Origin: Anaerolineae bacterium | GTDB taxonomy: Bacteria > Chloroflexota > Anaerolineae > Caldilineales > Caldilineaceae | Length of the DNA stretch: 64,000 nucleotides | Direction of reading: 5' to 3' | Assembly: GCA_030432295.1 (NCBI GenBank) | Contig: JAUIHI010000007.1 | Span: 62,001-126,000, forward strand | Shown: one piece after another, positions 1 through 64,000 of the stretch | Layout of the letters: each line of letters starts with the position of its first letter | Position numbering within the stretch: the first letter of the stretch is position 1 | Translations under genes and position numbers: made by a program | Notes under the pieces: generated by a model | The model's database searches: none | What the model was told of the DNA's origin: nothing | What the model saw: the letters and a program-made list of their open reading frames with translations, nothing else

Positions 1-218
1 GGATGATGCCACTCGTAATTGGATGTGACAAAGCCATTCTTCCAGAAAGAGTCCCGTTGGGGTGGGGGCGGGGCAGGCGGTGTGCCCGTGTCGGCCAGAT
101 GTTGGGCATAGAGAAAATGGGCCGGTTCGTCGGGTGCTTCGCCTACCGGAACTGCGATCAGATAGGCAAGGGTCATTGCCAAATAGAGTGTGGTAATCAG
201 CAGGAGGCTTCTTGGCAT
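1..218 (-). CDS. GT-C-like membrane protein, N-terminal part only (cut by window edge)
   Basis: An open frame runs from an ATG at 216-218 down to the first base of the window, giving 72 residues of an incomplete protein. It starts with one hydrophobic segment (about residues 5-25) and then shows the motif GEAPDEPAHF with a Glu/Asp pair at residues 30-31. The same arrangement (EAPDEIHHYAFARHL) is at the start of the complete 783-residue protein at 47993, so the two are probably homologous multi-spanning proteins. The acidic pair in the first outer loop is typical of GT-C glycosyltransferases that use lipid-phosphate sugars. It lies 7 bp after the stop of the preceding gene, so it is likely in the same operon. 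The family is inferred from the short N-terminus only. Confidence 0.6.
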   Translation of the reverse strand, partial: MPRSLLLITTLYLAMTLAYLIAVPVGEAPDEPAHFLYAQHLADTGTPPAPPPPQRDSFWKNGFVTSNYEWHH

Positions 219-225
219 GGGTGAC

Positions 226-2730
226 TTATGGCAACTTTTTGGTCATAGATGGGATCGGTAAACTGATTGTCTGAGAACCCTGTGTAATACGAAGAAGTTG
301 TGATGCAGAACCATTTTCCAGTTCTACCTGCGCTCCACGCCAATCTCCGAGCAGGAAAAGACTAACTACAGCCAACGAACCATCGGAGGCTTGCTGATAA
401 GTCAGGTCCAGTTGATCCTCCGCTCTCTTGGATTCGATTTGCGCCTCATCCGGATTGCCGAGCGGGATCAACACCAGTTCCACCGGGTCCGCTCCATCCC
501 GCAATTGGATGCGCCGGGTATCTGCCACCACATTCCCGCTGGTTGCCAGATGCCAACTCAGGGCAGATTGTTGTCCAGCCGGTCCTTCGGCACGGTCGAC
601 GACTGCAATAGGTCCGTCATTCTGATAGACATAGACCCAGCGGTCATGCTGCCAACCCCGCCATTCAGACAGTCGGGTGTGGCTCCAGTCCAGATCGTCC
701 CCTATTTGAAAGTCTACTACTTCGGCATAATAGGGCGGGTCCTGTGCCCACGGGCTACCCATACCAGTCAGATTGTACAATATTGCGCTCAATCCGCTCT
801 TTTCTATGAGTAAGCCGTTCAGATTTTCCCGGCCAATCCGCTTGTCTCGCAACAGACTGCGCCCCACGGGAAGCCAGCGTAGGGGCTGACCTTTTGTCCG
901 TTCTACCACTAATGGCCCACGCCAGTCCAACTGGATAATATCGTTTGTCGCCTTATAGCGATGCCAACCAGAAAATCGCAAATTAAGGGATAGATATGTG
1001 CTGCCAGATGACCAACTGTTGCGAAAGATAATTTTATCGGGAGCCAGCGGGCCAAGCTGATTAGGCAGGCCAGAGTCACCGTAGAGAAGGCAGGAACCAG
1101 TGCTAGGAGAACGTCCAACCAATTGGACCGGGTATTCGGCTCCGGGCTGGGCAAACACCAACACGCCATCTGCTGCTGCCTTGTCCAGTGCCTGACCGGC
1201 CAGCCACAGGTAGTGAGGATCGTTTAGCAGAAGTGCGCCCAAGTAAGCAATCCCAGCCAGGGATGGTCGGCCGACATGATTATAGGAGGGGAATGCACCA
1301 TCTGGGAGGGCTTGGAACAGGAGCCACTCAAAGGAGAATCGCTTCTTCAGTGGATCCGATTCGTCTTGAAAGAAAGACTGAAAATAGGCATTGGTGATCC
1401 ATTCGGCCTGATAGAGAAAGGTGTCATCTGTGTTACGAAAACGGGCAAACCAACCGCGCTGGTTTCGACGCAGATAATCTACATTGCTCGAAGAGAGCGA
1501 GGGATCGTTCATCCCATTGGCCTGCAACAAAGAGAGCAGCCCTGCGCCATTTTCCTGATTTTCATACAGCCCTTCTGGGAATTTGGAAAATGCCAATCCG
1601 TACATCCAATCTACCCACTCTACGGTTTGGGCACGGCGGTTAATATCCGCCATCCATGCGAACAAAAGTGAACGGTCTGCGCTGGTGAAGAGATCGGGAT
1701 AGTGATCGTTTACGCGTGCCAAATAATAGGCGCGGAGGCCAGCCTGGTATTGTATCCATTTGACACTGTTGGCAGCGTGCGCAAAGCGGCCTTGCGCCGC
1801 TTCTGCCAATATCTCCTCCCTGAATAACTCTCTCCAGAAGCGATCACCTGTCCCCAACGCCAGCATCCCATATTCAGGGACTGCCTTGGCCGGGTTGGCT
1901 GCCACTTGGGCCAGCAGATTTTCGAATACCTGGATGCCCTCGTATTCGCTGGGGGCAGGTTCTACCGCATCACAAAGGAAAGGAGCCGAAGCCGAAATGC
2001 CAGAATACGGAGGGGCCTGTTCTGGATAAAAGCTCTGTTGATAGGCCCCAATTGTACCGGCTCCCCCAATTACACAGGCCACGAGCAATGCCAGGGGCAA
2101 AATCCATGGACGAACGGGTGGCTGATCGGGGTGGCTGATAGCGACTGTATGGACGCGCTGCCACTCTGCAACAGACCGCAACATCAGCCACAAGAGAGCG
2201 AGGACGCAAACTTCCAGAATGACAAAGAATTCTTCGTCGGCAAAACGTGACTCTACCTGTACGAACACGACAGGTACTACCCCCGCCAGAAACGCGCAAA
2301 ACCCGTGGATTCCCCAGCCCCATCTGGCCGGGAGGCGTGCCAACAATAGAGAATCCAGACTGAAGAGCAACAGAAAAAAATAGCCGAGAAGCACCCAGGC
2401 GGCCAGCAGCAGATGACTTTGCAGCATCACAAGCGTCAATAGAGCCGCCGCGCCCAGAAGCAAGCCTGCGGGTCTATGCAGCCAGTCTATGAATCCAGCC
2501 AGCCAGTGACCGGCCAATAGCACAGACACAACGAATGCCCAACGCTCCACTGTTCCGATCAGAGAAAGCTGGGATTCCAGGGCCAGGTGCAGGGTTTCTA
2601 GGAGCAGAAGGGGAAGCAGACTGCGCGCAAACAGACGGAGCAGGCGATGCTCACGAAGAAGATGGAGCATTGTTTCCGTCGCAGGTCTGTGGTGGGGGGG
2701 GGAGTTGGAAGATATAGACACGATCTTCAT
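226..2730 (-). CDS. Large membrane protein with heparinase II/III-like C-terminal region
   Basis: 834 residues. The first ~230 residues are about six or seven hydrophobic segments; the rest looks like a soluble alpha-helical region (about 260-540, rich in Trp and Tyr as in alpha/alpha-toroid enzymes) followed by a beta-rich region (about 560-830) beginning with an FRNSW motif and a later HRYKATNDI motif, resembling the beta-sandwich of heparinase II/III-type polysaccharide lyases. A lyase role is inference; no catalytic set was verified. The chosen ATG at 2730 overlaps the upstream gene by 80 bp; an internal ATG at 2670 would cut this to 20 bp, and neither has a clear ribosome binding site. 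Its place in a polysaccharide locus suggests a role in processing a secreted glycan. Confidence 0.55.
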   Translation of the reverse strand: MKIVSISSNSPPHHRPATETMLHLLREHRLLRLFARSLLPLLLLETLHLALESQLSLIGTVERWAFVVSVLLAGHWLAGFIDWLHRPAGLLLGAAALLTLVMLQSHLLLAAWVLLGYFFLLLFSLDSLLLARLPARWGWGIHGFCAFLAGVVPVVFVQVESRFADEEFFVILEVCVLALLWLMLRSVAEWQRVHTVAISHPDQPPVRPWILPLALLVACVIGGAGTIGAYQQSFYPEQAPPYSGISASAPFLCDAVEPAPSEYEGIQVFENLLAQVAANPAKAVPEYGMLALGTGDRFWRELFREEILAEAAQGRFAHAANSVKWIQYQAGLRAYYLARVNDHYPDLFTSADRSLLFAWMADINRRAQTVEWVDWMYGLAFSKFPEGLYENQENGAGLLSLLQANGMNDPSLSSSNVDYLRRNQRGWFARFRNTDDTFLYQAEWITNAYFQSFFQDESDPLKKRFSFEWLLFQALPDGAFPSYNHVGRPSLAGIAYLGALLLNDPHYLWLAGQALDKAAADGVLVFAQPGAEYPVQLVGRSPSTGSCLLYGDSGLPNQLGPLAPDKIIFRNSWSSGSTYLSLNLRFSGWHRYKATNDIIQLDWRGPLVVERTKGQPLRWLPVGRSLLRDKRIGRENLNGLLIEKSGLSAILYNLTGMGSPWAQDPPYYAEVVDFQIGDDLDWSHTRLSEWRGWQHDRWVYVYQNDGPIAVVDRAEGPAGQQSALSWHLATSGNVVADTRRIQLRDGADPVELVLIPLGNPDEAQIESKRAEDQLDLTYQQASDGSLAVVSLFLLGDWRGAQVELENGSASQLLRITQGSQTISLPIPSMTKKLP

Positions 2731-5140
2731 GATAAAGAAGTTTCAAGGCAGGATTGCTTAGCAATTCGTCCGGTCTGTAGAGCTGTTGCGGATTCACACC
2801 GACCAACCCTTGCCCCTGACCAATATAGACATGGGTAATGCCCCAATCACACAGAATCCGGACACCCTCTGCTGAATTGAGATCGGTACTCTCTAGCGCC
2901 GCCACCAGGTCTACAACACTCTGGTTATAACCGGTTGCTGTCTGGCGCTCGTTGAGGAGCGCATACTGTGGAGGCATAGTATTGCGCCGTCCCGTCAGCA
3001 ATGGAATCCACCAACCGGCGTCCGCGCCTACGGCAGATTTCCCATCATAGATACGGAATCCCTCGACAAGAAAAACCGCATCCTGGGGCACAGACGCACG
3101 AATCCAACTCATCGCCCGCATATCCGGCTGCGTCACCATAATGTGCCAGGGCTTTAGTATACCAAGCTGGGGGAGAGCAAACCAACAGCCGCCTGCAATC
3201 ACTACCAACGCCAATAGCTGGGGGGCGATCCGGATATGTCGTAACAGGGGAGTGGCTATCTCCCCAAGCAGCCAACCACACAGAATCCCTACGGGCATAT
3301 AGAGAGCGATTACGATCGCGAAGTTCTGTAGGAGGTTGGCACCCGGCAGGCCAATCAGACGGCCAGCCACAAGTGAAGCCAGGATCACCGTCCACACCAG
3401 AACTACAATCGCACTTCGTCGGCGCAAAATCAGCGCAAGCAGGGCAGCGATCAGAGTTGGCACCAACAGCGACATTGGCACATACTCCGAGATGCTTTTC
3501 CATATCTGATAGTCGGCAAGTACACTTGCCCAGGGCGATGCAGTGTTGACACCTGCCTCTAAATAAGTAGCCAGACGGCTGCTGCGTATGTTAAGTAGCC
3601 ACGGAAGGAAGAGGATAGCCGTCACTGTTGCGGCCAATACCAGACGCCCCCCCCTTGTCATCCACTGGCGAAAATCCATCCTCCAGATTGGCAGAATCCA
3701 AACCGCTAGCCAAGCCACCATAAAGGCAGCCAGATAGAAGGGCATCCGATAGTAGGACAATGTCATTCCAGCCACGATGAAGCCAGACGCCCCAATGGCG
3801 CGCCAGGGAATCCGTCGGTGTTCTGTCACCTCCCACAGCAGCCAGAGAGCTACGGGCAGAATTGCCTGGCCTGTGAGTTGCGCATATCGCCCCCAATTCA
3901 CATAGAATGCGGGCATTTCGGAGATCAATCCTGCGGCCAGCACAGCGCCGATACCGGCCCAACGGTTGTCATTGGCAATGCGGACGGCCAAGGGATAGAG
4001 AGCCAATATAGCCATGCCATTGATCAACTGACCTGCCATGAGTGTGGATTGTGTGGCGTCTGCACCCACCGACCAGGAAAAGAACGCAGCAATGGCAGAA
4101 AACCCGTAATGTATGGTGAGACTTTCATAGGGCGCATAAGGCTCCCACGAGTGAAACATACCGCCCTTGTCCAGAAAGAGCTGGGTCATCATCGCGTGCT
4201 GCACCGAATCACCCCAGGCCGGAGCATCCAACGTGCGCACCACAAGCAAACGCACGGCAAACACAAGGCCAATCACAACCAGAAATGCCAGGTCGGCCCA
4301 GGTGAAGGAATGGCGTATCGATCTTCCCAATCGCCTGAGACTGCGATCTGGTGTACACCGAGATGTATACAGCTGGTAGAGCAGGATAGCCATCCCAAGC
4401 ATCACGGCCAACCAGACGTTGGCTGGCCCCAGATGCAGACCCAATTGATCTGTCCACAGCAGCAATAAGGGGGGCACAGCCAGACCCAACCCAGCCGCCA
4501 AACCGATCCACTCTGTCCAGTGTTTGGGATCCTTTCCTTCCCTGCGTTCGAGCAAAGAGACCAGCGCCAGTCCTGGCACGAGAAAGATGACCACCGCCAC
4601 TGCCATAATCCCCAAACCGGCGATGGCAGCTTGTACCAGTTCCCACAACAGGGATCGGGTATTGTAGATCAGCCGGAACGACAGTTGGGCATCCTGGGGT
4701 TGATGGGCCTGATACATAGCGCCATTGAGATAGGCAGAACCCGGGCCGGCTCCAATAGAGGAGGCTGGGGCTGGATCCAAAAAGGCGTAGTAATAACGCC
4801 CGTGAGAATCCGACAGGGGCGGGAATGGGAAGTGGTAATAGGCCGGTTGGACGACTGCGGATGCTGGGAGGGTTGCCGTGGCTACATCCGTCGTGTCAGT
4901 TGGTCCACTGCGCAAATGAAGGGTCAGGTTTCCAGCGCCGGTCGCCTGAGGCGACAGAAAGACTTCGACGCCCTCTAAGCCAGCGTGCTGGGCAACAAAG
5001 GTTTGTCCGGTTGGCTGTTCCAGGGGCAGTGCAATGGTTGCATCCGATTGCATCGCATCGGTGAATTCAGCGGCGGCACAACCGGAGAGCAGAAAGACCA
5101 GAAACAGTCCCAGCAGGAATTGGCTTCGCAAATTGTTCAT
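2651..5140 (-). CDS. Multi-spanning membrane protein, GT-C/DUF6541-like, with lipoprotein-type N-terminus
   Basis: 829 residues. The N-terminus has a signal with a lipobox-like LLSGC (residues 17-21), followed by a beta-rich extracytoplasmic domain to about residue 155. From about 165 to 640 there are roughly twelve to fourteen hydrophobic segments, with a loop containing APAWGDSVQHAMM, an Asp/His arrangement typical of GT-C-fold proteins. The C-terminal ~150 residues form a soluble domain with the motif AMSWIRASVPQDAVFL, common in large archaeal and bacterial oligosaccharyltransferase-like proteins. The start ATG overlaps the stop of the glycosyltransferase gene before it in an ATGA, implying translational coupling. 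Function is likely transfer of a lipid-linked sugar outside the membrane, but this is inferred. Confidence 0.6.
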   Translation of the reverse strand: MNNLRSQFLLGLFLVFLLSGCAAAEFTDAMQSDATIALPLEQPTGQTFVAQHAGLEGVEVFLSPQATGAGNLTLHLRSGPTDTTDVATATLPASAVVQPAYYHFPFPPLSDSHGRYYYAFLDPAPASSIGAGPGSAYLNGAMYQAHQPQDAQLSFRLIYNTRSLLWELVQAAIAGLGIMAVAVVIFLVPGLALVSLLERREGKDPKHWTEWIGLAAGLGLAVPPLLLLWTDQLGLHLGPANVWLAVMLGMAILLYQLYTSRCTPDRSLRRLGRSIRHSFTWADLAFLVVIGLVFAVRLLVVRTLDAPAWGDSVQHAMMTQLFLDKGGMFHSWEPYAPYESLTIHYGFSAIAAFFSWSVGADATQSTLMAGQLINGMAILALYPLAVRIANDNRWAGIGAVLAAGLISEMPAFYVNWGRYAQLTGQAILPVALWLLWEVTEHRRIPWRAIGASGFIVAGMTLSYYRMPFYLAAFMVAWLAVWILPIWRMDFRQWMTRGGRLVLAATVTAILFLPWLLNIRSSRLATYLEAGVNTASPWASVLADYQIWKSISEYVPMSLLVPTLIAALLALILRRRSAIVVLVWTVILASLVAGRLIGLPGANLLQNFAIVIALYMPVGILCGWLLGEIATPLLRHIRIAPQLLALVVIAGGCWFALPQLGILKPWHIMVTQPDMRAMSWIRASVPQDAVFLVEGFRIYDGKSAVGADAGWWIPLLTGRRNTMPPQYALLNERQTATGYNQSVVDLVAALESTDLNSAEGVRILCDWGITHVYIGQGQGLVGVNPQQLYRPDELLSNPALKLLYHEDRVYIFQLPPPPQTCDGNNAPSSS

Positions 5141-6126
5141 CGTAGATGGGTATACCGTTTGAGTACAGAATTAGGCAGGGCCAGGGGGGCCATCAACGCC
5201 TGCCAATGGTTGGCGTAGTGCCATTTTTGCTGAATTGTACGCCGTTTCTTGAGAAAGAAGGGGATTTGGCGCAGCCCGGCTAGCCGCCCTTTCAGCGCGG
5301 CGAAGTTCTGGCTACGAAAAGTGCCAACAATCACAGACATAAGATCGTAAACAATAATGGCGGGCAGATAGAGCAATAGCCACGGAATGGGGTAGTTTTT
5401 TGTGATCAGCCAGACTTTATTGCGGCCCAAGAGGTAGTTTTTGAAGGGCGAACCATTGCCCAGTGTGGCCGAGTGGATGTGATAGACTCTGGCCTGGGGT
5501 TCCAACACGCACCGCCAGCCAGCCAGTTGAGCGCGCCAAGCCAGGTCCACATCCTCCAGATAGGCGAAGAAATCCTCGTCAAAGCCGCCGATCTCATCAA
5601 GCATCTGCCGGGAGTAGAGGGCCGCTCCGCCGCACGGACCGAAAATCTCCACTGGCCCGCTCTCTTCTGGTTTGTCTAATTCGCCGCCCCGCCAATCCCA
5701 GGCAATCCCGGCCCGGTCGATGGCGATGCCAGCGGAGTTGATGCGGGCTGGCTCGTGGGCGAAGAGCAATTTGGCGGCCACCATTCCCAGCCGGGGGCTG
5801 CGTTGGGATGCGTCCCAAAGATGTTCCAGCCAGCCCGGTTCGGGGAAGGCGTCGTTGTTGAGCAGGGCGATCCACTCTCCCTGCGCGGCGCGGATGCCCT
5901 GGTTGCAGGCCAGGGCAAAGCCCGTATTTTCTGCATTGATCAACAGCGTGCTGGCGAGCGCTCCTTTGTCACACATCTGCTGCATAAGCGCCACAGAGCC
6001 ATCCGCCGACCCGTTGTCGATAAAGATCAGCTCAAAGTCGCGCAGGGTTTGAGCCTGCAATGCGGCTACGAGTTGAGCCAAATGGCGTTCGCCGTTGTAG
6101 TTGATGACCAGGACACTGATACGCAT
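5137..6126 (-). CDS. Family 2 glycosyltransferase
   Basis: 329 residues. The N-terminus has the GT2 nucleotide-sugar binding pattern (VLVINYNGERHL, then FIDNGSADGS) and a central LLNNDAFPEPGWL that supplies the acidic metal-binding site. A later GGFDEDFFAYLEDVDLAWR segment is typical of the rhamnosyltransferase-like branch (GT2, WbbL/RfbF-type). A hydrophobic stretch near residues 235-255 may bring it to the membrane. It acts in the cytoplasm, adding a sugar to a growing lipid-linked glycan. It overlaps the next gene by 4 bp and follows the SDR epimerase gene by 18 bp, so these three form one transcription unit. Donor and acceptor cannot be told from sequence. Confidence 0.92.
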   Translation of the reverse strand: MRISVLVINYNGERHLAQLVAALQAQTLRDFELIFIDNGSADGSVALMQQMCDKGALASTLLINAENTGFALACNQGIRAAQGEWIALLNNDAFPEPGWLEHLWDASQRSPRLGMVAAKLLFAHEPARINSAGIAIDRAGIAWDWRGGELDKPEESGPVEIFGPCGGAALYSRQMLDEIGGFDEDFFAYLEDVDLAWRAQLAGWRCVLEPQARVYHIHSATLGNGSPFKNYLLGRNKVWLITKNYPIPWLLLYLPAIIVYDLMSVIVGTFRSQNFAALKGRLAGLRQIPFFLKKRRTIQQKWHYANHWQALMAPLALPNSVLKRYTHLR

Positions 6127-6144
6127 AGCAGATTCGGCTCGACT

Positions 6145-7278
6145 CTAGCGGGTCAGACCGCGCCGCTCCAGCTCATTGGCCGCCTTGGCTACGTTGTCCT
6201 CGGCCTTTTGGTGACGCACCCAATTGACCAATTCCGGCACGCCATCTTCAAAACGCATTTTTGGCTCGTAGCCCAACAGCCGACGGGCTTTGCTGATGTC
6301 GGCGTAGCAGTGGCGGATGTCGCCCTCGCGGAATTTGTTGGCGATCTCCGGCTCCACCTCTACACCCAGGTGTTCGGCCAAAGCGTCGGCCATATCCCGG
6401 ATGGTGAAGGCCCGACCCGTGCCCACATTGAAGACTTCGTAATTGGCTTCGTCCTTTTCCAGGGCCAGCATATTAGCCTGGACAATGTCCGAGATGTGGG
6501 TAAAGTCCCGACTTTGCAGACCGTCCTCGTAGATAAGCGGTGCATTGCCGTTGAGCAAGCGGCTGGAAAAGATGGCCGCCACGCCGGTGTAGGGGTTGGA
6601 GAGAGCCTGGCGGGGGCCATAGACATTGAAATAACGCAGAGCAACCGTCGGGATTTTGTAGGCCCGGCCCACACTGAGAAACATCTCTTCGTGATCCCGC
6701 TTGTTGATGGCGTAGACAGAGGTGGGAAAGAGGGGTTTCTCTTCGCTTGTACCTTCTCGCTCGACTGGCTCATCACAGACAGGACAGCGGACTTCCCAGT
6801 CGTGGGCCTCAAATTGCTCGACAGAGCGCAATTTGGGATAGACCACACCGTGGGTGGCGCAGCGGTATTGACCTTCCCCATAAATGGACATAGAAGACGC
6901 CACGATCATCTTGCGCACAGTGTGTTTCTCGTTGGCGATGATGTCCAGCAGCGTGGCCGCACCCATTGTGTTGATTTGGGTGTAGCGCAGTATATCGTAC
7001 ATGGACTGGCCCACGCCCACGGCCGCGGCCTGGTGGTAGACGATATCAATGCCGTAAAGTGCATTTTTCAGCGCTTCCCGGTCGCAGACATCGCCCACAA
7101 TCAGGGGTACATCCGGGTTGAGATAGTCGGGTCGTTGGCGCGCCGGGCCGTGGACCTGTGGGTCCAGATTGTCATAGACGGTCACGTCATAGCCCCGTTC
7201 CAGCAGGGCATCTACGATGTGGGAACCAATAAAACCGGCTCCGCCGGTGACGAGGACGCGGGTTTGTTGTTGAGTCAC
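6145..7278 (-). CDS. NAD-dependent epimerase/dehydratase (extended SDR) with Cys-rich insert
   Basis: 377 residues from a GTG at 7276-7278, chosen because AGGAG lies 8 bases before it; an ATG at 7299 or a TTG at 7314 would lengthen it. The Rossmann motif GGAGFIGSH is at residues 12-20 and the catalytic YAINK (Tyr189, Lys193) is present with an upstream Ser pair. Between them is an insert with Cys140, His143, Cys165 and Cys168 (RCATHG ... CPVC), which looks like a zinc knuckle. I recall such an insert in SDRs annotated as dTDP-L-rhamnose 4-epimerase, but could not check; a UDP-sugar 4-epimerase role is equally possible. It would supply a nucleotide sugar to the neighbouring glycosyltransferases. 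Confidence 0.88.
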   Translation of the reverse strand: MTQQQTRVLVTGGAGFIGSHIVDALLERGYDVTVYDNLDPQVHGPARQRPDYLNPDVPLIVGDVCDREALKNALYGIDIVYHQAAAVGVGQSMYDILRYTQINTMGAATLLDIIANEKHTVRKMIVASSMSIYGEGQYRCATHGVVYPKLRSVEQFEAHDWEVRCPVCDEPVEREGTSEEKPLFPTSVYAINKRDHEEMFLSVGRAYKIPTVALRYFNVYGPRQALSNPYTGVAAIFSSRLLNGNAPLIYEDGLQSRDFTHISDIVQANMLALEKDEANYEVFNVGTGRAFTIRDMADALAEHLGVEVEPEIANKFREGDIRHCYADISKARRLLGYEPKMRFEDGVPELVNWVRHQKAEDNVAKAANELERRGLTR

Positions 7279-7353
7279 ATCAAATTCTCCTATGGGCATC
7301 TTGTTTTTAACCAAATCACAGCCTAATCATACGGGGAAACCCAGACTTCACAA

Positions 7354-7390
7354 AAAAAGTGTAGAGGGCGCGCAGCCCTCTACACTTTTT
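7354..7390 (-). terminator. Intrinsic terminator, possibly bidirectional
   Basis: A perfect 16-bp inverted repeat (7354-7369 with 7375-7390) with a 5-base loop. The stem is GTGTAGAGGGC with A/T runs at its foot, so both strands end in a run of T. It lies 23 bp after the stop of the secreted multi-module protein gene on the minus strand and before the SDR gene. Confidence 0.85.
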
Positions 7391-7412
7391 GCTGTTGCCG
7401 AACGCTCAACGC

Positions 7413-10400
7413 CTAACGTTGAATGGTGGGCGTATACACATTGTAAGGATAGTCGGCGGGTAAAAGACCGATCTGAAGCGTGCCTGTGGCATACAGACTT
7501 TGGGGTGGGCTGACATGATTGTATGCTTCGGCGTAAACGTAATAGAGACCGTCGCCCAAAGCTGATACATCCCACGTATAGTTTCCGCTGGGGGACTGTC
7601 CGCTTGCAATCAAATCGCCATCATAGCCAGAGCTATTCTGATCGTAATAGAGCGATATTTCGAGCTTCTCTGCATCGACAGAGCGACCAGTGCCCGTGAC
7701 ATTATTCCATTGAATGGTGTAGGTGGCAGACCCCGGTTTGAAGATCGAGATACGATCGACGGCAAAGGTATAGTTGGCTGGAATAGCGGGAAGGTAACGG
7801 AACTGGTTTTTAGGCCGTCCATTGCTCCAGCCAGGACATTTCGCCAGATCGACGGTATAGATGGTGTGCCCTTCTTCCAAGTGCAGGGCTGTCCCAGCAT
7901 CGGTCAGCGAATTGCAACTATGCCAGCCACCGATGTCGGTGCCAATGTCCATGTCCCGATACTGCATAGAGAATTGGGAGGCGCTTTTGCGATCCCAATT
8001 GGTTGTCTGGATCACTTGCATCTTTGTGAAAATGGTCGGGTCAATCGTCTTCCCAGACAGATTGAGGCCAAAATATGCCTGCCCCAAATTGCCAGCCGTC
8101 GTCCCTCTCACAGCCCCTGCAGATGCTGTCAGCCCGGTAAAAGAGCCTAAATCACCCTGATCCAGGTCACTCAACGTGTTCATATTCCAGGCAAGCGCCG
8201 TACCCCTGGCAACTTTGGTAACAGTTGACGTTCCGGTAAACTGGATACGGGGAATGCGGTCGATGATCAGGGGCGCATCGCTCCACCATTCTTTCGAGTT
8301 ATACTCGTCACTAACGACAGCACGCAGATAGTACTCACCCTCAGCCACAGCAGACGTATTCCACTGATAAGAGACTTCGCCCCCAGTCAATGTTGCGATG
8401 ACCGATTGGACCGCTCCCGACCGACCGGGCGCCTGGTCTGAATAGTAGAGTGTTGTGGTCACAGGGCCGGTGGTGTTATCGAGTGTCCATCCTATAGTAT
8501 AGGTATCGTCCGCCACATCTTTGGCGCGGAGAGTGATGGAATCCATCTCGAATGTCGTTGGAATGGAGTGAGGAATTTCATGAGGATCGAAGCGAATCAA
8601 CGTCGGCAAAATACTGGTCCAGGTGCTGTAGCTGTTGGCTTCGTCGTCATACAGATCACTGCGGGCCATGTCAATCGTATAGTCATTCCAACCTTCATAG
8701 ATCACAATATCATTTGTGATAGCATGATCGCCTGGCTCGTTAGGAAGAGCCGGATTTTTGTAGCCATCTTGCAGGAAATAGACACGGGAGACCCAGCCCC
8801 AGCCTACATCCTGAACACCTGTAAGCTTCATACGGAAAGTGAGATAGCGAAAACGGCTGCTGTCCACAGGGCGTCCCATCTCCATATTCAGGTTTGGTTC
8901 ACCCCAAACACCGCTGGTAGATGATTCATTGCACGCGCGCTGGACTGTTGCACTGTCACTCTTGTAGATACCATTGGTATAGGACTCGTTCAATAGATTC
9001 AGTGTAGAGCCGAGATCGGCGCTACTATTGAAATCCCAGGGGTTGTTCAGACTCTCTGCGGCATAATCTGCACCGCTTGTCATACTGGGTGCGGTGAACT
9101 GAAGAATCGGTGCGCCTTTGACGATAACCGGTTGGGCACTATAACTGCTCTCCGCGGCCAACTCGTTTTCAGTTGCTGGAGTGGCAGAAGCGGTCATACC
9201 CACCCAGTCCAATTGAAAGTTGACGCTGGGTTGCACAGCGGGCAGCAGGCGGAAATTCTTCTTCGATTTGCCATTGGCCCATTTGGCATTGCCAGAGAGA
9301 TCGACCGTGACATTCGTCCAACCGGTTCCCGTGTGAGCCTGATTGGAAACACCCTCAACCCACGCATCATCCGAATCCTGCCACCAGACAGAGAAGTGTT
9401 TGCCTGCCTGTTGGACATTGATGCGGAAGGTCAGCCGGTTGAATGTGGCGGGATTGATCGGTTTTGTCTGGTCTACATTCAAGTTGATGTAGCCGCCACC
9501 CTGAGTTGTTGCCCCAGTCATCACACCACCCGCAAAGGAGGTGTTGATTCCACCCTTTTCAATAACATCCCCTGCCTGGTTCATATCCCAGGGGTTGTTC
9601 AGGTTCAGCCCTGCATAATCGGAACCGGACTGGCCATAGATGTAATAACTACCAGGAGGCAGGCGGCTTGCATCCCAGTTCAGGCTGCCCGCTGCGCCAT
9701 TCTGGTTGGTAACAATCGGCATCAACCAACCGTTGCCAGCAGTTGTATCCGTATCGGCATAGAGGCTGATCCGGCTGCCGCTGTTGGCCCACTGGATTGG
9801 AACTGTTGGGCCAGCGTCGCCAGTCAAACGTGCCCAGTCCACCTTCACCTCAACGCTTTCACGGTCAGCAATTGGCATTACACGTAGACCGGTCACGTTA
9901 CCAGTCCATCCGTTGATAGGATTGGAGCAAGTGCCATTGTTGTTGCTGCCAAGCGTACGCAGATCGATCTGGTAGGTATTCCAACCCTGCACAGGATCGA
10001 TTTTATTGGACACGGCACAGCGCCCGTCAGCAAAATCACCCAAATCACCGTCTGTCCACATCAGGCGAACTGTATCCCAAGGCTGGGGATCACCAGGAGG
10101 TTGCTTGACATCGCCGATGTACATTCGCAGAGTCAGCTTGTAATAGATGGATGTATCAATGGCATTGCCATCAAACTTGCCGTCACGCCCCAGCAATAAG
10201 CCGCCTCGATAGCCAGGAAAGAGCAGCCAGAAGTTGGGGCTAGTCAATTGCTTGCCATCCCGAAAAGGAACGACGCTGCTGCCTGACCAAATCCCGCTCG
10301 CCATTGTTACGTTACTGAAGGTGCGCGGTGCTTCGCAATAGGGCGAAGAATGGAGATAAATGTCCTGGGCATTATTCATATCCCAGGAATCTCCGAATTT

Positions 10401-10601
10401 TGTGGTGGCAAAATCAGCGCCCTCCGCAGTCGCTGTTCCGGGATTAATCGTAATTGTAAAATTCGGGACATCAGTCGCATTTGGCTCTGACACTTCAGCG
10501 TTGGCAATACGACTCCCCTGGCTTGCCAACAACAACACACAACTAATAGCCAGGGCAATGCCAATCCCTCCCCAGCGCCGCCCCATAAAGATAAGTTTCA
10601 T
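7413..10601 (-). CDS. Secreted four-module protein with repeated jelly-roll and Ig-like domains
   Basis: 1062 residues with a clear signal peptide (hydrophobic core about residues 12-28, cleavage near ANAEV). It shows four repeats of one plan: a beta-rich module that starts with a WD[MF]N or WNMN motif (residues 73-76, 338-341, 522-525, 805-808) and is followed by an Ig-like segment ending in LPPGSYYIYG, AEGEYYLRA or GDGLYYVYA. The first modules resemble carbohydrate-binding beta-sandwiches, with phrases such as LTFRINV and LTLRMYI. No catalytic domain is evident. The protein ends in VYTPTIQR, the short terminal motif shared with the two arylsulfotransferase-like proteins here. AAAGGAAAGAA precedes the ATG. 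It is probably a cell-surface glycan-binding or sheath protein; this is inferred from location and fold. Confidence 0.8.
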   Translation of the reverse strand: MKLIFMGRRWGGIGIALAISCVLLLASQGSRIANAEVSEPNATDVPNFTITINPGTATAEGADFATTKFGDSWDMNNAQDIYLHSSPYCEAPRTFSNVTMASGIWSGSSVVPFRDGKQLTSPNFWLLFPGYRGGLLLGRDGKFDGNAIDTSIYYKLTLRMYIGDVKQPPGDPQPWDTVRLMWTDGDLGDFADGRCAVSNKIDPVQGWNTYQIDLRTLGSNNNGTCSNPINGWTGNVTGLRVMPIADRESVEVKVDWARLTGDAGPTVPIQWANSGSRISLYADTDTTAGNGWLMPIVTNQNGAAGSLNWDASRLPPGSYYIYGQSGSDYAGLNLNNPWDMNQAGDVIEKGGINTSFAGGVMTGATTQGGGYINLNVDQTKPINPATFNRLTFRINVQQAGKHFSVWWQDSDDAWVEGVSNQAHTGTGWTNVTVDLSGNAKWANGKSKKNFRLLPAVQPSVNFQLDWVGMTASATPATENELAAESSYSAQPVIVKGAPILQFTAPSMTSGADYAAESLNNPWDFNSSADLGSTLNLLNESYTNGIYKSDSATVQRACNESSTSGVWGEPNLNMEMGRPVDSSRFRYLTFRMKLTGVQDVGWGWVSRVYFLQDGYKNPALPNEPGDHAITNDIVIYEGWNDYTIDMARSDLYDDEANSYSTWTSILPTLIRFDPHEIPHSIPTTFEMDSITLRAKDVADDTYTIGWTLDNTTGPVTTTLYYSDQAPGRSGAVQSVIATLTGGEVSYQWNTSAVAEGEYYLRAVVSDEYNSKEWWSDAPLIIDRIPRIQFTGTSTVTKVARGTALAWNMNTLSDLDQGDLGSFTGLTASAGAVRGTTAGNLGQAYFGLNLSGKTIDPTIFTKMQVIQTTNWDRKSASQFSMQYRDMDIGTDIGGWHSCNSLTDAGTALHLEEGHTIYTVDLAKCPGWSNGRPKNQFRYLPAIPANYTFAVDRISIFKPGSATYTIQWNNVTGTGRSVDAEKLEISLYYDQNSSGYDGDLIASGQSPSGNYTWDVSALGDGLYYVYAEAYNHVSPPQSLYATGTLQIGLLPADYPYNVYTPTIQR

Positions 10602-10739
10602 TAAATTCTTTCCTTTCTGCTTGAATGAGAAAACTCAAATAACAGGCATCAAGTGCGAGGCTCTTTTATGACACCAAGTCTACCATCGCATCGTTACAAA
10701 AACGTGACAGACAAAGAATCATGGGGAGAAGATGAAATT

Positions 10740-12077
10740 CTATCTGCGACGACGCTCAACCTGCCAACGAACAAAGTTCGCAGTTTCGTCGGCCAATTGA
10801 CGTACACCACCCTGGCGGAAATGGTTCATGGCCTTGCGCATCAAAGTGCGCGGGTGTATCTTTTGTCCTGCGGATGACCACTGATCCCAGAAATCGTGCA
10901 TGCCCAATTCGGATGCAACGAACGATGGGAGATCACCGCCAGTTGTCTGATTTTGTTGTGGGTTATGAAGAAATGAAGCCAGTGGCGAGATCGCTTTGTC
11001 CCAAGTAAGCCGATCCCGCACCAATTGTCGGGCATTCTCCCCACGTCGATAAGCCTCGGAAGGATCGGAAAGCACTTCTCCTACAATCCGTCGAATTCCT
11101 TCTCTGTCGTCAGGATCGAGAACCCAGCCAGCTTCGTACTCGCGAATCAGGGGGGAAAGTTCGGAGTAATTATTGTAGATTACCGCCAGCCCACACCACA
11201 TATACTCCACCGTCCTGGTTGTGAATGCAAGCTCACGTTCATAATTGTGTGCCATCAGATCAACAGCAACGGCCCCTTGCAGGTAGTGTTGCACGAGTAT
11301 ATCACGGGCTGTGAATCCCTCCAACCGAACATTTTGCATGTCCCCAAATTTTTCTTCCAGGCGAGCAAAGACCGGTGGAATTTTGATCGGCATGTTGGGA
11401 TGCTTGCCACCGAAGAGCCGCAGTAGTCCTCGTTCCTGTGCCGCAAGCTCATCCGCTACAGCTTCCAGCCCTACCGACGGGTCTTGCCAGGGAAGATAGA
11501 CCCCTCCATAGACAAATTCCGGCTCATCCGGTGCTGGGAGCCGTTCCGGAAGATCGGGTGAAAGACAGACAGGGATCGATACAATACGCGGGGTGGTCAG
11601 ATCGATCCCGCTCATCAATAGCCAAGACAAAAAATAGAGCTTTTGCTTTTCGCCAGCACAGGTAAAGAAGTCAGCCTTACGCAACGCTTCGATCTTCGAT
11701 AGCCCATTGGAGGAGACATCACCGAAATTTTGGAAGAGCCGCTCCAATATATGCGGTCCATGAAAGTCGATCACCGTAGGGATGTCCAGCCGCTGGCCGA
11801 TCTGCACAGTGGGCCAATGGCAAAAGACAACTGCATCTGGCCGTGCATCTGCTATCACCCGCTCCAGTGTCTGGGGATGCCAGGTATAGATACGGTAGTC
11901 CAATTCTGGAAGTTTGATGTCGTCACGCAAGGCTACAGAAGGGACAGCAAAGTCCACTGCGAAGCCGTGGGCACGCAAACCTTCGCCCATTCCCCAGGCG
12001 CGCAGGCCCGCGCCGCTGGTCGAATAACCAGGCAGAGGCAATGTATCTCCAGCTATCACAAGTACATTTTTTGTCAT
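10740..12077 (-). CDS. Family 4 glycosyltransferase (GT-B fold)
   Basis: 445 residues. The N-terminal acceptor domain starts with VLVIAGDTLPLPGYSTSGAG followed by LRAWGMGEGL, and the C-terminal half has the donor-site sequence ELAFTTRTVEYMWCGLAVIY, where GT4 enzymes bind the nucleotide sugar. It is strikingly close to the second half of the neighbouring GT2-GT4 fusion: both have the LRAWG motif, YGGV[YF]LPWQDPS, and ERELAFTTRTVEY. Thus the two arose by duplication. It begins 18 bp after the fusion gene ends. It likely adds a sugar to the exported polysaccharide in the cytoplasm. Confidence 0.88.
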   Translation of the reverse strand: MTKNVLVIAGDTLPLPGYSTSGAGLRAWGMGEGLRAHGFAVDFAVPSVALRDDIKLPELDYRIYTWHPQTLERVIADARPDAVVFCHWPTVQIGQRLDIPTVIDFHGPHILERLFQNFGDVSSNGLSKIEALRKADFFTCAGEKQKLYFLSWLLMSGIDLTTPRIVSIPVCLSPDLPERLPAPDEPEFVYGGVYLPWQDPSVGLEAVADELAAQERGLLRLFGGKHPNMPIKIPPVFARLEEKFGDMQNVRLEGFTARDILVQHYLQGAVAVDLMAHNYERELAFTTRTVEYMWCGLAVIYNNYSELSPLIREYEAGWVLDPDDREGIRRIVGEVLSDPSEAYRRGENARQLVRDRLTWDKAISPLASFLHNPQQNQTTGGDLPSFVASELGMHDFWDQWSSAGQKIHPRTLMRKAMNHFRQGGVRQLADETANFVRWQVERRRR

Positions 12078-12095
12078 ATGATATTTACTCTGCCT

Positions 12096-14531
12096 CTAGT
12101 AGATTTGACGACGGATAAAATCGCTTGCTTCGGTGAGCATCGTTCGGATACCGCCCCGTCGATAATGCCTGCGCAACTCGCTGACCAAATACTCCCACTT
12201 GGCGTTGCCTGTGGGCAAAACCCGGTGCGTGGGTTGGGGCGGGGTTGCGTTTCGCCCCGCGGGCTGGGCCTGTCGGCGACTACGCACCTTTGGCTGGTGA
12301 ACAAAACTATCCAGCGGAGCAATGGTGCGGTCCCAGGTCAGACATTCCCGTACCAGCCGTTGGGCGTTCTGACTGCGTCGGGCGACTTCTGCAGGATCGG
12401 TGAATATTTGGGTGAGCACCGCTTGCAATGCGCTATCGTCTTCGGGATCGATCACCCAACCTGCTTCGTAGTCACGAATGTAATCGCTCAACTCGGCATA
12501 GTCGTGATAGATCACCGGCAGACCACACCAGAGATATTCGACTGTACGGGTGGTGAAGGCCAGTTCCCGCTCCGGGTTGCGTGCCATTGTGTCCACAGCC
12601 ACGTGTGCGCTGGTATATCGTTCGATCAACGCATCGTGGGTAACCATTCCCGGCGCAACTACCTGGGGACTGGTCTGCAATTGGGTCAGGAGTTTGTCAA
12701 ATATCCCCGAATCCACATCGTAGACGGGATGCTTTCCACCATAAAAATAGAGTTTGCCCTGTTTGCGCGCATCCAAGGCATGTACGAGCGCCAGCAGAGC
12801 ACGGGATGGGTCTTGCCAGGGCAAAAAGACGCCGCCATAGACAAAGCTTAGTTCGTCGCTTGGGTTGCGTTCGGGCAGGTCGGGGCAGAGTGACACAGGA
12901 ATAGCCGCGGCCCGTTCTTGTCGCTCCCGGCTCGACCAGCCTGCCCGCTCCAACCAATCCTGAAAATAGGCCAACTGTTTGTGGCCTGCACAGGTAAAGA
13001 AATCGGCCTTGCGCAGGGCGTTGATTTTGCGATTGGCATTGTCGTCTGCTTGGCCGAATTTGTTATACTCGCGTTCCAGATAGTGGGGTCCGTGCTGATC
13101 AAGAACAATTGGAATGTCCAGATCGTCCACCTGCATATTGTCCAACACGGGCCAATTGCAGACAACCACAATATCGGCCTGGGCCTGATTCACGATCTGA
13201 TGCAGGGTTTCCGGCTCCCAGGCATATCGCTTGGCCTCTTCGCTGGCGATCTGTTCCCTGCCTTTCAGAGCGGCCTGGGGCATGGCGAAGACCACATCAT
13301 GGCCTTTGGCACGCAGTCCTTGCCCAATACCCCAGGCGCGCAGACCAGATCCGACGGTCGGCATACCCGGATAGGGCAGAATATCTGAGCTGACTATCAG
13401 CACACGTCGGCGTATGTTGCCAAACAGGGATTGGAGATCGAACGGCTCTGCGGCCAGATATTGGGTACGAACTTTGGCATCGGGCCAGTAGCGAAAAGGC
13501 CATCGGAAGAGAGAAGCCAAATCGGCGTCGGACCGTTTGCGCCGGGACTGAATGGCCCGGCGTTTGTCGAGCAGCCGGGGCATTTGATCCATCAGCGCCT
13601 GAACCGCTACCAGAGAACCCAGCCGTTTGGGGTCCGAGATGGTCGCCTGTCCAGCAGTTGGGGCGTAGCCGAAATTGCGGAAGTAGTCGGGGTTGAGTTC
13701 GCCAGCAGAGACAGCGTCGTTCACTACCCCATCTACCGTAGCGGCAAGCACCGTGGCCAGCACAGGCCCGATGTGGCTATCGTCGTAGTTTTTTAGAATT
13801 GTGTAGAGGGAGTTACGCTTTTGGAAGAAGGCCAGCCAGCGCTCGGCATCGGGAACCCGGCTGATGGAACCGTGATGTTTATGGGTAGCAATGGCATTGG
13901 GCGCAAAGAGAACTTTGTGCCCCAGTAGCCAAAGACGCCAGCCAATGTCCAGGTCTTCGTAGTACATAAAATAGTCTTCGTCAAAGCCGCCAATATCCAA
14001 AAATATGGATCGTTTGACCAGCATTGCACCACCGCAGGCATAAAGAATCGGCGCAATTTCGTTATGCAACGACGAATCGAAGGATTGTCCTAATCCCATT
14101 TGGTAGGCATGGGCGGCAAAATCAGCAGTAGAGCCAACAAAGTCGAATTGACTCCGATCCCAATTCAAGATTTTAGCCCCCGCACAGACCGCGTCCGGGT
14201 CGCTCTCAATCGCTTCTAACAAACCCGTAACAAATCCCGGTTCGACTCGCATATCATTGTTTAAGAAGACAATATATTCCCCGTTGGCTGTCTCTGCGCC
14301 CCGGTTGTTGCCCCCGGAAAAGCCGAGATTTTCGCCATTTTGGACAATGACCACACGGGGAAATTGAGAGCGAACCAATTCAATCGAGCCATCAGCGGAC
14401 CCGTTGTCCACCAATAGGATTTGCAGCCGCTCCTGGGGATAGTCGAGTGCGAGGAGTGAAGCAAAGCAATCCTCTAAATGATGCTTTCCGTTGTAATTCA
14501 GAACGATAATACTAACTGTCGGCCAACTCAT
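12096..14531 (-). CDS. Bifunctional glycosyltransferase, GT2-GT4 fusion
   Basis: 811 residues with two catalytic units. Residues 1-300 are a GT2 domain (SIIVLNYNGKHHLEDC, LLVDNGSADGS, VFLNNDMRVEPGF, GGFDEDYFMYYEDLDIGWRL). Residues about 375-760 are a GT4 domain (VLIVSSDILPYPG, LRAWGIGQGL, YGGVFLPWQDPS, ELAFTTRTVEYLWCGLPVIY). The linker of about 75 residues is basic. A fused pair probably adds two sugars in succession without releasing the intermediate. The C-terminal half is the paralogue of the next gene. It sits between the methyltransferase gene (18 bp) and the single GT4 gene (18 bp) in the same direction. Confidence 0.9.
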   Translation of the reverse strand: MSWPTVSIIVLNYNGKHHLEDCFASLLALDYPQERLQILLVDNGSADGSIELVRSQFPRVVIVQNGENLGFSGGNNRGAETANGEYIVFLNNDMRVEPGFVTGLLEAIESDPDAVCAGAKILNWDRSQFDFVGSTADFAAHAYQMGLGQSFDSSLHNEIAPILYACGGAMLVKRSIFLDIGGFDEDYFMYYEDLDIGWRLWLLGHKVLFAPNAIATHKHHGSISRVPDAERWLAFFQKRNSLYTILKNYDDSHIGPVLATVLAATVDGVVNDAVSAGELNPDYFRNFGYAPTAGQATISDPKRLGSLVAVQALMDQMPRLLDKRRAIQSRRKRSDADLASLFRWPFRYWPDAKVRTQYLAAEPFDLQSLFGNIRRRVLIVSSDILPYPGMPTVGSGLRAWGIGQGLRAKGHDVVFAMPQAALKGREQIASEEAKRYAWEPETLHQIVNQAQADIVVVCNWPVLDNMQVDDLDIPIVLDQHGPHYLEREYNKFGQADDNANRKINALRKADFFTCAGHKQLAYFQDWLERAGWSSRERQERAAAIPVSLCPDLPERNPSDELSFVYGGVFLPWQDPSRALLALVHALDARKQGKLYFYGGKHPVYDVDSGIFDKLLTQLQTSPQVVAPGMVTHDALIERYTSAHVAVDTMARNPERELAFTTRTVEYLWCGLPVIYHDYAELSDYIRDYEAGWVIDPEDDSALQAVLTQIFTDPAEVARRSQNAQRLVRECLTWDRTIAPLDSFVHQPKVRSRRQAQPAGRNATPPQPTHRVLPTGNAKWEYLVSELRRHYRRGGIRTMLTEASDFIRRQIY

Positions 14532-14549
14532 TCACATCTTCCTGATTAT

Positions 14550-15737
14550 CTATGGGCTATCTGACGGTTCATCCTCGGTCTGCACAGACGGGATGGTTGC
14601 ATTCTCTTCCACCACCAGGGCAGATTCTGACTGTGGTTTTCGCGCCCAAATAAATGTTTCGAACGCGCCGTTCATATCCTGGACCGACTGAATCGCAGTG
14701 TTCATTTCCGAGCGCAGGAGACGAGCCTCATCCTCCAGGGCGGAAAGTTGCCGACGACGCAAATGGCGCAGATCGTTGAGTACCGTGCGCAAGGAACGTA
14801 CATCATTGGCAAGCGTATGAACCTGATTGGCAAGCGTATGAATCTGAGCGGATAACGCATCTGTCGTTTGCCGGGCATAGTCACGTTCCCCAGCCAGCGC
14901 CTTGTCCACCTCTACAGCCAGATCGTCCAACAAAGGACGCACCATCCAGTTGGTCAGGCTGCGTTTGAACCGCCATAGCAATGAGTGTATAAAGGTCTTG
15001 CCCTGGGATGGAATAACATTTTCGTAGTTCAAACGAGGGCGTTCATCAGGTTGCCCTGTGGCTGCAGAGGTTTCGTCAGCCAGTGCCTCAACGGTTGGCA
15101 GCTCAAAATCCGGGCTTTCCAGGTGGGCAATGAAGGTCGGTCTTTCCTCCAGCAATGCCCGAGCCTTTGCCAGCAGCGGCGAGGCAGTTTGGGGATTTTC
15201 GCCAAATTGCCCATCCACAAACCCGGCCCGATCTAAAAAGAAGGTAACGAGCCGGGGATGATAAAAGGTGATATGGCCGAAATGGGTGTAGAACATTTCC
15301 AGATGGGAAAAGAGCGAGCGGGCATTGGGTGTCGCCAGTACAATCACACCCCCCGGCTGCAAAATCCGGTACGAGTGCTCGATCAGTTCGATCACTTTGG
15401 GATAGGGTAGATGTTCGATGAGGTGGGCGCTGAAAACACCATCTACACTGTCATCGGGCTGTTCGACCAGCCACTCGAAAACATCTTGTTTGATAACGGG
15501 CAATCCTTTGGCAGCCGTGGCCGCATAGGCTTTGTCATCCGAATCGACCCCGACTACCTCAATACCCCGCTCCACCAGAAGTTCGACAAAATCAGCGTCG
15601 CCACAGGCCAGATCTACCACCCGGCTGCACTGTTCGAAATAGGGCATGTAGTGGCTCTGGATGCGCCGTTGATTCTCCGCCGTCACACCCATATAACGCA
15701 GGAAATCGTAATCCATTCCGGGAAATTGGGATTCCAT
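14550..15737 (-). CDS. SAM-dependent methyltransferase with C-terminal coiled coil
   Basis: 395 residues from an ATG at 15737 (a GTG at 15740 directly before it is an alternative). Motif I of class I methyltransferases, VVDLACGDADF, is at about residues 40-50, followed by VVGVDSDDKA and FSAHLIEHLPYP; this is a UbiE/MycE-like fold. From about residue 270 to 360 the sequence is a heptad-patterned coiled coil, including two near-identical heptads (IHTLANQ and VHTLAND). The gene lies 3 bp after the wzt stop. In enteric O9a systems WbdD is a methyltransferase with a coiled coil that caps the chain and sets its length, and Wzt binds the cap; the order and parts here match that plan. The analogy is inference. 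Confidence 0.85.
   Translation of the reverse strand: MESQFPGMDYDFLRYMGVTAENQRRIQSHYMPYFEQCSRVVDLACGDADFVELLVERGIEVVGVDSDDKAYAATAAKGLPVIKQDVFEWLVEQPDDSVDGVFSAHLIEHLPYPKVIELIEHSYRILQPGGVIVLATPNARSLFSHLEMFYTHFGHITFYHPRLVTFFLDRAGFVDGQFGENPQTASPLLAKARALLEERPTFIAHLESPDFELPTVEALADETSAATGQPDERPRLNYENVIPSQGKTFIHSLLWRFKRSLTNWMVRPLLDDLAVEVDKALAGERDYARQTTDALSAQIHTLANQVHTLANDVRSLRTVLNDLRHLRRRQLSALEDEARLLRSEMNTAIQSVQDMNGAFETFIWARKPQSESALVVEENATIPSVQTEDEPSDSP
14805..14841. repeat. Tandem 21-bp duplication encoding one coiled-coil heptad
   Basis: The 16-base word ATTGGCAAGCGTATGA occurs at 14805-14820 and again at 14826-14841, a period of 21 bases. On the coding strand this is an exact 7-residue heptad unit repeated in the coiled coil of the methyltransferase, so it keeps the frame and lengthens the coil by one heptad. 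Confidence 0.9.
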
Positions 15738-15740
15738 CAC

Positions 15741-17084
15741 TTAGACCTGTGCAACTTTTTCCACTGGCACTGCCCGGGCTGGCCGTGGATTCGGGCGGGG
15801 GGTAGGTTTCTGGTCAGTGGTCCACTGGCCGCCCAATGTCACAACGCCATAGCGCTCCCGCGTGTTACCCGTATGCACCCGGAATTGATAGGCCCGGTCG
15901 TGATAATCGTACATTTCGGTGTCGGATCGGTTGACCGCGGCCACGGAGATGCTATAGCCTCCAGCCAGAAGTGAGAGTTTGGGTATATGATAGACAACCT
16001 CCCCCTCTCCCTCGACACGCGGAATAGAGAGATCACCAAAATCCGTATTGGGTCCGGCCACCCACGTGCCGTTATGGTGGTGAAGCGCAATGCCAAAAAT
16101 CGGGTCTTCGATAGGCTTGTCCGCTCGATAGTACAGACGAATCTGCATGGGTGCGCCTGTCAGGAAGATGGAGCGCTCGATGCCCTCTGCGTCGCATAAT
16201 TTTACGTCTATAATCTCCACTCGACCCGTACCCCAGCGCTGGCCTTCGGCCAACTGGTCCACCGAGCGGCTTTTGCCCGCGGCAGAGCGCACAGCCTCTT
16301 CTTTCTCAGCTACATTATTCAGATATTGCATCACCACATCAGTGGGATGGCCAAATGCCTGTACCCGGCCGTGCTCATACCAGATAGCCCGATCACAGAT
16401 GGACTCGATTGAGCCGAGATCATGGGAGACGAGCAGGATTGTGCCGCCCCGTTGTCGGTAACGCTGGATAGCATCCATACATTTGTGCTGGAAGTTGGCG
16501 TCTCCCACTGCCAGCACTTCGTCTACCAGCAGCAGGTCCGGCTCTGTGTGGATTGCTACAGAGAAGCCCAAACGCACGTACATACCCGACGAGTAGTGTT
16601 TGATAGGGACATCGATAAATTCGTTCAGCTCGGAGAACTCGATGATGCTTTCCATCTGTTTCTGCATCTCCTGACGGCTCAACCCATAGAGTGTGCCGTT
16701 CAGAAAGATATTCTCGCGCCCGGTCAGGTCCGGGTGAAAGCCCGCACCCAATTCCAGCAGGGCAGAAATGCGTCCGTTCACAACGATTTCGCCAGTAGTT
16801 GGCTCCAAAATACCTGCGAGCAGCTTCAGCAGCGTGCTTTTCCCAGAACCGTTTGGGCCGATTATTCCCAGGCTTTCACCTGGTCGAACTTGAAAAGAGA
16901 CATCCCGCAAGGCCCAAAACTCTTTGGACGAACTGTAACGCTTGCGCTGAAAGAAGTTGACAAATATCTCCTGAAAGGAGCGCTGCTGTTCGCTATGCAG
17001 ACGAAAACGTTTGGAAACGTTGCGCACATCCAACAAAGGGTCGTCTAGTTGATCAGTCATTTTGTCCTTGGCAGAAGTAAACAT
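15741..17084 (-). CDS. wzt: ABC transporter ATPase for polysaccharide export, with C-terminal glycan-binding domain (Wzt)
   Basis: 447 residues from the ATG at 17082-17084, chosen because GGAGG lies 5 bases upstream and the start overlaps the permease stop as TGATG. Walker A (GPNGSGKST, about 76-84), signature (YSSGMYVRL, about 164-172) and Walker B (LLLVDE, about 184-189) are intact. Residues about 285-430 form the beta-rich Wzt_C domain (VEIIDVKLCDAEG, IPKLSLLAGGYSISVA), which in O9a-type systems recognises the modified end of the glycan. It pairs with the permease just upstream to export a finished, lipid-linked polysaccharide across the membrane. It is followed at 3 bp by the capping-type methyltransferase gene. 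Confidence 0.93.
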   Translation of the reverse strand: MFTSAKDKMTDQLDDPLLDVRNVSKRFRLHSEQQRSFQEIFVNFFQRKRYSSSKEFWALRDVSFQVRPGESLGIIGPNGSGKSTLLKLLAGILEPTTGEIVVNGRISALLELGAGFHPDLTGRENIFLNGTLYGLSRQEMQKQMESIIEFSELNEFIDVPIKHYSSGMYVRLGFSVAIHTEPDLLLVDEVLAVGDANFQHKCMDAIQRYRQRGGTILLVSHDLGSIESICDRAIWYEHGRVQAFGHPTDVVMQYLNNVAEKEEAVRSAAGKSRSVDQLAEGQRWGTGRVEIIDVKLCDAEGIERSIFLTGAPMQIRLYYRADKPIEDPIFGIALHHHNGTWVAGPNTDFGDLSIPRVEGEGEVVYHIPKLSLLAGGYSISVAAVNRSDTEMYDYHDRAYQFRVHTGNTRERYGVVTLGGQWTTDQKPTPRPNPRPARAVPVEKVAQV

Positions 17085-17899
17085 CAGACCTCCTCGCCAA
17101 AATTGCCGCTGACCCGGGTGAAGAGCCAATAGCCGAAGACAAGTACTACCAAAGAGGTGACTGCCGTGCGCAATAAAAAGTCAATTTCTGTGTATGTGCC
17201 CAAATAGAGCAGGTCACGATAAGCATTGATGATGGAAGCCATGGGGTTCAGAATGTACATCAATCGATGGATATTGAGGGTAAAGCCCAAGACCTCGTAG
17301 CTCTGAGGGAGGATTTGCAAGGGATAAAAAATCGGTGTCAGAAAAAACCAGGCCAGAATCACCACATCCATAATCATCATTGTGTCTCGATAATAGACAT
17401 TCACCGCACTCAGAAAGAGAGCCAGCCCGGTGACAAAGATGGTTTGAATCAAAATGATAATGGGTAAGAGGTAGACGTAGGGACTGATGTCGGACTGAAA
17501 TACAAAGAGGAGCCCAAAAAGAACCACCAGAGCCAAAAGGAAATTGACCAATTGGGCCAAAACCGAAGCAATAGGCAGGACTTCCCTGGGAAAGTAGACC
17601 TTTTTTACCAAATTGGAATTGCCCACCACACTGCCAATGCTTGTCATCACACCAGCGCTGAAGAAGTTCCACGGCAGTAGACCGCAAAGAAGGAATGCAG
17701 GGTATTTGGGGACTGTCGTATTGGGGGTGATGATTGTAAAGACTGCCGTAAAGACTGCCATCATCAATAACGGATTCACCAGGGTCCACAGGAATCCCAA
17801 CAGGCTACCCTTATAACGGGCTTTCAATTCCCGCACTACTAAATAGTAGAGCAGATCGCGAAAACGGTAAAGCTCGGATATACGCTGCCACAGGGACAT
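17084..17899 (-). CDS. wzm: ABC-2 type polysaccharide export permease (Wzm)
   Basis: 271 residues from the ATG at 17899; an ATG at 17911 and a TTG at 17956 are possible but would add residues unlike the family. The N-terminus WQRISELYRFRDLLYYLVVRELKARYKGS is cut here to WQRISELYRF and RELKARYKG as the diagnostic Wzm/TagG amphipathic helix. Six hydrophobic segments follow, including GFLWTLVNPL and VILAWFFLTPIFYPL. It forms the channel with the Wzt ATPase encoded next. A 12-bp perfect hairpin covers the region just before the chosen start (see separate entry), so its translation may be controlled. Confidence 0.92.
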   Translation of the reverse strand: MSLWQRISELYRFRDLLYYLVVRELKARYKGSLLGFLWTLVNPLLMMAVFTAVFTIITPNTTVPKYPAFLLCGLLPWNFFSAGVMTSIGSVVGNSNLVKKVYFPREVLPIASVLAQLVNFLLALVVLFGLLFVFQSDISPYVYLLPIIILIQTIFVTGLALFLSAVNVYYRDTMMIMDVVILAWFFLTPIFYPLQILPQSYEVLGFTLNIHRLMYILNPMASIINAYRDLLYLGTYTEIDFLLRTAVTSLVVLVFGYWLFTRVSGNFGEEV

Positions 17900-17902
17900 C
17901 TG

Positions 17903-17937
17903 ACCACCCATCCGACGTTTTGGTACGGATGGGTGGT
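17903..17937 (-). promoter_or_regulatory. Hairpin over the wzm translation start region
   Basis: ACCACCCATCCG (17903-17914) is the exact complement of CGGATGGGTGGT (17926-17937), with an 11-base loop. On the minus strand the second arm holds the GGTGG that would serve as ribosome binding site for the ATG at 17899, and the alternative ATG at 17911. Folding of the messenger would hide both. No T-run follows, so it is not a standard terminator. Confidence 0.55.
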
Positions 17938-18055
17938 GAAGCACATTGCTTTGCAAGTGGTCTGCTCCTCAACTTATAAATAAAATGGCAACACATCTCT
18001 GTCCACTTGGGCAGTAAACACAGGAACTCTGCAATGCAAAGCGTAGCTACTTATC

Positions 18056-19408
18056 TCAATAGGGACTCTTCGACAATTCAGACATACGTTCTTGCGCAAA
18101 TTGACGAGCGGCCCGCCCTGTGTCCGTTATCTCTTTGGTAGACGGATTGAAATAGGATTGATGCTCATTGAAGCCTGACGTATCAGAGAGGCTATACCAG
18201 ACCCAACGCTGGATCAGTCGACATTCGTCGGCTGAATAGCCCAGATTGCAATCCTTTGTATCCAGAAAATGATTGAAGGACCAGATCATATAGTCAATGA
18301 TCGAATTGGCATCCTCATCCGGTAAGCCAAGCACCCAATTGGGCAGCAATACGCTGAACTCAGTAATGATCAGCGGCTTTTCTTGCTCACCCCGGTCTTT
18401 CATCCACTGACGGAAATCACGGATCTGTTGTGCTATGAGATCGCGATCAATGTGTTCGGGCATTGTGGACAACACTTCACCGCCGGGTCCCAGGTGAAAC
18501 AAATAGGCACCGGAGGTTTCGCTTAGACCCACGGGAATATCCGCGCCCCAATACCCGGATTTTTCCGGCAAAATGAATGTGTGTGTATTCCACACATCCA
18601 CCGGCATCCTTGTGCCGTAAGTTGTCTGATAGTGATCCAGAACCCGGTCCAGGTACTGCATTCGCAGAGGCGTCGCCTGGATTACACCCCCAATGGCGAT
18701 TTTGGCAAGCGGGTCGGCGGCCTTGATGAGCGTGTAGAGTTCGTGGTATGCCTCCGCATAGAGTTCCGGCAGCATCTCATCCTGATGACCACCACCTGCC
18801 CAATCTCTCCGCTCCATCTCATTGCCAATCAACCAAAGGGAGCCAGGGCGGGCCTGGGCCACATCTCGAATCGTTGCAGCGCTCGGCCGATATGTATAAG
18901 AATGGGGAACTACATAGGGGCAAAGTGTCCGACTGTGGGCCGTAGCTGAACCTATTTCGCAGGTCAAGTCCTGGTGGAGTCGAATCATCTGGGCATATTC
19001 CATCCCATTGGGTTGGCTGGGGCTCTTGTTGACCCCCCAGTTGAGATACCAACCGGCTTTGACAGAATCGATCTCAGGAAAGCTATCCGGTGAGCCGCTT
19101 GCAGCACCAAAACCAAACCGGGTCGCGATCTGCACCCTTTTACTGATCATTGGCAAGTAGAGAGATGTGGTCTCTGTTGTATTCGTTGTATTATCCGTAT
19201 CCCTCTCAATAACCGGAATAAATATACTTGAAGTAGTGGTATCCAATCCTTCATTAAGGAGTGGCAGTGGAATACTTACTGTTTTTGCGGCAACATTTGC
19301 AATCGAAAGCCCCCCAAAGGCCAATACGAATAGAATGCCTAAAGCCAACAGCATGCGCCGCACAGAAGAAATGGCCTGCCGTGCTATCACCATCATCTGA
19401 ATATCCAT
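18056..19408 (-). CDS. Secreted glycoside hydrolase-like protein (clan A, TIM barrel)
   Basis: 450 residues. A signal or membrane anchor spans about residues 17-40. Residues 43-92 form a Thr/Ser-rich linker with three short Pro motifs (SIPLPLL, SIFIPVIER, SLYLPMISKR). The rest looks like a (beta/alpha)8 hydrolase: IGNEMER gives a likely acid/base Glu197, DVWNTHTF a strand end, and PLIITEFSVL a likely nucleophile Glu350, the spacing expected for clan GH-A enzymes (GH5/GH39-like). It would act on a glycan outside the cell, perhaps trimming the exported polymer. It lies between wzm and a GT4 gene in the same direction. The family number is not certain. Confidence 0.75.
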   Translation of the reverse strand: MDIQMMVIARQAISSVRRMLLALGILFVLAFGGLSIANVAAKTVSIPLPLLNEGLDTTTSSIFIPVIERDTDNTTNTTETTSLYLPMISKRVQIATRFGFGAASGSPDSFPEIDSVKAGWYLNWGVNKSPSQPNGMEYAQMIRLHQDLTCEIGSATAHSRTLCPYVVPHSYTYRPSAATIRDVAQARPGSLWLIGNEMERRDWAGGGHQDEMLPELYAEAYHELYTLIKAADPLAKIAIGGVIQATPLRMQYLDRVLDHYQTTYGTRMPVDVWNTHTFILPEKSGYWGADIPVGLSETSGAYLFHLGPGGEVLSTMPEHIDRDLIAQQIRDFRQWMKDRGEQEKPLIITEFSVLLPNWVLGLPDEDANSIIDYMIWSFNHFLDTKDCNLGYSADECRLIQRWVWYSLSDTSGFNEHQSYFNPSTKEITDTGRAARQFAQERMSELSKSPY

Positions 19409-19464
19409 ACGCCTCGAAGCTCCAGTCCGAAACTAGCGAAATATACACATATTCCCACTACCCA

Positions 19465-20805
19465 CTACTGCTTTGTTGGAATATACCCTGAATAGGTAGT
19501 TTGCTGGCTACTTCTCCGGTTTGCGATTCCACGTATAACTGTCAAATGGGAAACGAGCATATAAAAAACATCTTCAATCTGCCGCCCGGCCAATTCCCAG
19601 CTCAAGAGTTTGACTGCTCGCTGACGCAATTGTCGGCTTAGATCTGGCCGCATCCAAACCCCATTTGTACCAGGCAGACACGCATTCAATTCCTCAGCCA
19701 AACTCTCCACATCCCCCCGCCGGGCAAACACCCCGTCCAGCCCCAAATACTCCCTGGCTACCGGTGTGTCAAAGGCCACGGTGGGCAACCCAACCGCCAT
19801 ATAATTGAGCAGCTTGCCCGCGCCTTCGGTGGCGCTCAGCTTGGGAGCCACGGCGACATCGCCCAGCGCTAAATACTTGGGCGCTTCCGGGTATGGAATC
19901 CGCCCCGTAAAAGTCACAAAGTTGCCAATGCCCAGTTCCTGGGCCTGGCGCTGATAGACAGCCTCGCCGGGAAAGCCCATCAGCAACAGATGAACATCTG
20001 TCCGGCGCTGTACCAGCAACTGCATAGCCCGCAGCAGATGACTTGTGCCCTGGTGTTCGGCCAGCAAACCCAAATAGACGATCAGACGACGGTCAGCGGG
20101 GATTCCCAGAGAAGCGCGCAATTCTGCCAGCTCGCCCTCCGGGTATGTATCAGCCGGACGAAAAACATCGGCGTTCACAGAATCGGGGAGGGTCTGTACC
20201 CGCTCCGGGTCACAGTCAAAGCGATCCACCAGAAGCCGCTCTGCATTCGCCGTACTCGTCAGCACAGCGTGGGCCGAGCGGTTGATCCAGGTTTCCAGCC
20301 GCAGCAACGGTGCAAAGAAGCGGCTTTTCTCGCTCAGAAACTTGTGGTCTTGCATTTCAGCCGTCAGGCTGCCCTGAAAATCGAAGACCACCGGAATCCG
20401 AAAAAGTCGCCCCAGCACCAGCCCGATCAGCGCGCCTTCGTGCAGGTGAGCGTGGATCACATCGTAGCGTTCCCGCACCAGCAGTTCGAGAGTCTTCAGG
20501 CCCAACAGCGCGTCAAAGGCAATTTTGTGACGGCTTGATCCAACCTCATATTCACGCCGCCAGGGGATCGGCAATGTGCGTCGAATGTCCAGCCCCGGCA
20601 CGTCGTGGCCGTTGCGATAGGTGACAATTGTGACCCGATGGCCCATCTTCTGCAAAATCCGGGCCTCTTCCAGAATGCGCACGTGGCAGCCGTAATCAGC
20701 GAAAAAACTGGTCGGTGCAATCATCAGCACCCGAAAGCGCCGATCCGCCGCTGTCTCTTCCTGCTCCGCCACCGGCAGGGAACCCTCTCTCATTTCGGAA
20801 GCCAT
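19465..20805 (-). CDS. Family 4 glycosyltransferase
   Basis: 446 residues from the ATG at 20803-20805, preceded by AAAGGA at 9 bases; an upstream TTG is less likely. The N-terminal domain shows VLMIAPTSFFADYGCHVRI and the family's HAHLHEG segment; the C-terminal domain has RLIVYLGLLAEHQGTSHLL and a donor-site stretch KLSATEGAGKLLNYMAVGLP, with Glu residues in the usual GT4 position. It would add a sugar to the growing lipid-linked glycan in the cytoplasm. It is followed at 56 bp by the glycoside hydrolase gene and preceded by the flippase gene at 77 bp. Confidence 0.9.
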   Translation of the reverse strand: MASEMREGSLPVAEQEETAADRRFRVLMIAPTSFFADYGCHVRILEEARILQKMGHRVTIVTYRNGHDVPGLDIRRTLPIPWRREYEVGSSRHKIAFDALLGLKTLELLVRERYDVIHAHLHEGALIGLVLGRLFRIPVVFDFQGSLTAEMQDHKFLSEKSRFFAPLLRLETWINRSAHAVLTSTANAERLLVDRFDCDPERVQTLPDSVNADVFRPADTYPEGELAELRASLGIPADRRLIVYLGLLAEHQGTSHLLRAMQLLVQRRTDVHLLLMGFPGEAVYQRQAQELGIGNFVTFTGRIPYPEAPKYLALGDVAVAPKLSATEGAGKLLNYMAVGLPTVAFDTPVAREYLGLDGVFARRGDVESLAEELNACLPGTNGVWMRPDLSRQLRQRAVKLLSWELAGRQIEDVFYMLVSHLTVIRGIANRRSSQQTTYSGYIPTKQ

Positions 20806-20882
20806 CTGCCCCGTTCCTTTCGCCCGGCACAATACGTCAAGTCCCTATTGTAGCGGAAGGCAGCCGCCAGCGCCAAACATCT

Positions 20883-22376
20883 TTAGGGACGCAGTGCTTT
20901 GCGAAAGAGAGCGAAGTCCGCTTCGGAGACCGCTCCTCCTTGCCAGATCAGCGCCAAGTAGACCAGCAGAGCGACAAATGCGGAGATCGGCCAAAGGCCA
21001 GCCACGGGCAGAAATCGTTCGATTCCGGCCTGGGCCACTGCTGCCGCGGCCGTCGCGCCCAGCAGCAATGGCAACCGCCGGGGCAACCCAGCCGGGACGT
21101 GCATCCGCTTCAGCAAGAACAGCCCGATGCCCGCGCTGGCGCTGATCGCCCCAATCATTGCCGTTGCCGCGCCCACGGCTTGCCAGCGGGCGGTCAAAAA
21201 AGGCAGGAGAGAAAGCGCTACCCCGATGTGGGTTCCGGCAATCAGCAGACTGCCCTTGGGCTGTCGCTCCACAAGCAGAAGATTGACCGCGTAGGTCGCC
21301 ACCAGAAAGAGGGGAGCAGCCCAAATCAATATAGCATAAGTCGCCAGAGCCGCGCTGTGATCCTCGCCACGATAGACGATACTGAGCAGCCAATCCGCGC
21401 CCCCCCGGCTCAACGCGGCCACGGGCAGAAAGGCCAGCAGCCCAAAGCGGATAGCCAGCGCAGCCAGCCGCCGGTACTGTTCTTCGGCCTGCACACGCAG
21501 ACGGCTGAAGGTGGGATAGAGGGATTGCCACCAGGTCTGGGCCAGAATAATCAGCACCCGCACCACCAGATAGGCCGCGCTATAGATGCCAGTAATCACA
21601 TCCCCGGCGAAGACACTGAGCAGCAGAATGTCCAGCCGGTGCAACAGTACATTTGCCAAGGCCAGGCCATAGAAAGGGCGGGACTGCCCTAACAGGCGTT
21701 GCGCCGATACCCGAAAGCCCTGGGGTACTCGCTCTTGCGATCCGGCCGTCAGTTGGCTCCTGCCCAGCAGCCACAGGCAGACAGACGCGGAGAGCGCCTG
21801 GGTGACAATCATCACAGCGCAGAGTGCCACCACCCCGCCGCCCTGCCACAGCACGACCAGACTCGCCGCCACAATCAGCGTATTGATCGCCACCTCCACC
21901 CCCATCACCAGTTCCATGCGCTCGCTGGCCTGGAAGAGAATTTCGCAGACCGATGTGACCGCGTATAGTGGCAGGGAAGCGGTGATCAGAAGCAGGGCAA
22001 GACGGGTTTCGGGCTGGTAAGGCAGAATTGCGGTCAGGCCAAAGACCCCAGCCCAGACCAGAAAAGCAGCGATGATTTGGACACCCAGGGCTGTACGAAA
22101 ACTCTGTCGCCGACGCTCCGGATGGCGGGCCAGGTCTCGCACCAGCAGTTGGGGCAGCCCCAGTTCGCTGAGAATCTGGCAGACATTCAGCCAGGCCAAA
22201 GCCGTGGCATATTGACCCAACCCCTGCGCGCCCAGCAGCCGGGCAATCATCAATTGCAGGCCAAAGCTGATGCCAATGCGCCAGAGACTGGAGGTAGCCA
22301 GCGCGCCGGTGTTGAGAACAATGCGGCGATCTGTGCGCGCGGGCGCGGTGAGGGAATTGTCGGCGGGTGCAGTCAT
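20883..22376 (-). CDS. Polysaccharide flippase, MOP/Wzx-like
   Basis: 497 residues from the ATG at 22376 (codons upstream belong to a repeat-rich hairpin and are unlikely to be translated). The pattern is the MOP fold: about fourteen hydrophobic segments, an N-terminal NTGALATSSLWRIGISFGLQ, then LLGAQGLGQYATALAW, where Wzx proteins carry a conserved amphipathic motif. It would flip a lipid-linked oligosaccharide across the membrane. Finding both a Wzx-like flippase and a Wzm/Wzt exporter in one locus suggests two glycans or two routes. It reads into the GT4 gene 77 bp further on. Confidence 0.88.
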   Translation of the reverse strand: MTAPADNSLTAPARTDRRIVLNTGALATSSLWRIGISFGLQLMIARLLGAQGLGQYATALAWLNVCQILSELGLPQLLVRDLARHPERRRQSFRTALGVQIIAAFLVWAGVFGLTAILPYQPETRLALLLITASLPLYAVTSVCEILFQASERMELVMGVEVAINTLIVAASLVVLWQGGGVVALCAVMIVTQALSASVCLWLLGRSQLTAGSQERVPQGFRVSAQRLLGQSRPFYGLALANVLLHRLDILLLSVFAGDVITGIYSAAYLVVRVLIILAQTWWQSLYPTFSRLRVQAEEQYRRLAALAIRFGLLAFLPVAALSRGGADWLLSIVYRGEDHSAALATYAILIWAAPLFLVATYAVNLLLVERQPKGSLLIAGTHIGVALSLLPFLTARWQAVGAATAMIGAISASAGIGLFLLKRMHVPAGLPRRLPLLLGATAAAAVAQAGIERFLPVAGLWPISAFVALLVYLALIWQGGAVSEADFALFRKALRP

Positions 22377-22408
22377 GGGGAGAATTGTAGCATTTGCCCA
22401 GAAGAAAC

Positions 22409-22458
22409 GTGAAACGTAAAAGGTGAGATCGTCGCTCGATCTCACCTGTACGTTTCAC
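22409..22458. repeat. Intergenic long hairpin made of repeated CGTTTCAC-type words
   Basis: The arm 22409-22431 (GTGAAACGTAAAAGGTGAGATCG) is written here only by its core GTGAAACGTAAAAGGTGAG; it pairs with 22437-22458 apart from a one- to two-base bulge. It contains the stop codon of the small membrane protein gene and lies before the flippase start, so it may act as a terminator/attenuator between the two minus-strand genes. Confidence 0.75.
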
Positions 22459-22987
22459 GCACCACCTTCCCCGTCACTACAAAGCGCCACAGATTTTCGC
22501 GCCGATAGAGCCTATGCCGCCAGACAAACCAGCCCAGGGCCAGCAGCCCGCCCAACTCCCAGCCCCACAGTTCGGGCCGCCGGGTAAAGGCATACCAGTA
22601 GGCCCAGCCGATCTTCTCCTGCTCGGAGCCGCGCTTGCCCCAGACGTGAAAACGCCAGCCCCGCAGAGGCCAGTAGAAAGTGTTGTGGAAATACCAGAGC
22701 CGGTCCAGCAGCGCGTGGCCGCCGTAGGCCAGGGCGTAGACCAGCCCGATCGTTCCCCGCACTCCCAGCCAGAGCACAAGTAGAAACGACCAGAGGGTGT
22801 GGGCGAAAAGAACAGCCGATTTGTACTTTTTGTAGAAATAGACCAGAGCCAATGGTTTGTCGATCAAATCCGGGCCAGCCGCGGCCAGAGCCACCAGCCG
22901 GTAGTCAGCGTCAGGTGCAAAGTCGAGATGTTCTTGGACCAGACTCAACGCCGTCCAGGTATAGGCGATGTGGGATTGGGGGAGCAT
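22442..22987 (-). CDS. Small membrane protein, YdjM/DUF457-like putative metal-dependent hydrolase
   Basis: 181 residues from the ATG at 22985-22987; the open frame extends upstream, but those codons come from doubled-word repeats (Pro/Thr-rich) and are not expected to be protein. It has a PDLIDKPLA motif near residue 38, an HTLWSFLL segment, and GGHALLDRLWYFHN, with the His/Asp spacing of the YdjM-type membrane hydrolases. Three hydrophobic segments are visible. The gene ends inside the stem of the hairpin at 22409-22458. Substrate unknown; assignment to this family is by motif only. Confidence 0.6.
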   Translation of the reverse strand: MLPQSHIAYTWTALSLVQEHLDFAPDADYRLVALAAAGPDLIDKPLALVYFYKKYKSAVLFAHTLWSFLLVLWLGVRGTIGLVYALAYGGHALLDRLWYFHNTFYWPLRGWRFHVWGKRGSEQEKIGWAYWYAFTRRPELWGWELGGLLALGWFVWRHRLYRRENLWRFVVTGKVVRETYR

Positions 22988-22991
22988 AGGG

Positions 22992-23075
22992 GAATGTGTC
23001 AGGGTGTCAGGTGTCGGTGTGTCAAGTGGCGGATGGTAAGCGTTCCACCTTTGCCTTCTCTTTTTGCCTTTTGCC
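22992..23075. repeat. Spacer of doubled words
   Basis: The spacer between the permease stop and the small membrane protein start consists of tandem words: GTGTCAG/GGTGTC copies (about 22997-23025) and TTTGCCTT copies (about 23049-23078). It has no coding signal of its own. Similar word-doubling is found in other spacers of this window. Confidence 0.6.
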
Positions 23076-24041
23076 TTACAGCCCTCTCTCCCCCCGCACA
23101 TACGGCTCGCCCAGGGCAGCCGGCGCGCCGAGACGTTTGCGGGCCGCGGCCCGGCTGCCGATCATCAGGGCGATGATTGTGAGGAGATAGGGAACCATTT
23201 GTAGAAAGAAGCCAAAGTTGGAGTTGATAAAAAGCGGGTTGGTGAAGCCCAAAAGCAACGGAACCCCTTGCAAGTCCAGGATGGCCCGCCGCAGCGCACC
23301 GAAAAGATAGGCCCCCAGCGCGGCCCGCCAGGGATTCCACTGGGCAAAGATGACCAGCCCGATGGCGATCCAGCCCTGGCCGGAAGTAGTCTGGGCGCTG
23401 TACCAGCCTGGCGACACCGAAAGGCTGATAGTCGCACCGGCCAGCCCAGCCAGACAGCCCCCCGCAAAGACGTACAGATAGCGGGTTCGGTAGACGTCGA
23501 TGCCCATTGTATCCGCGGCCGAGGGTTTCTCGCCCACCGCGCGCAGATGCAGGCCAGGCCGGGTCTTGTGGATGTAGTACCAGACCAGGGGCGTGAACAG
23601 ATAGCCCACATAGACCAGCGGGCTATGATCTGCAAAGAATGCCGGGCCAAAGAAAGGAATCGCGGCAAGCCCCGGAATGTCCATGTCCGGAATCAGCGCG
23701 ACTGTTTGCCCGGTCAGCCCATTGCCCAGCACCAGCGCCAGCCCCGTGCCCAGAAATGTCAGCGAGAGGCCGCTCACCACCTGATCTGCCTGAAAGTGGA
23801 TCGTCACCAGTCCGTGGGCCAGACTGAGCGCACCGCCAGCCAGCATTGCCATCATCAGCCCCAGCCAGGGATTGCCCGTTGCCAGAGCCGTGCCAAAACC
23901 GGCCATCGCGCCCAGCAGCATCATCCCTTCCACACCCAAATTGAGAATCCCGGCCCGCTCGGAGAGAATTTCGCCGATGCCCGCAAAAAGCAGAATCGTG
24001 CCGGTTGCCAGCCCCGCGTGCAGAATAATTTCTAAGTTCAT
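23076..24041 (-). CDS. ABC transporter permease, BMP/nucleoside-type importer (second permease)
   Basis: 321 residues starting at an ATG with AAGGAG 8 bases upstream. The sequence ERAGILNLGVEGMMLLGAMAGF is the signature of the NupQ/YufQ (BmpC) branch of simple-sugar/nucleoside ABC permeases; a later VGEKPSAADTMGIDVYRTRY is the coupling loop that contacts the ATPase. About eight hydrophobic segments are present. It is separated from the first permease gene by a 118-bp spacer of repeated words. Together with the other permease, ATPase and lipoprotein it forms one importer, probably for nucleosides or a related compound. Confidence 0.92.
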   Translation of the reverse strand: MNLEIILHAGLATGTILLFAGIGEILSERAGILNLGVEGMMLLGAMAGFGTALATGNPWLGLMMAMLAGGALSLAHGLVTIHFQADQVVSGLSLTFLGTGLALVLGNGLTGQTVALIPDMDIPGLAAIPFFGPAFFADHSPLVYVGYLFTPLVWYYIHKTRPGLHLRAVGEKPSAADTMGIDVYRTRYLYVFAGGCLAGLAGATISLSVSPGWYSAQTTSGQGWIAIGLVIFAQWNPWRAALGAYLFGALRRAILDLQGVPLLLGFTNPLFINSNFGFFLQMVPYLLTIIALMIGSRAAARKRLGAPAALGEPYVRGERGL

Positions 24042-24071
24042 AGCGCGGCTCCTTCGGCAAAGGCTTTCTGA

Positions 24072-24134
24072 GCCACTGATGAACAGTGATAAACGCTGAT
24101 AGATTTACTTCTCTGCGCCTCTGCGCCTCTGCGG
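24072..24134. repeat. Word-repeat spacer between two permease genes
   Basis: Contains GCTGAT-type words (CACTGATGAACAGTG, ATAAACGCTGATA) followed by three tandem CTCTGCGCCT words. The same kinds of words recur at 42150-42242 and 59634-59717. No gene or promoter is evident. Confidence 0.6.
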
Positions 24135-24159
24135 GAGAAAAGTTCTTTTTGCAGGTAAT

Positions 24160-25269
24160 TCATGCGGCTTCCTCCACGGGAGCGGTGCGGATCAGGCGCA
24201 CGTTATAGCGCAACAGCACATCGCTGCTGATGACAGCGAAGAGGACAAAGCCCTGGATCATCTGGGATATGCCCGAAGGCTGCACCTCCCGTCCCGCCAC
24301 AATCAGCGCACCGAAAAGAATCGAGACGAGGATGACGGCGAAGGGATTCAACTTTGCCAGCCAGGCCACAATAATTCCCGTAAAGCCGTAGCCCGGCGAG
24401 ATGCGCTCCTGCAAGCGATGGACTACCCCGCTCACCTCTGCCATGCCGGCCAGACCAGCCAGCGCACCGGAAAACATCATCACCAGCACAATATTGCGGG
24501 CGATGTTCAGCCCGGCATAGCGGGCCGCATTCGGGTTATCGCCGATCAGTCGGATTTCATAGCCCCAGCGACTACGGCTCAGAACCCACCAGACGACTAT
24601 CGCCGCCACCAGCCCGAAGATCACACCCAAATGGAGGGTAATGCCAGAGAAGGCTTTGTACTGGCGGGCGTAGTCGGAAAGCCGGGGCAGCCAGGCCGTT
24701 TTGTCAAAGGTCGGCGTCATCTGAAAACCAGCATCGCTCCAGCGGTCGAATATCCAGAAATTGTTCCACAAAATCGCCACGTAGTTGAGCATCAGCGTAC
24801 TGATGATTTCGTTGACATCGAATTTGGCCTTCAAATAGCCGGGAATGAAGCCCCAAATTGCCCCGCCGATCATCCCCATCACAACCATCGCGGTCAGCAC
24901 CAGCCATTTGGGGCTGTCCGGCGGCACAATCGGAACCAGCACGACCAGACTGGCGAAGAACGCGCCCAGATAGAATTGCCCTTCCGCGCCGATGTTCCAC
25001 AGCTTCATTTTGAAGGCGACCGCGCAGGCCAGCCCCACCATAATCAGGGGTGTGGCCTTCACGATTGTGTCGGAAAAAGCAGCCCAGCTACCGAAGGTGG
25101 CTTTGTAGAAGAACTGGTAGACGATGAATGGGTTGGCCCCGATCAGCGCAAGAACAACGCCGCTGACAATCAGCGCCGCGATCACCGAACCAACCGACGT
25201 GGCCGCGGGCAGCCAGCCGGGGACCTCATCCGTGCGTTTTTCGATATAGAGCGTAAAAGGCAATCGCAT
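24160..25269 (-). CDS. ABC transporter permease, BMP/nucleoside-type importer (first permease)
   Basis: 369 residues from the ATG at 25269, which has GGAG about 11 bases upstream; an ATG at 25305 abutting the previous stop is an alternative. It matches the NupP/YufP (BmpB) branch: FSDTIVKATPLIMVGLACAVAFK near residue 55 and KLWNIGAEGQFYLGA, then the conserved FMTG-like coupling region IRLIGDNPNAARYAGL. About nine hydrophobic segments. It follows two arylsulfotransferase-like genes with almost no gap, so transporter and secreted enzymes are expressed together. Confidence 0.92.
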   Translation of the reverse strand: MRLPFTLYIEKRTDEVPGWLPAATSVGSVIAALIVSGVVLALIGANPFIVYQFFYKATFGSWAAFSDTIVKATPLIMVGLACAVAFKMKLWNIGAEGQFYLGAFFASLVVLVPIVPPDSPKWLVLTAMVVMGMIGGAIWGFIPGYLKAKFDVNEIISTLMLNYVAILWNNFWIFDRWSDAGFQMTPTFDKTAWLPRLSDYARQYKAFSGITLHLGVIFGLVAAIVVWWVLSRSRWGYEIRLIGDNPNAARYAGLNIARNIVLVMMFSGALAGLAGMAEVSGVVHRLQERISPGYGFTGIIVAWLAKLNPFAVILVSILFGALIVAGREVQPSGISQMIQGFVLFAVISSDVLLRYNVRLIRTAPVEEAA

Positions 25270-25305
25270 ACCTGTCCTCTCCTGCTTAGCACGACCTGTC
25301 ATCAT

Positions 25306-28188
25306 CTAGGGTCTGATAACCGACGGCAAATAGATATACGTTTCAGGTGTCAGAACCCCAGCAATCGTCAAGGCGACATCATCGACATAAAAAGCGGATT
25401 GGCTGTTTGCCTGGATCAATGCGTCGAAACGCACATTCGATGCCGTTCTTGCCTGCTCAGTGACATCCACATCCACCTTGGCATACTGCTTATATTGAAA
25501 CGCGGTCTGATCCGTATTGGAGACGGTAAAGACATCTCTGCCGCCAATCGAAACGCGTAAAACGTCCTCGCCGGTGTTGCTGGAACTGGGGATGCGCAGC
25601 CAGAAGGAGAGAGTCGTTGTCATAATTTCGCCAGCCGGAATGGCAATATCCTGGCTGATGTATGCATCCTCTCGCTTTGCCCCGCCCGCAAACGAAACCC
25701 AGTGCTTGCCTGAATGGGCCTGGCTGACACCCGCATAGTGGCATTCGCTGTCACAGATTACAAAAGGCAAGTTGCTCGACATCTGCTGCCAAGCGGATCG
25801 TTCTGCCTCAAAGCTGCCGTCCTGAATCAGGTCCATGTAGGATATCGGCTCACTAGAACGCTGAGCAAAGACGCCAAATTGGGTGAGATGTTCGGTTGTA
25901 AAGCGCAGCCGATTGTTGAGCGGGTCACGCTCGGTGACAACCAGTCCATCATTGATCCAGGCCTGCCGATCTGCGCTCCACCAGTAGACAGCCAGTGTAC
26001 TCTCATTCAAACCGGCAATCGAATCTTCACTGTAGGCCAGTTCGACCGAAAGAGGCTCGTTGAAGACAAAATCGGCCTGTGGGTTGCCAGACTGATGGGC
26101 AGTTAGCACAAAGTTGAGACGGGTTGCGGTCAGACCAGCCGGAGAAAGCCGCTCTATCGGGTCGGGTTGGGTGTAGACAAGTGTAGTCGTCTCACTCACA
26201 ATGCCAGCCGACGCGTGAATGGTTGTGGAAAGATTCGGATCAGCCGGTGTGGTCGTAAAGGTTTTGCTGATGGCCTCGGTCGGTGTCAGCACAGCGACAA
26301 GCTCACAACTGGCATCCCCGGCAAAGACGATATTGGAATAAATCGTCTCATTGGCATCCTTATCAATTGGCATCACCCGATAAAAGTAGCAGCCGGTCTG
26401 GCTGGCCTGAGAGAGAAGTGTCGTCGTTTCAAAACTGCTTTTGACGGGTGTGTCTATCATCTCATCTGGCCTGGTTGTAGGGCCGCCATGCACTCGATAG
26501 GATGCGGTCTCTGTCGCGCCATTCCAGCTATAGTGGAGTGTGCCCGTCACCGAATGGGTGGTGAGGACCAGCGTCGGCGCTTCGTTGGGATGACCCTCCC
26601 ACGGCTGGCGGTACGTGCGATAGCTGCGCTCCTGGTTGACGAAATACATTTCCAAGGCTTTGCTGCCATCCGGTTTGACTTCCGTAAAGATAGGCGGCAA
26701 CCCGCTGTCACCACCCCAGTCGATCAGCGTGTTGCCATTGGGCAACCGTTGCATACTGCCTGTGATGCGACCAAAAGCATCTGTGGGCTGATGGCGATAT
26801 TCCCATACTTTGGTAGCGGTTCTGTTCACCTCATCAATCTGATATTCCACGCCCCTGGAGTATTCAGGCACCAGATTATTGCCGTTGTCATAAAGAGTCA
26901 GATTGCCGTTAGGCAGGCGGCGTACATCGTGCTGGTGGGAAAAAGGACGATCGTCGCCAATCAATGTAAAGTCGTTGCGTTTGCCGCCGAATTGCCAGAT
27001 GATCTCCGCTGTGCGCCTGTTGATCTTCGTGATTTCGTCCCGGTTGCGGAAGGAGACCAAAATATTGCCGTCGTTATCCCAGACCGCTGCGTTGCTGTGG
27101 GATGCCCGAATGCCGGTAGCGGTCAGATCGATGTCGTCGCTGGCGTCGGTGATCAAAAAGTGATCCCAGCTACGCCACTCAAATATCACATTACGGGAGG
27201 GGTCCAGTTCTTGAATAACAACCCCAACCACAGTGGCATCGGGTAGACCGCCGGATACGAGCTGGCTCATATCCACCGGCTGCTCGTCATAAATTTGGAG
27301 CAGAATGTGGCCATTCTCGGCGATCTCAATCCCATGCCCGTCAATCACATAGCCGTTGCCAGCCCGATAGGTATCGACCATACGGTAGGAACTGTCCAGG
27401 GCTTTGTACGCCTCGGCGGCTCCGTCGTGATAGGTCAGCAGACCGTTGACCTGCTTTCGGAAATCGCTATAGCGGACGCCGGGGGCCATCTTGCGGTAGA
27501 AGACCGGTTCGCCATTGTCATCCAAAATCAGCAGGTAGGGATGGGGCGGGCGGTTGGATGTGTTGTTGAGAAAAAGCAGCCCGTCGCCAGTCTGATTGGC
27601 CGCTGCAGTGACGGTGACAAAAGGAAAGTCGGCAGCTAACGTGGCATAATTGGTTGGGTTTCCGACCAAAGCACCTGTCGTAACCGGTAACGATTGGTTC
27701 CCACCTCCCCAATCTACTTCGTGGTTGGTTTCTGGCAGTGTGCGCCGCTGAGTCAGCGAGTTCGGAGAGACAGTAAAGGTATAGGTCAAACCGCCGAGTA
27801 CCGTTCCGCCAGTGGTCTCTATCCCCGATTGTATAGTAACTGTGACTATTTCGGCTGGACTAAAAGGGGCCGACGGTTGAAAAATGACGGTCTTCTCGTC
27901 GTCGGCCAGGATGACCTGCCCCGGATGCAATCCGCTCTTTCCACCCTCTACACGAAAAGTCGAATTGCTCAGACTGCTCTCAGCAATCGTTTCCCCTTGC
28001 CGCACGCCGATCGTCGTCTCCGCCGAGACCAGCATTGCCCCCGGACGGGGCGAGAGATATTCAAATGTCTCCTGTGCGTAGGCCGAGCTTGAACACCAAA
28101 TCAGAAATATGGCAAACGCAACGAGCAATCTTCGATACAAAGTGGGTCCCCTTCCAATGGAGCCACAAAAACCCTGGATAACGTGCAT
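25306..28188 (-). CDS. Secreted arylsulfotransferase-like protein with Ig-like and C-terminal jelly-roll domains
   Basis: 960 residues from an ATG at 28188, two bases after the previous stop; a TTG at 28140 with GGAAGGGGA before it would give a tidier signal peptide (YRRLLVAFAIFLIW...AYAQ). After the signal comes a Big_5/SbsA-like Ig domain (YLSPRPGAM ... YTFTVSP), then a six-bladed propeller of the arylsulfotransferase (ASST) family with VIDGHGIEI, WRSWDHFLI, HSNAAVWDNDGN, FRNRDEITKI and SHQHDVRRLPNG, the repeated His positions expected for this fold. After a fibronectin-like and an Ig-like stretch it ends in a jelly-roll and YIYLPSVIRP. ASSTs move sulfuryl groups between phenols; the true substrate here is unknown. 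It is closely related to the next gene and shares an operon with an ABC importer. Confidence 0.82.
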   Translation of the reverse strand: MHVIQGFCGSIGRGPTLYRRLLVAFAIFLIWCSSSAYAQETFEYLSPRPGAMLVSAETTIGVRQGETIAESSLSNSTFRVEGGKSGLHPGQVILADDEKTVIFQPSAPFSPAEIVTVTIQSGIETTGGTVLGGLTYTFTVSPNSLTQRRTLPETNHEVDWGGGNQSLPVTTGALVGNPTNYATLAADFPFVTVTAAANQTGDGLLFLNNTSNRPPHPYLLILDDNGEPVFYRKMAPGVRYSDFRKQVNGLLTYHDGAAEAYKALDSSYRMVDTYRAGNGYVIDGHGIEIAENGHILLQIYDEQPVDMSQLVSGGLPDATVVGVVIQELDPSRNVIFEWRSWDHFLITDASDDIDLTATGIRASHSNAAVWDNDGNILVSFRNRDEITKINRRTAEIIWQFGGKRNDFTLIGDDRPFSHQHDVRRLPNGNLTLYDNGNNLVPEYSRGVEYQIDEVNRTATKVWEYRHQPTDAFGRITGSMQRLPNGNTLIDWGGDSGLPPIFTEVKPDGSKALEMYFVNQERSYRTYRQPWEGHPNEAPTLVLTTHSVTGTLHYSWNGATETASYRVHGGPTTRPDEMIDTPVKSSFETTTLLSQASQTGCYFYRVMPIDKDANETIYSNIVFAGDASCELVAVLTPTEAISKTFTTTPADPNLSTTIHASAGIVSETTTLVYTQPDPIERLSPAGLTATRLNFVLTAHQSGNPQADFVFNEPLSVELAYSEDSIAGLNESTLAVYWWSADRQAWINDGLVVTERDPLNNRLRFTTEHLTQFGVFAQRSSEPISYMDLIQDGSFEAERSAWQQMSSNLPFVICDSECHYAGVSQAHSGKHWVSFAGGAKREDAYISQDIAIPAGEIMTTTLSFWLRIPSSSNTGEDVLRVSIGGRDVFTVSNTDQTAFQYKQYAKVDVDVTEQARTASNVRFDALIQANSQSAFYVDDVALTIAGVLTPETYIYLPSVIRP

Positions 28189-28190
28189 AT

Positions 28191-30074
28191 CTACTCGTTT
28201 CGGACGGCCAACGGCAAAAATGTCTGGTAGCTGCAACCGGGCGCGAGCACTACATTCGACGCTTGCAGTTCGTTGCGCACTTTATCCAGTGGTATTACAC
28301 GAAAGAAACAATAGTCACCCATCCATTGGGAGATGTCCGTGCTCTCTTCAAATCCGGTTTTGCGCTGTGTGCCAATCTGCTCCATCGAGTCTGCGGTGCT
28401 GCCAGCCATAACCCGATAAGCAGCCACATCTGTCGCGCCATTCCAACTGTAATGGAGTGTAGTTGTCGTCTCCGCCGCCTTCATCACAAGTAGAGGCGGC
28501 CAGGTGGGCGCACCCCGCCAAGGAAAACGGAAGGCCCGGTAGCTCACAATAGGCCAGGAGAAAGTCAACTCAAACGCTACTTCCCCTTGCGGGGTCACTT
28601 CTGTCATCGTCGGAACAGTCGAACCCCACCCAATCAGCGTATTGCCATTGGGCAACCGTTGGGCATTGCCCAGCCACGCCCCATAAATATCCGGCGTATT
28701 TCTATACTGCCAAGCGATTGTAGCCGTTTTCGCTTCCTCATCCAACTGATATTCCACGGCTCTGGAAAAGTAGGGGAAGTGACCCTCCCGGTTGTCATAG
28801 ATAGTGACATTGCCATTGGGAAGCCGGCGAATATCGTGTTGACCATAAAACGGTCCATCTTCATCAAAAAAAGTGAATTCGTTCTGCCTGCCACCCAACC
28901 GCCAGATCACATCCCCCGTCTCTCTGTCGATTTTGGTAATCTCATCCATAGCCCGGTTGGAGATCAGAAGATTGCCGTCAAAATCCAGTTCCACCGCGTT
29001 GCCATGCACATAGGCAATCTGGGCGGCGGTCAGGTTCACTTGCGTGTCAGTGATTGCAAAATGATCCCAGCTAGACCATTGAAAGACGACGTTTTTGGCA
29101 CTGTCCAATTCCTGTATGACCAGACCGATGACTGTTGCCGCAGGATCACCGTCCTCGACAATCTGGCTCATATCGACAGGTTGTGGATCCCAAATCATTA
29201 GTAATGCATGGCCATTGGGCAATAGCTGAAAGTCGTGGTGATCCATCAAATAGCCGTTGCCGGCCTCATACGTATCCACAATCGTATAGGAATTGTCCAT
29301 TACATACAGCAGATTGGTGGCCCGGGAAAAGTAAGTCAACAATCCATTTGGTTGTGTTTTGAAATCCAGATTGTTGAGCGGTGGCATCCGTCTATAAAAA
29401 ACGGGTTCACCGGCATTGTCCAAAACCAGCAAATAGGGCTGTGCCCCCAATGACCACAAATGGTGATAGCTGCTGAGAAAAATATATCCCTCCGCTGCCT
29501 GGCTTGTCGCCACAGTGACATTGATAGTGGGGAAATCTTCTGGCAGTGTCACATATCTTGAGAGGATACTATTCGCTTTGACGTCTGCGGGAGGGACGCT
29601 GGCCCATGGACTATCCCACACAGTATCAGTTGATTCTGGGGAAAGGTTGAGTTGTTCACCCTGGATTTTGGGTGAAATGGTAAACTGAAACGACACGCCA
29701 TCCAGCACTTCCCCGCCTGTCGTGCGCAGACCCGGCGCTACATGACTGGTTACTCGCTCCCCTGCCGCAAAGGGCTGATCAGGCCGGAATATCAGCGTCT
29801 TGCCATCCTCGGCCAAGAGCAGCGTGCCTGGGTGGATACCGCTCTGTTCGCCGACAACAGTGAAAAACGAAGCGGAGAGACTATTTTCGTCCAGCAGTTT
29901 GCCATTGCGGAGTGTGATGGTTGTCTCCGGAGGGACAAAACGTGCCTCGGGACGAGGGGAAATATAGACAAAAGCAGGCGTCGTTTGCGCCAACACCAGC
30001 GAACTCCAGCTAATAGCGACAAGAAAAGCAACTACGCCGACCAGAACTCGAATCCTCATCATCTTACCATTCAT
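28191..30074 (-). CDS. Secreted arylsulfotransferase-like protein (shorter paralogue)
   Basis: 627 residues, starting in a 4-bp ATGA overlap with the ATPase stop. It has a signal peptide (hydrophobic residues 9-29, cleavage near LAQ), an Ig-like domain (about 35-135), then the ASST propeller with candidate active-site residues His280 (DHH), His338 (WDHF), His357 (HGNA), Arg374 and His413 (QHD). A fibronectin-like segment follows and the protein ends in TFLPLAVRNE. It is a paralogue of the 960-residue neighbour but lacks the long C-terminal jelly-roll. Location between the ATPase and first permease genes of an importer points to work outside the membrane on the transported compound. Confidence 0.85.
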   Translation of the reverse strand: MNGKMMRIRVLVGVVAFLVAISWSSLVLAQTTPAFVYISPRPEARFVPPETTITLRNGKLLDENSLSASFFTVVGEQSGIHPGTLLLAEDGKTLIFRPDQPFAAGERVTSHVAPGLRTTGGEVLDGVSFQFTISPKIQGEQLNLSPESTDTVWDSPWASVPPADVKANSILSRYVTLPEDFPTINVTVATSQAAEGYIFLSSYHHLWSLGAQPYLLVLDNAGEPVFYRRMPPLNNLDFKTQPNGLLTYFSRATNLLYVMDNSYTIVDTYEAGNGYLMDHHDFQLLPNGHALLMIWDPQPVDMSQIVEDGDPAATVIGLVIQELDSAKNVVFQWSSWDHFAITDTQVNLTAAQIAYVHGNAVELDFDGNLLISNRAMDEITKIDRETGDVIWRLGGRQNEFTFFDEDGPFYGQHDIRRLPNGNVTIYDNREGHFPYFSRAVEYQLDEEAKTATIAWQYRNTPDIYGAWLGNAQRLPNGNTLIGWGSTVPTMTEVTPQGEVAFELTFSWPIVSYRAFRFPWRGAPTWPPLLVMKAAETTTTLHYSWNGATDVAAYRVMAGSTADSMEQIGTQRKTGFEESTDISQWMGDYCFFRVIPLDKVRNELQASNVVLAPGCSYQTFLPLAVRNE

Positions 30075-31621
30075 AGACTGACAGCATTTCCAGACTTTTG
30101 CGCGGTCAGTTCCGTCCCCATCATCATCATCCCGATCTCCTCCACACTGGCCGTCGCACCCTCCACCACACCCATCACCCGCCCGTCGAAGAGAACGGCG
30201 ATGCGGTCGCTGAGGGTGAGCAGTTCCTCCAGTTCCTCGGAGATGAGCAGAATGGCCGCGCCTTGGGTGCGCTGGTCCAGCAGGTGCTCCTGAATCGCTT
30301 CCACCGCGCCCACATCCAGCCCGCGAGTGGGTTGGACTGCCACAATCAGCCGGGGGTTGGCGGTGATCTCTCGGGACAGAATCACCTTTTGCAGGTTGCC
30401 ACCGGAGAGTTTGCGGGCCTGGGTGCGCACACTGGGGGCCAAAATGTCGTAGGTCTTTTTGAGATTCTGGGCGTAGATGGCGGCCTGGGCCGAGTCAATC
30501 GTCGCGCCGTTGCCGATAGGTGCGGCCCGGTAGTGCTTCATAATCACATTGTCTGTGATGGTCAAATTAGGCGCGGAACCCACGTGATTGCGATCTTCCG
30601 GGATGTGAGAGACACCGGATTGGATGGCAGTGATGGGTGGCTGGTTTGCCAACTCCTGCCCATCCACCTGCACACTACCGCTCTCGCACTCCCGCAAGCC
30701 GGTGATGCACTCGGCCAGTTCGCTCTGCCCGTTGCCCGCCACGCCCGCAATGCCCAGAATCTCCCCGGCCCGGATGGTCAAATTTACCCCGCGCAGGGCA
30801 GGCGCGCCTTTGTTGTTGGACGCCTGGAGATTCTTCACCTCCAGAATTACGTTGCCCGATTCCTGGGCCTTCTTCTTCACCGCAAAGATCACATCCCGGC
30901 CCACCATCAACTGGGCCAGCTTGGCCCGGTTCAGCCCAGCCATCGGCAGCCCCTCCGCGGTCACTTTGCCCTTGCGCAGCACAGTAATGCGGTCGGCCAC
31001 TTCCTCGACTTCGTGGAGTTTGTGGCTGATAAAAATAATCGACTTGCCCTGGGCCACCAGCGAGCGCATCGTCTGGATAAATTCGGCGATCTCCGCCGGG
31101 GCCAGGACAGCGGTTGGCTCGTCAAAGATCAGCACATTGGCGCCCCGGTAGAGGGTCTTGAGAATTTCCACCCGCTGCTGCTCCCCCACGGCCAACTGCC
31201 AGATTTGGGCGGTTGGGTCCACGCGCAGGCCGTACTGATCCTGCAAGGCGACGACTTTGCGGTCGTATTCGGGCAGGTTCATCCAAAAGCGGGGCGTGTC
31301 CAACCCCAGGAGGATATTTTCGGTGACGGTCTGGGTGGGGACCAGCATAAAGTGCTGATGCACCATCCCAATCCCCGCGGCGATGGCGTCTTTGGGGGAG
31401 TTGAAACTGACCGGCTTGCCGCCAACCCGAATCACGCCGGAGGTAGGCTTATAGAGGCCAGAGAGCGCGCTCATCAGCGTGCTTTTGCCCGCGCCGTTCT
31501 CGCCCAGCAGCGCGTGGATTTCGCCCTGTTTCAGCGTAAAATTTACGCGGTCATTCGCCAGCACGCCAGGAAAGCGGATGACGATATTTTCCATTTGCAC
31601 GGCATAGGGGGCTTCGGGCAT
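30071..31621 (-). CDS. ABC transporter ATPase with two nucleotide-binding domains, BMP-type importer
   Basis: 516 residues. Two ATPase halves: the first has GENGAGKSTLMSAL and a later VGEQQRVEILKTLYRGANVLIFDEPTAVL region; the second has GVAGNGQSELAECI and LSGGNLQKVILSRE, the pattern of RbsA/NupO-type ATPases in which the second Walker A is degenerate. It serves the two permeases and the lipoprotein as the energy-coupling part. Its stop overlaps the arylsulfotransferase-like gene by 4 bp. A 110-bp spacer with a strong hairpin separates it from the lipoprotein gene. Confidence 0.93.
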   Translation of the reverse strand: MPEAPYAVQMENIVIRFPGVLANDRVNFTLKQGEIHALLGENGAGKSTLMSALSGLYKPTSGVIRVGGKPVSFNSPKDAIAAGIGMVHQHFMLVPTQTVTENILLGLDTPRFWMNLPEYDRKVVALQDQYGLRVDPTAQIWQLAVGEQQRVEILKTLYRGANVLIFDEPTAVLAPAEIAEFIQTMRSLVAQGKSIIFISHKLHEVEEVADRITVLRKGKVTAEGLPMAGLNRAKLAQLMVGRDVIFAVKKKAQESGNVILEVKNLQASNNKGAPALRGVNLTIRAGEILGIAGVAGNGQSELAECITGLRECESGSVQVDGQELANQPPITAIQSGVSHIPEDRNHVGSAPNLTITDNVIMKHYRAAPIGNGATIDSAQAAIYAQNLKKTYDILAPSVRTQARKLSGGNLQKVILSREITANPRLIVAVQPTRGLDVGAVEAIQEHLLDQRTQGAAILLISEELEELLTLSDRIAVLFDGRVMGVVEGATASVEEIGMMMMGTELTAQKSGNAVSL

Positions 31622-31658
31622 GGGAGGGTCTCGTCGATTGATGGGGATAATTCACAGG

Positions 31659-31720
31659 GCGTACTGCGTGCTACGTGCTACGTGAAATCATTCCCCAATC
31701 TCACGTAGCACGCAGTACGC
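31659..31720 (-). terminator. Hairpin between lipoprotein and ATPase genes, likely attenuator
   Basis: GCGTACTGCGTGCTACGTG (31659-31677) is the exact complement of 31702-31720, a 19-bp perfect stem with a 24-base loop. The loop repeats the CTACGTGA word, allowing a second pairing register. There is no T-run directly after it on the minus strand, so it may slow rather than stop transcription, lowering expression of ATPase and permeases relative to the binding protein. Confidence 0.6.
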
Positions 31721-31730
31721 ATCAGCTAAC

Positions 31731-33008
31731 TTAGTCCAGCTTGGGCAGTTCCGCTGTCACATTCTCATTCCACCAGTACATGCAGGTGGTGCAGGGGCTG
31801 CCGAACTGGGCGAAGCCGTCCAGGTCGATCTGCTCCAGGCTCACGCCGTCGGCCAGAACTTCATTGCCCTGGTTGTCGGTGATGGGGCCTTTGAAGACAT
31901 CAAAGCGGGTGAACTCGCCGGCCAGCATCGCGGCCAGGGTGTCGTTGACCAGTTGCAGGTCCTCGGCAGGCAGATCAGCCACACCGGGCTGCATCGTCTC
32001 GCCGTCCATAAAGCCGAAGAGACCCATCGCTCCGCTGTCCGCGTCGAAGTATTCCCAGCCGCCCACCCACGTGCCTTCGCGAGATTCCTCGACGATGCGG
32101 GCGTAGACCGGACCCCAGTTCCAATACATGGAAGTCAGGCAGGCGTCAATCGTGCAGTTGCCGGAATAGTCGTAGGTAATACCCCACTTGCCTTCGGGCG
32201 CAGCCTCGGCAGGCGCCGGGGTATCCGCACCGGTCATCACCACCTGTGCGCCGCCGTCAAAGAGGGAGGAAGCCGCTTCCTTCTCTACAATCGGATCGTG
32301 CCAGGTGAAGATCCAGCGTACGTCGATGGTGCAGTCGGGGCAGGTCTCCGCCGCGCCCAAAGCAAAGGCGTTGCCCAGCCGCAGCTCTTCGGGGATGGGG
32401 AAGGTGGCGATGTAGCCCAACTTCGGGTTACCGTCCATCACGGCCCGGCTGCCCGCCAGCATACCGGCCAGGTACTTCATATCTTCCATCGCGCCCATCA
32501 GATTGCCAAAGTTGTCTTCGTTGGATTTGAAACCGCTGATGTGTACGATGTCCACATCGGGGAACTCATCCGCCACAATCTCCGAGGCGTCCATAAAGCC
32601 AAAGGAAGTGGTGAAGATCACATCGAAGCCTTTGCGGGCCAGGGAGCGGATCACCTGTTCGGCGTCGCCACCCTCGGCCACATTTTCAATATAGGCCGTG
32701 TGAACATCGGTCACATTGGCTTCCACATATTGGCGGCCAACGTCGTGGGCCTGGCTCCAGCCGCCGTCGTCGTGGGGGCCGACATAGACAAAGGCTACGT
32801 TATACATGCCTTCTTCCACATCGGGAATCTGCACACCGCCGCTGGGCGCAGCAGCCGGGGCAGGGGCTTCAGCCGCCGCGGGAGCTTCGGCAGCCGGGGC
32901 ATCGGCGGCTGGCGCGGCTGGGGCAGCGGCTGGCGCGGCGCAAGCACTGACGTTCAGCGCAAACGCGGCCAGGATACCGAAAAGTATACCCAATCGAGCT
33001 TTAGTCAT
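31731..33008 (-). CDS. BMP-family ABC transporter substrate-binding lipoprotein
   Basis: 425 residues from the ATG at 33006-33008, with AAGGAG 8 bases upstream. The signal has a lipobox NVSAC followed by an Ala/Pro/Glu-rich spacer (about residues 25-62), the usual tether of Chloroflexota lipoproteins. The mature part has the basic-membrane-protein signature FVYVGPHDDGGWSQAHDVGR and DVIFTTSFGFMDASEIVADEFP, characteristic of PnrA/BmpA-like nucleoside-binding proteins. It captures the ligand outside and hands it to the permeases encoded downstream. It is the first gene of the operon and is preceded by a near-consensus promoter. Confidence 0.93.
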   Translation of the reverse strand: MTKARLGILFGILAAFALNVSACAAPAAAPAAPAADAPAAEAPAAAEAPAPAAAPSGGVQIPDVEEGMYNVAFVYVGPHDDGGWSQAHDVGRQYVEANVTDVHTAYIENVAEGGDAEQVIRSLARKGFDVIFTTSFGFMDASEIVADEFPDVDIVHISGFKSNEDNFGNLMGAMEDMKYLAGMLAGSRAVMDGNPKLGYIATFPIPEELRLGNAFALGAAETCPDCTIDVRWIFTWHDPIVEKEAASSLFDGGAQVVMTGADTPAPAEAAPEGKWGITYDYSGNCTIDACLTSMYWNWGPVYARIVEESREGTWVGGWEYFDADSGAMGLFGFMDGETMQPGVADLPAEDLQLVNDTLAAMLAGEFTRFDVFKGPITDNQGNEVLADGVSLEQIDLDGFAQFGSPCTTCMYWWNENVTAELPKLD

Positions 33009-33148
33009 AGGATTCTCCTTGGAGAGTGAATGGAACGGAGCGAAGAACGCTTTCAAACAGAGAGTCGGGAATTGTTGACTCAAAAGCCGCAGACGCTGGG
33101 GAAAGAAAAGCGCCTGTGCTTCTCAGCAGTGTAGAACTTCTATTTGCG

Positions 33149-33177
33149 ACTATACCCCAGCCCCCCCGGATTGTCAA
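33149..33177 (-). promoter_or_regulatory. Sigma-A promoter for the BMP importer operon
   Basis: On the minus strand TTGACA (33172-33177) is followed after 17 bases by TATAGT (33149-33154). This matches the sigma-70/A consensus in all but one position. Transcription would start near 33142, leaving about 130 bases of leader before the lipoprotein ATG; I recognised no riboswitch in it. Confidence 0.7.
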
Positions 33178-33319
33178 CGCTGGCGGGAATAAAAGTGCGT
33201 GATTCTAAGCCTGGCTGAACGCCGCGAGCTTGCGCTCAACCCTGAACTCTGGTAGTATTCCAGCCCGGCAGACCCCCTCTGCCTGTTCTACGAATCCTCT
33301 CCACCGACAGCGTGCAGCC

Positions 33320-34105
33320 ATGACCGAACCGGTAGTCCTGCTTGACAGCGTAGACAAAACCTTTGGCGATGGCACAGCCAATCAGGTCCACGCGCTGAAG
33401 AATATTAACCTTTCCATTGGCCGCAACGAATTTGTTTCCCTGATCGGACCATCGGGCTGTGGCAAGTCCACCCTACTGCGGGTGATCGGCGATCTGATTT
33501 CGCCCTCTGCGGGAACAGCCCAGATCAACGGCAAAAACGCCCGCCAGGCCCGGTTGGACCGGGAGTACGGAATGGTCTTCCAGGCCGCCACCCTCTACGA
33601 CTGGCGCACAGTGGCGAAGAATGTCCAGCTTCCCCTGGAACTGATGAAGTATCCCAAAGAGAAGAAAGAGCAGCGCACACGGGAAATGTTGGAACTGGTG
33701 GAGTTGTCCGACTTTGCCGGTCACTTCCCCTGGCAGCTTTCCGGCGGGATGCAGCAGCGGGTGGCGATTGCCCGCGCCCTGGCCTTCGAGCCGTCGATTC
33801 TGCTGATGGACGAACCCTTTGGCGCGCTGGACGAAATGACTCGCGAGCGGCTCAATCTGGAACTCCTCGACATCTGGCGCAAGACAAATACGACCGTCGT
33901 GTTCGTCACCCACAGCATCACCGAAGCCGTCTTTCTCTCCACACGGGTGATTGTAATGTCGGCCCGGCCTGGCCGCATCACCCAGGACATCCCCATCGAT
34001 CTACCCCAGCCCCGCGGTGTGGAAACACGCGAAAACGTACGCTTTTTCGAGTTGGAGACCCAAGTGCGCGAGGCTCTGCGCGAAAGCGAGCGCCCGACCC
34101 CATGA
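33320..34105 (+). CDS. ABC transporter ATPase, SsuB/TauB-like
   Basis: 261 residues from the ATG at 33320; a longer frame from an upstream TTG would add 30 non-conserved residues. Walker A is GPSGCGKSTLLRV, the signature LSGGMQQRVAIARALAF, and Walker B ILLMDEPFGALDEMTRERL, the exact pattern of ATPases that serve nitrate/sulfonate/taurine and pyrimidine/riboflavin importers. It overlaps the permease gene by 4 bp and drives uptake of the ligand bound by the THI5-like protein two genes on. Confidence 0.93.
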   Translation: MTEPVVLLDSVDKTFGDGTANQVHALKNINLSIGRNEFVSLIGPSGCGKSTLLRVIGDLISPSAGTAQINGKNARQARLDREYGMVFQAATLYDWRTVAKNVQLPLELMKYPKEKKEQRTREMLELVELSDFAGHFPWQLSGGMQQRVAIARALAFEPSILLMDEPFGALDEMTRERLNLELLDIWRKTNTTVVFVTHSITEAVFLSTRVIVMSARPGRITQDIPIDLPQPRGVETRENVRFFELETQVREALRESERPTP

Positions 34106-35058
34106 GCGAGCGCAGCCAGCGGATCGTCGCGCCGATTGTGATTTTCGTGGTCATTTTTCTGGCCTGGGAAGGGCTGGTCACAGCCTTGCGGATTGAGCAA
34201 TTTCTGCTGCCCAAGCCGACGGCCATCCTTTCCAATCTGGTGCGGGTGATCCGGATCGACACAGCCGACACAACCGTTCTGGCTGACAATGAAGCCGCTG
34301 CCCTCCTGCGGGTCAACCGGCTGCTGGTGGACCTGCCCGGCGACATTTCCCCGGAGGTGTTGGCCCCGTTAGAGGAAGCCCACATCGCCGAATTCCGCCA
34401 GGGCAGCCGCCGGGTGCTGCTGTCGCGCGGGGTGAATCTGACGCCGATTTTGCAGGCAAGCTGGTATACGCTGAAAGAGGCGTTGGGCGGGCTGGCGTTG
34501 GGCGGGATTGCCGGTGTGCTGGTGGCCCTGGCCACGGCCCGCTGGACAGCCACGCGAGAGGCACTGCTCCCCTTTGCCATCGCCGCCAACTCTATGCCGA
34601 TTATCGCCTTTGCGCCGATTTTCAACAATTGGTTTGGCATCGACAATCCCTTTTCCAAAATGGCGATTGTGGCGGTGATGGTCTTCTTCCCCCTGATGAT
34701 CAATACCGTGCGCGGGCTGGTCTCCGTGCCACCCCGCAGCCTGGAATTGATGCGTTCCTATGCGGCCAGCGAGTTCGCCATTCTCTTCAAAGCCCGCATC
34801 CCCAATGCCCTGCCCTATCTTTTCAGCGGCTTGAAAGTGGCCGGTGCGCTGGCGATGATCGGCGCGATTGTGGGGGAGTATTTCGGTGGTCCCCGCATTG
34901 CTCTGGGCGTCTTTATCACCCAGGAAGCCGCGCTCTTTCGTTTTGCCTCGGCCTGGGCCGCTATCTTCAGCGCCTGCCTGATGGGCATCAGCATCTATCT
35001 GCTCATCCTCCTGGCCGAGCGGCTGGCTATGCCCTGGCATTCGTCGTTTCGTGAATAA
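34102..35058 (+). CDS. ABC transporter permease, SsuC/ThiX-like
   Basis: 318 residues, starting in an ATGA overlap with the ATPase stop. It has a hydrophobic N-terminus (about 11-30), an unusual 80-residue soluble insert (about 55-120) before the permease core, and then the binding-protein-dependent permease region with LKEALGGLALGGIAGVLVAL and the coupling stretch ELMRSYAASEFAILFKARIP. Five to six hydrophobic segments. The insert is longer than in typical SsuC proteins. It forms the channel of this importer. Confidence 0.92.
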   Translation: MSERSQRIVAPIVIFVVIFLAWEGLVTALRIEQFLLPKPTAILSNLVRVIRIDTADTTVLADNEAAALLRVNRLLVDLPGDISPEVLAPLEEAHIAEFRQGSRRVLLSRGVNLTPILQASWYTLKEALGGLALGGIAGVLVALATARWTATREALLPFAIAANSMPIIAFAPIFNNWFGIDNPFSKMAIVAVMVFFPLMINTVRGLVSVPPRSLELMRSYAASEFAILFKARIPNALPYLFSGLKVAGALAMIGAIVGEYFGGPRIALGVFITQEAALFRFASAWAAIFSACLMGISIYLLILLAERLAMPWHSSFRE

Positions 35059-35127
35059 CTATTGGGTATTGGGTATTTGGTTGTGGAAGCGAATCGTATC
35101 CACTGCCAAATATCCAATACCCAATAG
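35059..35127 (+). repeat. Intergenic hairpin of repeated TATTGGG words between permease and binding-protein genes
   Basis: Arms 35059-35080 and 35106-35127 pair over 22 bases with one G-U, enclosing a 25-base loop. Each arm is a doubled ATTGGGTATT word. It begins one base after the permease stop and ends 40 bases before the start of the binding-protein gene, so it could act as an attenuator or protect the downstream messenger. Confidence 0.7.
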
Positions 35128-35166
35128 CCTTTGCCCCGTGTCTATTCGTTCCCAAAGGAGAGATGT

Positions 35167-36348
35167 ATGAAGAAGCGTTTTCTGTTTGTTCTGCTGGCTC
35201 TGCTGATTGTGGCAGTGGCCGGATGTGCGTCACCGGCTGCACCCGCCGCGCCAGCCGCGGCACCGGCATCTGGAGGAGTGGCTGCGCCTGCCGCCGAAGC
35301 TGCCCCTACCGCTGCTCCCGCTGACGAAGGCTGTGCTGAGATGACACCGGTCAAACTCCAGTTGCAGTGGGTGACCCAATCCCAGTTCGCCGGCTACTTT
35401 GCCGCGGTGGATCAGGGCTTCTACGCGGCCCACTGTCTGGATGTGACGATTCTGGAAGGCGCGGTGGATATTGTGCCCCAGCAGGTGGTGGCTTCCGGTC
35501 AGGCTGAATTCGGACTGGCCTGGGTTCCCAAAGTGCTGGCCTCCCGCTCGGAAGGGGCTGATCTGGTCAACATCGGCCAGGTCTTCCAGCGCAGCGGCAC
35601 ACTGGAAGTCTCCTGGGCCGACAACCCGGTGGCGACGGTGGCCGATATGCGGGGCAAGCGCATCGGCACCTGGGGCTTTGGCAACGAGCACGAACTCTTT
35701 GCGGCCATGCGCGCCGAGGGCATCGACCCCAACAATGCCGACGACGTGACGGTCATTCAGCAGAGCTTCGATATGCTGGCCCTGCTCAACCGGGAGTTGG
35801 ACGCGGCCGAGGCCATGACCTACAACGAATACGCCCAGGTGCTGGAAGCCATCAACCCGGAGACCGGCGAACTCTACACGTCGGAAGACCTGACGGTCAT
35901 CAATTTCAATGACGTGGGCACGGCGATGTTGCAGGATCACGTCTTTGCCCGGGAATCCTGGCTGGCGGAAGAGGGCCACGAGGATGTGGCCGTGCGCTTC
36001 CTGGCCGCCAGTTTCCAGGGGTGGCAGTGGTGTCGGGATGAGATCGACGCCTGTGTGCAGGTGGTGCTGGACAACGGCCCGACCCTCGGCCAGAGCCACA
36101 TGACCTGGCAGTTGAATGAGATCAACAAACTGATCTGGCCCTCCCCCGCAGGGATCGGTGTGATGGATCAGGCGTTGTGGGATCAGACAGTGGCTGTGTC
36201 CCTGGAGAGCGGCATTATCCCCGAAGCACCCGGCGACGGAGCCTTCCGCACAGACCTGGCGCTGAAGGCGTTGGAAATGGTGGAGGGCGACACCACCGGC
36301 GCAGATTACCAGCCCATCACAGTGGAACTGGTAGAGGGCGGCGAGTAG
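35167..36348 (+). CDS. THI5/NMT1-like ABC transporter substrate-binding lipoprotein
   Basis: 393 residues from the ATG at 35167, preceded by AAAGGAG; the open frame starts 12 codons earlier but without a binding site. The lipobox is VAVAGC, followed by an Ala/Pro-rich tether. The mature part has VKLQLQWVTQSQFAGYFAA, and GQAEFGLAWVPKVLASR, the pattern of periplasmic THI5-like proteins that bind thiamine pyrimidine precursors, or riboflavin in the RibY branch described in Chloroflexota. Which ligand applies here is open. It is the last gene of the three-gene importer and is followed by a strong terminator. Confidence 0.88.
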   Translation: MKKRFLFVLLALLIVAVAGCASPAAPAAPAAAPASGGVAAPAAEAAPTAAPADEGCAEMTPVKLQLQWVTQSQFAGYFAAVDQGFYAAHCLDVTILEGAVDIVPQQVVASGQAEFGLAWVPKVLASRSEGADLVNIGQVFQRSGTLEVSWADNPVATVADMRGKRIGTWGFGNEHELFAAMRAEGIDPNNADDVTVIQQSFDMLALLNRELDAAEAMTYNEYAQVLEAINPETGELYTSEDLTVINFNDVGTAMLQDHVFARESWLAEEGHEDVAVRFLAASFQGWQWCRDEIDACVQVVLDNGPTLGQSHMTWQLNEINKLIWPSPAGIGVMDQALWDQTVAVSLESGIIPEAPGDGAFRTDLALKALEMVEGDTTGADYQPITVELVEGGE

Positions 36349-36391
36349 GCCAAATATATTCCCTTGAACTGAACGGCAATTGAAGATAAGC

Positions 36392-36436
36392 AAAAGGGGG
36401 AGGGAAGAATCGATATCGATTCTTCCCTCCCTTTTT
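36392..36436 (+). terminator. Rho-independent terminator of the THI5-like importer operon
   Basis: A palindrome centred at 36414/36415 with 22-base arms (AGGGAAGAATCGAT core; two G-U pairs in the outer stem) is followed directly by TTTTT at 36432-36436. It lies 44 bp after the stop of the binding-protein gene. Confidence 0.9.
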
Positions 36437-36475
36437 GGAAACTGATTCCGCTGGTTTGCTACGAGAAGCCATTGA

Positions 36476-36484
36476 AGACACGCC
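36476..36484. repeat. Left target-site duplication, AGACACGCC
   Basis: AGACACGCC at 36476-36484 directly abuts the left end of the MITE-like element and is repeated exactly at 36698-36706 on the other side. Confidence 0.85.
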
Positions 36485-36697
36485 GGGTGCAATTCAAGTT
36501 CGGGGCAGGTTGTGGTTGCGACGATCGCTCCGGGCTAAAGACCCGGAGCTATTGAGCGGCGCCCCCTAAACGGGGCTGCAAGAGAGCCGAGCAGAGGACG
36601 GATAAGCCGGATTTATCCGGCGTGGCTCGATAGCCCGGTGTCTTTAGCACCGGGCGGCACAGACGATTCTACTTCGCCCCAAATCTGAATTGCACCC
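36485..36697. mobile_element. MITE-like non-autonomous element, 213 bp, with 12-bp perfect terminal inverted repeats
   Basis: The left end GGGTGCAATTCA (36485-36496) is the exact complement of TGAATTGCACCC (36686-36697). Extending to 22 bases the two ends still match in 19 positions and both finish in a GGGGC. The element is flanked by a 9-bp perfect direct repeat, the mark of transposition; 9-bp duplications are made by several transposase families (for example IS1- and IS5-like). No transposase is encoded. The inside holds four hairpins: GCTCCGGG-ctaaaga-CCCGGAGC (36527-36549), GCCCC-ctaaac-GGGGC (36561-36576), GCCGGAT-tt-ATCCGGC (36606-36621), and GCCCGGTG-tctttag-CACCGGGC (36633-36655). 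The first and last have loops that are complements of each other. It sits directly before the promoter of the 36816 gene. Confidence 0.85.
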
Positions 36698-36706
36698 AGA
36701 CACGCC
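36698..36706. repeat. Right target-site duplication, AGACACGCC
   Basis: Exact copy of the 9 bases at 36476-36484, abutting the right end of the element at 36697. Confidence 0.85.
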
Positions 36707-36713
36707 AATCCAG

Positions 36714-36742
36714 TAGACGCCGCTCCGCTTCTCGCGTATAAT
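36714..36742 (+). promoter_or_regulatory. Promoter with consensus -10, next to the MITE-like element
   Basis: TAGACG (36714-36719) and TATAAT (36737-36742) are 17 bases apart. The -10 is perfect, the -35 has four of six consensus bases. It would serve the gene starting at 36816 and lies 8 bases outside the right target duplication. Confidence 0.55.
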
Positions 36743-36815
36743 AGGCCATCCCCCCAACGGATGCCCTGTGCGGAGCGGCTGGCTTTGACTGGCTGGCAGA
36801 GTTGTGGAGTTGGAG

Positions 36816-38255
36816 ATGGCAAAGCAGGAAGAGATCGTTCGCTGGCAGTTCTTGCTGGACGAAGATCGGTGGGAGAGTCGAACAGTCGAAGAGTATCCCC
36901 TCGACCAGTCGAACGCCCCCGATGCAAACCCGGCGAGTCGGGCGCGGGCAATCCGCTTTTGGGCGTTGACTGTCACGGCCGTCTTCCTGGCCGGATCGGT
37001 TTCCCTCTTTTGGCTCTGGCGAGAGGCCCAGGCCGGGCTGGAAGAGGTGCGGGACCAACTCACCGCAGCCATCGAACTGGAGATATGGGCGGACGAACGG
37101 GGAGATCGGGCGATGGCCGCGGGTCTGCTGGACGCAAATGCCAGCCCGACCTGGCGCAACCAGAATATCAGCCGCTTCTTTCCCCTGCCAGATGGGGACG
37201 AACGTCAGATTTCAGCTCACATCGCCGACTTTGAGCTTCAGGACGACCGCGCTCTGGTCACAGTCGTTGTGACAGACAGCCGCCTGGCGGTCCCTTATCA
37301 GGAGACACGGGTCTACCGGAAGACAAAAACCGGGTGGGTCCGCACAGCACCCAGCGCAGACTTTTGGGGCGTATGGGAAAGCCAGGAAAGCACCTATTTC
37401 GTCTTTCGCTATCGCACCCGGGACCGGGACGCTGTGACAGCCGCGGCCCCGGAGATCGACCGGCTCTACGAGCGGGTAGTCCGAAGTCTTGGGTTGCCCA
37501 TCGACTCGGGGCGCGAAAAGATTGCGGTCGAGGTACGTATCAGCGGCACAGTTGCACAGAGCAGCACCCGCAACAGCAACGGACGCGTCCTGGCGGTCGC
37601 TTCCCCCCAACTGCTGCCTCGCCCTCTGGGACTTTCCGCCGAAGCGGCGCTCGCCCAGTCTGTACTCTATCAGATCATCAATCTGACTATCTGGGAACGG
37701 ATGGACAATGTCCCCGGCGACTGGCAATCGATCCGCAGCGGGCTTCGCCTCTGGCTGATTTGGGAGGCAGACGGTGTTCTGGCCCAATCCCGCGGCGATG
37801 TTGTGCGTTGGCTCTACGAGGAAAGTATGGCTCCCTGGGAGAAAGGCTATTCAGGCCGCCCCCAGAACTACGACGCCATCTGCCAGGGCTTCTGGCTGTG
37901 GCAGCTACATCCTTACGAAATCGGTGTTCCTTTGACCTGTGACCAGACCGAAGGGCAACTTTTCACGCCGGTCAGGATGCCTGTCCAACTGCGACAATTG
38001 CCCATGCCCGAAATGGATCCCGAATTCCGCGGCGCGTGGACACGGCTGAATACAGGCCGGGCCATTGCCCTGGCCACCCTTTTCGATTTCGTGGACAATA
38101 CCTACGGGCCTGCCTCTGTGCCCGCACTATTGGCCCAGACACCGGACTATCTGCGCTGGCACGGCCTTGTCTCCAGCACACTGGACGTCTCTGCCGCAGA
38201 ATTTGAGGCAGAGTGGCAGGCTCACATGCGTCTGCTGGCCGGGCTTGAACAATAA
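36816..38255 (+). CDS. Membrane-anchored protein with NTF2-like and degenerate peptidase_MA-like domains
   Basis: 479 residues from the ATG at 36816 (GGAG six bases before); a GTG at 36804 is possible. One hydrophobic segment (about residues 43-65) anchors it. Next comes an NTF2-like region (about 70-180), then a region like the gluzincin-type peptidase_MA domain (about 190-475), with the C-terminal pattern LATLFDFVDNTYG ... AAEFEAEWQAHM. The zinc motif HExxH expected before this is not present; at its place is AEAALAQSVLYQII. So it is probably inactive as a protease. Function unknown. A MITE-like element lies upstream. Confidence 0.55.
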   Translation: MAKQEEIVRWQFLLDEDRWESRTVEEYPLDQSNAPDANPASRARAIRFWALTVTAVFLAGSVSLFWLWREAQAGLEEVRDQLTAAIELEIWADERGDRAMAAGLLDANASPTWRNQNISRFFPLPDGDERQISAHIADFELQDDRALVTVVVTDSRLAVPYQETRVYRKTKTGWVRTAPSADFWGVWESQESTYFVFRYRTRDRDAVTAAAPEIDRLYERVVRSLGLPIDSGREKIAVEVRISGTVAQSSTRNSNGRVLAVASPQLLPRPLGLSAEAALAQSVLYQIINLTIWERMDNVPGDWQSIRSGLRLWLIWEADGVLAQSRGDVVRWLYEESMAPWEKGYSGRPQNYDAICQGFWLWQLHPYEIGVPLTCDQTEGQLFTPVRMPVQLRQLPMPEMDPEFRGAWTRLNTGRAIALATLFDFVDNTYGPASVPALLAQTPDYLRWHGLVSSTLDVSAAEFEAEWQAHMRLLAGLEQ

Positions 38256-38268
38256 TTTGCCCGTTATC

Positions 38269-38306
38269 AGAAGTTCGACTTTTTCAGAAAAAGTCGAACT
38301 TCTTTT
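38269..38306 (+). terminator. Hairpin with T-run just before a GT2 gene
   Basis: AGAAGTTCGACTTTTT (38269-38284) pairs perfectly with 38288-38303 around a 3-base loop, and TTT follows. It lies 13 bp after the preceding stop and 27 bp before the GT2 start at 38331, so no promoter fits between hairpin and gene; any promoter of that gene would be upstream of the hairpin. Confidence 0.75.
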
Positions 38307-38330
38307 CCGTCAAAGTTTCCAGGTTTTCCT

Positions 38331-39503
38331 ATGCGCACAGTTTCGGTCATCATTCCCCTATGGAACGGCGAAAAGTGGATTCGACCTTGCCTGACCGCGC
38401 TGACAAGACAAGCCGAGGCCGCTGCATTTGCCCTGGAAGTGATTGTAGTGGACAATGGCTCCCAAGACAGCGCGCCAGACAGCATAGCGAAAGCTTTTCC
38501 CGCCGTCCATCTGATCCGCAATGGGCAGAATCGGGGCTTTGCCGGGGGCTGCAATGTGGGACTGGCCGAGGCTACGGGCGATGTGCTGGTCCTGCTCAAT
38601 CAGGACACAGTTGTCCAGCCGGGCTGGCTGGCCGGACTGGTGGCCGCGGTAGACCAGCCGGGTGTGGGCGTGGCCGGTTCCCTGGCCCTGCTGGCCGACG
38701 GCGTGACGATTCAGCACGCGGGTGGTGTGGTGGATTTACCCCTGGGCATCGCCCGCCATGCAGGCTACGGCCAAGCACTCGACAGTCGCTGGCAGTCTGG
38801 CGCGGACGTGCGATTTGTCACCGGGGCTTCGCTGGCTATGCGCAGAGAGGTGCTGGAAGCCATCGGCCCGCTGGACGAGGACTTTTGGCCGGGTTATTAC
38901 GAAGATGTGGATTTCTGCTGGCGGGCACGGGACGCAGGCTACCGCATCCGCTATTCGCCCGATTCGGTGTTAACCCACGCCGAGAGCGGCTCTTTTACTG
39001 ACCCGATATACACAGCCTGGGCACGGCTGCGGGGGCGGTTGTACTTCTGTCTGAAGCACCTGCCCATCCCGTTTTTATTGGACGATTTTCTGCCCGCCGA
39101 GACCGAATACTGTCCGACTGTATTGGCCGGTGATTCCTATGGACAGATCGCACGTGCCTATTTGGAGGCAATCCCGATGGCAGTTGAAGTGTGGCCCCGG
39201 CGAGGCGCAACCAGTGAGCAGATAGGCGCGGCTGTCCGCGGTCTGGCCCGGCTCTGCCCTCCTTTGTCACCGATGGAAGATAGCTTGGGCGTGTTGCCCG
39301 ACCCAGGGCAGCCCCTGCTCACCCCCTCCCCGTTGGACCGAATTCCTCTGCTGGGCCGGGCGCGGAGCGCGCTGCACCGCTTGGCAATCTTCTACAGCGA
39401 ACGACGCCAGCGGGAACTGTTGGCAGTACTTCGCGCCGACCGCGCCCGCATCCGCCGCCTGGAAGCCGAGATCGCCCAATCCCACAGGAACCCCTCCGCA
39501 TGA
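38331..39503 (+). CDS. Family 2 glycosyltransferase
   Basis: 390 residues. GT2 motifs: VIIPLWNGEKWI, IVVDNGSQDSAPDSI, LNQDTVVQPGWL with the metal-binding acidic residues, and GPLDEDFWPGYYEDVDFCWR. The C-terminus (about 330-390) is basic and helical. It overlaps the next GT4 gene by 4 bp, so the pair is translationally coupled and probably adds consecutive sugars. It belongs to a block of five glycosyltransferase-like genes on the plus strand. Confidence 0.92.
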   Translation: MRTVSVIIPLWNGEKWIRPCLTALTRQAEAAAFALEVIVVDNGSQDSAPDSIAKAFPAVHLIRNGQNRGFAGGCNVGLAEATGDVLVLLNQDTVVQPGWLAGLVAAVDQPGVGVAGSLALLADGVTIQHAGGVVDLPLGIARHAGYGQALDSRWQSGADVRFVTGASLAMRREVLEAIGPLDEDFWPGYYEDVDFCWRARDAGYRIRYSPDSVLTHAESGSFTDPIYTAWARLRGRLYFCLKHLPIPFLLDDFLPAETEYCPTVLAGDSYGQIARAYLEAIPMAVEVWPRRGATSEQIGAAVRGLARLCPPLSPMEDSLGVLPDPGQPLLTPSPLDRIPLLGRARSALHRLAIFYSERRQRELLAVLRADRARIRRLEAEIAQSHRNPSA

Positions 39504-40816
39504 CCCATCTGCTCGTAGTTGTCCCTGCCTACGCGCCCTTTGTGGGTGGAGCGCAGACCTTTTGCCGTGCAATGGCCCGGCGGCTGGTGGCGGACGGCCA
39601 CCGGGTGACAGTGCTGACCTCCAACGCGCAACAGGTGGATGACTTTTGGTCGCCGCCGCCAGCGATCCGGGACGATCTGCCCCCACACGAAGAAATGGAC
39701 GGCGCACAGATCATCCGTCTCTCCCTGGACTACCCCTGGCCCGCACCCTGGCGTTTTGGGATTCTGCGCCGGGCAACCCATCTTTTTGCCCGTCTGCCCC
39801 TGGCCGCTGCCTGGCAAAAAGCTATCCTAAGACATTTCGCCCCTTCCCTGCCGCCCCTTTTCGGTCTACAATCAGAGTTGCCCCCAGCCATTGCCGACGC
39901 AGATTTGGTGTTGATTGTGGACGCAAGCTGGGATGGGCTTTTTGTGGAAGCAGCCCAGGCCGCCTTTGCCCAGGGCAAACCGGTGGTCGCCGTCCCGCTG
40001 ATCCATACGGGCAGCCCAGCCATCACCGCCCGTTTCCGCATGGCCCACCAGACCGCCGTCTACCGGCGGGCCGCGGCGGTCATCGCTCTTTCCCAGCCGG
40101 AGAAGGCGCTGATGACCGAATGGGGTGTGGACCAGGCCAAGCTCCACGTCCTGGCGATGGGTGTCGATCCAATGGACGGGGATGAAGTCCGCCGCAATCG
40201 GGTGACTGTGCGCCAGCGCTACAAACTTCCGGCTCCTTTCGTGCTTTTTCTGGGTGCAGCTACCTATGACAAAGGCGCGTTTACCCTGGCTGAGGCTGTG
40301 GCAGAGTTGGCGCGAAAGGGCGAAATTGTCGAAATTGTCTGTGCCGGTTCCCAGCAGCACCAGTTGGCTGTGTTCCTAGACATATTTCCGCCTGCTACAC
40401 GTGCTATCCTGAAAGAGCGCATTCATCTGCTGGGCCAGGTGAACGAGGGGACAAAGCAGGCGCTGTTGGCCGAATGCGTGGCCCTGGCCCTGCCCAGCCG
40501 GGTCGATTCCTTTGGGATTGTCCTGCTGGAAGCCTGGCAGCACGCCAAACCGGTAGTGGCCGCGGCAGTCGGGGGGCCAGCCACACTTGTGGTCCACGAA
40601 GAGACGGGTCTGCTCGTTCCCTTTGGCGATTCCAGGGCACTGGCCTCGGCCCTGCAACGCCTTTTCAACGAACCCGAACTGGCTGCTCGCTTAGGGGCCA
40701 GTGGCCGCCAAACTGTGATCAACCAGTACAAATGGGACAACTGCTATGACGCTTTTTCTCGAATTGCCGCCGGCGCCTGCCGGCCCACCCCAGGAACCGA
40801 TGATGAGCGTCTCTAG
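39500..40816 (+). CDS. Family 4 glycosyltransferase
   Basis: 438 residues. It starts with VVVPAYAPFVGGAQTFCRAMAR, the acceptor-side loop of GT4, and has APFVLFLGAATYDKGAFTLAEA and SRVDSFGIVLLEAWQHAKPVV, the donor site with its conserved Glu. Start overlaps the GT2 stop by 4 bp; the C-terminal 17 bp overlap the next GT4 gene. It likely works with its neighbours on the same glycan in the cytoplasm. Confidence 0.92.
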   Translation: MTHLLVVVPAYAPFVGGAQTFCRAMARRLVADGHRVTVLTSNAQQVDDFWSPPPAIRDDLPPHEEMDGAQIIRLSLDYPWPAPWRFGILRRATHLFARLPLAAAWQKAILRHFAPSLPPLFGLQSELPPAIADADLVLIVDASWDGLFVEAAQAAFAQGKPVVAVPLIHTGSPAITARFRMAHQTAVYRRAAAVIALSQPEKALMTEWGVDQAKLHVLAMGVDPMDGDEVRRNRVTVRQRYKLPAPFVLFLGAATYDKGAFTLAEAVAELARKGEIVEIVCAGSQQHQLAVFLDIFPPATRAILKERIHLLGQVNEGTKQALLAECVALALPSRVDSFGIVLLEAWQHAKPVVAAAVGGPATLVVHEETGLLVPFGDSRALASALQRLFNEPELAARLGASGRQTVINQYKWDNCYDAFSRIAAGACRPTPGTDDERL

Positions 40817-42146
40817 GCGTCCTTTGGCTGCGGGCGCGCAGGTGGCCGGGTGGACGGTCAGTCTGCCGCCCACACCGCCAGAAGAACAACGGCGGGTTGC
40901 CTTTGTGGTCCACAAATTCCCGCCAGAGAGTGTGGGCGGCACAGAAGTCTACACGTGGGGTCTGGCCAGGGAATTGGCCCACGCCGGCCACGACGTACAC
41001 ATCTTCTATCCCACGCCCGACCTCCTGCCCGGCGACGAACGCATCATCCGAGAGGGCGTCCACCTGTGGCGGGTTCCCCTGCCCGACAGCCGCACCCACG
41101 AAGACCCCATCCGCCAGTATTGGCACACTTTCCGGGATACGACATTTGAGGCCCATTTCCGCGCCTTTCTGGCCGAAGTCCAGCCGGATGTGGTCCACTT
41201 TCAGCACGTCCAGGGTGTATCGGCCCGGCTGCTCGAACTGGCCGAAGGCTATCCCCGGGTGGTCACCCTGCACGACTACTGGTATTTCTGCGCCAACAGT
41301 CAGCTAATCCGACCCGACCGCACCCCCTGTAACGGCCCTTCCACAGGCTGTATGAACTGTGTGGATTGCGCCACAGAACGGGCGGACCTGAATTGGATGC
41401 GGGGGCTGCGTCCGCTGGTTGCTATGCCCTTTGTCTACCGCAACCGCTATCTGCGCCAGATGGCGAAGTCGGTCGATCTCTTTGTGGCTCCCAGCGCCTT
41501 CCTGCGTGACCAATACGTGCGTCACGGCTTCCCCGCCGACCGGATCGTCGTGCTGGAAAACGGGCTGGACGACCGCAAGCTGGTCCAGCGGGCCACAATC
41601 CCCCTGCCCGATCCGCCCGCCCGCCCCCACTTCGGTTTTCTCGGTTCCCTGGCCTGGCAAAAGGGCGTACACATTCTGGTGGAAGCCTTCAATCGGCTGG
41701 GAGATAACGCCTCCCTGACTATCTACGGCAGCGAGCAGACCTTCCCGGATTATGTGGATGAATTGAAGAAACTGGCCCGCCACCCGAATATCCGCTTTGC
41801 CGGGCTGTTGCAGCCCCAGCAGGTGGGCGCGGCTCTGCGCCAGATGGATTGTCTGGTGGTCCCGTCCCTCTGGTACGAGAATTCGCCCCTGGTGATTCAG
41901 GAGGCTTTTGGGGTGGGCACGCCGGTGATTGCCAGCCGTCTGGGCGCGCTGACCGAGAAAGTGGAGGAGGGGCGCACAGGGCGGCTATTTCGGGCCGGGG
42001 ACGTGGACGCGCTGGCGGCTGTGCTGGGCGAAATTGCAGCCGCGCCCGGCGCGCTGCGGGAGATGTCCCGGATGATCCGCCCGGCCCCGGTGATGGCGGA
42101 ACACGCGGCCCGGCTGCTGGAAATGTACGCGCACGTCAATCAATAG
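40800..42146 (+). CDS. Family 4 glycosyltransferase with Cys-rich insert
   Basis: 448 residues from the ATG at 40800 (AGGA eight bases upstream; a second ATG follows at once). Motifs: VVHKFPPESVGGTEVYTWGLAREL, DVVHFQHVQG, HFGFLGSLAWQKGVHIL and VPSLWYENSPLVIQEAFGVGTPV. Between about residues 180 and 215 a Cys-rich segment (YWYFCANSQL, CNGPSTGCMNCVDC) is present; such a four-cysteine insert is common in one GT4 branch and may hold a metal. It overlaps the GT4 gene before it and is followed by a long hairpin. Confidence 0.92.
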   Translation: MMSVSRRPLAAGAQVAGWTVSLPPTPPEEQRRVAFVVHKFPPESVGGTEVYTWGLARELAHAGHDVHIFYPTPDLLPGDERIIREGVHLWRVPLPDSRTHEDPIRQYWHTFRDTTFEAHFRAFLAEVQPDVVHFQHVQGVSARLLELAEGYPRVVTLHDYWYFCANSQLIRPDRTPCNGPSTGCMNCVDCATERADLNWMRGLRPLVAMPFVYRNRYLRQMAKSVDLFVAPSAFLRDQYVRHGFPADRIVVLENGLDDRKLVQRATIPLPDPPARPHFGFLGSLAWQKGVHILVEAFNRLGDNASLTIYGSEQTFPDYVDELKKLARHPNIRFAGLLQPQQVGAALRQMDCLVVPSLWYENSPLVIQEAFGVGTPVIASRLGALTEKVEEGRTGRLFRAGDVDALAAVLGEIAAAPGALREMSRMIRPAPVMAEHAARLLEMYAHVNQ

Positions 42147-42149
42147 CAG

Positions 42150-42242
42150 AAAGATAGGACGCAGATAACGCTGATAAAGATGATTGACGCTGATAAAATC
42201 AGTGCAAATCATTTCTTTCAGCGTTATCTGCGTCCTATCTTT
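42150..42242 (+). repeat. Long intergenic hairpin of doubled GCTGATAA words, terminator-like
   Basis: Arms 42150-42174 and 42218-42242 are perfectly complementary over 25 bases, and with small bulges the stem extends further inward. The loop contains a second copy of the GACGCTGATAAA word; the 20 bases at 42181-42200 recur exactly at 59658-59677. It follows a GT4 stop and precedes a promoter for the next gene. Confidence 0.75.
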
Positions 42243-42298
42243 AATCTTTACCAGTACGGTTTGTGTACCCAAACCGGTTTCTATCTGAGTGGAATTGC

Positions 42299-42307
42299 TG
42301 GTATGAT
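42299..42307 (+). promoter_or_regulatory. Extended -10 promoter, TGG-TATGAT
   Basis: TGG followed by TATGAT (42302-42307) is a good extended -10 element; no clear -35 is seen. Its start would lie about 33 bases before the ATG at 42347. Confidence 0.4.
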
Positions 42308-42346
42308 AGACAGATAGTTGGCCACCAGAAACAGTGGATTTGTCGA

Positions 42347-42679
42347 ATGGATATCCTCATCAAAATTGGCGCAGTGCTGCTTTTACTGGTCGGGGCCATC
42401 TATCCGATGGCCGCGATTGTAGGGTTGATGCAGCGGATAAATCGTAAGCCCGGCCCGCTGCCCGCACCGGCCCAAGTGATGGTGCGGATGCTGCTGATTG
42501 CTTCTGTGCCTTTGGCTGGGATTTTGGGCGGCTTTGCCGGTCTGAACGCATCTGTGTGGGAGAGCAATGTCCTGCGCGGGGTAATTCTGGTGGCAGCCGC
42601 GGCATCGGTCGTCGGTTTTGTGGTGCTGGCTATATTGATGCGGGCAGATAAATCCATTGTCGACAGTGGGCAAAAATAA
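42347..42679 (+). CDS. Small membrane protein of unknown function
   Basis: 110 residues from the ATG at 42347. Three hydrophobic segments (about 5-25, 48-66 and 80-102) separated by short polar turns with Arg/Lys (QRINRKPG, RADKS) suggest a small inner-membrane protein. I do not recognise a family. It is 23 bp before a flavin reductase gene and probably in the same unit. Confidence 0.55.
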   Translation: MDILIKIGAVLLLLVGAIYPMAAIVGLMQRINRKPGPLPAPAQVMVRMLLIASVPLAGILGGFAGLNASVWESNVLRGVILVAAAASVVGFVVLAILMRADKSIVDSGQK

Positions 42680-42702
42680 GACTCGGCAGGAGACAGATTC
42701 TA

Positions 42703-43323
42703 TTGGCAACCGAAAGCTCGACAGCGCCTGTACCCGTCCATATCGCGGCCATTTGTGGAAGTATGCGCGGCGAGAAAAGTTACACCCGTCTGGCGCTCGA
42801 ATTGGCGCTTACTTCAGCAGCCAACACGGGCGCGACTGTCGATCTGATCGATCTGTCCACCTTCCACCTACCCCTGTGCAGCGGCCCGGACGATACGGAT
42901 GACAACCCCCAAATCCAGGCGTTGAAGGCCCGGGTGAGTGCGGCCCAGGGCATTCTGCTGGGGTCGCCGGAATATCACAACAGCTTCAGCGGCGTGCTAA
43001 AAAATGCCCTGGACCTGATGGGTGGTGACGAATTCCGGGGCAAAGTCTTTGGCCTGTTGGGGGTGGCGGGGGGCAGCGCGGGGGCAGTGAACACACTGGG
43101 CCATCTGCGGGTGGTGGTGCGGGGCGTGGGCGGCTGGAGTCTGCCCGTGCAGATCAGCATTCCCAATGTACGCAGCGCCTTTGCCAATGGGAAGCTGGTG
43201 GATAAGGGGCTGGAGGAGCGGGTGCGTTTTCTGGGCCGGGAGCTAGTGCGCTTCACCCGGCTGCACAGTATGGTTCCCGAACTGGAACATCGGCTGGTGG
43301 AGATCATCGACGAGGATGTCTGA
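42703..43323 (+). CDS. NAD(P)H-dependent FMN reductase-like flavodoxin-fold protein
   Basis: 206 residues from a TTG at 42703 with AGGAG about ten bases upstream. The flavodoxin-like reductase motif IAAICGSMRGEKSYTRLAL at the N-terminus is typical, and GSPEYHNSFSGVLKNALDLM gives the FMN-binding loop. Such enzymes reduce quinones or flavins using NAD(P)H. It overlaps the following bPH-like gene by 8 bp. A role in this locus is not clear. Confidence 0.88.
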   Translation: MATESSTAPVPVHIAAICGSMRGEKSYTRLALELALTSAANTGATVDLIDLSTFHLPLCSGPDDTDDNPQIQALKARVSAAQGILLGSPEYHNSFSGVLKNALDLMGGDEFRGKVFGLLGVAGGSAGAVNTLGHLRVVVRGVGGWSLPVQISIPNVRSAFANGKLVDKGLEERVRFLGRELVRFTRLHSMVPELEHRLVEIIDEDV

Positions 43324-43738
43324 GGCCCGACTATTTCGCCCCCGGAGTTCCTATAGGCTGATGGCCGGGTTGGGCGGGCTGGTGGCCCTGCTCTTTGCCT
43401 GGGAACTCTACCGGAATTTCGCCCCGGCGACCCTTTTCTTTCTTCTGATCGCACTCTACTTTTTAGCAGTCAACCTGCGCTGGGCTGTCAGTTCTGTCGC
43501 GTTGACACCCACGGGGTTGATCTTTCATCGCCCCTTTGCTGCTCCGCTCTCCATCACCTTTCGCCAGATTGCTACCTGCGAAGAGTCGGGACGGATGGGC
43601 AAAGGAATCAGCCTCATTTACTATCCCCTGGCCGACACCGGGCTGATCGATCTGGACAAACCCACCGCCTATTTCTTACCCGGCGTAGAAGGCCAGCGTG
43701 AATTGCTGGAAATTGTGCAGGGCCAACTCGTCGATTAG
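43316..43738 (+). CDS. Small membrane protein with bacterial PH-like domain
   Basis: 140 residues, starting within the end of the previous gene (8-bp overlap). Two hydrophobic segments (about 17-33 and 36-52) are followed by a beta-rich domain with VALTPTGLIFHRPF and SITFRQIATCEES, the layout of bacterial PH-like (bPH) membrane proteins. Function unknown. Confidence 0.55.
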   Translation: MSEARLFRPRSSYRLMAGLGGLVALLFAWELYRNFAPATLFFLLIALYFLAVNLRWAVSSVALTPTGLIFHRPFAAPLSITFRQIATCEESGRMGKGISLIYYPLADTGLIDLDKPTAYFLPGVEGQRELLEIVQGQLVD

Positions 43739-43758
43739 TCAGCTCCACAGATACCCCT

Positions 43759-44679
43759 ATGGCCGACCGCCTTTACAGCCGCATCCTCTATCCGCCCGAT
43801 AGCCACCAGATGCACCCCCTATTGGCCGCGGCCCTGGCCCAGGCCCCCTTTTCGTCGCCAATGGACGACGCCGCGATCCAGACCCACTGCTTTCTGCCCG
43901 AACCGCCCGCTGTCCATTCGGTGCGCTGGCTGCAACGCCAACTGACCGGAGCGATGATTGACGAACGGCTGCTGGGCTTCATCGATATTGCGGTGGGGCA
44001 CGACCACGCCACCCAGCATCTGGCCGGCGACCGCCCCATCGGCCTGCTGCGCTTTTTGGCCCTGCCCCAGGACTTCACACTTTCCGGAGAGATCGCCCGG
44101 CTGCTGTTGAAGGAAGCCGAAGAATTTTGGCGGGGGCACGGGGTGCGTCGGGTGCGGGCTTTTTCCTTCAGCACAGGCTATCCCCCCTTTCAATTGGCAA
44201 CGGGAATCCTGCCCAGCACCTGGGAAGATCACCACCGCTGGCTGAACCGGGCGGGCTATCGTCCGGTCGAGCGCTACTATTGCCTGACCTATCCACTGAA
44301 GCGGCTGGGGCGGGAGGATGTGCCATCGGGCAGCTACACCCTCTATCCCGAAAGCGATGAGAACGGTATGCATTCTCAGATCTATGAGGATGATGAGATG
44401 CGCATCGCCGCCACGCGGATGTTCGAACGACAGGTGCTGGAGCCTCAATCCGCCAACCCAGTGGCCGGTGTGATCGAACTGATTGTGGCCTCGGCCTGGC
44501 GACGCAGAGGAATCGGGCGCTGGCTGCTGCGCCGGATGATCAACGACGCGCTGCTGCGGGGCAACCACACACTGGCCATCTTTGTCAGCCATACCAATCG
44601 GGCCGGGCTGGGGCTGTGCCGCCAGATTGGCTTCGAGGAGATGGACTACCGGGGCTACACCCTGGAAAAGCAACTCTGA
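43759..44679 (+). CDS. GNAT-family acetyltransferase
   Basis: 306 residues. The C-terminal third has the acetyl-CoA binding loop SAWRRRGIGRWLLRRM (Arg/Gln-x-x-Gly-x-Gly/Ala type) and the final strand IFVSHTNRAGLGLCRQIGFEE, typical of GNAT enzymes; the N-terminal part is a second, weaker GNAT-like half. Substrate unknown; in a polysaccharide block it could acetylate an amino sugar, but that is inference. Its stop overlaps the next gene as TGATG. Confidence 0.85.
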   Translation: MADRLYSRILYPPDSHQMHPLLAAALAQAPFSSPMDDAAIQTHCFLPEPPAVHSVRWLQRQLTGAMIDERLLGFIDIAVGHDHATQHLAGDRPIGLLRFLALPQDFTLSGEIARLLLKEAEEFWRGHGVRRVRAFSFSTGYPPFQLATGILPSTWEDHHRWLNRAGYRPVERYYCLTYPLKRLGREDVPSGSYTLYPESDENGMHSQIYEDDEMRIAATRMFERQVLEPQSANPVAGVIELIVASAWRRRGIGRWLLRRMINDALLRGNHTLAIFVSHTNRAGLGLCRQIGFEEMDYRGYTLEKQL

Positions 44680-45887
44680 TGCACATTCTTTTGGTGACCG
44701 GTGAATATCCGCCTATGCAGGGCGGCGTGGGGGCTTATACCGCGGCCTTGGGCCAGGCGCTTCTGGCCCAGGGGGTGGAAGTCTCTGTGCTCAGCGACCG
44801 GCGTGCCGCAATTTTCCCCGGATCATCCACTTATCCTCCGACTTATCCCCAAGTTTATCCACAGATCGACCAGTGGGGATGGGGTAGTTCGGGAAAAATT
44901 GCCCGCTTTGCAAAAAAAGTGGCAGCGGATTGGGTTCACGTCCAATACCAGACCGCGGCCTTTGGGATGCATCCGGCCATCAATTTTGGCCCCACCTTCT
45001 GGCGACGCCAGGGCTTGCGGGTGGCGTGGACCTATCACGACCTGCTGGTCCCCTACCTCTTCCCCAAAGCTGGGGGCCGACTGCGGCGCTGGGTGACAGA
45101 GCGGCCCGGCTTCACGGCCAACGCTACGATTGTCACTAACGAGCAGGACCGGCGCCGATTGGCCGGGCGGGTGGAAAATCTGTGGGCTATTCCCATCGGC
45201 AGCAACATTCAGGGCAAAGAATTGAGCGGGGAAGAACGGAACGCCGTGCGCAAGCGCCTGGGCTACGCCGATGACGATCTGGTGCTGGCCTATTTCGGCT
45301 TTCTCAACCGCTCCAAAGGGGGGATTGTCCTGGTAGAGACCCTGCACCGGCTGGCAGCCCAAGGGCGTCAGGTCCACCTGCTGATGGTCGGGGAGCGGGT
45401 GGGGGCCAGTGATCCCACCAACTACGCCTATTTGCAGGAGGTGGAAGAGCGTATTGCCAGCCTGGGATTGAGCGAACGGGTACGCTGGAGCGGGCGGCTT
45501 TCCGACGAGGCCGTGGCGGAAAGTCTCAACGCCTGCGATGTACTGGTGATGCCCTACAGCGACGGGGCCAGTCTGCGCCGGGGCACGCTGATGGCCGGAT
45601 TGGTCAACGGCTGTGCAATTGTGACGACGACGCCCCAATCGCCCCTGCCCGATCTGCGGGAGGGGGAGGAGTGGCTGACTGTGCCAGCCGAGAACCCGGA
45701 GGCCACGGCGCGGGCTGTGGCCCGGATTGCTGATGCCCCGGCTCTGGCCGAGAAGTTGCGGGCCAACGCTCGGGCTGCCAGCCAGCGCTATAGCTGGGAG
45801 AGCATCGCTGCCCGCCATCTGTCGGTCTACGGGCTGTCCGACGGTTTGGCTATCCCCCCTCCTCTGCCAGATAATCGGTTGTTATGA
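44679..45887 (+). CDS. Family 4 glycosyltransferase
   Basis: 402 residues from the ATG at 44679, in a TGATG overlap with the acetyltransferase stop. It shows LLVTGEYPPMQGGVGAYTAA, the GT4 N-terminal loop, then VLAYFGFLNRSKGGIVLVE and VMPYSDGASLRRGTLMAGL, where the usual Glu-x7-Glu donor motif is partly changed (Asp/Ser), a variation seen in one GT4 branch. It overlaps the following membrane protein gene by 4 bp. Confidence 0.9.
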   Translation: MHILLVTGEYPPMQGGVGAYTAALGQALLAQGVEVSVLSDRRAAIFPGSSTYPPTYPQVYPQIDQWGWGSSGKIARFAKKVAADWVHVQYQTAAFGMHPAINFGPTFWRRQGLRVAWTYHDLLVPYLFPKAGGRLRRWVTERPGFTANATIVTNEQDRRRLAGRVENLWAIPIGSNIQGKELSGEERNAVRKRLGYADDDLVLAYFGFLNRSKGGIVLVETLHRLAAQGRQVHLLMVGERVGASDPTNYAYLQEVEERIASLGLSERVRWSGRLSDEAVAESLNACDVLVMPYSDGASLRRGTLMAGLVNGCAIVTTTPQSPLPDLREGEEWLTVPAENPEATARAVARIADAPALAEKLRANARAASQRYSWESIAARHLSVYGLSDGLAIPPPLPDNRLL

Positions 45888-47926
45888 GTGCCGACCAGCT
45901 ACCGCCTTTTACCTCTTTCCGCCTGCCCCGCCCGCACACAGTCGGGCGCTGGCTGCTCCTCCTCCTAATTTTACTGGCCTTTGCCCGGCTCACCTGGCAG
46001 TTGGATGCCAAGAATTTGTGGTGGGATGAGAGCCTGAGTTTGCAGCGGGCCGAATCGGGTTGGGCTGATCTGCTGATGGGGCGGATTGTCATCTCGGACA
46101 GTCTGAACGAAATGCCGACGGTGGACCAGCACCCCTTCGCCTTTTTTGCCCTGCTGGCCCTTTTTGTGCGGCTGGCCGGCGAGAGCGAGTTTGTGCTGCG
46201 ATTTCCTTCGGTGATGGCCGCTACGCTTCTATTGCCAGGACTGTGGACGCTGGGTCGGCTCTTTGTCCGCCGAGGCGTACTGCCTGCCCAGGCCCCGCCG
46301 CTGGCTCTCTTTCTGGCCGGGGCCAGCCCTTTCTACCTCTGGTATGGGCAGGAAGCCCGGATGTATACGCTGGTGGCCCTGCTGGCGGTGCTCAGCACCT
46401 ATCTGCTCCTGCGCTGGGCAGAGGAGACGGACCCACGCCTGCGCTGGCTGCGCCTGGCGGCCTATGGCGGGGCGACGCTGGCATTTGCCAGCAGCCACTA
46501 TTTCGCGGCGCTGCTTCTGCCTGTCCACGGGCTGGTGCTGGTAGGAGCGGTGCGCCACCGCCGTCGATTGGCCCTGCTGCTGACCGGTGGCGGTCTGCTG
46601 GCCGTGGCCGGAGCCGTGGGCACAGCCGCCTGGCTGATTCTGCGCCAACCCCACAGCGGGGCCAATTTTGTCTCCCTGCCCTTTTCCGTTCTTCTACCCG
46701 ATCTGCTCAATGCCTATAGCCTGGGGCTGAGTGTGAATATCGAGCAGGTCTGGTGGCTGGATCTGCTCTTTGGGGCGCTGGCGCTGCTGGGCAGTCTGTG
46801 GGTGTTACGGCGCAAAGTGTGGCGAGCGAGTGGCTGGCTGCTGCCCGCACTGCTGGTGACGCCTGTGCTGTTGCTGGTGCTGGTCAACCAGTTTCAGCCC
46901 GCCTATATGAACGCCCGCCATCTGTCACTCATTTCCGGCTTCTTTCTGCTGCTGGTGGCTGGTGGAGTTGGGCTGCTTTGGCAGCGCCACTGGGCCGCGG
47001 GCGTGCTGGCCTGCCTGGTCCTGGCCGGGGGGATGGCCTATAGCACAGTCAACTATTTTTCTCTGCCCATCTATGGCAAGGACGATTTCGCGGGGGTAGG
47101 CAGGGTACTGCGCCAGGAAATGATGCCCGGCGATGTGCTGCTGCTCAACCCGCCCCACATGCAACGCATCTTTCGCTACTACCTGCCTGTGGACGATTTG
47201 ACGGCGGCGGAGCAGTCGGGCGCGAAGGTCCACTGGTGGGGGATGCCCATGCTTTTTGATTGGGAGAAGAGCGAGGCGGTCCTCTCTGGGCTGGCGGGTC
47301 GCTATCGCCGGGTCTGGCTGGTGACATCTCTGATGTATCCCTACGGCGACCCGGAGCAACGGGTGGAGGCGTGGCTGGAAGACAACGGGCTACGGATTGG
47401 GGAGAGCAGCTTTCACAGCCCAAATTCAATTCTGAAGCTGGACCTTTTTCTCTTGGGTGGGCCAGTGGCTGACGCATTGCCAGCCGATGTCCTGCCTGTG
47501 CAGGCCCGGTTTGGGGACGCTATCGAATTGGCAGGTTATCGGGTGGGTGCGCCGCTCTGGCCAGGCGGGACGATTCCTGTCACCTACTATTGGCGCGGTC
47601 TGCGACCTCTGGACATACGCTACAAATATATCGCAGGGCTGGAATCGCAAACCGCGCAGCGGACCGAGCGGGAGTTCTACGATGGCTTTCTGCCTTCTCT
47701 CTGGTGGACGCCTGGCACACTGATTGTGGAGGAGAGCGGAATTCAGCGGGAGGAAGCCGGGTGGGGAGAGAACGGGGTACTCTCCTTGCAACTCTATGCG
47801 GCGGATTCCCTGACGAAGCTGCCGGTCGTGACCACCCAGGCAGGGGCTATCGCTGACGACGGGCTATCTCTCAAATTGCCCTTCCCCCTATTTTGGCCTG
47901 AATTTGGCGTGACGCCTGAAAACTGA
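45884..47926 (+). CDS. GT-C family (GT39/ArnT-like) membrane glycosyltransferase
   Basis: 680 residues. Eleven or so hydrophobic segments; the first outer loop has WWDESLS with Asp48-Glu49, the catalytic pair of PMT/ArnT-type GT-C enzymes, and SPFYLWYGQEARMYTL follows, another family signature. The last ~170 residues are a soluble beta-rich domain. Such enzymes use polyprenyl-phosphate sugars on the outer face of the membrane. Starts in an ATGA overlap with the GT4 gene. Confidence 0.85.
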   Translation: MSADQLPPFTSFRLPRPHTVGRWLLLLLILLAFARLTWQLDAKNLWWDESLSLQRAESGWADLLMGRIVISDSLNEMPTVDQHPFAFFALLALFVRLAGESEFVLRFPSVMAATLLLPGLWTLGRLFVRRGVLPAQAPPLALFLAGASPFYLWYGQEARMYTLVALLAVLSTYLLLRWAEETDPRLRWLRLAAYGGATLAFASSHYFAALLLPVHGLVLVGAVRHRRRLALLLTGGGLLAVAGAVGTAAWLILRQPHSGANFVSLPFSVLLPDLLNAYSLGLSVNIEQVWWLDLLFGALALLGSLWVLRRKVWRASGWLLPALLVTPVLLLVLVNQFQPAYMNARHLSLISGFFLLLVAGGVGLLWQRHWAAGVLACLVLAGGMAYSTVNYFSLPIYGKDDFAGVGRVLRQEMMPGDVLLLNPPHMQRIFRYYLPVDDLTAAEQSGAKVHWWGMPMLFDWEKSEAVLSGLAGRYRRVWLVTSLMYPYGDPEQRVEAWLEDNGLRIGESSFHSPNSILKLDLFLLGGPVADALPADVLPVQARFGDAIELAGYRVGAPLWPGGTIPVTYYWRGLRPLDIRYKYIAGLESQTAQRTEREFYDGFLPSLWWTPGTLIVEESGIQREEAGWGENGVLSLQLYAADSLTKLPVVTTQAGAIADDGLSLKLPFPLFWPEFGVTPEN

Positions 47927-47992
47927 GATAATGAGCCGCGGCGCGTGCCCATTGCAGCGGCGCTTGCCTATTATCGAGCGCGATGATCTGCG

Positions 47993-50344
47993 ATGCAAAG
48001 CTCTTCTCTGACCAATCCAACTTCTTCACCCTCTCCCGATACGGCACTCTCGCGCCCCGGCTGGGTGGGACGTCATCTGGAATTGGTTGTGGTGGCTGGG
48101 GTGCTTCTCCTCTTTTTGCTGTTAGGCTTCTGGTATAGCCTGGCCGTCCCACCCTTTGAAGCGCCGGATGAGATTCACCACTACGCGTTTGCCCGCCATC
48201 TCTCCCAGGGGTATGGCCTGCCTGTGCAGACAACCGAGAGCAGCGGTCCCTGGGAACACGAAGGAACCCAGGCCCCTCTCTACTATTTTCTGGTCGGGCG
48301 ACTGATCGCTGGCATCGATCAGAGCGATTTTGAGAGCATCAGCGTTCTGAACCCCCACGCCAATCTGGGAGATCCACTCTTCCCCGGCAACAAAAACCGG
48401 ATGCTCTACAGCGCTCGCCAGCTTCCCCTGGCCGGGACAAACCTGGCCGTGCATGTGGGGCGCTGGTTTTCTCTGTTGTTGGGATCAATCACACTTTTGC
48501 TCACCTATGGCATTGCACGTCTGGCCTTGCCCGGCTCACGGATTCAGCCCCTGCTGGTGTTGCTAACGGTGGCAGCCATCCCCCAATTTCAGTTCATCAG
48601 TGCCACTGTTTCCAACGACAACCTGGCCATCACACTCAGCACAGCAACGATTTTACTGTTGGCGCGTATATTGTCACGGCCAGACAACGCTCCGGCCGGG
48701 CACGAATGGTTGGGGGTGGGGCTGCTGGTGGGGCTGGCTGCCCTATCAAAGCTACACGCGTTGGGCCTGTTGGGATTGAGCGGTCTGGTCATCTGCCGGC
48801 TGGCCTGGCAGCGCAGGGATGGCTGGTTGCTGGTGCGTGCAGGTTTGTTGGTCTTTGTGCCTGTTCTGTTAATAGCCGGTTGGTGGTATTGGCGCAACTA
48901 CACCCTCTATGGGGAATGGTTGGGCGTCCAGCAATTGTTGACCATCAACGGCCTGCGGGTGGACACACGCAGCCTGGACGATCTCTTGGGCGAACTGCGG
49001 GGGGTACGTTATTCCTTCTGGGGACTCTTCGGCTGGTTCAGTATTCTGATGCCCGGCTTTGTCTATACTGGGCTGGATGTACTCTCAGTGATGGCGGCCG
49101 CAGGGGTAGGAATATTCGTGGTTACGGCCTGGCCCCGCCGGGCAACGATTCTGCAACAGCCCCAAGTGCGAGTGCAATTGCTGCTGCTGATCTGGGTTTT
49201 GCTGCTAATTGGGCTGATGTTCTATTGGCTCACCTTTGCCACCAGCGGGCAGGGACGCCTGCTCTTCCCAGCCATCAGCGGTTATGGGGTATTGTTCGTC
49301 TTTGGACTGGGCCTGTGGATACGTCTGGTCCCCGGCCCCTGGCAACTGCCCCTCTTTTTTCTCTTGCCCGCGGGTCTGTTGATCTCCTCATTGTATACAT
49401 TGACCGTTTTGCTGCCAGTCAGCTATCACGCGCCCGCGCCCCTGGACGCAGTGCCAGCCCAGGCCAAACCCTATCACGTAATTTATAGTACACCGGCGGG
49501 GGAAGAGATTGAACTGCTGGCGGTGGAAGTAGAGGAGGGGCGTTTTCAGCCGGAAGACGAAGTGAGTGTCACGCTCTATCTGCGCACAGCCAAACCGATC
49601 CAGGACGACTATCCCCTCTTTGTGCAATTGTTGGCCCAAGAGGAGTTGGTGGTGGGCAATGTAACCACCCATCCGGGCTGGGGTCGGCTGCCGACCAGCC
49701 TGTGGAAGCCGGGGGCAATCTACGCAGATCGCTATCGGGTGACCGTCTGGGACAATGTGAGCAACCGGTCTCCGCTGATGACAAAAGTCTTTGTCGGTTT
49801 TGTCGATCCCCACAGCCGTCTGCCCCTCCCCATCCATTCTGTCGATGGGACACCTGTGGCTCGGGCCTATGTAAGCGAACTTTCTGTGCTCTCCAACCAA
49901 CCCCTGGACCCCGCAATTTTTCTGATGCGCCCCGCCGATGCCGATTTTTCCGGGCAGCTTCGACTGCTCGGCTACGAGTATCCCCCCGATGGGCAGATCG
50001 GCCGCGATCGACAGATTCCTGTCACCCTGCTGTGGGAAGCCAGCAGCCAGCCAACCCAGGACTATACAGCTTTCGTCCATCTGGTGGATGGTCAGGGCGC
50101 GCAGGTAAGTGGGTTTGATCAGCCCCCGGCAGAGGGTCGTTTCCCCACCTCTGCCTGGCAAAGCGGAGATCGCAGCCTGAGCCGTTTTCCCATTGCGATT
50201 CCGCCAACACTGGCCCCGGGCACGTACGAACTGTGGGTCGGCCTCTATGCGGACAATGCCGGATTAGAACGTCTGCCCGTCACAGCCACATCCCAGCGTG
50301 TCCAGGACCAACGGGTGCTGCTGGGCATCATTGAGTTGCGATAA
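47993..50344 (+). CDS. GT-C-like multi-spanning membrane protein (DUF2142-like)
   Basis: 783 residues. The first loop PPFEAPDEIHHYAFARHLSQG holds Asp59-Glu60, as in GT-C proteins, followed by HEGTQAPLYYFLVGRLI and about eleven hydrophobic segments to residue 485. The last 290 residues are two beta-sandwich-like soluble domains (LLAVEVEEGRFQPEDEV and LRLLGYEYPPDGQIG). Its N-terminus resembles the incomplete gene at 1-218. It is 66 bp after the preceding gene in a spacer with a weak inverted repeat. Likely a lipid-linked sugar transferase; not proven. Confidence 0.75.
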   Translation: MQSSSLTNPTSSPSPDTALSRPGWVGRHLELVVVAGVLLLFLLLGFWYSLAVPPFEAPDEIHHYAFARHLSQGYGLPVQTTESSGPWEHEGTQAPLYYFLVGRLIAGIDQSDFESISVLNPHANLGDPLFPGNKNRMLYSARQLPLAGTNLAVHVGRWFSLLLGSITLLLTYGIARLALPGSRIQPLLVLLTVAAIPQFQFISATVSNDNLAITLSTATILLLARILSRPDNAPAGHEWLGVGLLVGLAALSKLHALGLLGLSGLVICRLAWQRRDGWLLVRAGLLVFVPVLLIAGWWYWRNYTLYGEWLGVQQLLTINGLRVDTRSLDDLLGELRGVRYSFWGLFGWFSILMPGFVYTGLDVLSVMAAAGVGIFVVTAWPRRATILQQPQVRVQLLLLIWVLLLIGLMFYWLTFATSGQGRLLFPAISGYGVLFVFGLGLWIRLVPGPWQLPLFFLLPAGLLISSLYTLTVLLPVSYHAPAPLDAVPAQAKPYHVIYSTPAGEEIELLAVEVEEGRFQPEDEVSVTLYLRTAKPIQDDYPLFVQLLAQEELVVGNVTTHPGWGRLPTSLWKPGAIYADRYRVTVWDNVSNRSPLMTKVFVGFVDPHSRLPLPIHSVDGTPVARAYVSELSVLSNQPLDPAIFLMRPADADFSGQLRLLGYEYPPDGQIGRDRQIPVTLLWEASSQPTQDYTAFVHLVDGQGAQVSGFDQPPAEGRFPTSAWQSGDRSLSRFPIAIPPTLAPGTYELWVGLYADNAGLERLPVTATSQRVQDQRVLLGIIELR

Positions 50345-50614
50345 TCCCGCCCCAATCTCCTCTCGCTCCTCCCCCGTCCGCTGTCCAATCATCCCTGTAC
50401 CGCGGCCCTATCCGCCCTCCATCTGTTACCTTTGGTCCACCTTTGTTGGGAAGACCCGCTCAGGATGCGCCAAATATCCCATGCACAAATCCTGATTTAT
50501 CACGAAAATAGAATACACATACTTCATTTTCTGGAAAGTCTACCTTTTCGGAAAGAGTCGAGCATTCGACAGGTGCAGGTGTTGCCATTCCATTCAGAGG
50601 TGAGGAGTTTTCCC
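50345..50614. other. Leader region before cheW, no gene seen
   Basis: 270 bases between the GT-C-like gene and cheW. An open frame runs through but begins at a GTG without binding site and has no conserved content. It may hold the che promoter; I could not pick a convincing one. Confidence 0.4.
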
Positions 50615-51157
50615 ATGCCCGTTGCTTTGCATCCCACTGGTTCGGGCGCATCCCGACGCGAGCTGATTCCGGGCCGGGCAGCGCAGATGAAAGAGGCTGA
50701 ACCCCAAGAGCATCTGGTCATCTTTACTCTGGGCAACGAATGCTACGGGGTGGATATTGGGGATGTATGGGAGATCAATACGATGCAGGAGATCACACGG
50801 GTCCCCCGCGCACCCCACTTTATTGAGGGTGTGATCAACCTGCGGGGCGAGATAGTCCCTGTGATGGATTTGCGCAAGCGGTTGGGGCTGCCTGCCCGGC
50901 CCGCCGATCAAAAATCCCGAATTATGGTGACCAAGACAGCCCACAACCGGTTGGGGCTGATCGTGGACAGTGTGCGAGAGGTGTTGAAACTCCCAGCCAG
51001 CCTGATCAAACCGACCGCTGAACTGGGCACGCTGATCGACGAATCGTTTGTGTGGGGTGTTGCCCACAAGGATGAACAACTGATCGTACTCATTGATCTG
51101 CAAGGACTTTTCGACGCCGACGAACACGAGGCATTGGATACGATGGAAGCGGTTTGA
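50615..51157 (+). CDS. cheW: Chemotaxis coupling protein CheW
   Basis: 180 residues from the ATG at 50615, with GAGGAG about ten bases upstream. After a 30-residue N-terminus the CheW fold follows: LVIFTLGNECYGVDIGDVWEI, then VINLRGEIVPVMDLRKRLG, the central receptor/kinase contact region, and LGLIVDSVREVL. It links chemoreceptors to the CheA kinase encoded next. First gene of the chemosensory cluster. Confidence 0.93.
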   Translation: MPVALHPTGSGASRRELIPGRAAQMKEAEPQEHLVIFTLGNECYGVDIGDVWEINTMQEITRVPRAPHFIEGVINLRGEIVPVMDLRKRLGLPARPADQKSRIMVTKTAHNRLGLIVDSVREVLKLPASLIKPTAELGTLIDESFVWGVAHKDEQLIVLIDLQGLFDADEHEALDTMEAV

Positions 51158-51275
51158 AAAATAGGGGCAGAGGAAGAGCGATACTATCTGTATTCCCCCG
51201 CATCCCAGCCAATGCGCTGGGTATCAGCCCAGAAATATGGCCTGAACAAAGCGTAGCACCCGATAGGGTTCGTAC

Positions 51276-53447
51276 ATGAATCATTACGATCTGACAAGCG
51301 ATGAAGCTGAGGTCTTCTTTGAAGAGGCCAATGAACTCCTGGAATCATTGGATCGTGACCTGGTGGGGCTGGAGAAGAGCGGGGATGACGCTACGCTCCA
51401 CCGCATTTTCCGCGCAATCCACACATTGAAGGGCGCGGCGGGCAGTGTGGGTCACGATTCGATGGCCCTATTGGCACACGCCGCCGAGAGCCTGCTGGAG
51501 AAAGTGCGCAACCACGAAAGCAGCGTCTCGACCCAAATGGCCAATGTGCTCTTTCAAGTGGTCGAGAATCTACGCATCTTCCTGGACGATGTATTGGCAG
51601 ATCGTCCGGCGCAGGTAGATGTGGCGGCGCTGATCGAAGATGTCAGTGCGCTGATGGGGATGGCACAAAATGTGGCTTCAGATGTGGCATCGGATAGTCC
51701 ACCGGATCAGATGCTCTCCCATCTGCCTACGGTAGATGACTCTGGGTTTGTGGTGATAGAAGATGGGTTGAAAAGTGGGCTGAATCTGCTCGTCGTCTAT
51801 GCCGAAGCGGATATGACAGGCATCGCGCCCCTGGCCCGTCTGCTCCAAATGTATATGCACCTGGAGCAGGTGGCCCAGATTATCGTTTCATCACCTACGG
51901 GTGACGCACTGGAACAGGGCCAAGGCGCAGGAAATCTCGCAGCGGTTGTGATGACGGATATGGTTCGGTCTGAGTTGGAAGCGGAACTGTCGAATATCTT
52001 TGAAATCGCGGCTTTCCAGGTGGCAGACCTATCCAGTGCCCCCCAGTTGCTGCGCCCACAAGAAGAGAAGTCGGGCGAAGTATTGCCAGTTGCCGGGGAG
52101 ACGACAGAAACGCTATTGGATGACGAGCAGATCGTCGAGAGGCCGATGGAGGCAGCCCCACAGCGGGAAACCTCCCCAGCCCTGCGCACTGTGCGCACGA
52201 GTGTTGAGCGGCTGGACAATCTGATGAACCTGGCCGGGGAGTTGGTAACCAACCGCAACCGGCTCTTCAACATTTATGAAGAGCTGAGTCATCTGCTCGA
52301 CGAAGAGCAAAGGACATCCCTGAACGATACCATCACCCACATGTCCTCGGTCACAGACCAGATTCACGACGAGATTTTCAAGGCGCGAATGCAGCCGATT
52401 GAATTCATCTTCAACAAATTCCCCCGTTTTGTGCGGCAGATATGCCAGGAGATGGGCAAAGATGTGGCGCTGGTGGTGACAGGCCAGGAGACAGAAGTAG
52501 ATCGTTCGGTGATTGAGCAGATCGGCGACCCTATTCTCCATCTGGTACGCAATGGGATCGATCACGGGATTGAGACAGTTGCAGAGCGATTGGCCGCGGG
52601 CAAAGCGGCGCAGGGGCAATTGTCCCTGAATGCCCGATCCGAAGAAGGCAATATCGTTGTCTCGATTGCGGACGACGGGCGGGGGGTCGATGCGGAGAAG
52701 GTGAAGAACAAAGCGGTAGCACTGGGGCTGATCACCCAGGAAGAGTCAATGCAACTCTCCTATCACGAAGCTATCGATCTCATTTTTGCCCCTGGCCTGA
52801 GCACGGCCACCGAAATCAGTGGCATCTCTGGTCGGGGGGTCGGTATGGATGTGGTGCGCAACAACGTCCAGCGCTTAAGTGGTTCGGTGGTGGTCCACAG
52901 CGTTCCGGGGCAGGGCACATCTTTCGAGCTACGCCTGCCCTTGACCCTGGCAATTATCCCGACGCTGCTTGTGGAAGTGGGAAGTCAGGTCTTTGCGTTG
53001 CCCCTGCCCAATGTGACGGAGATTTTTAAACTGGACCCGGCTACTATTCAATACGTGCGTGGCCGGGAGACAGCCTACATCCGGGGAGGTGTTCTGCCGT
53101 TGGTTCGTCTCGCCCATCTGTTTGAAGAGGATATGGCCGCCCTGGACGATTTCACGGAGAGGTCCAAAAAAGGGGCTGAGAAGGGGGCAGGTGGTGACGA
53201 AGCGGGGGCTTATGTGGTCTCTCTTTCCTATCGGGACGTACAGATGGGTGTCATTGTCTCCAGACCCCTGGGCAAACAGGATGTGGTGATCAAAGCCCTG
53301 GGCTATCCCATCAACAAAGTGCAGGGGCTAACCGGCGCCACATTATTGGGAGATGGCCGAATTGGGCTGATTATCGATATTTCGGCCCTGATTTCGATGG
53401 CAACCGAGGCCAATGCCATCCAATCCCATCGGCTGGCCAAAGCGTAA
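51276..53447 (+). CDS. cheA: Chemotaxis histidine kinase CheA
   Basis: 723 residues. The HPt domain (1-105) has HRIFRAIHTLKGAAGS with phospho-acceptor His49. A variable P2-like region (about 155-290) follows; its alpha/beta pattern with MTGIAPLARLLQMYM may bind CheY or CheB. The dimerisation domain has RTSVERLDNLMNLAGELVTN, the ATPase domain has LVRNGIDHGIE, ADDGRGVDAEKV and GRGVGMDVVRNNV, and the C-terminal CheW-like domain closes the protein. It senses receptor state through CheW and phosphorylates CheY/CheB. All key residues are present. Confidence 0.95.
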   Translation: MNHYDLTSDEAEVFFEEANELLESLDRDLVGLEKSGDDATLHRIFRAIHTLKGAAGSVGHDSMALLAHAAESLLEKVRNHESSVSTQMANVLFQVVENLRIFLDDVLADRPAQVDVAALIEDVSALMGMAQNVASDVASDSPPDQMLSHLPTVDDSGFVVIEDGLKSGLNLLVVYAEADMTGIAPLARLLQMYMHLEQVAQIIVSSPTGDALEQGQGAGNLAAVVMTDMVRSELEAELSNIFEIAAFQVADLSSAPQLLRPQEEKSGEVLPVAGETTETLLDDEQIVERPMEAAPQRETSPALRTVRTSVERLDNLMNLAGELVTNRNRLFNIYEELSHLLDEEQRTSLNDTITHMSSVTDQIHDEIFKARMQPIEFIFNKFPRFVRQICQEMGKDVALVVTGQETEVDRSVIEQIGDPILHLVRNGIDHGIETVAERLAAGKAAQGQLSLNARSEEGNIVVSIADDGRGVDAEKVKNKAVALGLITQEESMQLSYHEAIDLIFAPGLSTATEISGISGRGVGMDVVRNNVQRLSGSVVVHSVPGQGTSFELRLPLTLAIIPTLLVEVGSQVFALPLPNVTEIFKLDPATIQYVRGRETAYIRGGVLPLVRLAHLFEEDMAALDDFTERSKKGAEKGAGGDEAGAYVVSLSYRDVQMGVIVSRPLGKQDVVIKALGYPINKVQGLTGATLLGDGRIGLIIDISALISMATEANAIQSHRLAKA

Positions 53448-53546
53448 CAGAGTATAAATATCAGAGATTCGACTTTATCCAAAAAGCCGGGTTCTGAAGA
53501 ACGAAAATGTGCAATACTGGGTAGACTTTCGCTTTTAGGGAGAATT

Positions 53547-53912
53547 ATGATGATGCAGCAGAAGATTCTCATCGTAGATGATGCCAAATTTATGCGGGTG
53601 CGTTGTGCCCGCATCCTGGTTGAACGCGGCTATTCTGTCGTTGAAGCAGAAAATGGGATTCAGGCAATCGAGAAATATCAGAACGAAGCACCGGACGCGG
53701 TGTTGATGGACATCAGTATGCCTGAGATGGATGGCCTGAATGCCCTGCGTGCGATTCGTGAACTGGACCCGGCCGCGCGGGTTGCTATGCTGACAGCTAT
53801 GGGGCAGCAGAATGTAGTCATCGAAGCCATCAAAGCCGGTGCCCGGGACTTCATCGTCAAACCCTTTGAGCCGGATCGGATTCTGAAATCCCTGTCCAAG
53901 CTTCTGATGTAG
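53547..53912 (+). CDS. cheY: Response regulator CheY
   Basis: 121 residues, a single receiver domain. Acidic pocket Asp11-Asp12, phospho-acceptor Asp55 in LMDISMPEMDG, Thr83 and Lys105 (IVKPFEP) are all in place. There is no output domain, so it acts by binding a target. It likely carries the CheA signal; since no flagellar switch gene is present in this window, the target is unknown. AGGGAGA lies before the ATG. Confidence 0.95.
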   Translation: MMMQQKILIVDDAKFMRVRCARILVERGYSVVEAENGIQAIEKYQNEAPDAVLMDISMPEMDGLNALRAIRELDPAARVAMLTAMGQQNVVIEAIKAGARDFIVKPFEPDRILKSLSKLLM

Positions 53913-53945
53913 CAGCGCCACGACCAGTGGAGAGCAGGGAAATCT

Positions 53946-55076
53946 ATGATCCGTCAGGAATATCGGCAAAAAGAAAGTGTACCGGCCACAAAGACTACAC
54001 AAAAAAGTAACCCAATTCGGGTCGTTACAATCGACGACTCGGCTCTAATTCGACTTACCCTCAACCGCTATCTCAATCAATTTCCTGATATTGATGTGAT
54101 AGGACAGGCCTCCAACGGCCAGGAGATGCTGGCTCTGGTCGGGAACGTCCTGCCGGATGTTGTGGTGCTGGACGTAGAAATGCCAGTGATGAATGGGCTA
54201 GAGGCGCTGGAACGGTTGATGCGCGCCCAGCCGACACCGGTGATTATGCTGAGCAATCTGACCTGGAGCGGGGCCGAAGTCACACTCCAGGCCCTGGAAT
54301 TAGGTGCTGTCGACTTTGTGGTAAAGCCCCAACCGGGTGTGACAATGGCGGCAACTGTCGATCTGCTGGTAGAAAAAATTCGTCAGGCAGCCACAGCCAA
54401 TGTACAGGTTCCGCGGCTTAACCAGAGCACCAAACCAGAACCGGGCGGCCTGGACCAACAGCAATCGAGTGTAGACCGAAACCGGGGCAAACAGACAGCC
54501 CCCCTACTCTCCCAGGAGAGTCTGCTGGCCGTAGCCAGTTCCACCGGTGGACCTTCGGCCTTGACAGCATTTTTGTCTGCCCTTCCCGCCGGTTTGCCCC
54601 TGGGCGGCGTAATCGTCCAGCATATGCCCGTGGGATTCACCACAATTCTTGGACAGCGGCTAAACAAAATTGGTGGCTATAAGGTCACCGAGGCCATCAC
54701 CGGCTCCCGGCTCATGCGCGGCCAGTTTCTGATTGCGCCGGGCGGGTATCACTTGACCTTTGACAGCCAGGGGTACGCTATGCTGAACGAGGGGCCTGCG
54801 GTCAACGGTGTGCGTCCCGCCGCAGATGTCACCTTTAGCAGTCTGGCGGAACACTTTGGGTCACAGATCACGGCTGTGGTGATGACCGGCATGGGCAATG
54901 ATGGCTTTGCCGGTGCGATAGAAATTCACCAGCAGGGGGGACGCATTCTGGCCCAGGATGAACAAAGCGCTGTCGTCTTCGGGATGCCCCGGCGGATTGT
55001 CGAATCCAATCTGGCCGAATATGTGGCATCCCCAGGAATGCTTGCCGCCTATGTGGCGAAGCAGGTGACCGCATGA
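53946..55076 (+). CDS. cheB: Chemotaxis methylesterase CheB
   Basis: 376 residues: a receiver domain (about 24-145; Asp30-Asp31, phospho-acceptor Asp76, Lys127), a 45-residue Gln/Pro-rich linker, and the esterase domain with the catalytic set Ser199 (ASSTGGPSAL), His226 (VQHMPVGF) and Asp319 (MTGMGNDG). It removes methyl groups from (or deamidates) receptors and completes adaptation with CheR. Its stop overlaps the CheR start. Confidence 0.95.
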   Translation: MIRQEYRQKESVPATKTTQKSNPIRVVTIDDSALIRLTLNRYLNQFPDIDVIGQASNGQEMLALVGNVLPDVVVLDVEMPVMNGLEALERLMRAQPTPVIMLSNLTWSGAEVTLQALELGAVDFVVKPQPGVTMAATVDLLVEKIRQAATANVQVPRLNQSTKPEPGGLDQQQSSVDRNRGKQTAPLLSQESLLAVASSTGGPSALTAFLSALPAGLPLGGVIVQHMPVGFTTILGQRLNKIGGYKVTEAITGSRLMRGQFLIAPGGYHLTFDSQGYAMLNEGPAVNGVRPAADVTFSSLAEHFGSQITAVVMTGMGNDGFAGAIEIHQQGGRILAQDEQSAVVFGMPRRIVESNLAEYVASPGMLAAYVAKQVTA

Positions 55077-55993
55077 TGAAAGCAGGCAGTTATCGCAAAA
55101 GGGAGCGAAAAGAATGGGGGGTAAACGGTCAAGATCAGGCCCTGCCGTCAAATGGTTCTGGCCCTCCCCAGCCCGACAACAGCACCGTAAGCCGGTGGCA
55201 AATGTTAGATAAGGACTATTTACTTCTGCGCGATGCAGTGCTTGAATTAATGTCAATCGATCTGTTGCACTATCGGACAGTGCAAATGGAACGGCGGTTG
55301 ACCACCTATTTGAGCCGCAGCGAGCAAGACACTTGGGCCAGCTACACCCAGATGTTATACCGCCAGCCAGAAGAGGCCCGGCGCTTTCTGGAATTTCTGA
55401 CGATCAATGTTTCGTCCTTCTATCGGGATGCAGACAAATGGACAATTCTGGCAGAAAAGATTCTGCCCGATCTGCTGAATCGCACCAAACCCTATGGCCT
55501 GCAAGCGTGGAGCATCGGTTGCTCCCTCGGCGCCGAGCCATATACTCTGGCAATGCTGCTCTGTGAATTGGCTTCTGGCCGCCGCCATAAGATCGATGCC
55601 GGGGACATCGACACTGCTGTTCTGGATGTAGCCCGGGCCGCGGGTCCCTATTCGAGCAACGAGCTACGGGAATTACCACCCCGGCTGACTGAAAAATTCA
55701 TTGTAGCCGCCGACAACAACCAATTTGGGGTTCGGCCTGAACTTCGCAGGCTGGTACATTTTGAGCGTTTTGATCTGCTCCAGGACAAGGCTGCACGCTT
55801 GTACGATCTGGTCATCTGTCGAAATTTGGTAATCTACTTCACGCCAGCCATCAAAGAGCAAGTCTTTCGAGAGCTTGCCCTGGCCGTGAAACCGGGTGGG
55901 ATTCTCTTTATCGGCAGTACCGAAACCTTCACCAACTTTCGGCAGTATGGATTCACCTATCTCGGCCCTTCGTTCTACCAGCGCAACGGGTAG
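55073..55993 (+). CDS. cheR: Chemotaxis methyltransferase CheR
   Basis: 306 residues, starting inside the cheB stop (ATGATGA). After a 45-residue polar N-terminus comes the helical CheR_N region and then the SAM-dependent core: LTINVSSFYRDADKW, WSIGCSLGAEPYTLAM, YDLVICRNLVIYFTP and LFIGSTETF. These are the normal CheR motifs. It methylates chemoreceptors. No receptor gene is visible in this window, so receptors must be elsewhere. Confidence 0.95.
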   Translation: MMKAGSYRKRERKEWGVNGQDQALPSNGSGPPQPDNSTVSRWQMLDKDYLLLRDAVLELMSIDLLHYRTVQMERRLTTYLSRSEQDTWASYTQMLYRQPEEARRFLEFLTINVSSFYRDADKWTILAEKILPDLLNRTKPYGLQAWSIGCSLGAEPYTLAMLLCELASGRRHKIDAGDIDTAVLDVARAAGPYSSNELRELPPRLTEKFIVAADNNQFGVRPELRRLVHFERFDLLQDKAARLYDLVICRNLVIYFTPAIKEQVFRELALAVKPGGILFIGSTETFTNFRQYGFTYLGPSFYQRNG

Positions 55994-56013
55994 GTTTGCG
56001 ATAGAATGAGTCT

Positions 56014-56101
56014 ACTGCAAAAACCGAGTTTTTTGTGCAGATCGCCCGGGTTTTCAGGAGTGATTCGGTCTCAAAAACTCGGTTTTTAGCCTTTTTGCAG
56101 T
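56014..56101 (+). terminator. Terminator-like long hairpin after cheR
   Basis: AAAAACCGAGTTTTT (56019-56033) and AAAAACTCGGTTTTT (56073-56087) pair, and an outer ACTGC/GCAGT stem closes the structure at 56014-56018 and 56097-56101 with a 5-base bulge. A T-run (56092-56096) lies on the right arm. It separates cheR from the CheX-like gene. The flanks repeat GAGTC on both sides. Confidence 0.65.
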
Positions 56102-56152
56102 GGAGTCATAGAATCGTTCTACGACGACGACACATTATGAGGAGTACAAGCA

Positions 56153-56653
56153 GTGAGCGTTAATTTCCTGAATCCCTTTCTCAATGCGGCAAAGTCTGTT
56201 CTGGCCGCCGAAGTCGGGGCACAAGTGAACAGGGGCGCAGTCACACTGGAAACCAACTGTCTTACCCCCCAGGATGTCACTGTGTTGTTGAGCGTTGTGG
56301 GCGATATCCACGGAGTCGTGCTGTACAGTATGGATATCGGTATGGCCCTGGCAATGGTTTCCCAGATGCTGGGTCAAGAGCAAGAGGAGTTCGATGATCT
56401 GGCCCAAAGTGGCATCGCAGAGCTGGGCAATGTGATTACCGGCGTAGTCACCACCTATCTGGCCGAAGCGGGCTATCACTGCTCGATCTCTGTGCCCACG
56501 CTGGTGATTGGCCGGGGCACACTGCTTTCCACCCTGGACTTCAAACGGGTTGTGGTCCCGCTCTCCACCGAGATGGGCCGTATGTTCATCCACATCGCGT
56601 TGCGCGAAGATTCAAGCCGGGGTCTGGCCAGACTGACCCGACACAGCATGTAA
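56153..56653 (+). CDS. cheX: CheX/CheC-type chemotaxis phosphatase
   Basis: 166 residues from a GTG with GAGGAG ten bases before it. It has the CheX/CheC/FliY fold: LNPFLNAAKSVLAAEVG near the N-terminus and FDDLAQSGIAELGNVITG, where Glu90 and Asn93 correspond to the catalytic Glu and Asn that dephosphorylate CheY-P. One catalytic site only, as in CheX. No CheD gene is seen, which fits a CheX rather than a CheC. It would reset the signal of the CheY encoded in the same cluster. Confidence 0.85.
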   Translation: MSVNFLNPFLNAAKSVLAAEVGAQVNRGAVTLETNCLTPQDVTVLLSVVGDIHGVVLYSMDIGMALAMVSQMLGQEQEEFDDLAQSGIAELGNVITGVVTTYLAEAGYHCSISVPTLVIGRGTLLSTLDFKRVVVPLSTEMGRMFIHIALREDSSRGLARLTRHSM

Positions 56654-56719
56654 GAGGATTCCAACCGACAGCCAAAGTGCCGGGACATCTTTCCGGCGAC
56701 CCACCACAAGGATTTCTCG

Positions 56720-56971
56720 TCAGCCCTGCGCCTCCGCCATTGGCACTTCCCAATAGCAACGCAATACCCGACGCTGAGCCATCACATTTTCCCCGGCCAC
56801 AGCGATGCAGCCCCCCTTTTCCACCTGCACCCAATCCACCCACTCCCCGTTTGTGCCAAAGCGACAGATCAGTGAAATTGAGTCCCTGCTAAAAATGCAG
56901 TGGTCCTGGGTCGTCTCGAAACCATCCAGAGAGCGGCCCAGTTTGTCGAATCTGTGGGTGGCTTTTTTCAC
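56720..56971 (-). CDS. Small hypothetical protein, unknown family
   Basis: 83 residues from a GTG at 56969-56971; no clear ribosome binding site. The sequence looks protein-like: LDGFETTQDHCIFSRDSI then beta-patterned ICRFGTNGEWVDWVQVEKGG and RVLRCYWEVPM. It lies alone, convergent to cheX and divergent from the MBL-fold gene, in a spacer of 450 bp. A TATACT at 57014-57019 reads as the same word on both strands and could start transcription both ways. No function proposed. Confidence 0.4.
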   Translation of the reverse strand: MKKATHRFDKLGRSLDGFETTQDHCIFSRDSISLICRFGTNGEWVDWVQVEKGGCIAVAGENVMAQRRVLRCYWEVPMAEAQG

Positions 56972-57013
56972 TGCATTCGCGCTTTGAGTTGTGAAAAAAT
57001 CCCTGGCCGGTAG

Positions 57014-57019
57014 TATACT
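57014..57019 (+). promoter_or_regulatory. Possible promoter -10, part of palindrome AGTATACT
   Basis: TATACT lies 84 bases before the MBL-fold gene start, with TTGTGA upstream at a slightly long spacing. The palindrome also gives TATACT on the minus strand with TTGCGC 16 bases upstream, so it may drive the small minus-strand gene as well. Confidence 0.35.
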
Positions 57020-57102
57020 CGCAGGCAGAGTAAGCGCAAAGCGCTGTGTCAAAACAGATAATCCTGCCTGTACCCAACCCTTTTGCCAAGGAGAATCCAT
57101 TG

Positions 57103-57936
57103 ATGCCCGCCTACATTTGTGTAACCTGTGGTGTCCAATACGCGGAAAGCCCAACGCCCCCAGCCCGCTGCCCCATCTGCGAAGACGAACGCCAATACGT
57201 CGGGGCCGAAGGACAGCGCTGGACGACACTGGACGAACTACAGCAGACCCATCACAACGAATTTTCCCCGCTGGAAACCGGATTGACGGCTATCACAATT
57301 GCGCCCAAATTTGCCATCGGCCAGCGGGCTATGCTGGTGGAAACCGCCCAGGGCAATGTGCTGTGGGATTGCAACAGTCTGATCGACGACGAGACAGTAG
57401 CCGCGGTGCAGGCGCGGGGCGGCGTAACAGCCATCGCCATCTGCCATCCCCATTTCTACGACAGTCTGGCCGAATGGAGCCGTGCCCTGGGCAATGTGCC
57501 TGTCTATCTCCACGCCGACGACAGACATTGGGTCATGCGGCCCGACCCGGCCATCGTCTTCTGGGAAGGGGAGACGCTGGCGCTCAACGGAGAGGTAACT
57601 GTCATTCGCTGCGGCGGCCACTTTTCCGGTTCGTCGGTGTTGCACTGGCAGGGGGGCGCGGAAGGGCAGGGCGCTCTGCTCACCGGCGACACGATTACTG
57701 TTGTGGCTGACCGGCGCTACGTCACATTTATGTACAGCTACCCCAACCAGATACCGCTGCATGCGGGAGCTGTGCGCGGGATTGTGGACGCAGTCGAACC
57801 CCTCGCCTTTGACCGCATCTACGGCGGCTGGGCGGGCAGCCAGATCGAACGGGATGCCAAAGCCGCGGTAGTGTGCTCGGCAGAGCGGTATATCCGCGCC
57901 ATCGAAGGGGTCTATCCGGGAAGAGACTCGGCATAG
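57103..57936 (+). CDS. MBL-fold metallo-hydrolase-like protein with N-terminal zinc ribbon
   Basis: 277 residues from the ATG at 57103 with AAGGAG nine bases upstream; an upstream ATG is less likely. The N-terminus has CVTCGVQYAES and CPICEDERQY, a rubredoxin-like four-cysteine ribbon. The rest is MBL-like, but the HxHxDH motif is changed to CHPHFYDSLAEW, and GGHFSGSSVLHW and LLTGDTITVV give later ligands. Activity unknown. It is 12 bp before the first nucleotidyltransferase gene and likely co-transcribed. Confidence 0.8.
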   Translation: MPAYICVTCGVQYAESPTPPARCPICEDERQYVGAEGQRWTTLDELQQTHHNEFSPLETGLTAITIAPKFAIGQRAMLVETAQGNVLWDCNSLIDDETVAAVQARGGVTAIAICHPHFYDSLAEWSRALGNVPVYLHADDRHWVMRPDPAIVFWEGETLALNGEVTVIRCGGHFSGSSVLHWQGGAEGQGALLTGDTITVVADRRYVTFMYSYPNQIPLHAGAVRGIVDAVEPLAFDRIYGGWAGSQIERDAKAAVVCSAERYIRAIEGVYPGRDSA

Positions 57937-57948
57937 GGAGCGAACGCT

Positions 57949-58743
57949 ATGACAATCGACAGCCGTATTCTCGATCTGGACCGCCTCCGCAGCCTGGCAA
58001 CGTCGGCCCTGGCCCATCCGGCCCTGCTCGTCGTCGTCAGCGGCGCACATCTCTACGGCTTCCCCTCCGCCGACAGCGACGTGGACCTGCGGGGCGCGCA
58101 CCTGCTGCCTGTGCCCGCGCTGCTGGGGCTGGACACGCCCAAGCAGACCGTCACCCGCTCCTGGGACGACGCAGGGCTGGAGATCGATCTGGTCAGCCAC
58201 GACCTGGGCAAATTCATCAGCCTGCTGCTGCAACAGAACGGCAACTATCTGGAGCAGCTTTTCTCGCCGCTGGTCGTGTGGCAGACGCCCTGGGCCGAAG
58301 AACTGCGCGGCCTCGTCTGGCAGGGAACGATTGCCCGCCACGTCTATCACGCCTACGCCGGCTATGCCCGGGGCCAGTGGCAGATGTGGCAGAAGGAGGC
58401 GGAGACAGGCCCGGCCCGGCTCAAGCCCCTGCTCTACGCCTACCGGGTCAGCCTGACCGGCGTGCATCTTCTAAGCACGGGGGAGGTCAACGCCAACCTG
58501 ACCGAATTGGCTCCGGTCTACGGCTACAGCCATCTGCTCGAACTGGTGGCGGCAAAGCAGCAGGAGAAAGCCGCGATCCCGCTCCCCATCGACGAACACA
58601 ACGCCGCGCTGGCCGACTTGCAGGAACAGCTACACGAAGCCTACACAACCAGCCATCTGCCGGAAACGCCGACCAACCGGCCCGCGCTCAACGATCTTCT
58701 GGTGCGGGCGCGGCTGCAATTGGGGATGGAAAGGGAGTCATAA
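57949..58743 (+). CDS. Minimal nucleotidyltransferase (COG3541-like), first of a tandem pair
   Basis: 264 residues, ATG with AGGGAG eight bases upstream. The nucleotidyltransferase core is VVSGAHLYGFPSADSDVDLRG, given here in short as GAHLYG and SDVDLRG, with metal-binding Asp44 and Asp46; a third acidic position is in LEIDLVSHD. The C-terminal half is helical with NYLEQLFSPLVVW and YAYRVSLTGVHLL. It belongs to the YcgL/COG3541 group. The gene that follows after two bases encodes a diverged homologue. Members of this group are known from RNA-repair gene neighbourhoods; no ligase is present here. Confidence 0.85.
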   Translation: MTIDSRILDLDRLRSLATSALAHPALLVVVSGAHLYGFPSADSDVDLRGAHLLPVPALLGLDTPKQTVTRSWDDAGLEIDLVSHDLGKFISLLLQQNGNYLEQLFSPLVVWQTPWAEELRGLVWQGTIARHVYHAYAGYARGQWQMWQKEAETGPARLKPLLYAYRVSLTGVHLLSTGEVNANLTELAPVYGYSHLLELVAAKQQEKAAIPLPIDEHNAALADLQEQLHEAYTTSHLPETPTNRPALNDLLVRARLQLGMERES

Positions 58744-58745
58744 AA

Positions 58746-59615
58746 GTGGAGTGGATCGAACGGGCGACTATCCTCAAAGTGGTCTGGGGCAGCCGGGCCT
58801 TTGGTACAGCCGATGCGACCAGCGATACAGACATCCGGGGCGTCTGCATTCCGCCCCCGCGCTTTCTGCTCGGCCTGGGCAGCTTCGAGCAGTACGAAGA
58901 CCCGGCTGCGGATACAGTCATCTACAGCCTGGCCAAATTCACCCGGCTGGCCCTGGCCAACAACCCCAACATTCTGGACATCCTCTGGGCCGAGGACGAG
59001 GACGTACTCTATATGGACGAATACGGTGCGCAGCTACGCGATGCCCGTGACCTCTTCCTCTCCCGCCAGGCGGCCCGCACCTACGCGGGCTATGCGGCCA
59101 GCCAGATTCAACGGATGGAGACCCACTATCGCTGGCTCCACAACCCGCCGGATCACCAGCCCAGGCCCGCCGAATTTGGCGCACAGCCCCACCCGAACGG
59201 CGGGATGCGTTTCCCCAACACCCATCAGGAACGGGCGTTTCAATCCGCCAACAAACATTGGCAGAACTATCAGAAATGGCGGGAGAATCGCAACCCGGAG
59301 CGGGGCGCGCTGGAGGAAATCCACGGCTACGATACCAAACACGCGCTCCATCTGCTGCGGCTCTATCGGATGGGTATCGAGATTCTGCGCGAGGGGGTGG
59401 TGCGGGTCAAGCGGCCCGATGCAGAGTGGCTGCTGTCGGTCAAAGCCGGGCGCTACACCTATCCCGAACTGCGGGAACTGGTCGAGTCGTTGCAGGCCGA
59501 GTTGGACGAAGCTGAGCGCCAGACCAGCCTGCCCGAACGACCCGACGAGGCTGTCATTGACGCTCTGCTCGTCGATCTGCACTGGCAAGCGCTTCAGTCG
59601 GAGCGTTTTGGATAG
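58746..59615 (+). CDS. Minimal nucleotidyltransferase (COG3541-like), second of a tandem pair
   Basis: 289 residues from a GTG at 58746, with AAGGGAG nine bases upstream and two bases after the first gene's stop; the frame is open further up but those codons overlap the first gene in another frame. GSRAFGTADATSDTDIRG holds the catalytic Asp27-x-Asp29. The helical C-terminus contains YAASQIQRMETHYRWLHNPP and KHALHLLRLYRMGIEIL. It is clearly related in plan to the upstream protein but diverged in sequence, so the pair could form a heterodimer. Confidence 0.85.
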   Translation: MEWIERATILKVVWGSRAFGTADATSDTDIRGVCIPPPRFLLGLGSFEQYEDPAADTVIYSLAKFTRLALANNPNILDILWAEDEDVLYMDEYGAQLRDARDLFLSRQAARTYAGYAASQIQRMETHYRWLHNPPDHQPRPAEFGAQPHPNGGMRFPNTHQERAFQSANKHWQNYQKWRENRNPERGALEEIHGYDTKHALHLLRLYRMGIEILREGVVRVKRPDAEWLLSVKAGRYTYPELRELVESLQAELDEAERQTSLPERPDEAVIDALLVDLHWQALQSERFG

Positions 59616-59633
59616 TGGGTTGATCTGAAAACA

Positions 59634-59717
59634 GGACGCTGATGCCGCTGAAAAGTGTGATTGACGCTGATAAAATCTGCGAAAATCTGCCCTTTCTGCG
59701 CAATCTGCGTCCCATTC
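59634..59717. repeat. Repeat-word spacer with GCTGATAAAATCTGCG words
   Basis: Contains the 20 bases at 59658-59677 that recur exactly at 42181-42200, followed by several AATCTGC words. It lies between convergent genes and holds no gene. Confidence 0.65.
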
Positions 59718-59728
59718 TTCCTCTTCAG

Positions 59729-60760
<1,032 letters not shown>

Positions 60761-60819
60761 GGGTTTCCTCCAAGGAAGAGCGTTGCTACTAAAAAAGCGG
60801 AGTGAGATGAGGCTTATGA

Positions 60820-60847
60820 CGATGGACCAAAGACGAAGGACGAACGT
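60820..60847. repeat. Word-repeat spacer with GACGAAGGACGAA words
   Basis: The spacer between purN and the LLM gene holds tandem GACGAAG/GGACGAAC words and a partly matching GTTCGTCC copy at 60871-60878. No gene is seen in it. Confidence 0.5.
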
Positions 60848-60890
60848 CTACGGAATTGGTCGCATCACAGGTTCGTCCGCCGTCAGCGAC

Positions 60891-61505
60891 CTATTCTTGC
60901 GCTCTGCCGCTCTCTGTCAGTTGCGAAAGGGTTGCCACCAGCAGGTCGTGCTCCACCGCGTGGATCCGGGCGGCCAGTGTGTCGTGGGTATCGTCAGGGA
61001 GAATGGGAACAGTGCGGGTCGCCAGGACCGGGCCTTCGTCCACCCGCTCGTCCGGGACCAGATGGACCATCACGCCGGTGTGGTCCACTTCCCCCCGTTC
61101 GTAGGCGGCCAGCGCGTCGTCGATGGCGTGGGCGCCGGGGAACTGTCCGGGCAGAGCCGGGTGCAGGTTGACGACCCGTTGGGGGTAATGCTGCAAAAAG
61201 GCGTCGCTGAAAATGTGCATCCACCCGGCCAGGACGACCCAATCGGGCGAGTATTCGGCCAGGAGAGTCGCCAGGTCCGCGTCGTATTCCGACCGCTCTT
61301 TGCCTGCGTCCCGGTAGGGTTTGAGCGGGTGATAGCGGGTGGGAATGCCCGCGGCTTCTGCCCGTTCCAGCCCGTAGGCCGCCTTGCGGTTGGAGACGAC
61401 GACGGCGATGTGTGCCTTCAGACGTCCGCTTTCTACAGCGTCAATAATCGCCTGCAAATTTGATCCGCTGCCGGAGACGAGGATGGCGAGGGTAGGGATA
61501 GTCAA
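60891..61505 (-). CDS. purN: Phosphoribosylglycinamide formyltransferase (purN)
   Basis: 204 residues from a TTG at 61505 (AAGGTG upstream); no better start is available. The folate enzyme motifs are complete: VSGSGSNLQAI, then VNLHPALPG with catalytic Asn113 and His115, and VDEGPV with Asp156. It transfers a formyl group to GAR in purine synthesis. It follows purM by 148 bp, with a repeat of AAAGATGCAAAGG-type words in between. Confidence 0.95.
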   Translation of the reverse strand: MTIPTLAILVSGSGSNLQAIIDAVESGRLKAHIAVVVSNRKAAYGLERAEAAGIPTRYHPLKPYRDAGKERSEYDADLATLLAEYSPDWVVLAGWMHIFSDAFLQHYPQRVVNLHPALPGQFPGAHAIDDALAAYERGEVDHTGVMVHLVPDERVDEGPVLATRTVPILPDDTHDTLAARIHAVEHDLLVATLSQLTESGRAQE

Positions 61506-61603
61506 TTTGTATCAACACCTTTTGGGGCAGAAACCCAGGCTGGCTGCTGCCAGGTCACCGGTGCGCAGGCCGCGAGAAGCAGGGCAAGCAATAGGAAAAG
61601 ACT

Positions 61604-61638
61604 AAAACGCAAAGATGCAAAGGAGCAAAGATGCGGAG
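61604..61638. repeat. Word repeat GCAAAGATGCAAAG between purN and purM
   Basis: Tandem near-copies of GCAAAGATGC at 61609-61635 in the 148-bp spacer. The remainder of the spacer has no coding signal. Confidence 0.55.
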
Positions 61639-61653
61639 AAGTCTTCGGTGACA

Positions 61654-62676
61654 TCAGATCAACTCGACTTTCGGATCAGAACTGGACGCGACCAACTCCC
61701 CCATCACCACCGCACCCGGCAGGACAGCCCGCGCAGACTCTACCGAATCTGCGCCTACCACAGCCACCATTCCCACGCCCATATTCCAGACCCGATAGGC
61801 TTCAGTGCTGTCGATGGCACTCCATTCCACCAGTTTGCGGAAGAGGGGCGGCACTTCCCAGCTATTGCGGTCGATGCGGGCGGCAAGAGCCACAGGCAGA
61901 ATGCGGGGCAGATTGTCCAGGAAGCCACCGCCGGTGATGTGGGCCAGCCCCTTCACCGCCACCCCCCCGGCGCGCAGGGCAGCAATCTCAGCCACATACG
62001 CTTTGTGGGGAACCAGCAGCGCATCGGCCAACCCAACGCCGGAATCGTCGAAGGGCGCGGACAAATCCCGACCTTCGATGGCTTTGCGGATAAGGGAGTA
62101 GCCATTTGTGTGGGGGCTGACGCTGGGCAGACCGATGAGAACGTCGCCCGCCCGCATCGTTTCCGTGCGGGGCAGGAGTTCGCCCCGGCCTACCACGCCG
62201 ACGATTGTGCCCGCCAGATCAAAGCTGCCGGGTGTATAGACGCCGGGCATCTCCGCGGTCTCCCCGCCCAGGAGCGCGCAGCCGATGGCCCGGCAGGCAT
62301 CGGCCACACCGGTCACCGCGGCGGCCACGTGCTCCGGCACAATTTTGGAGGTGGCGATGTAGTCCAGAAAGAAGAGTGGCCGCGCGCCCTGCACCAGAAT
62401 GTCATTGGCGCAGTGGTTCACAATGTCGTGGCCGATCCCTTCCCAGCGGCCCACCTGCGCGGCCAGCTTGACTTTCGTCCCCACTCCGTCGGTGGAGGCC
62501 ACCAACACAGGATTGGCGGGCAGATCGGTCAGCGCAAAGAGGCCGCCAAAGCTGCCCACATCGGCCAGGACATTCGGCGTGTGGGTGGCGCGCACACTGG
62601 CTTTCATCATTTCCACGGCACGGGTAGCGGCGTCGATGTCCACCCCCGCAGCGGCATAGGCAGAAGGTTCAGGCAT
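61654..62676 (-). CDS. purM: Phosphoribosylformylglycinamidine cyclo-ligase (purM)
   Basis: 340 residues. Starts at an ATG inside the end of the hicB-like gene (8-bp overlap), with AAAGGGAAA about eight bases upstream. Motifs: SYGLFALTDLP-type DVGSFGGLFAL, VASTDGVGTKVKLA, VNHCANDILVQGARPLFFLDY, GGETAEMPGVY and HITGGGFLDNLPRIL, the ATP-grasp-like PurM pattern. It makes AIR from FGAM. The overlap makes its translation depend on the toxin-antitoxin pair's message. Confidence 0.95.
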   Translation of the reverse strand: MPEPSAYAAAGVDIDAATRAVEMMKASVRATHTPNVLADVGSFGGLFALTDLPANPVLVASTDGVGTKVKLAAQVGRWEGIGHDIVNHCANDILVQGARPLFFLDYIATSKIVPEHVAAAVTGVADACRAIGCALLGGETAEMPGVYTPGSFDLAGTIVGVVGRGELLPRTETMRAGDVLIGLPSVSPHTNGYSLIRKAIEGRDLSAPFDDSGVGLADALLVPHKAYVAEIAALRAGGVAVKGLAHITGGGFLDNLPRILPVALAARIDRNSWEVPPLFRKLVEWSAIDSTEAYRVWNMGVGMVAVVGADSVESARAVLPGAVVMGELVASSSDPKVELI

Positions 62677-62881
62677 ACATCAATTTCCCTTTGGGTTCGG
62701 GTATATGTCGCCCCATCTCGCGGGCAGTTTCAACCCACTCCCGGATAACTACCTCCACGTTTGCTAATGCCGCCTGATAAGTCGGGCCGTCGGCCATACA
62801 GCCAGCCAACTCCGGCACCTCGGCAATAAACGCTTCATCTTCATCGCTCCAGAAAAGGATAACTTCATATTTACTCGTCAT
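62669..62881 (-). CDS. hicB: HicB-like antitoxin
   Basis: 70 residues. The partial RNase H-like fold of short HicB proteins is clear: EVILFWSDEDEAFIAEVPELAGC then ADGPTYQAALANVEVVIREW. It lacks a DNA-binding domain. Start overlaps the toxin gene's end by 11 bp and its end overlaps purM by 8 bp, so the three messages are coupled. It would neutralise the HicA-like toxin encoded before it. Confidence 0.88.
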   Translation of the reverse strand: MTSKYEVILFWSDEDEAFIAEVPELAGCMADGPTYQAALANVEVVIREWVETAREMGRHIPEPKGKLMYA

Positions 62882-63128
62882 CGGACACCATCCTGTATTT
62901 GATCAAAACCCCACGCACTTGTCGTACTTGATATGCTTTCGCTTTGCTACCTTTCGGTTGCAAGTTGAGAATCTCCTCGACATCAGCGCGGGTAAAGATA
63001 TGATGACTACCGCGAATTCGCTCTTCAAAGCCAAGTCGAGACAAAGCATTTTTGAGGTCACTGAAGTCGATATTCGCATCGGACTGCCCGCGCAGAATAC
63101 GTTCCAAAACCCGTTCATACCGCGGCAT
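62871..63128 (-). CDS. hicA: HicA-like toxin (mRNA interferase)
   Basis: 85 residues. dsRBD-like HicA fold with LKNALSRLGFEERIRGSHHIF, where the conserved His is in GSHH (His42-His43), and the C-terminal KAKAYQVRQVRGVLIKY. HicA proteins cleave mRNA. It is 53 bp downstream of the HMG-CoA reductase stop and overlaps the antitoxin gene; GAGGGTG precedes the ATG. Confidence 0.88.
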   Translation of the reverse strand: MPRYERVLERILRGQSDANIDFSDLKNALSRLGFEERIRGSHHIFTRADVEEILNLQPKGSKAKAYQVRQVRGVLIKYRMVSDDE

Positions 63129-63181
63129 TTTACACCCTCACATCTGAATCCGTGCCTACCCAACTACTCCGTGTCCATCTG

Positions 63182-64000
63182 TTACCGATTGCGTCCGTAC
63201 TGCTCGTGGCTGCTCACCCAATCCAGCGAACTGATGGCCGCTGCTAGGGAAAGCTCACCGGCCAGGACCGTCCCCGCCACAATTTCGGCGAATTTGTTGA
63301 CTTTGCCCTTGCCCACACAGCCCAGTAAATCCAGACATTCCCGCTGGGTAGCCAGACCCGTGCCGCCGCCGTAGGTCGCCACAATCAGCGAAGGAATAGT
63401 GATGGAGATGTAGAGATCGTTCTCCGGCGTCAGTTCCGTGTAGAGAATCCCCGCCGATGACTCGGAGACGTTCGCCACATCCTGGCCCGTGGCCATAAAG
63501 AGCGCAGTGATGGCGTTGGCCGAGTGCAGCCCATTGTTGTTGACCCCGGCCAGCAGAGAACCGATGTTGGCAACGCCGTAGTGATAGGACAACTGCTCCG
63601 GCGTCACCCGCATATTCTGGATCAGCACATCCCGCGGCACAATCGCCTCGGCAGTCACCCGCTTGCCCCGGGTGCGCATAATATTGACCTGGCTGGCTTT
63701 CTTGTCCGTGGCAAAGTTGCTCTCCAGGAAGAAGCGCTGGACGCCGGTGTAGTTGTCCAGCACCCAGGAACAGGCGGCAAAAGTGGCCCGCCCCACCATA
63801 TTTTGCCCGGCTGCATCGCCGGTGGTGTAGTTGAAGCGCAAGAAGGCGAATTTATTGGACTGGTAGCAGTCAATGTTGTCCAGCTTGGCCACACTGGAAG
63901 TCGCCTCCGCGTGCTCGCGGATGGCGTCCATATTCTCATCGACCCATTTGACAAAATCCCGTGCGCCACGCGCATCCTCGAAAATGAAGACCGGCGCACG
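63182..64000 (-). CDS. HMG-CoA reductase, C-terminal part (cut by window edge)
   Basis: 272 residues reading in from the window edge and ending at 63182; the start is outside. Motifs of class I HMG-CoA reductase: RAPVFIFEDARGARDFVKWV, TTGDAAGQNMVGRAT, SNFATDKKASQVN with the catalytic Lys, and GGGTGLATQRECL. It makes mevalonate from HMG-CoA for isoprenoids. Such archaeal/eukaryal-type enzymes occur in several Chloroflexota. It leads the hicA-hicB-purM-purN block in the same direction. Confidence 0.95.
   Translation of the reverse strand, partial: RAPVFIFEDARGARDFVKWVDENMDAIREHAEATSSVAKLDNIDCYQSNKFAFLRFNYTTGDAAGQNMVGRATFAACSWVLDNYTGVQRFFLESNFATDKKASQVNIMRTRGKRVTAEAIVPRDVLIQNMRVTPEQLSYHYGVANIGSLLAGVNNNGLHSANAITALFMATGQDVANVSESSAGILYTELTPENDLYISITIPSLIVATYGGGTGLATQRECLDLLGCVGKGKVNKFAEIVAGTVLAGELSLAAAISSLDWVSSHEQYGRNR

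Follow-up and report, generated by a model that had tools for sequence, protein, structure and literature searches.

A gene-less MITE family with ISKra4-type ends lies in fixed orientation upstream of promoters in an Anaerolineae genome

Transposable elements that carry no gene depend on enzymes encoded elsewhere. We show here that a MITE in an Anaerolineae genome belongs to a family whose copies are flanked by differing target-site duplications, share their ends with a resident insertion sequence and lie at a fixed distance from promoters, always in one orientation where a promoter is recognized. Very probably the element was moved in trans by a transposase of the ISKra4 family and inserted about 16 bp ahead of a -35 box, its right end facing the promoter. 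A DDE transposase of this family (prokaryotic Mutator-like, p-MULT 4) would recognize the terminal repeats of the MITE and place it, with an 8- or 9-bp duplication, upstream of a housekeeping (sigma-A type) promoter, such that the right end of the MITE faces the promoter at approximately 16 bp from the -35 box. The MITE could thereby multiply in the genome without wrecking genes.

Structure of the element and its family

The element lies in a stretch of 64,000 nucleotides that was analysed as a whole (the window). Its parts are as follows.

36476..36484, no strand: target-site duplication, left copy AGACACGCC
36485..36697, + strand: MITE, 213 bp, non-coding, subfamily A (copy searches and flank reading)
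36485..36506, + strand: left terminal inverted repeat GGGTGCAATTCAAGTTCGGGGC, promoter-distal, 22/25 identical to the resident ISKra4 left end
36526..36577, + strand: inner inverted-repeat arm with hairpin CTCCGGGCTAAAGACCCGGAGC, 71% complementary to its partner arm
36550..36632, + strand: 83-nt core, inverted in subfamily B copies
36605..36656, - strand: inner inverted-repeat arm, second copy
36676..36697, - strand: right terminal inverted repeat, promoter-proximal, GGGTGCAATTCAGATTTGGGGC on the - strand
36698..36706, no strand: target-site duplication, right copy AGACACGCC

The dimensions given for 36476-36706 in a preliminary description of this DNA were all reproduced: an element of 213 bp, flanking 9-bp copies of AGACACGCC that are 100% identical at a spacing of 222, and terminal repeats that are perfect over the first 12 bp and match at 19 of 22 positions when extended. 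A scan of the whole window located the exact end pattern at only these two places. The ORF check revealed no plausible gene inside the element, since the open reading frames crossing 36485-36697 are shadow frames, and the promoter scan found no promoter within it. As a single strand the MITE folds far better than its shuffles (z -6.3), and hairpin CTCCGGGCTAAAGACCCGGAGC occurs 19 times genome-wide at up to three mismatches.

We searched the genome from which the window derives (6.7 Mb in 61 contigs). BLAST with the window MITE returned 74 pieces that represent about 40 whole or partial copies, the best seven of which, partial ones aside, have E values of 1e-117 to 1e-80. With up to one mismatch allowed, the genome contains 76 occurrences of the 12-bp end GGGTGCAATTCA versus three of the reversed control pattern. 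Given these numbers, the window MITE is not a product of chance. Flanks could be read for 22 bounded copies; an exact 9-bp duplication was present in eight and an exact 8-bp duplication in five, nearly all of these 13 duplications being different from one another, and three further copies have a duplication matching at 8 of 9 positions. The preliminary description had proposed a MITE, had called for a genome search for copies with differing flanks and had counted as evidence against its reading a single copy in all related genomes, with the 9-bp repeat kept at the orthologous empty locus. That proposal stands: the copies are many, and they combine the same ends with differing 8-9 bp flanks.

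Two subfamilies can be distinguished, A, which includes the window copy, and B. Identity is 73-82% between them and mostly 85-100% inside each. Their 83-nt cores align better in inverted than in direct orientation (66/77 versus 53/79 identical positions), and the inverted alignment scores 38.5, compared with a maximum of 14 in shuffled controls. The outer arms keep the same direction in A and B and the core alone is inverted, which suggests that the segment between the two inner inverted arms has flipped. The inversion is seen when window positions 36550-36632 are compared with the copies L009-L013 and L017. Additional hairpins of 14-19 nt are present in some copies, and a 320-bp copy (L016:1330-1649) contains an insert that includes a palindrome of its own, GTAGGGGCGCTGCTTGCTGCGCCCCTAC.

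Position relative to promoters

Around the window copy, the following features lie outside the element.

36393..36436, no strand: near-perfect 44-bp palindrome, candidate terminator, with an NMT1/THI5-like ABC-transporter gene upstream
36714..36719, + strand: -35 box TAGACG, 16 bp from the MITE right end, kept at orthologous loci
36737..36742, + strand: -10 box TATAAT, offset 40 from the MITE end
36816..38255, + strand: downstream gene served by this promoter, 479 aa, without a match in Pfam or NCBIfam

The arrangement recurs across the family. When the -10 box was scored (threshold above 3) at 27 right junctions in this genome, 21 had one at offset 38-42, against a background of 9% taken as the mean over other positions (P 1.5e-17). 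The -35 boxes peak at 15-17 from the right junctions, as expected. Left junctions of the copies in this genome show no -10 peak and stay at background level. Alignment of the promoters brings out TTGAC and a TG-extended TATAAT, whereas the sequences separating the two are unrelated. Six of the 27 junctions have no clear promoter in the interval; among them is L002, whose end is mutated and which shows TATACT at offset 36. The preliminary description was correct in placing the MITE just upstream of a promoter, yet this is an insertion preference of the family and not an accident of one locus. The resident insertion sequence, described below, behaves alike: all three of its right ends have a -35 box (TGGACA, TTGACT, TTGACA) at the distance found for the MITE and a -10 box at 39-40, and none of its three left ends has a -10 box in that interval. 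The right junctions of MITE and insertion sequence alike fit the -35 spacing of 13-17 bp from the junction that characterizes promoter-targeting p-MULT elements.

One might argue that insertion is random and that selection retains those copies that happen to sit just above promoters, where they do least harm or have a useful effect on expression. Only surviving copies can be observed, any that landed in genes would have disappeared, and the core promoters do stay intact. However, purging of gene disruptions would allow any intergenic site in either orientation, while most copies have their -10 box at offset 39-41, and on the right side only, and published p-MULT elements have the same spacing (PMC3942029). 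We therefore regard retention by selection as unlikely and infer that the promoter-relative position comes from target choice.

A held-out set from other Chloroflexota gave a similar picture. Of 23 MITE-like elements in these genomes, 19 are flanked on one or both sides by a -10 box at 38-42, and when all flanks are pooled, 17 high-scoring boxes fall in the 38-42 bin versus 0-3 in other bins. Since the promoter can lie at either end of these elements, the strict orientation is a trait of the family in the present genome.

At the window locus the promoter scan reads TAGACG-N17-TATAAT. Orthologous genes in congeners keep this core promoter and lack the window MITE; the DNA upstream of it is too divergent there to define a clean empty site. 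Beside the window MITE the core promoter is intact, as are the 16 bp that precede its -35 box. With a conserved core promoter, and with these 16 bp preserved by the duplication, the insertion would not be expected to break the promoter, and any effect on expression would have to come from sequence farther upstream or from blocked read-through. For the gene at 36816, whose expression the MITE may have changed according to the preliminary description, lost upstream activation or blocked read-through are conceivable effects. The preliminary description had placed the MITE between a terminator and a promoter. The promoter does lie just downstream, but the terminator side is less clear, as the palindrome at 36393-36436 was scored as terminator-like on the - strand only. 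This palindrome, which is unrelated to the MITE, has a T-rich 3' side; on the + strand its stem is followed by T residues (CCCTTTTTGG), and in that direction it could terminate the upstream ABC-transporter gene. In one congener (G003), a hairpin stretch resembling the right half of the MITE lies just above the same promoter (L128, approximately 1290-1395); it has no terminal repeat and is read as an old or independent insertion.

Strong conserved hairpins and a fixed place in front of promoters might also be taken as signs of a regulatory module adopted by the host, such as an upstream insulator or terminator or an RNA hairpin, whose position is functional. Several observations argue against this. 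In subfamily B, only 2 of 77 pairs show changes on both sides, and one of these two lies within the terminal repeat, which lends little support to an RNA function of the hairpins. Furthermore, core orientation and extra hairpins vary between copies, and the checked relatives do not have this insertion at this promoter. Rfam returned nothing at gathering level for the region of the window MITE and only chance microRNA matches on the upstream palindrome. A host-adopted module is thus a very unlikely explanation compared with a mobile element inserted upstream of promoters.

The ISKra4-type parent

The end GGGTGTAATTCA is found exactly 127 bases inside six contig ends. These fall in two classes, each identical over the 127 bases: the starts of contigs C16, C33 and C61 share one sequence, and the starts of C2 and C4 together with the end of C7 share another. 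Such a pattern is a typical trace of a multi-copy element that collapsed in assembly, the two classes being its right and left ends, respectively. C33 and C4 have the 9-bp duplication CACAGAACG in common at the break, indicating at least one complete insertion in the organism; a matching duplication was found in just one of three possible pairs of ends. The right end encodes GMRWSRTGAENLLPIRAAVLSGRFDQIWAASKNLPPT, the 37-aa C-terminus of a transposase, which matches the NCBIfam ISKra4 model with E 7.6e-6, a fragment match below the whole-protein cut-off. A 361-aa transposase from a member of the same bacterial family shares 89% identity with it, and this relative passes the ISKra4 model (207 bits, cut-off 205). 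Parentage, left unnamed in the preliminary description, can now be ascribed to the ISKra4 family from the matching ends and the transposase C-terminus, with the limit that the contigs of this genome hold no full-length parent, only the 127-base ends and the last 37 transposase residues. Longer ISKra4 genes in C2 and C18 were considered as the parent and rejected, because their ends differ from those of the MITE.

Between the two ends of the resident insertion sequence, 24 of 25 bases are identical. Compared with them, the left end of the MITE matches at 21-23 of 25 bases and its right end at only 17-18 of 25; the two MITE ends diverge beyond base 12. When left ends alone are compared, MITE copies and insertion sequence match at 22-23 of 25 bases. 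MITE and insertion sequence have nothing in common beyond these ends of about 25 bp. ISKra4 elements that are complete in other genomes of this bacterial family measure 1439-1669 bp and have the same kind of ends, of GGGT(G/C/A) type, and 8- or 9-bp duplications. The MITE family itself fits the published p-MULT 4 features, which are 8- or 9-bp direct repeats and inverted ends of 18-39 bp with a terminal cytosine (PMC3942029).

Transposase families besides ISKra4 also make 8-9 bp duplications. Consequently, another such enzyme, for example of the IS256 or IS4 family, might move the MITE, with the likeness to ISKra4 ends being coincidental, and a resident insertion sequence that is assembled as ends only leaves some room for this idea. 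On the other side, agreement at 22-23 of 25 end bases links the MITE to an element of the same genome that encodes an ISKra4 C-terminus, this element inserts at the same promoter distance, and in the congener G006 a MITE and an ISKra4 end share GGGTGCATTTCAGTTTTAGG. Mobilization by another family is therefore very unlikely. It is probable instead that the resident ISKra4 transposase moves the MITE in trans and carries the target preference.

Two observations on related elements may be added. In G006 (L106, L119, L097), the end type shared by the related MITE and the ISKra4 end differs from that of the window family, as if MITE ends might track the local transposase. In the genome of the window, 9 bp separate the left end of the resident insertion sequence from the end GGGTGCGTCCC of a second ISKra4-type element, whose transposase gene is almost complete (G000:C2:1-1600, L078).

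Known systems and other genomes

Bacterial MITEs are generally short and gene-less, with terminal repeats, target duplications and hairpins. The same features are known from Correia, RUP, MITEAba12 and QMITE1, but several MITEs of this type carry their own promoters (PMC10969869), while the window MITE adjoins an existing one. Generation of 8-9 bp repeats is common to p-MULT elements, and insertion at 15-17 bp ahead of the -35 box has been described for TnGBS/ISLre2 and for some ISKra4 elements (PMC3942029). With the ISKra4 group (p-MULT 4) the family shares end type, duplication length, transposase family and the position about 16 bp above the -35 box (PMC3942029); it differs in that the MITE has no transposase gene and only its right end faces promoters. 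The published ISKra4 elements with this promoter habit have near-symmetric ends and promoters on both sides. TnGBS/ISLre2 (p-MULT 3) elements resemble our family in oriented insertion 15-17 bp above sigma-A promoters, right end proximal, but belong to another transposase family, as the nearest whole protein fails the ISLre2 model (77 bits, cut-off 200) and passes that of ISKra4. Thus, ISKra4 elements as such and the promoter habit of autonomous ISKra4, ISLre2 and TnGBS elements have already been published. We found no report of a MITE with promoter targeting or of a strictly oriented ISKra4-type element in the open-access literature; a MITE family with the promoter habit is apparently new, and its strict orientation departs from the reported ISKra4 elements.

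Unlike ends have been proposed to set orientation, near-symmetric-ended ISKra4 elements inserting both ways (PMC3942029). The unlike ends and strict orientation of the MITE are as predicted by this idea. The resident insertion sequence has near-symmetric ends and yet places its right end at the promoter in three of three cases, which are too few to decide. These small, gene-less, oriented promoter insertions make up a clean natural dataset from a phylum with little transposon study. They bear on which part of the ends determines how Mutator-like elements are oriented on insertion and on whether the transposase reads promoter DNA or bound polymerase. In practice, the right end of the MITE points at a promoter and can serve as a marker for promoter mapping in uncultured genomes.

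MITE-like elements with these ends are also present in other Chloroflexota and in Bacteroidota. In two Bacteroidota genomes, such ends, flanked by 8-bp repeats, enclose a match to the ISKra4 model that is broken by stop codons. We tentatively consider that the target might be recognized via RNA polymerase or sigma at the promoter and not by the DNA letters, though this is somewhat less probable than the opposite. Under such recognition the same spacing of 38-40 bp would be expected in Bacteroidota despite their other motif, TAnnTTTG. Across 33 flanks of Bacteroidota MITE-like elements, four of eight exact motifs within 140 bp fall at 38-40 bp, an exploratory result from 17 elements. A stricter pattern applied to a larger Bacteroidota set matched one of 395 genomes. 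The motif at this distance from one end is seen in the right flanks L138, L147 and L157 and in the left flank L130.
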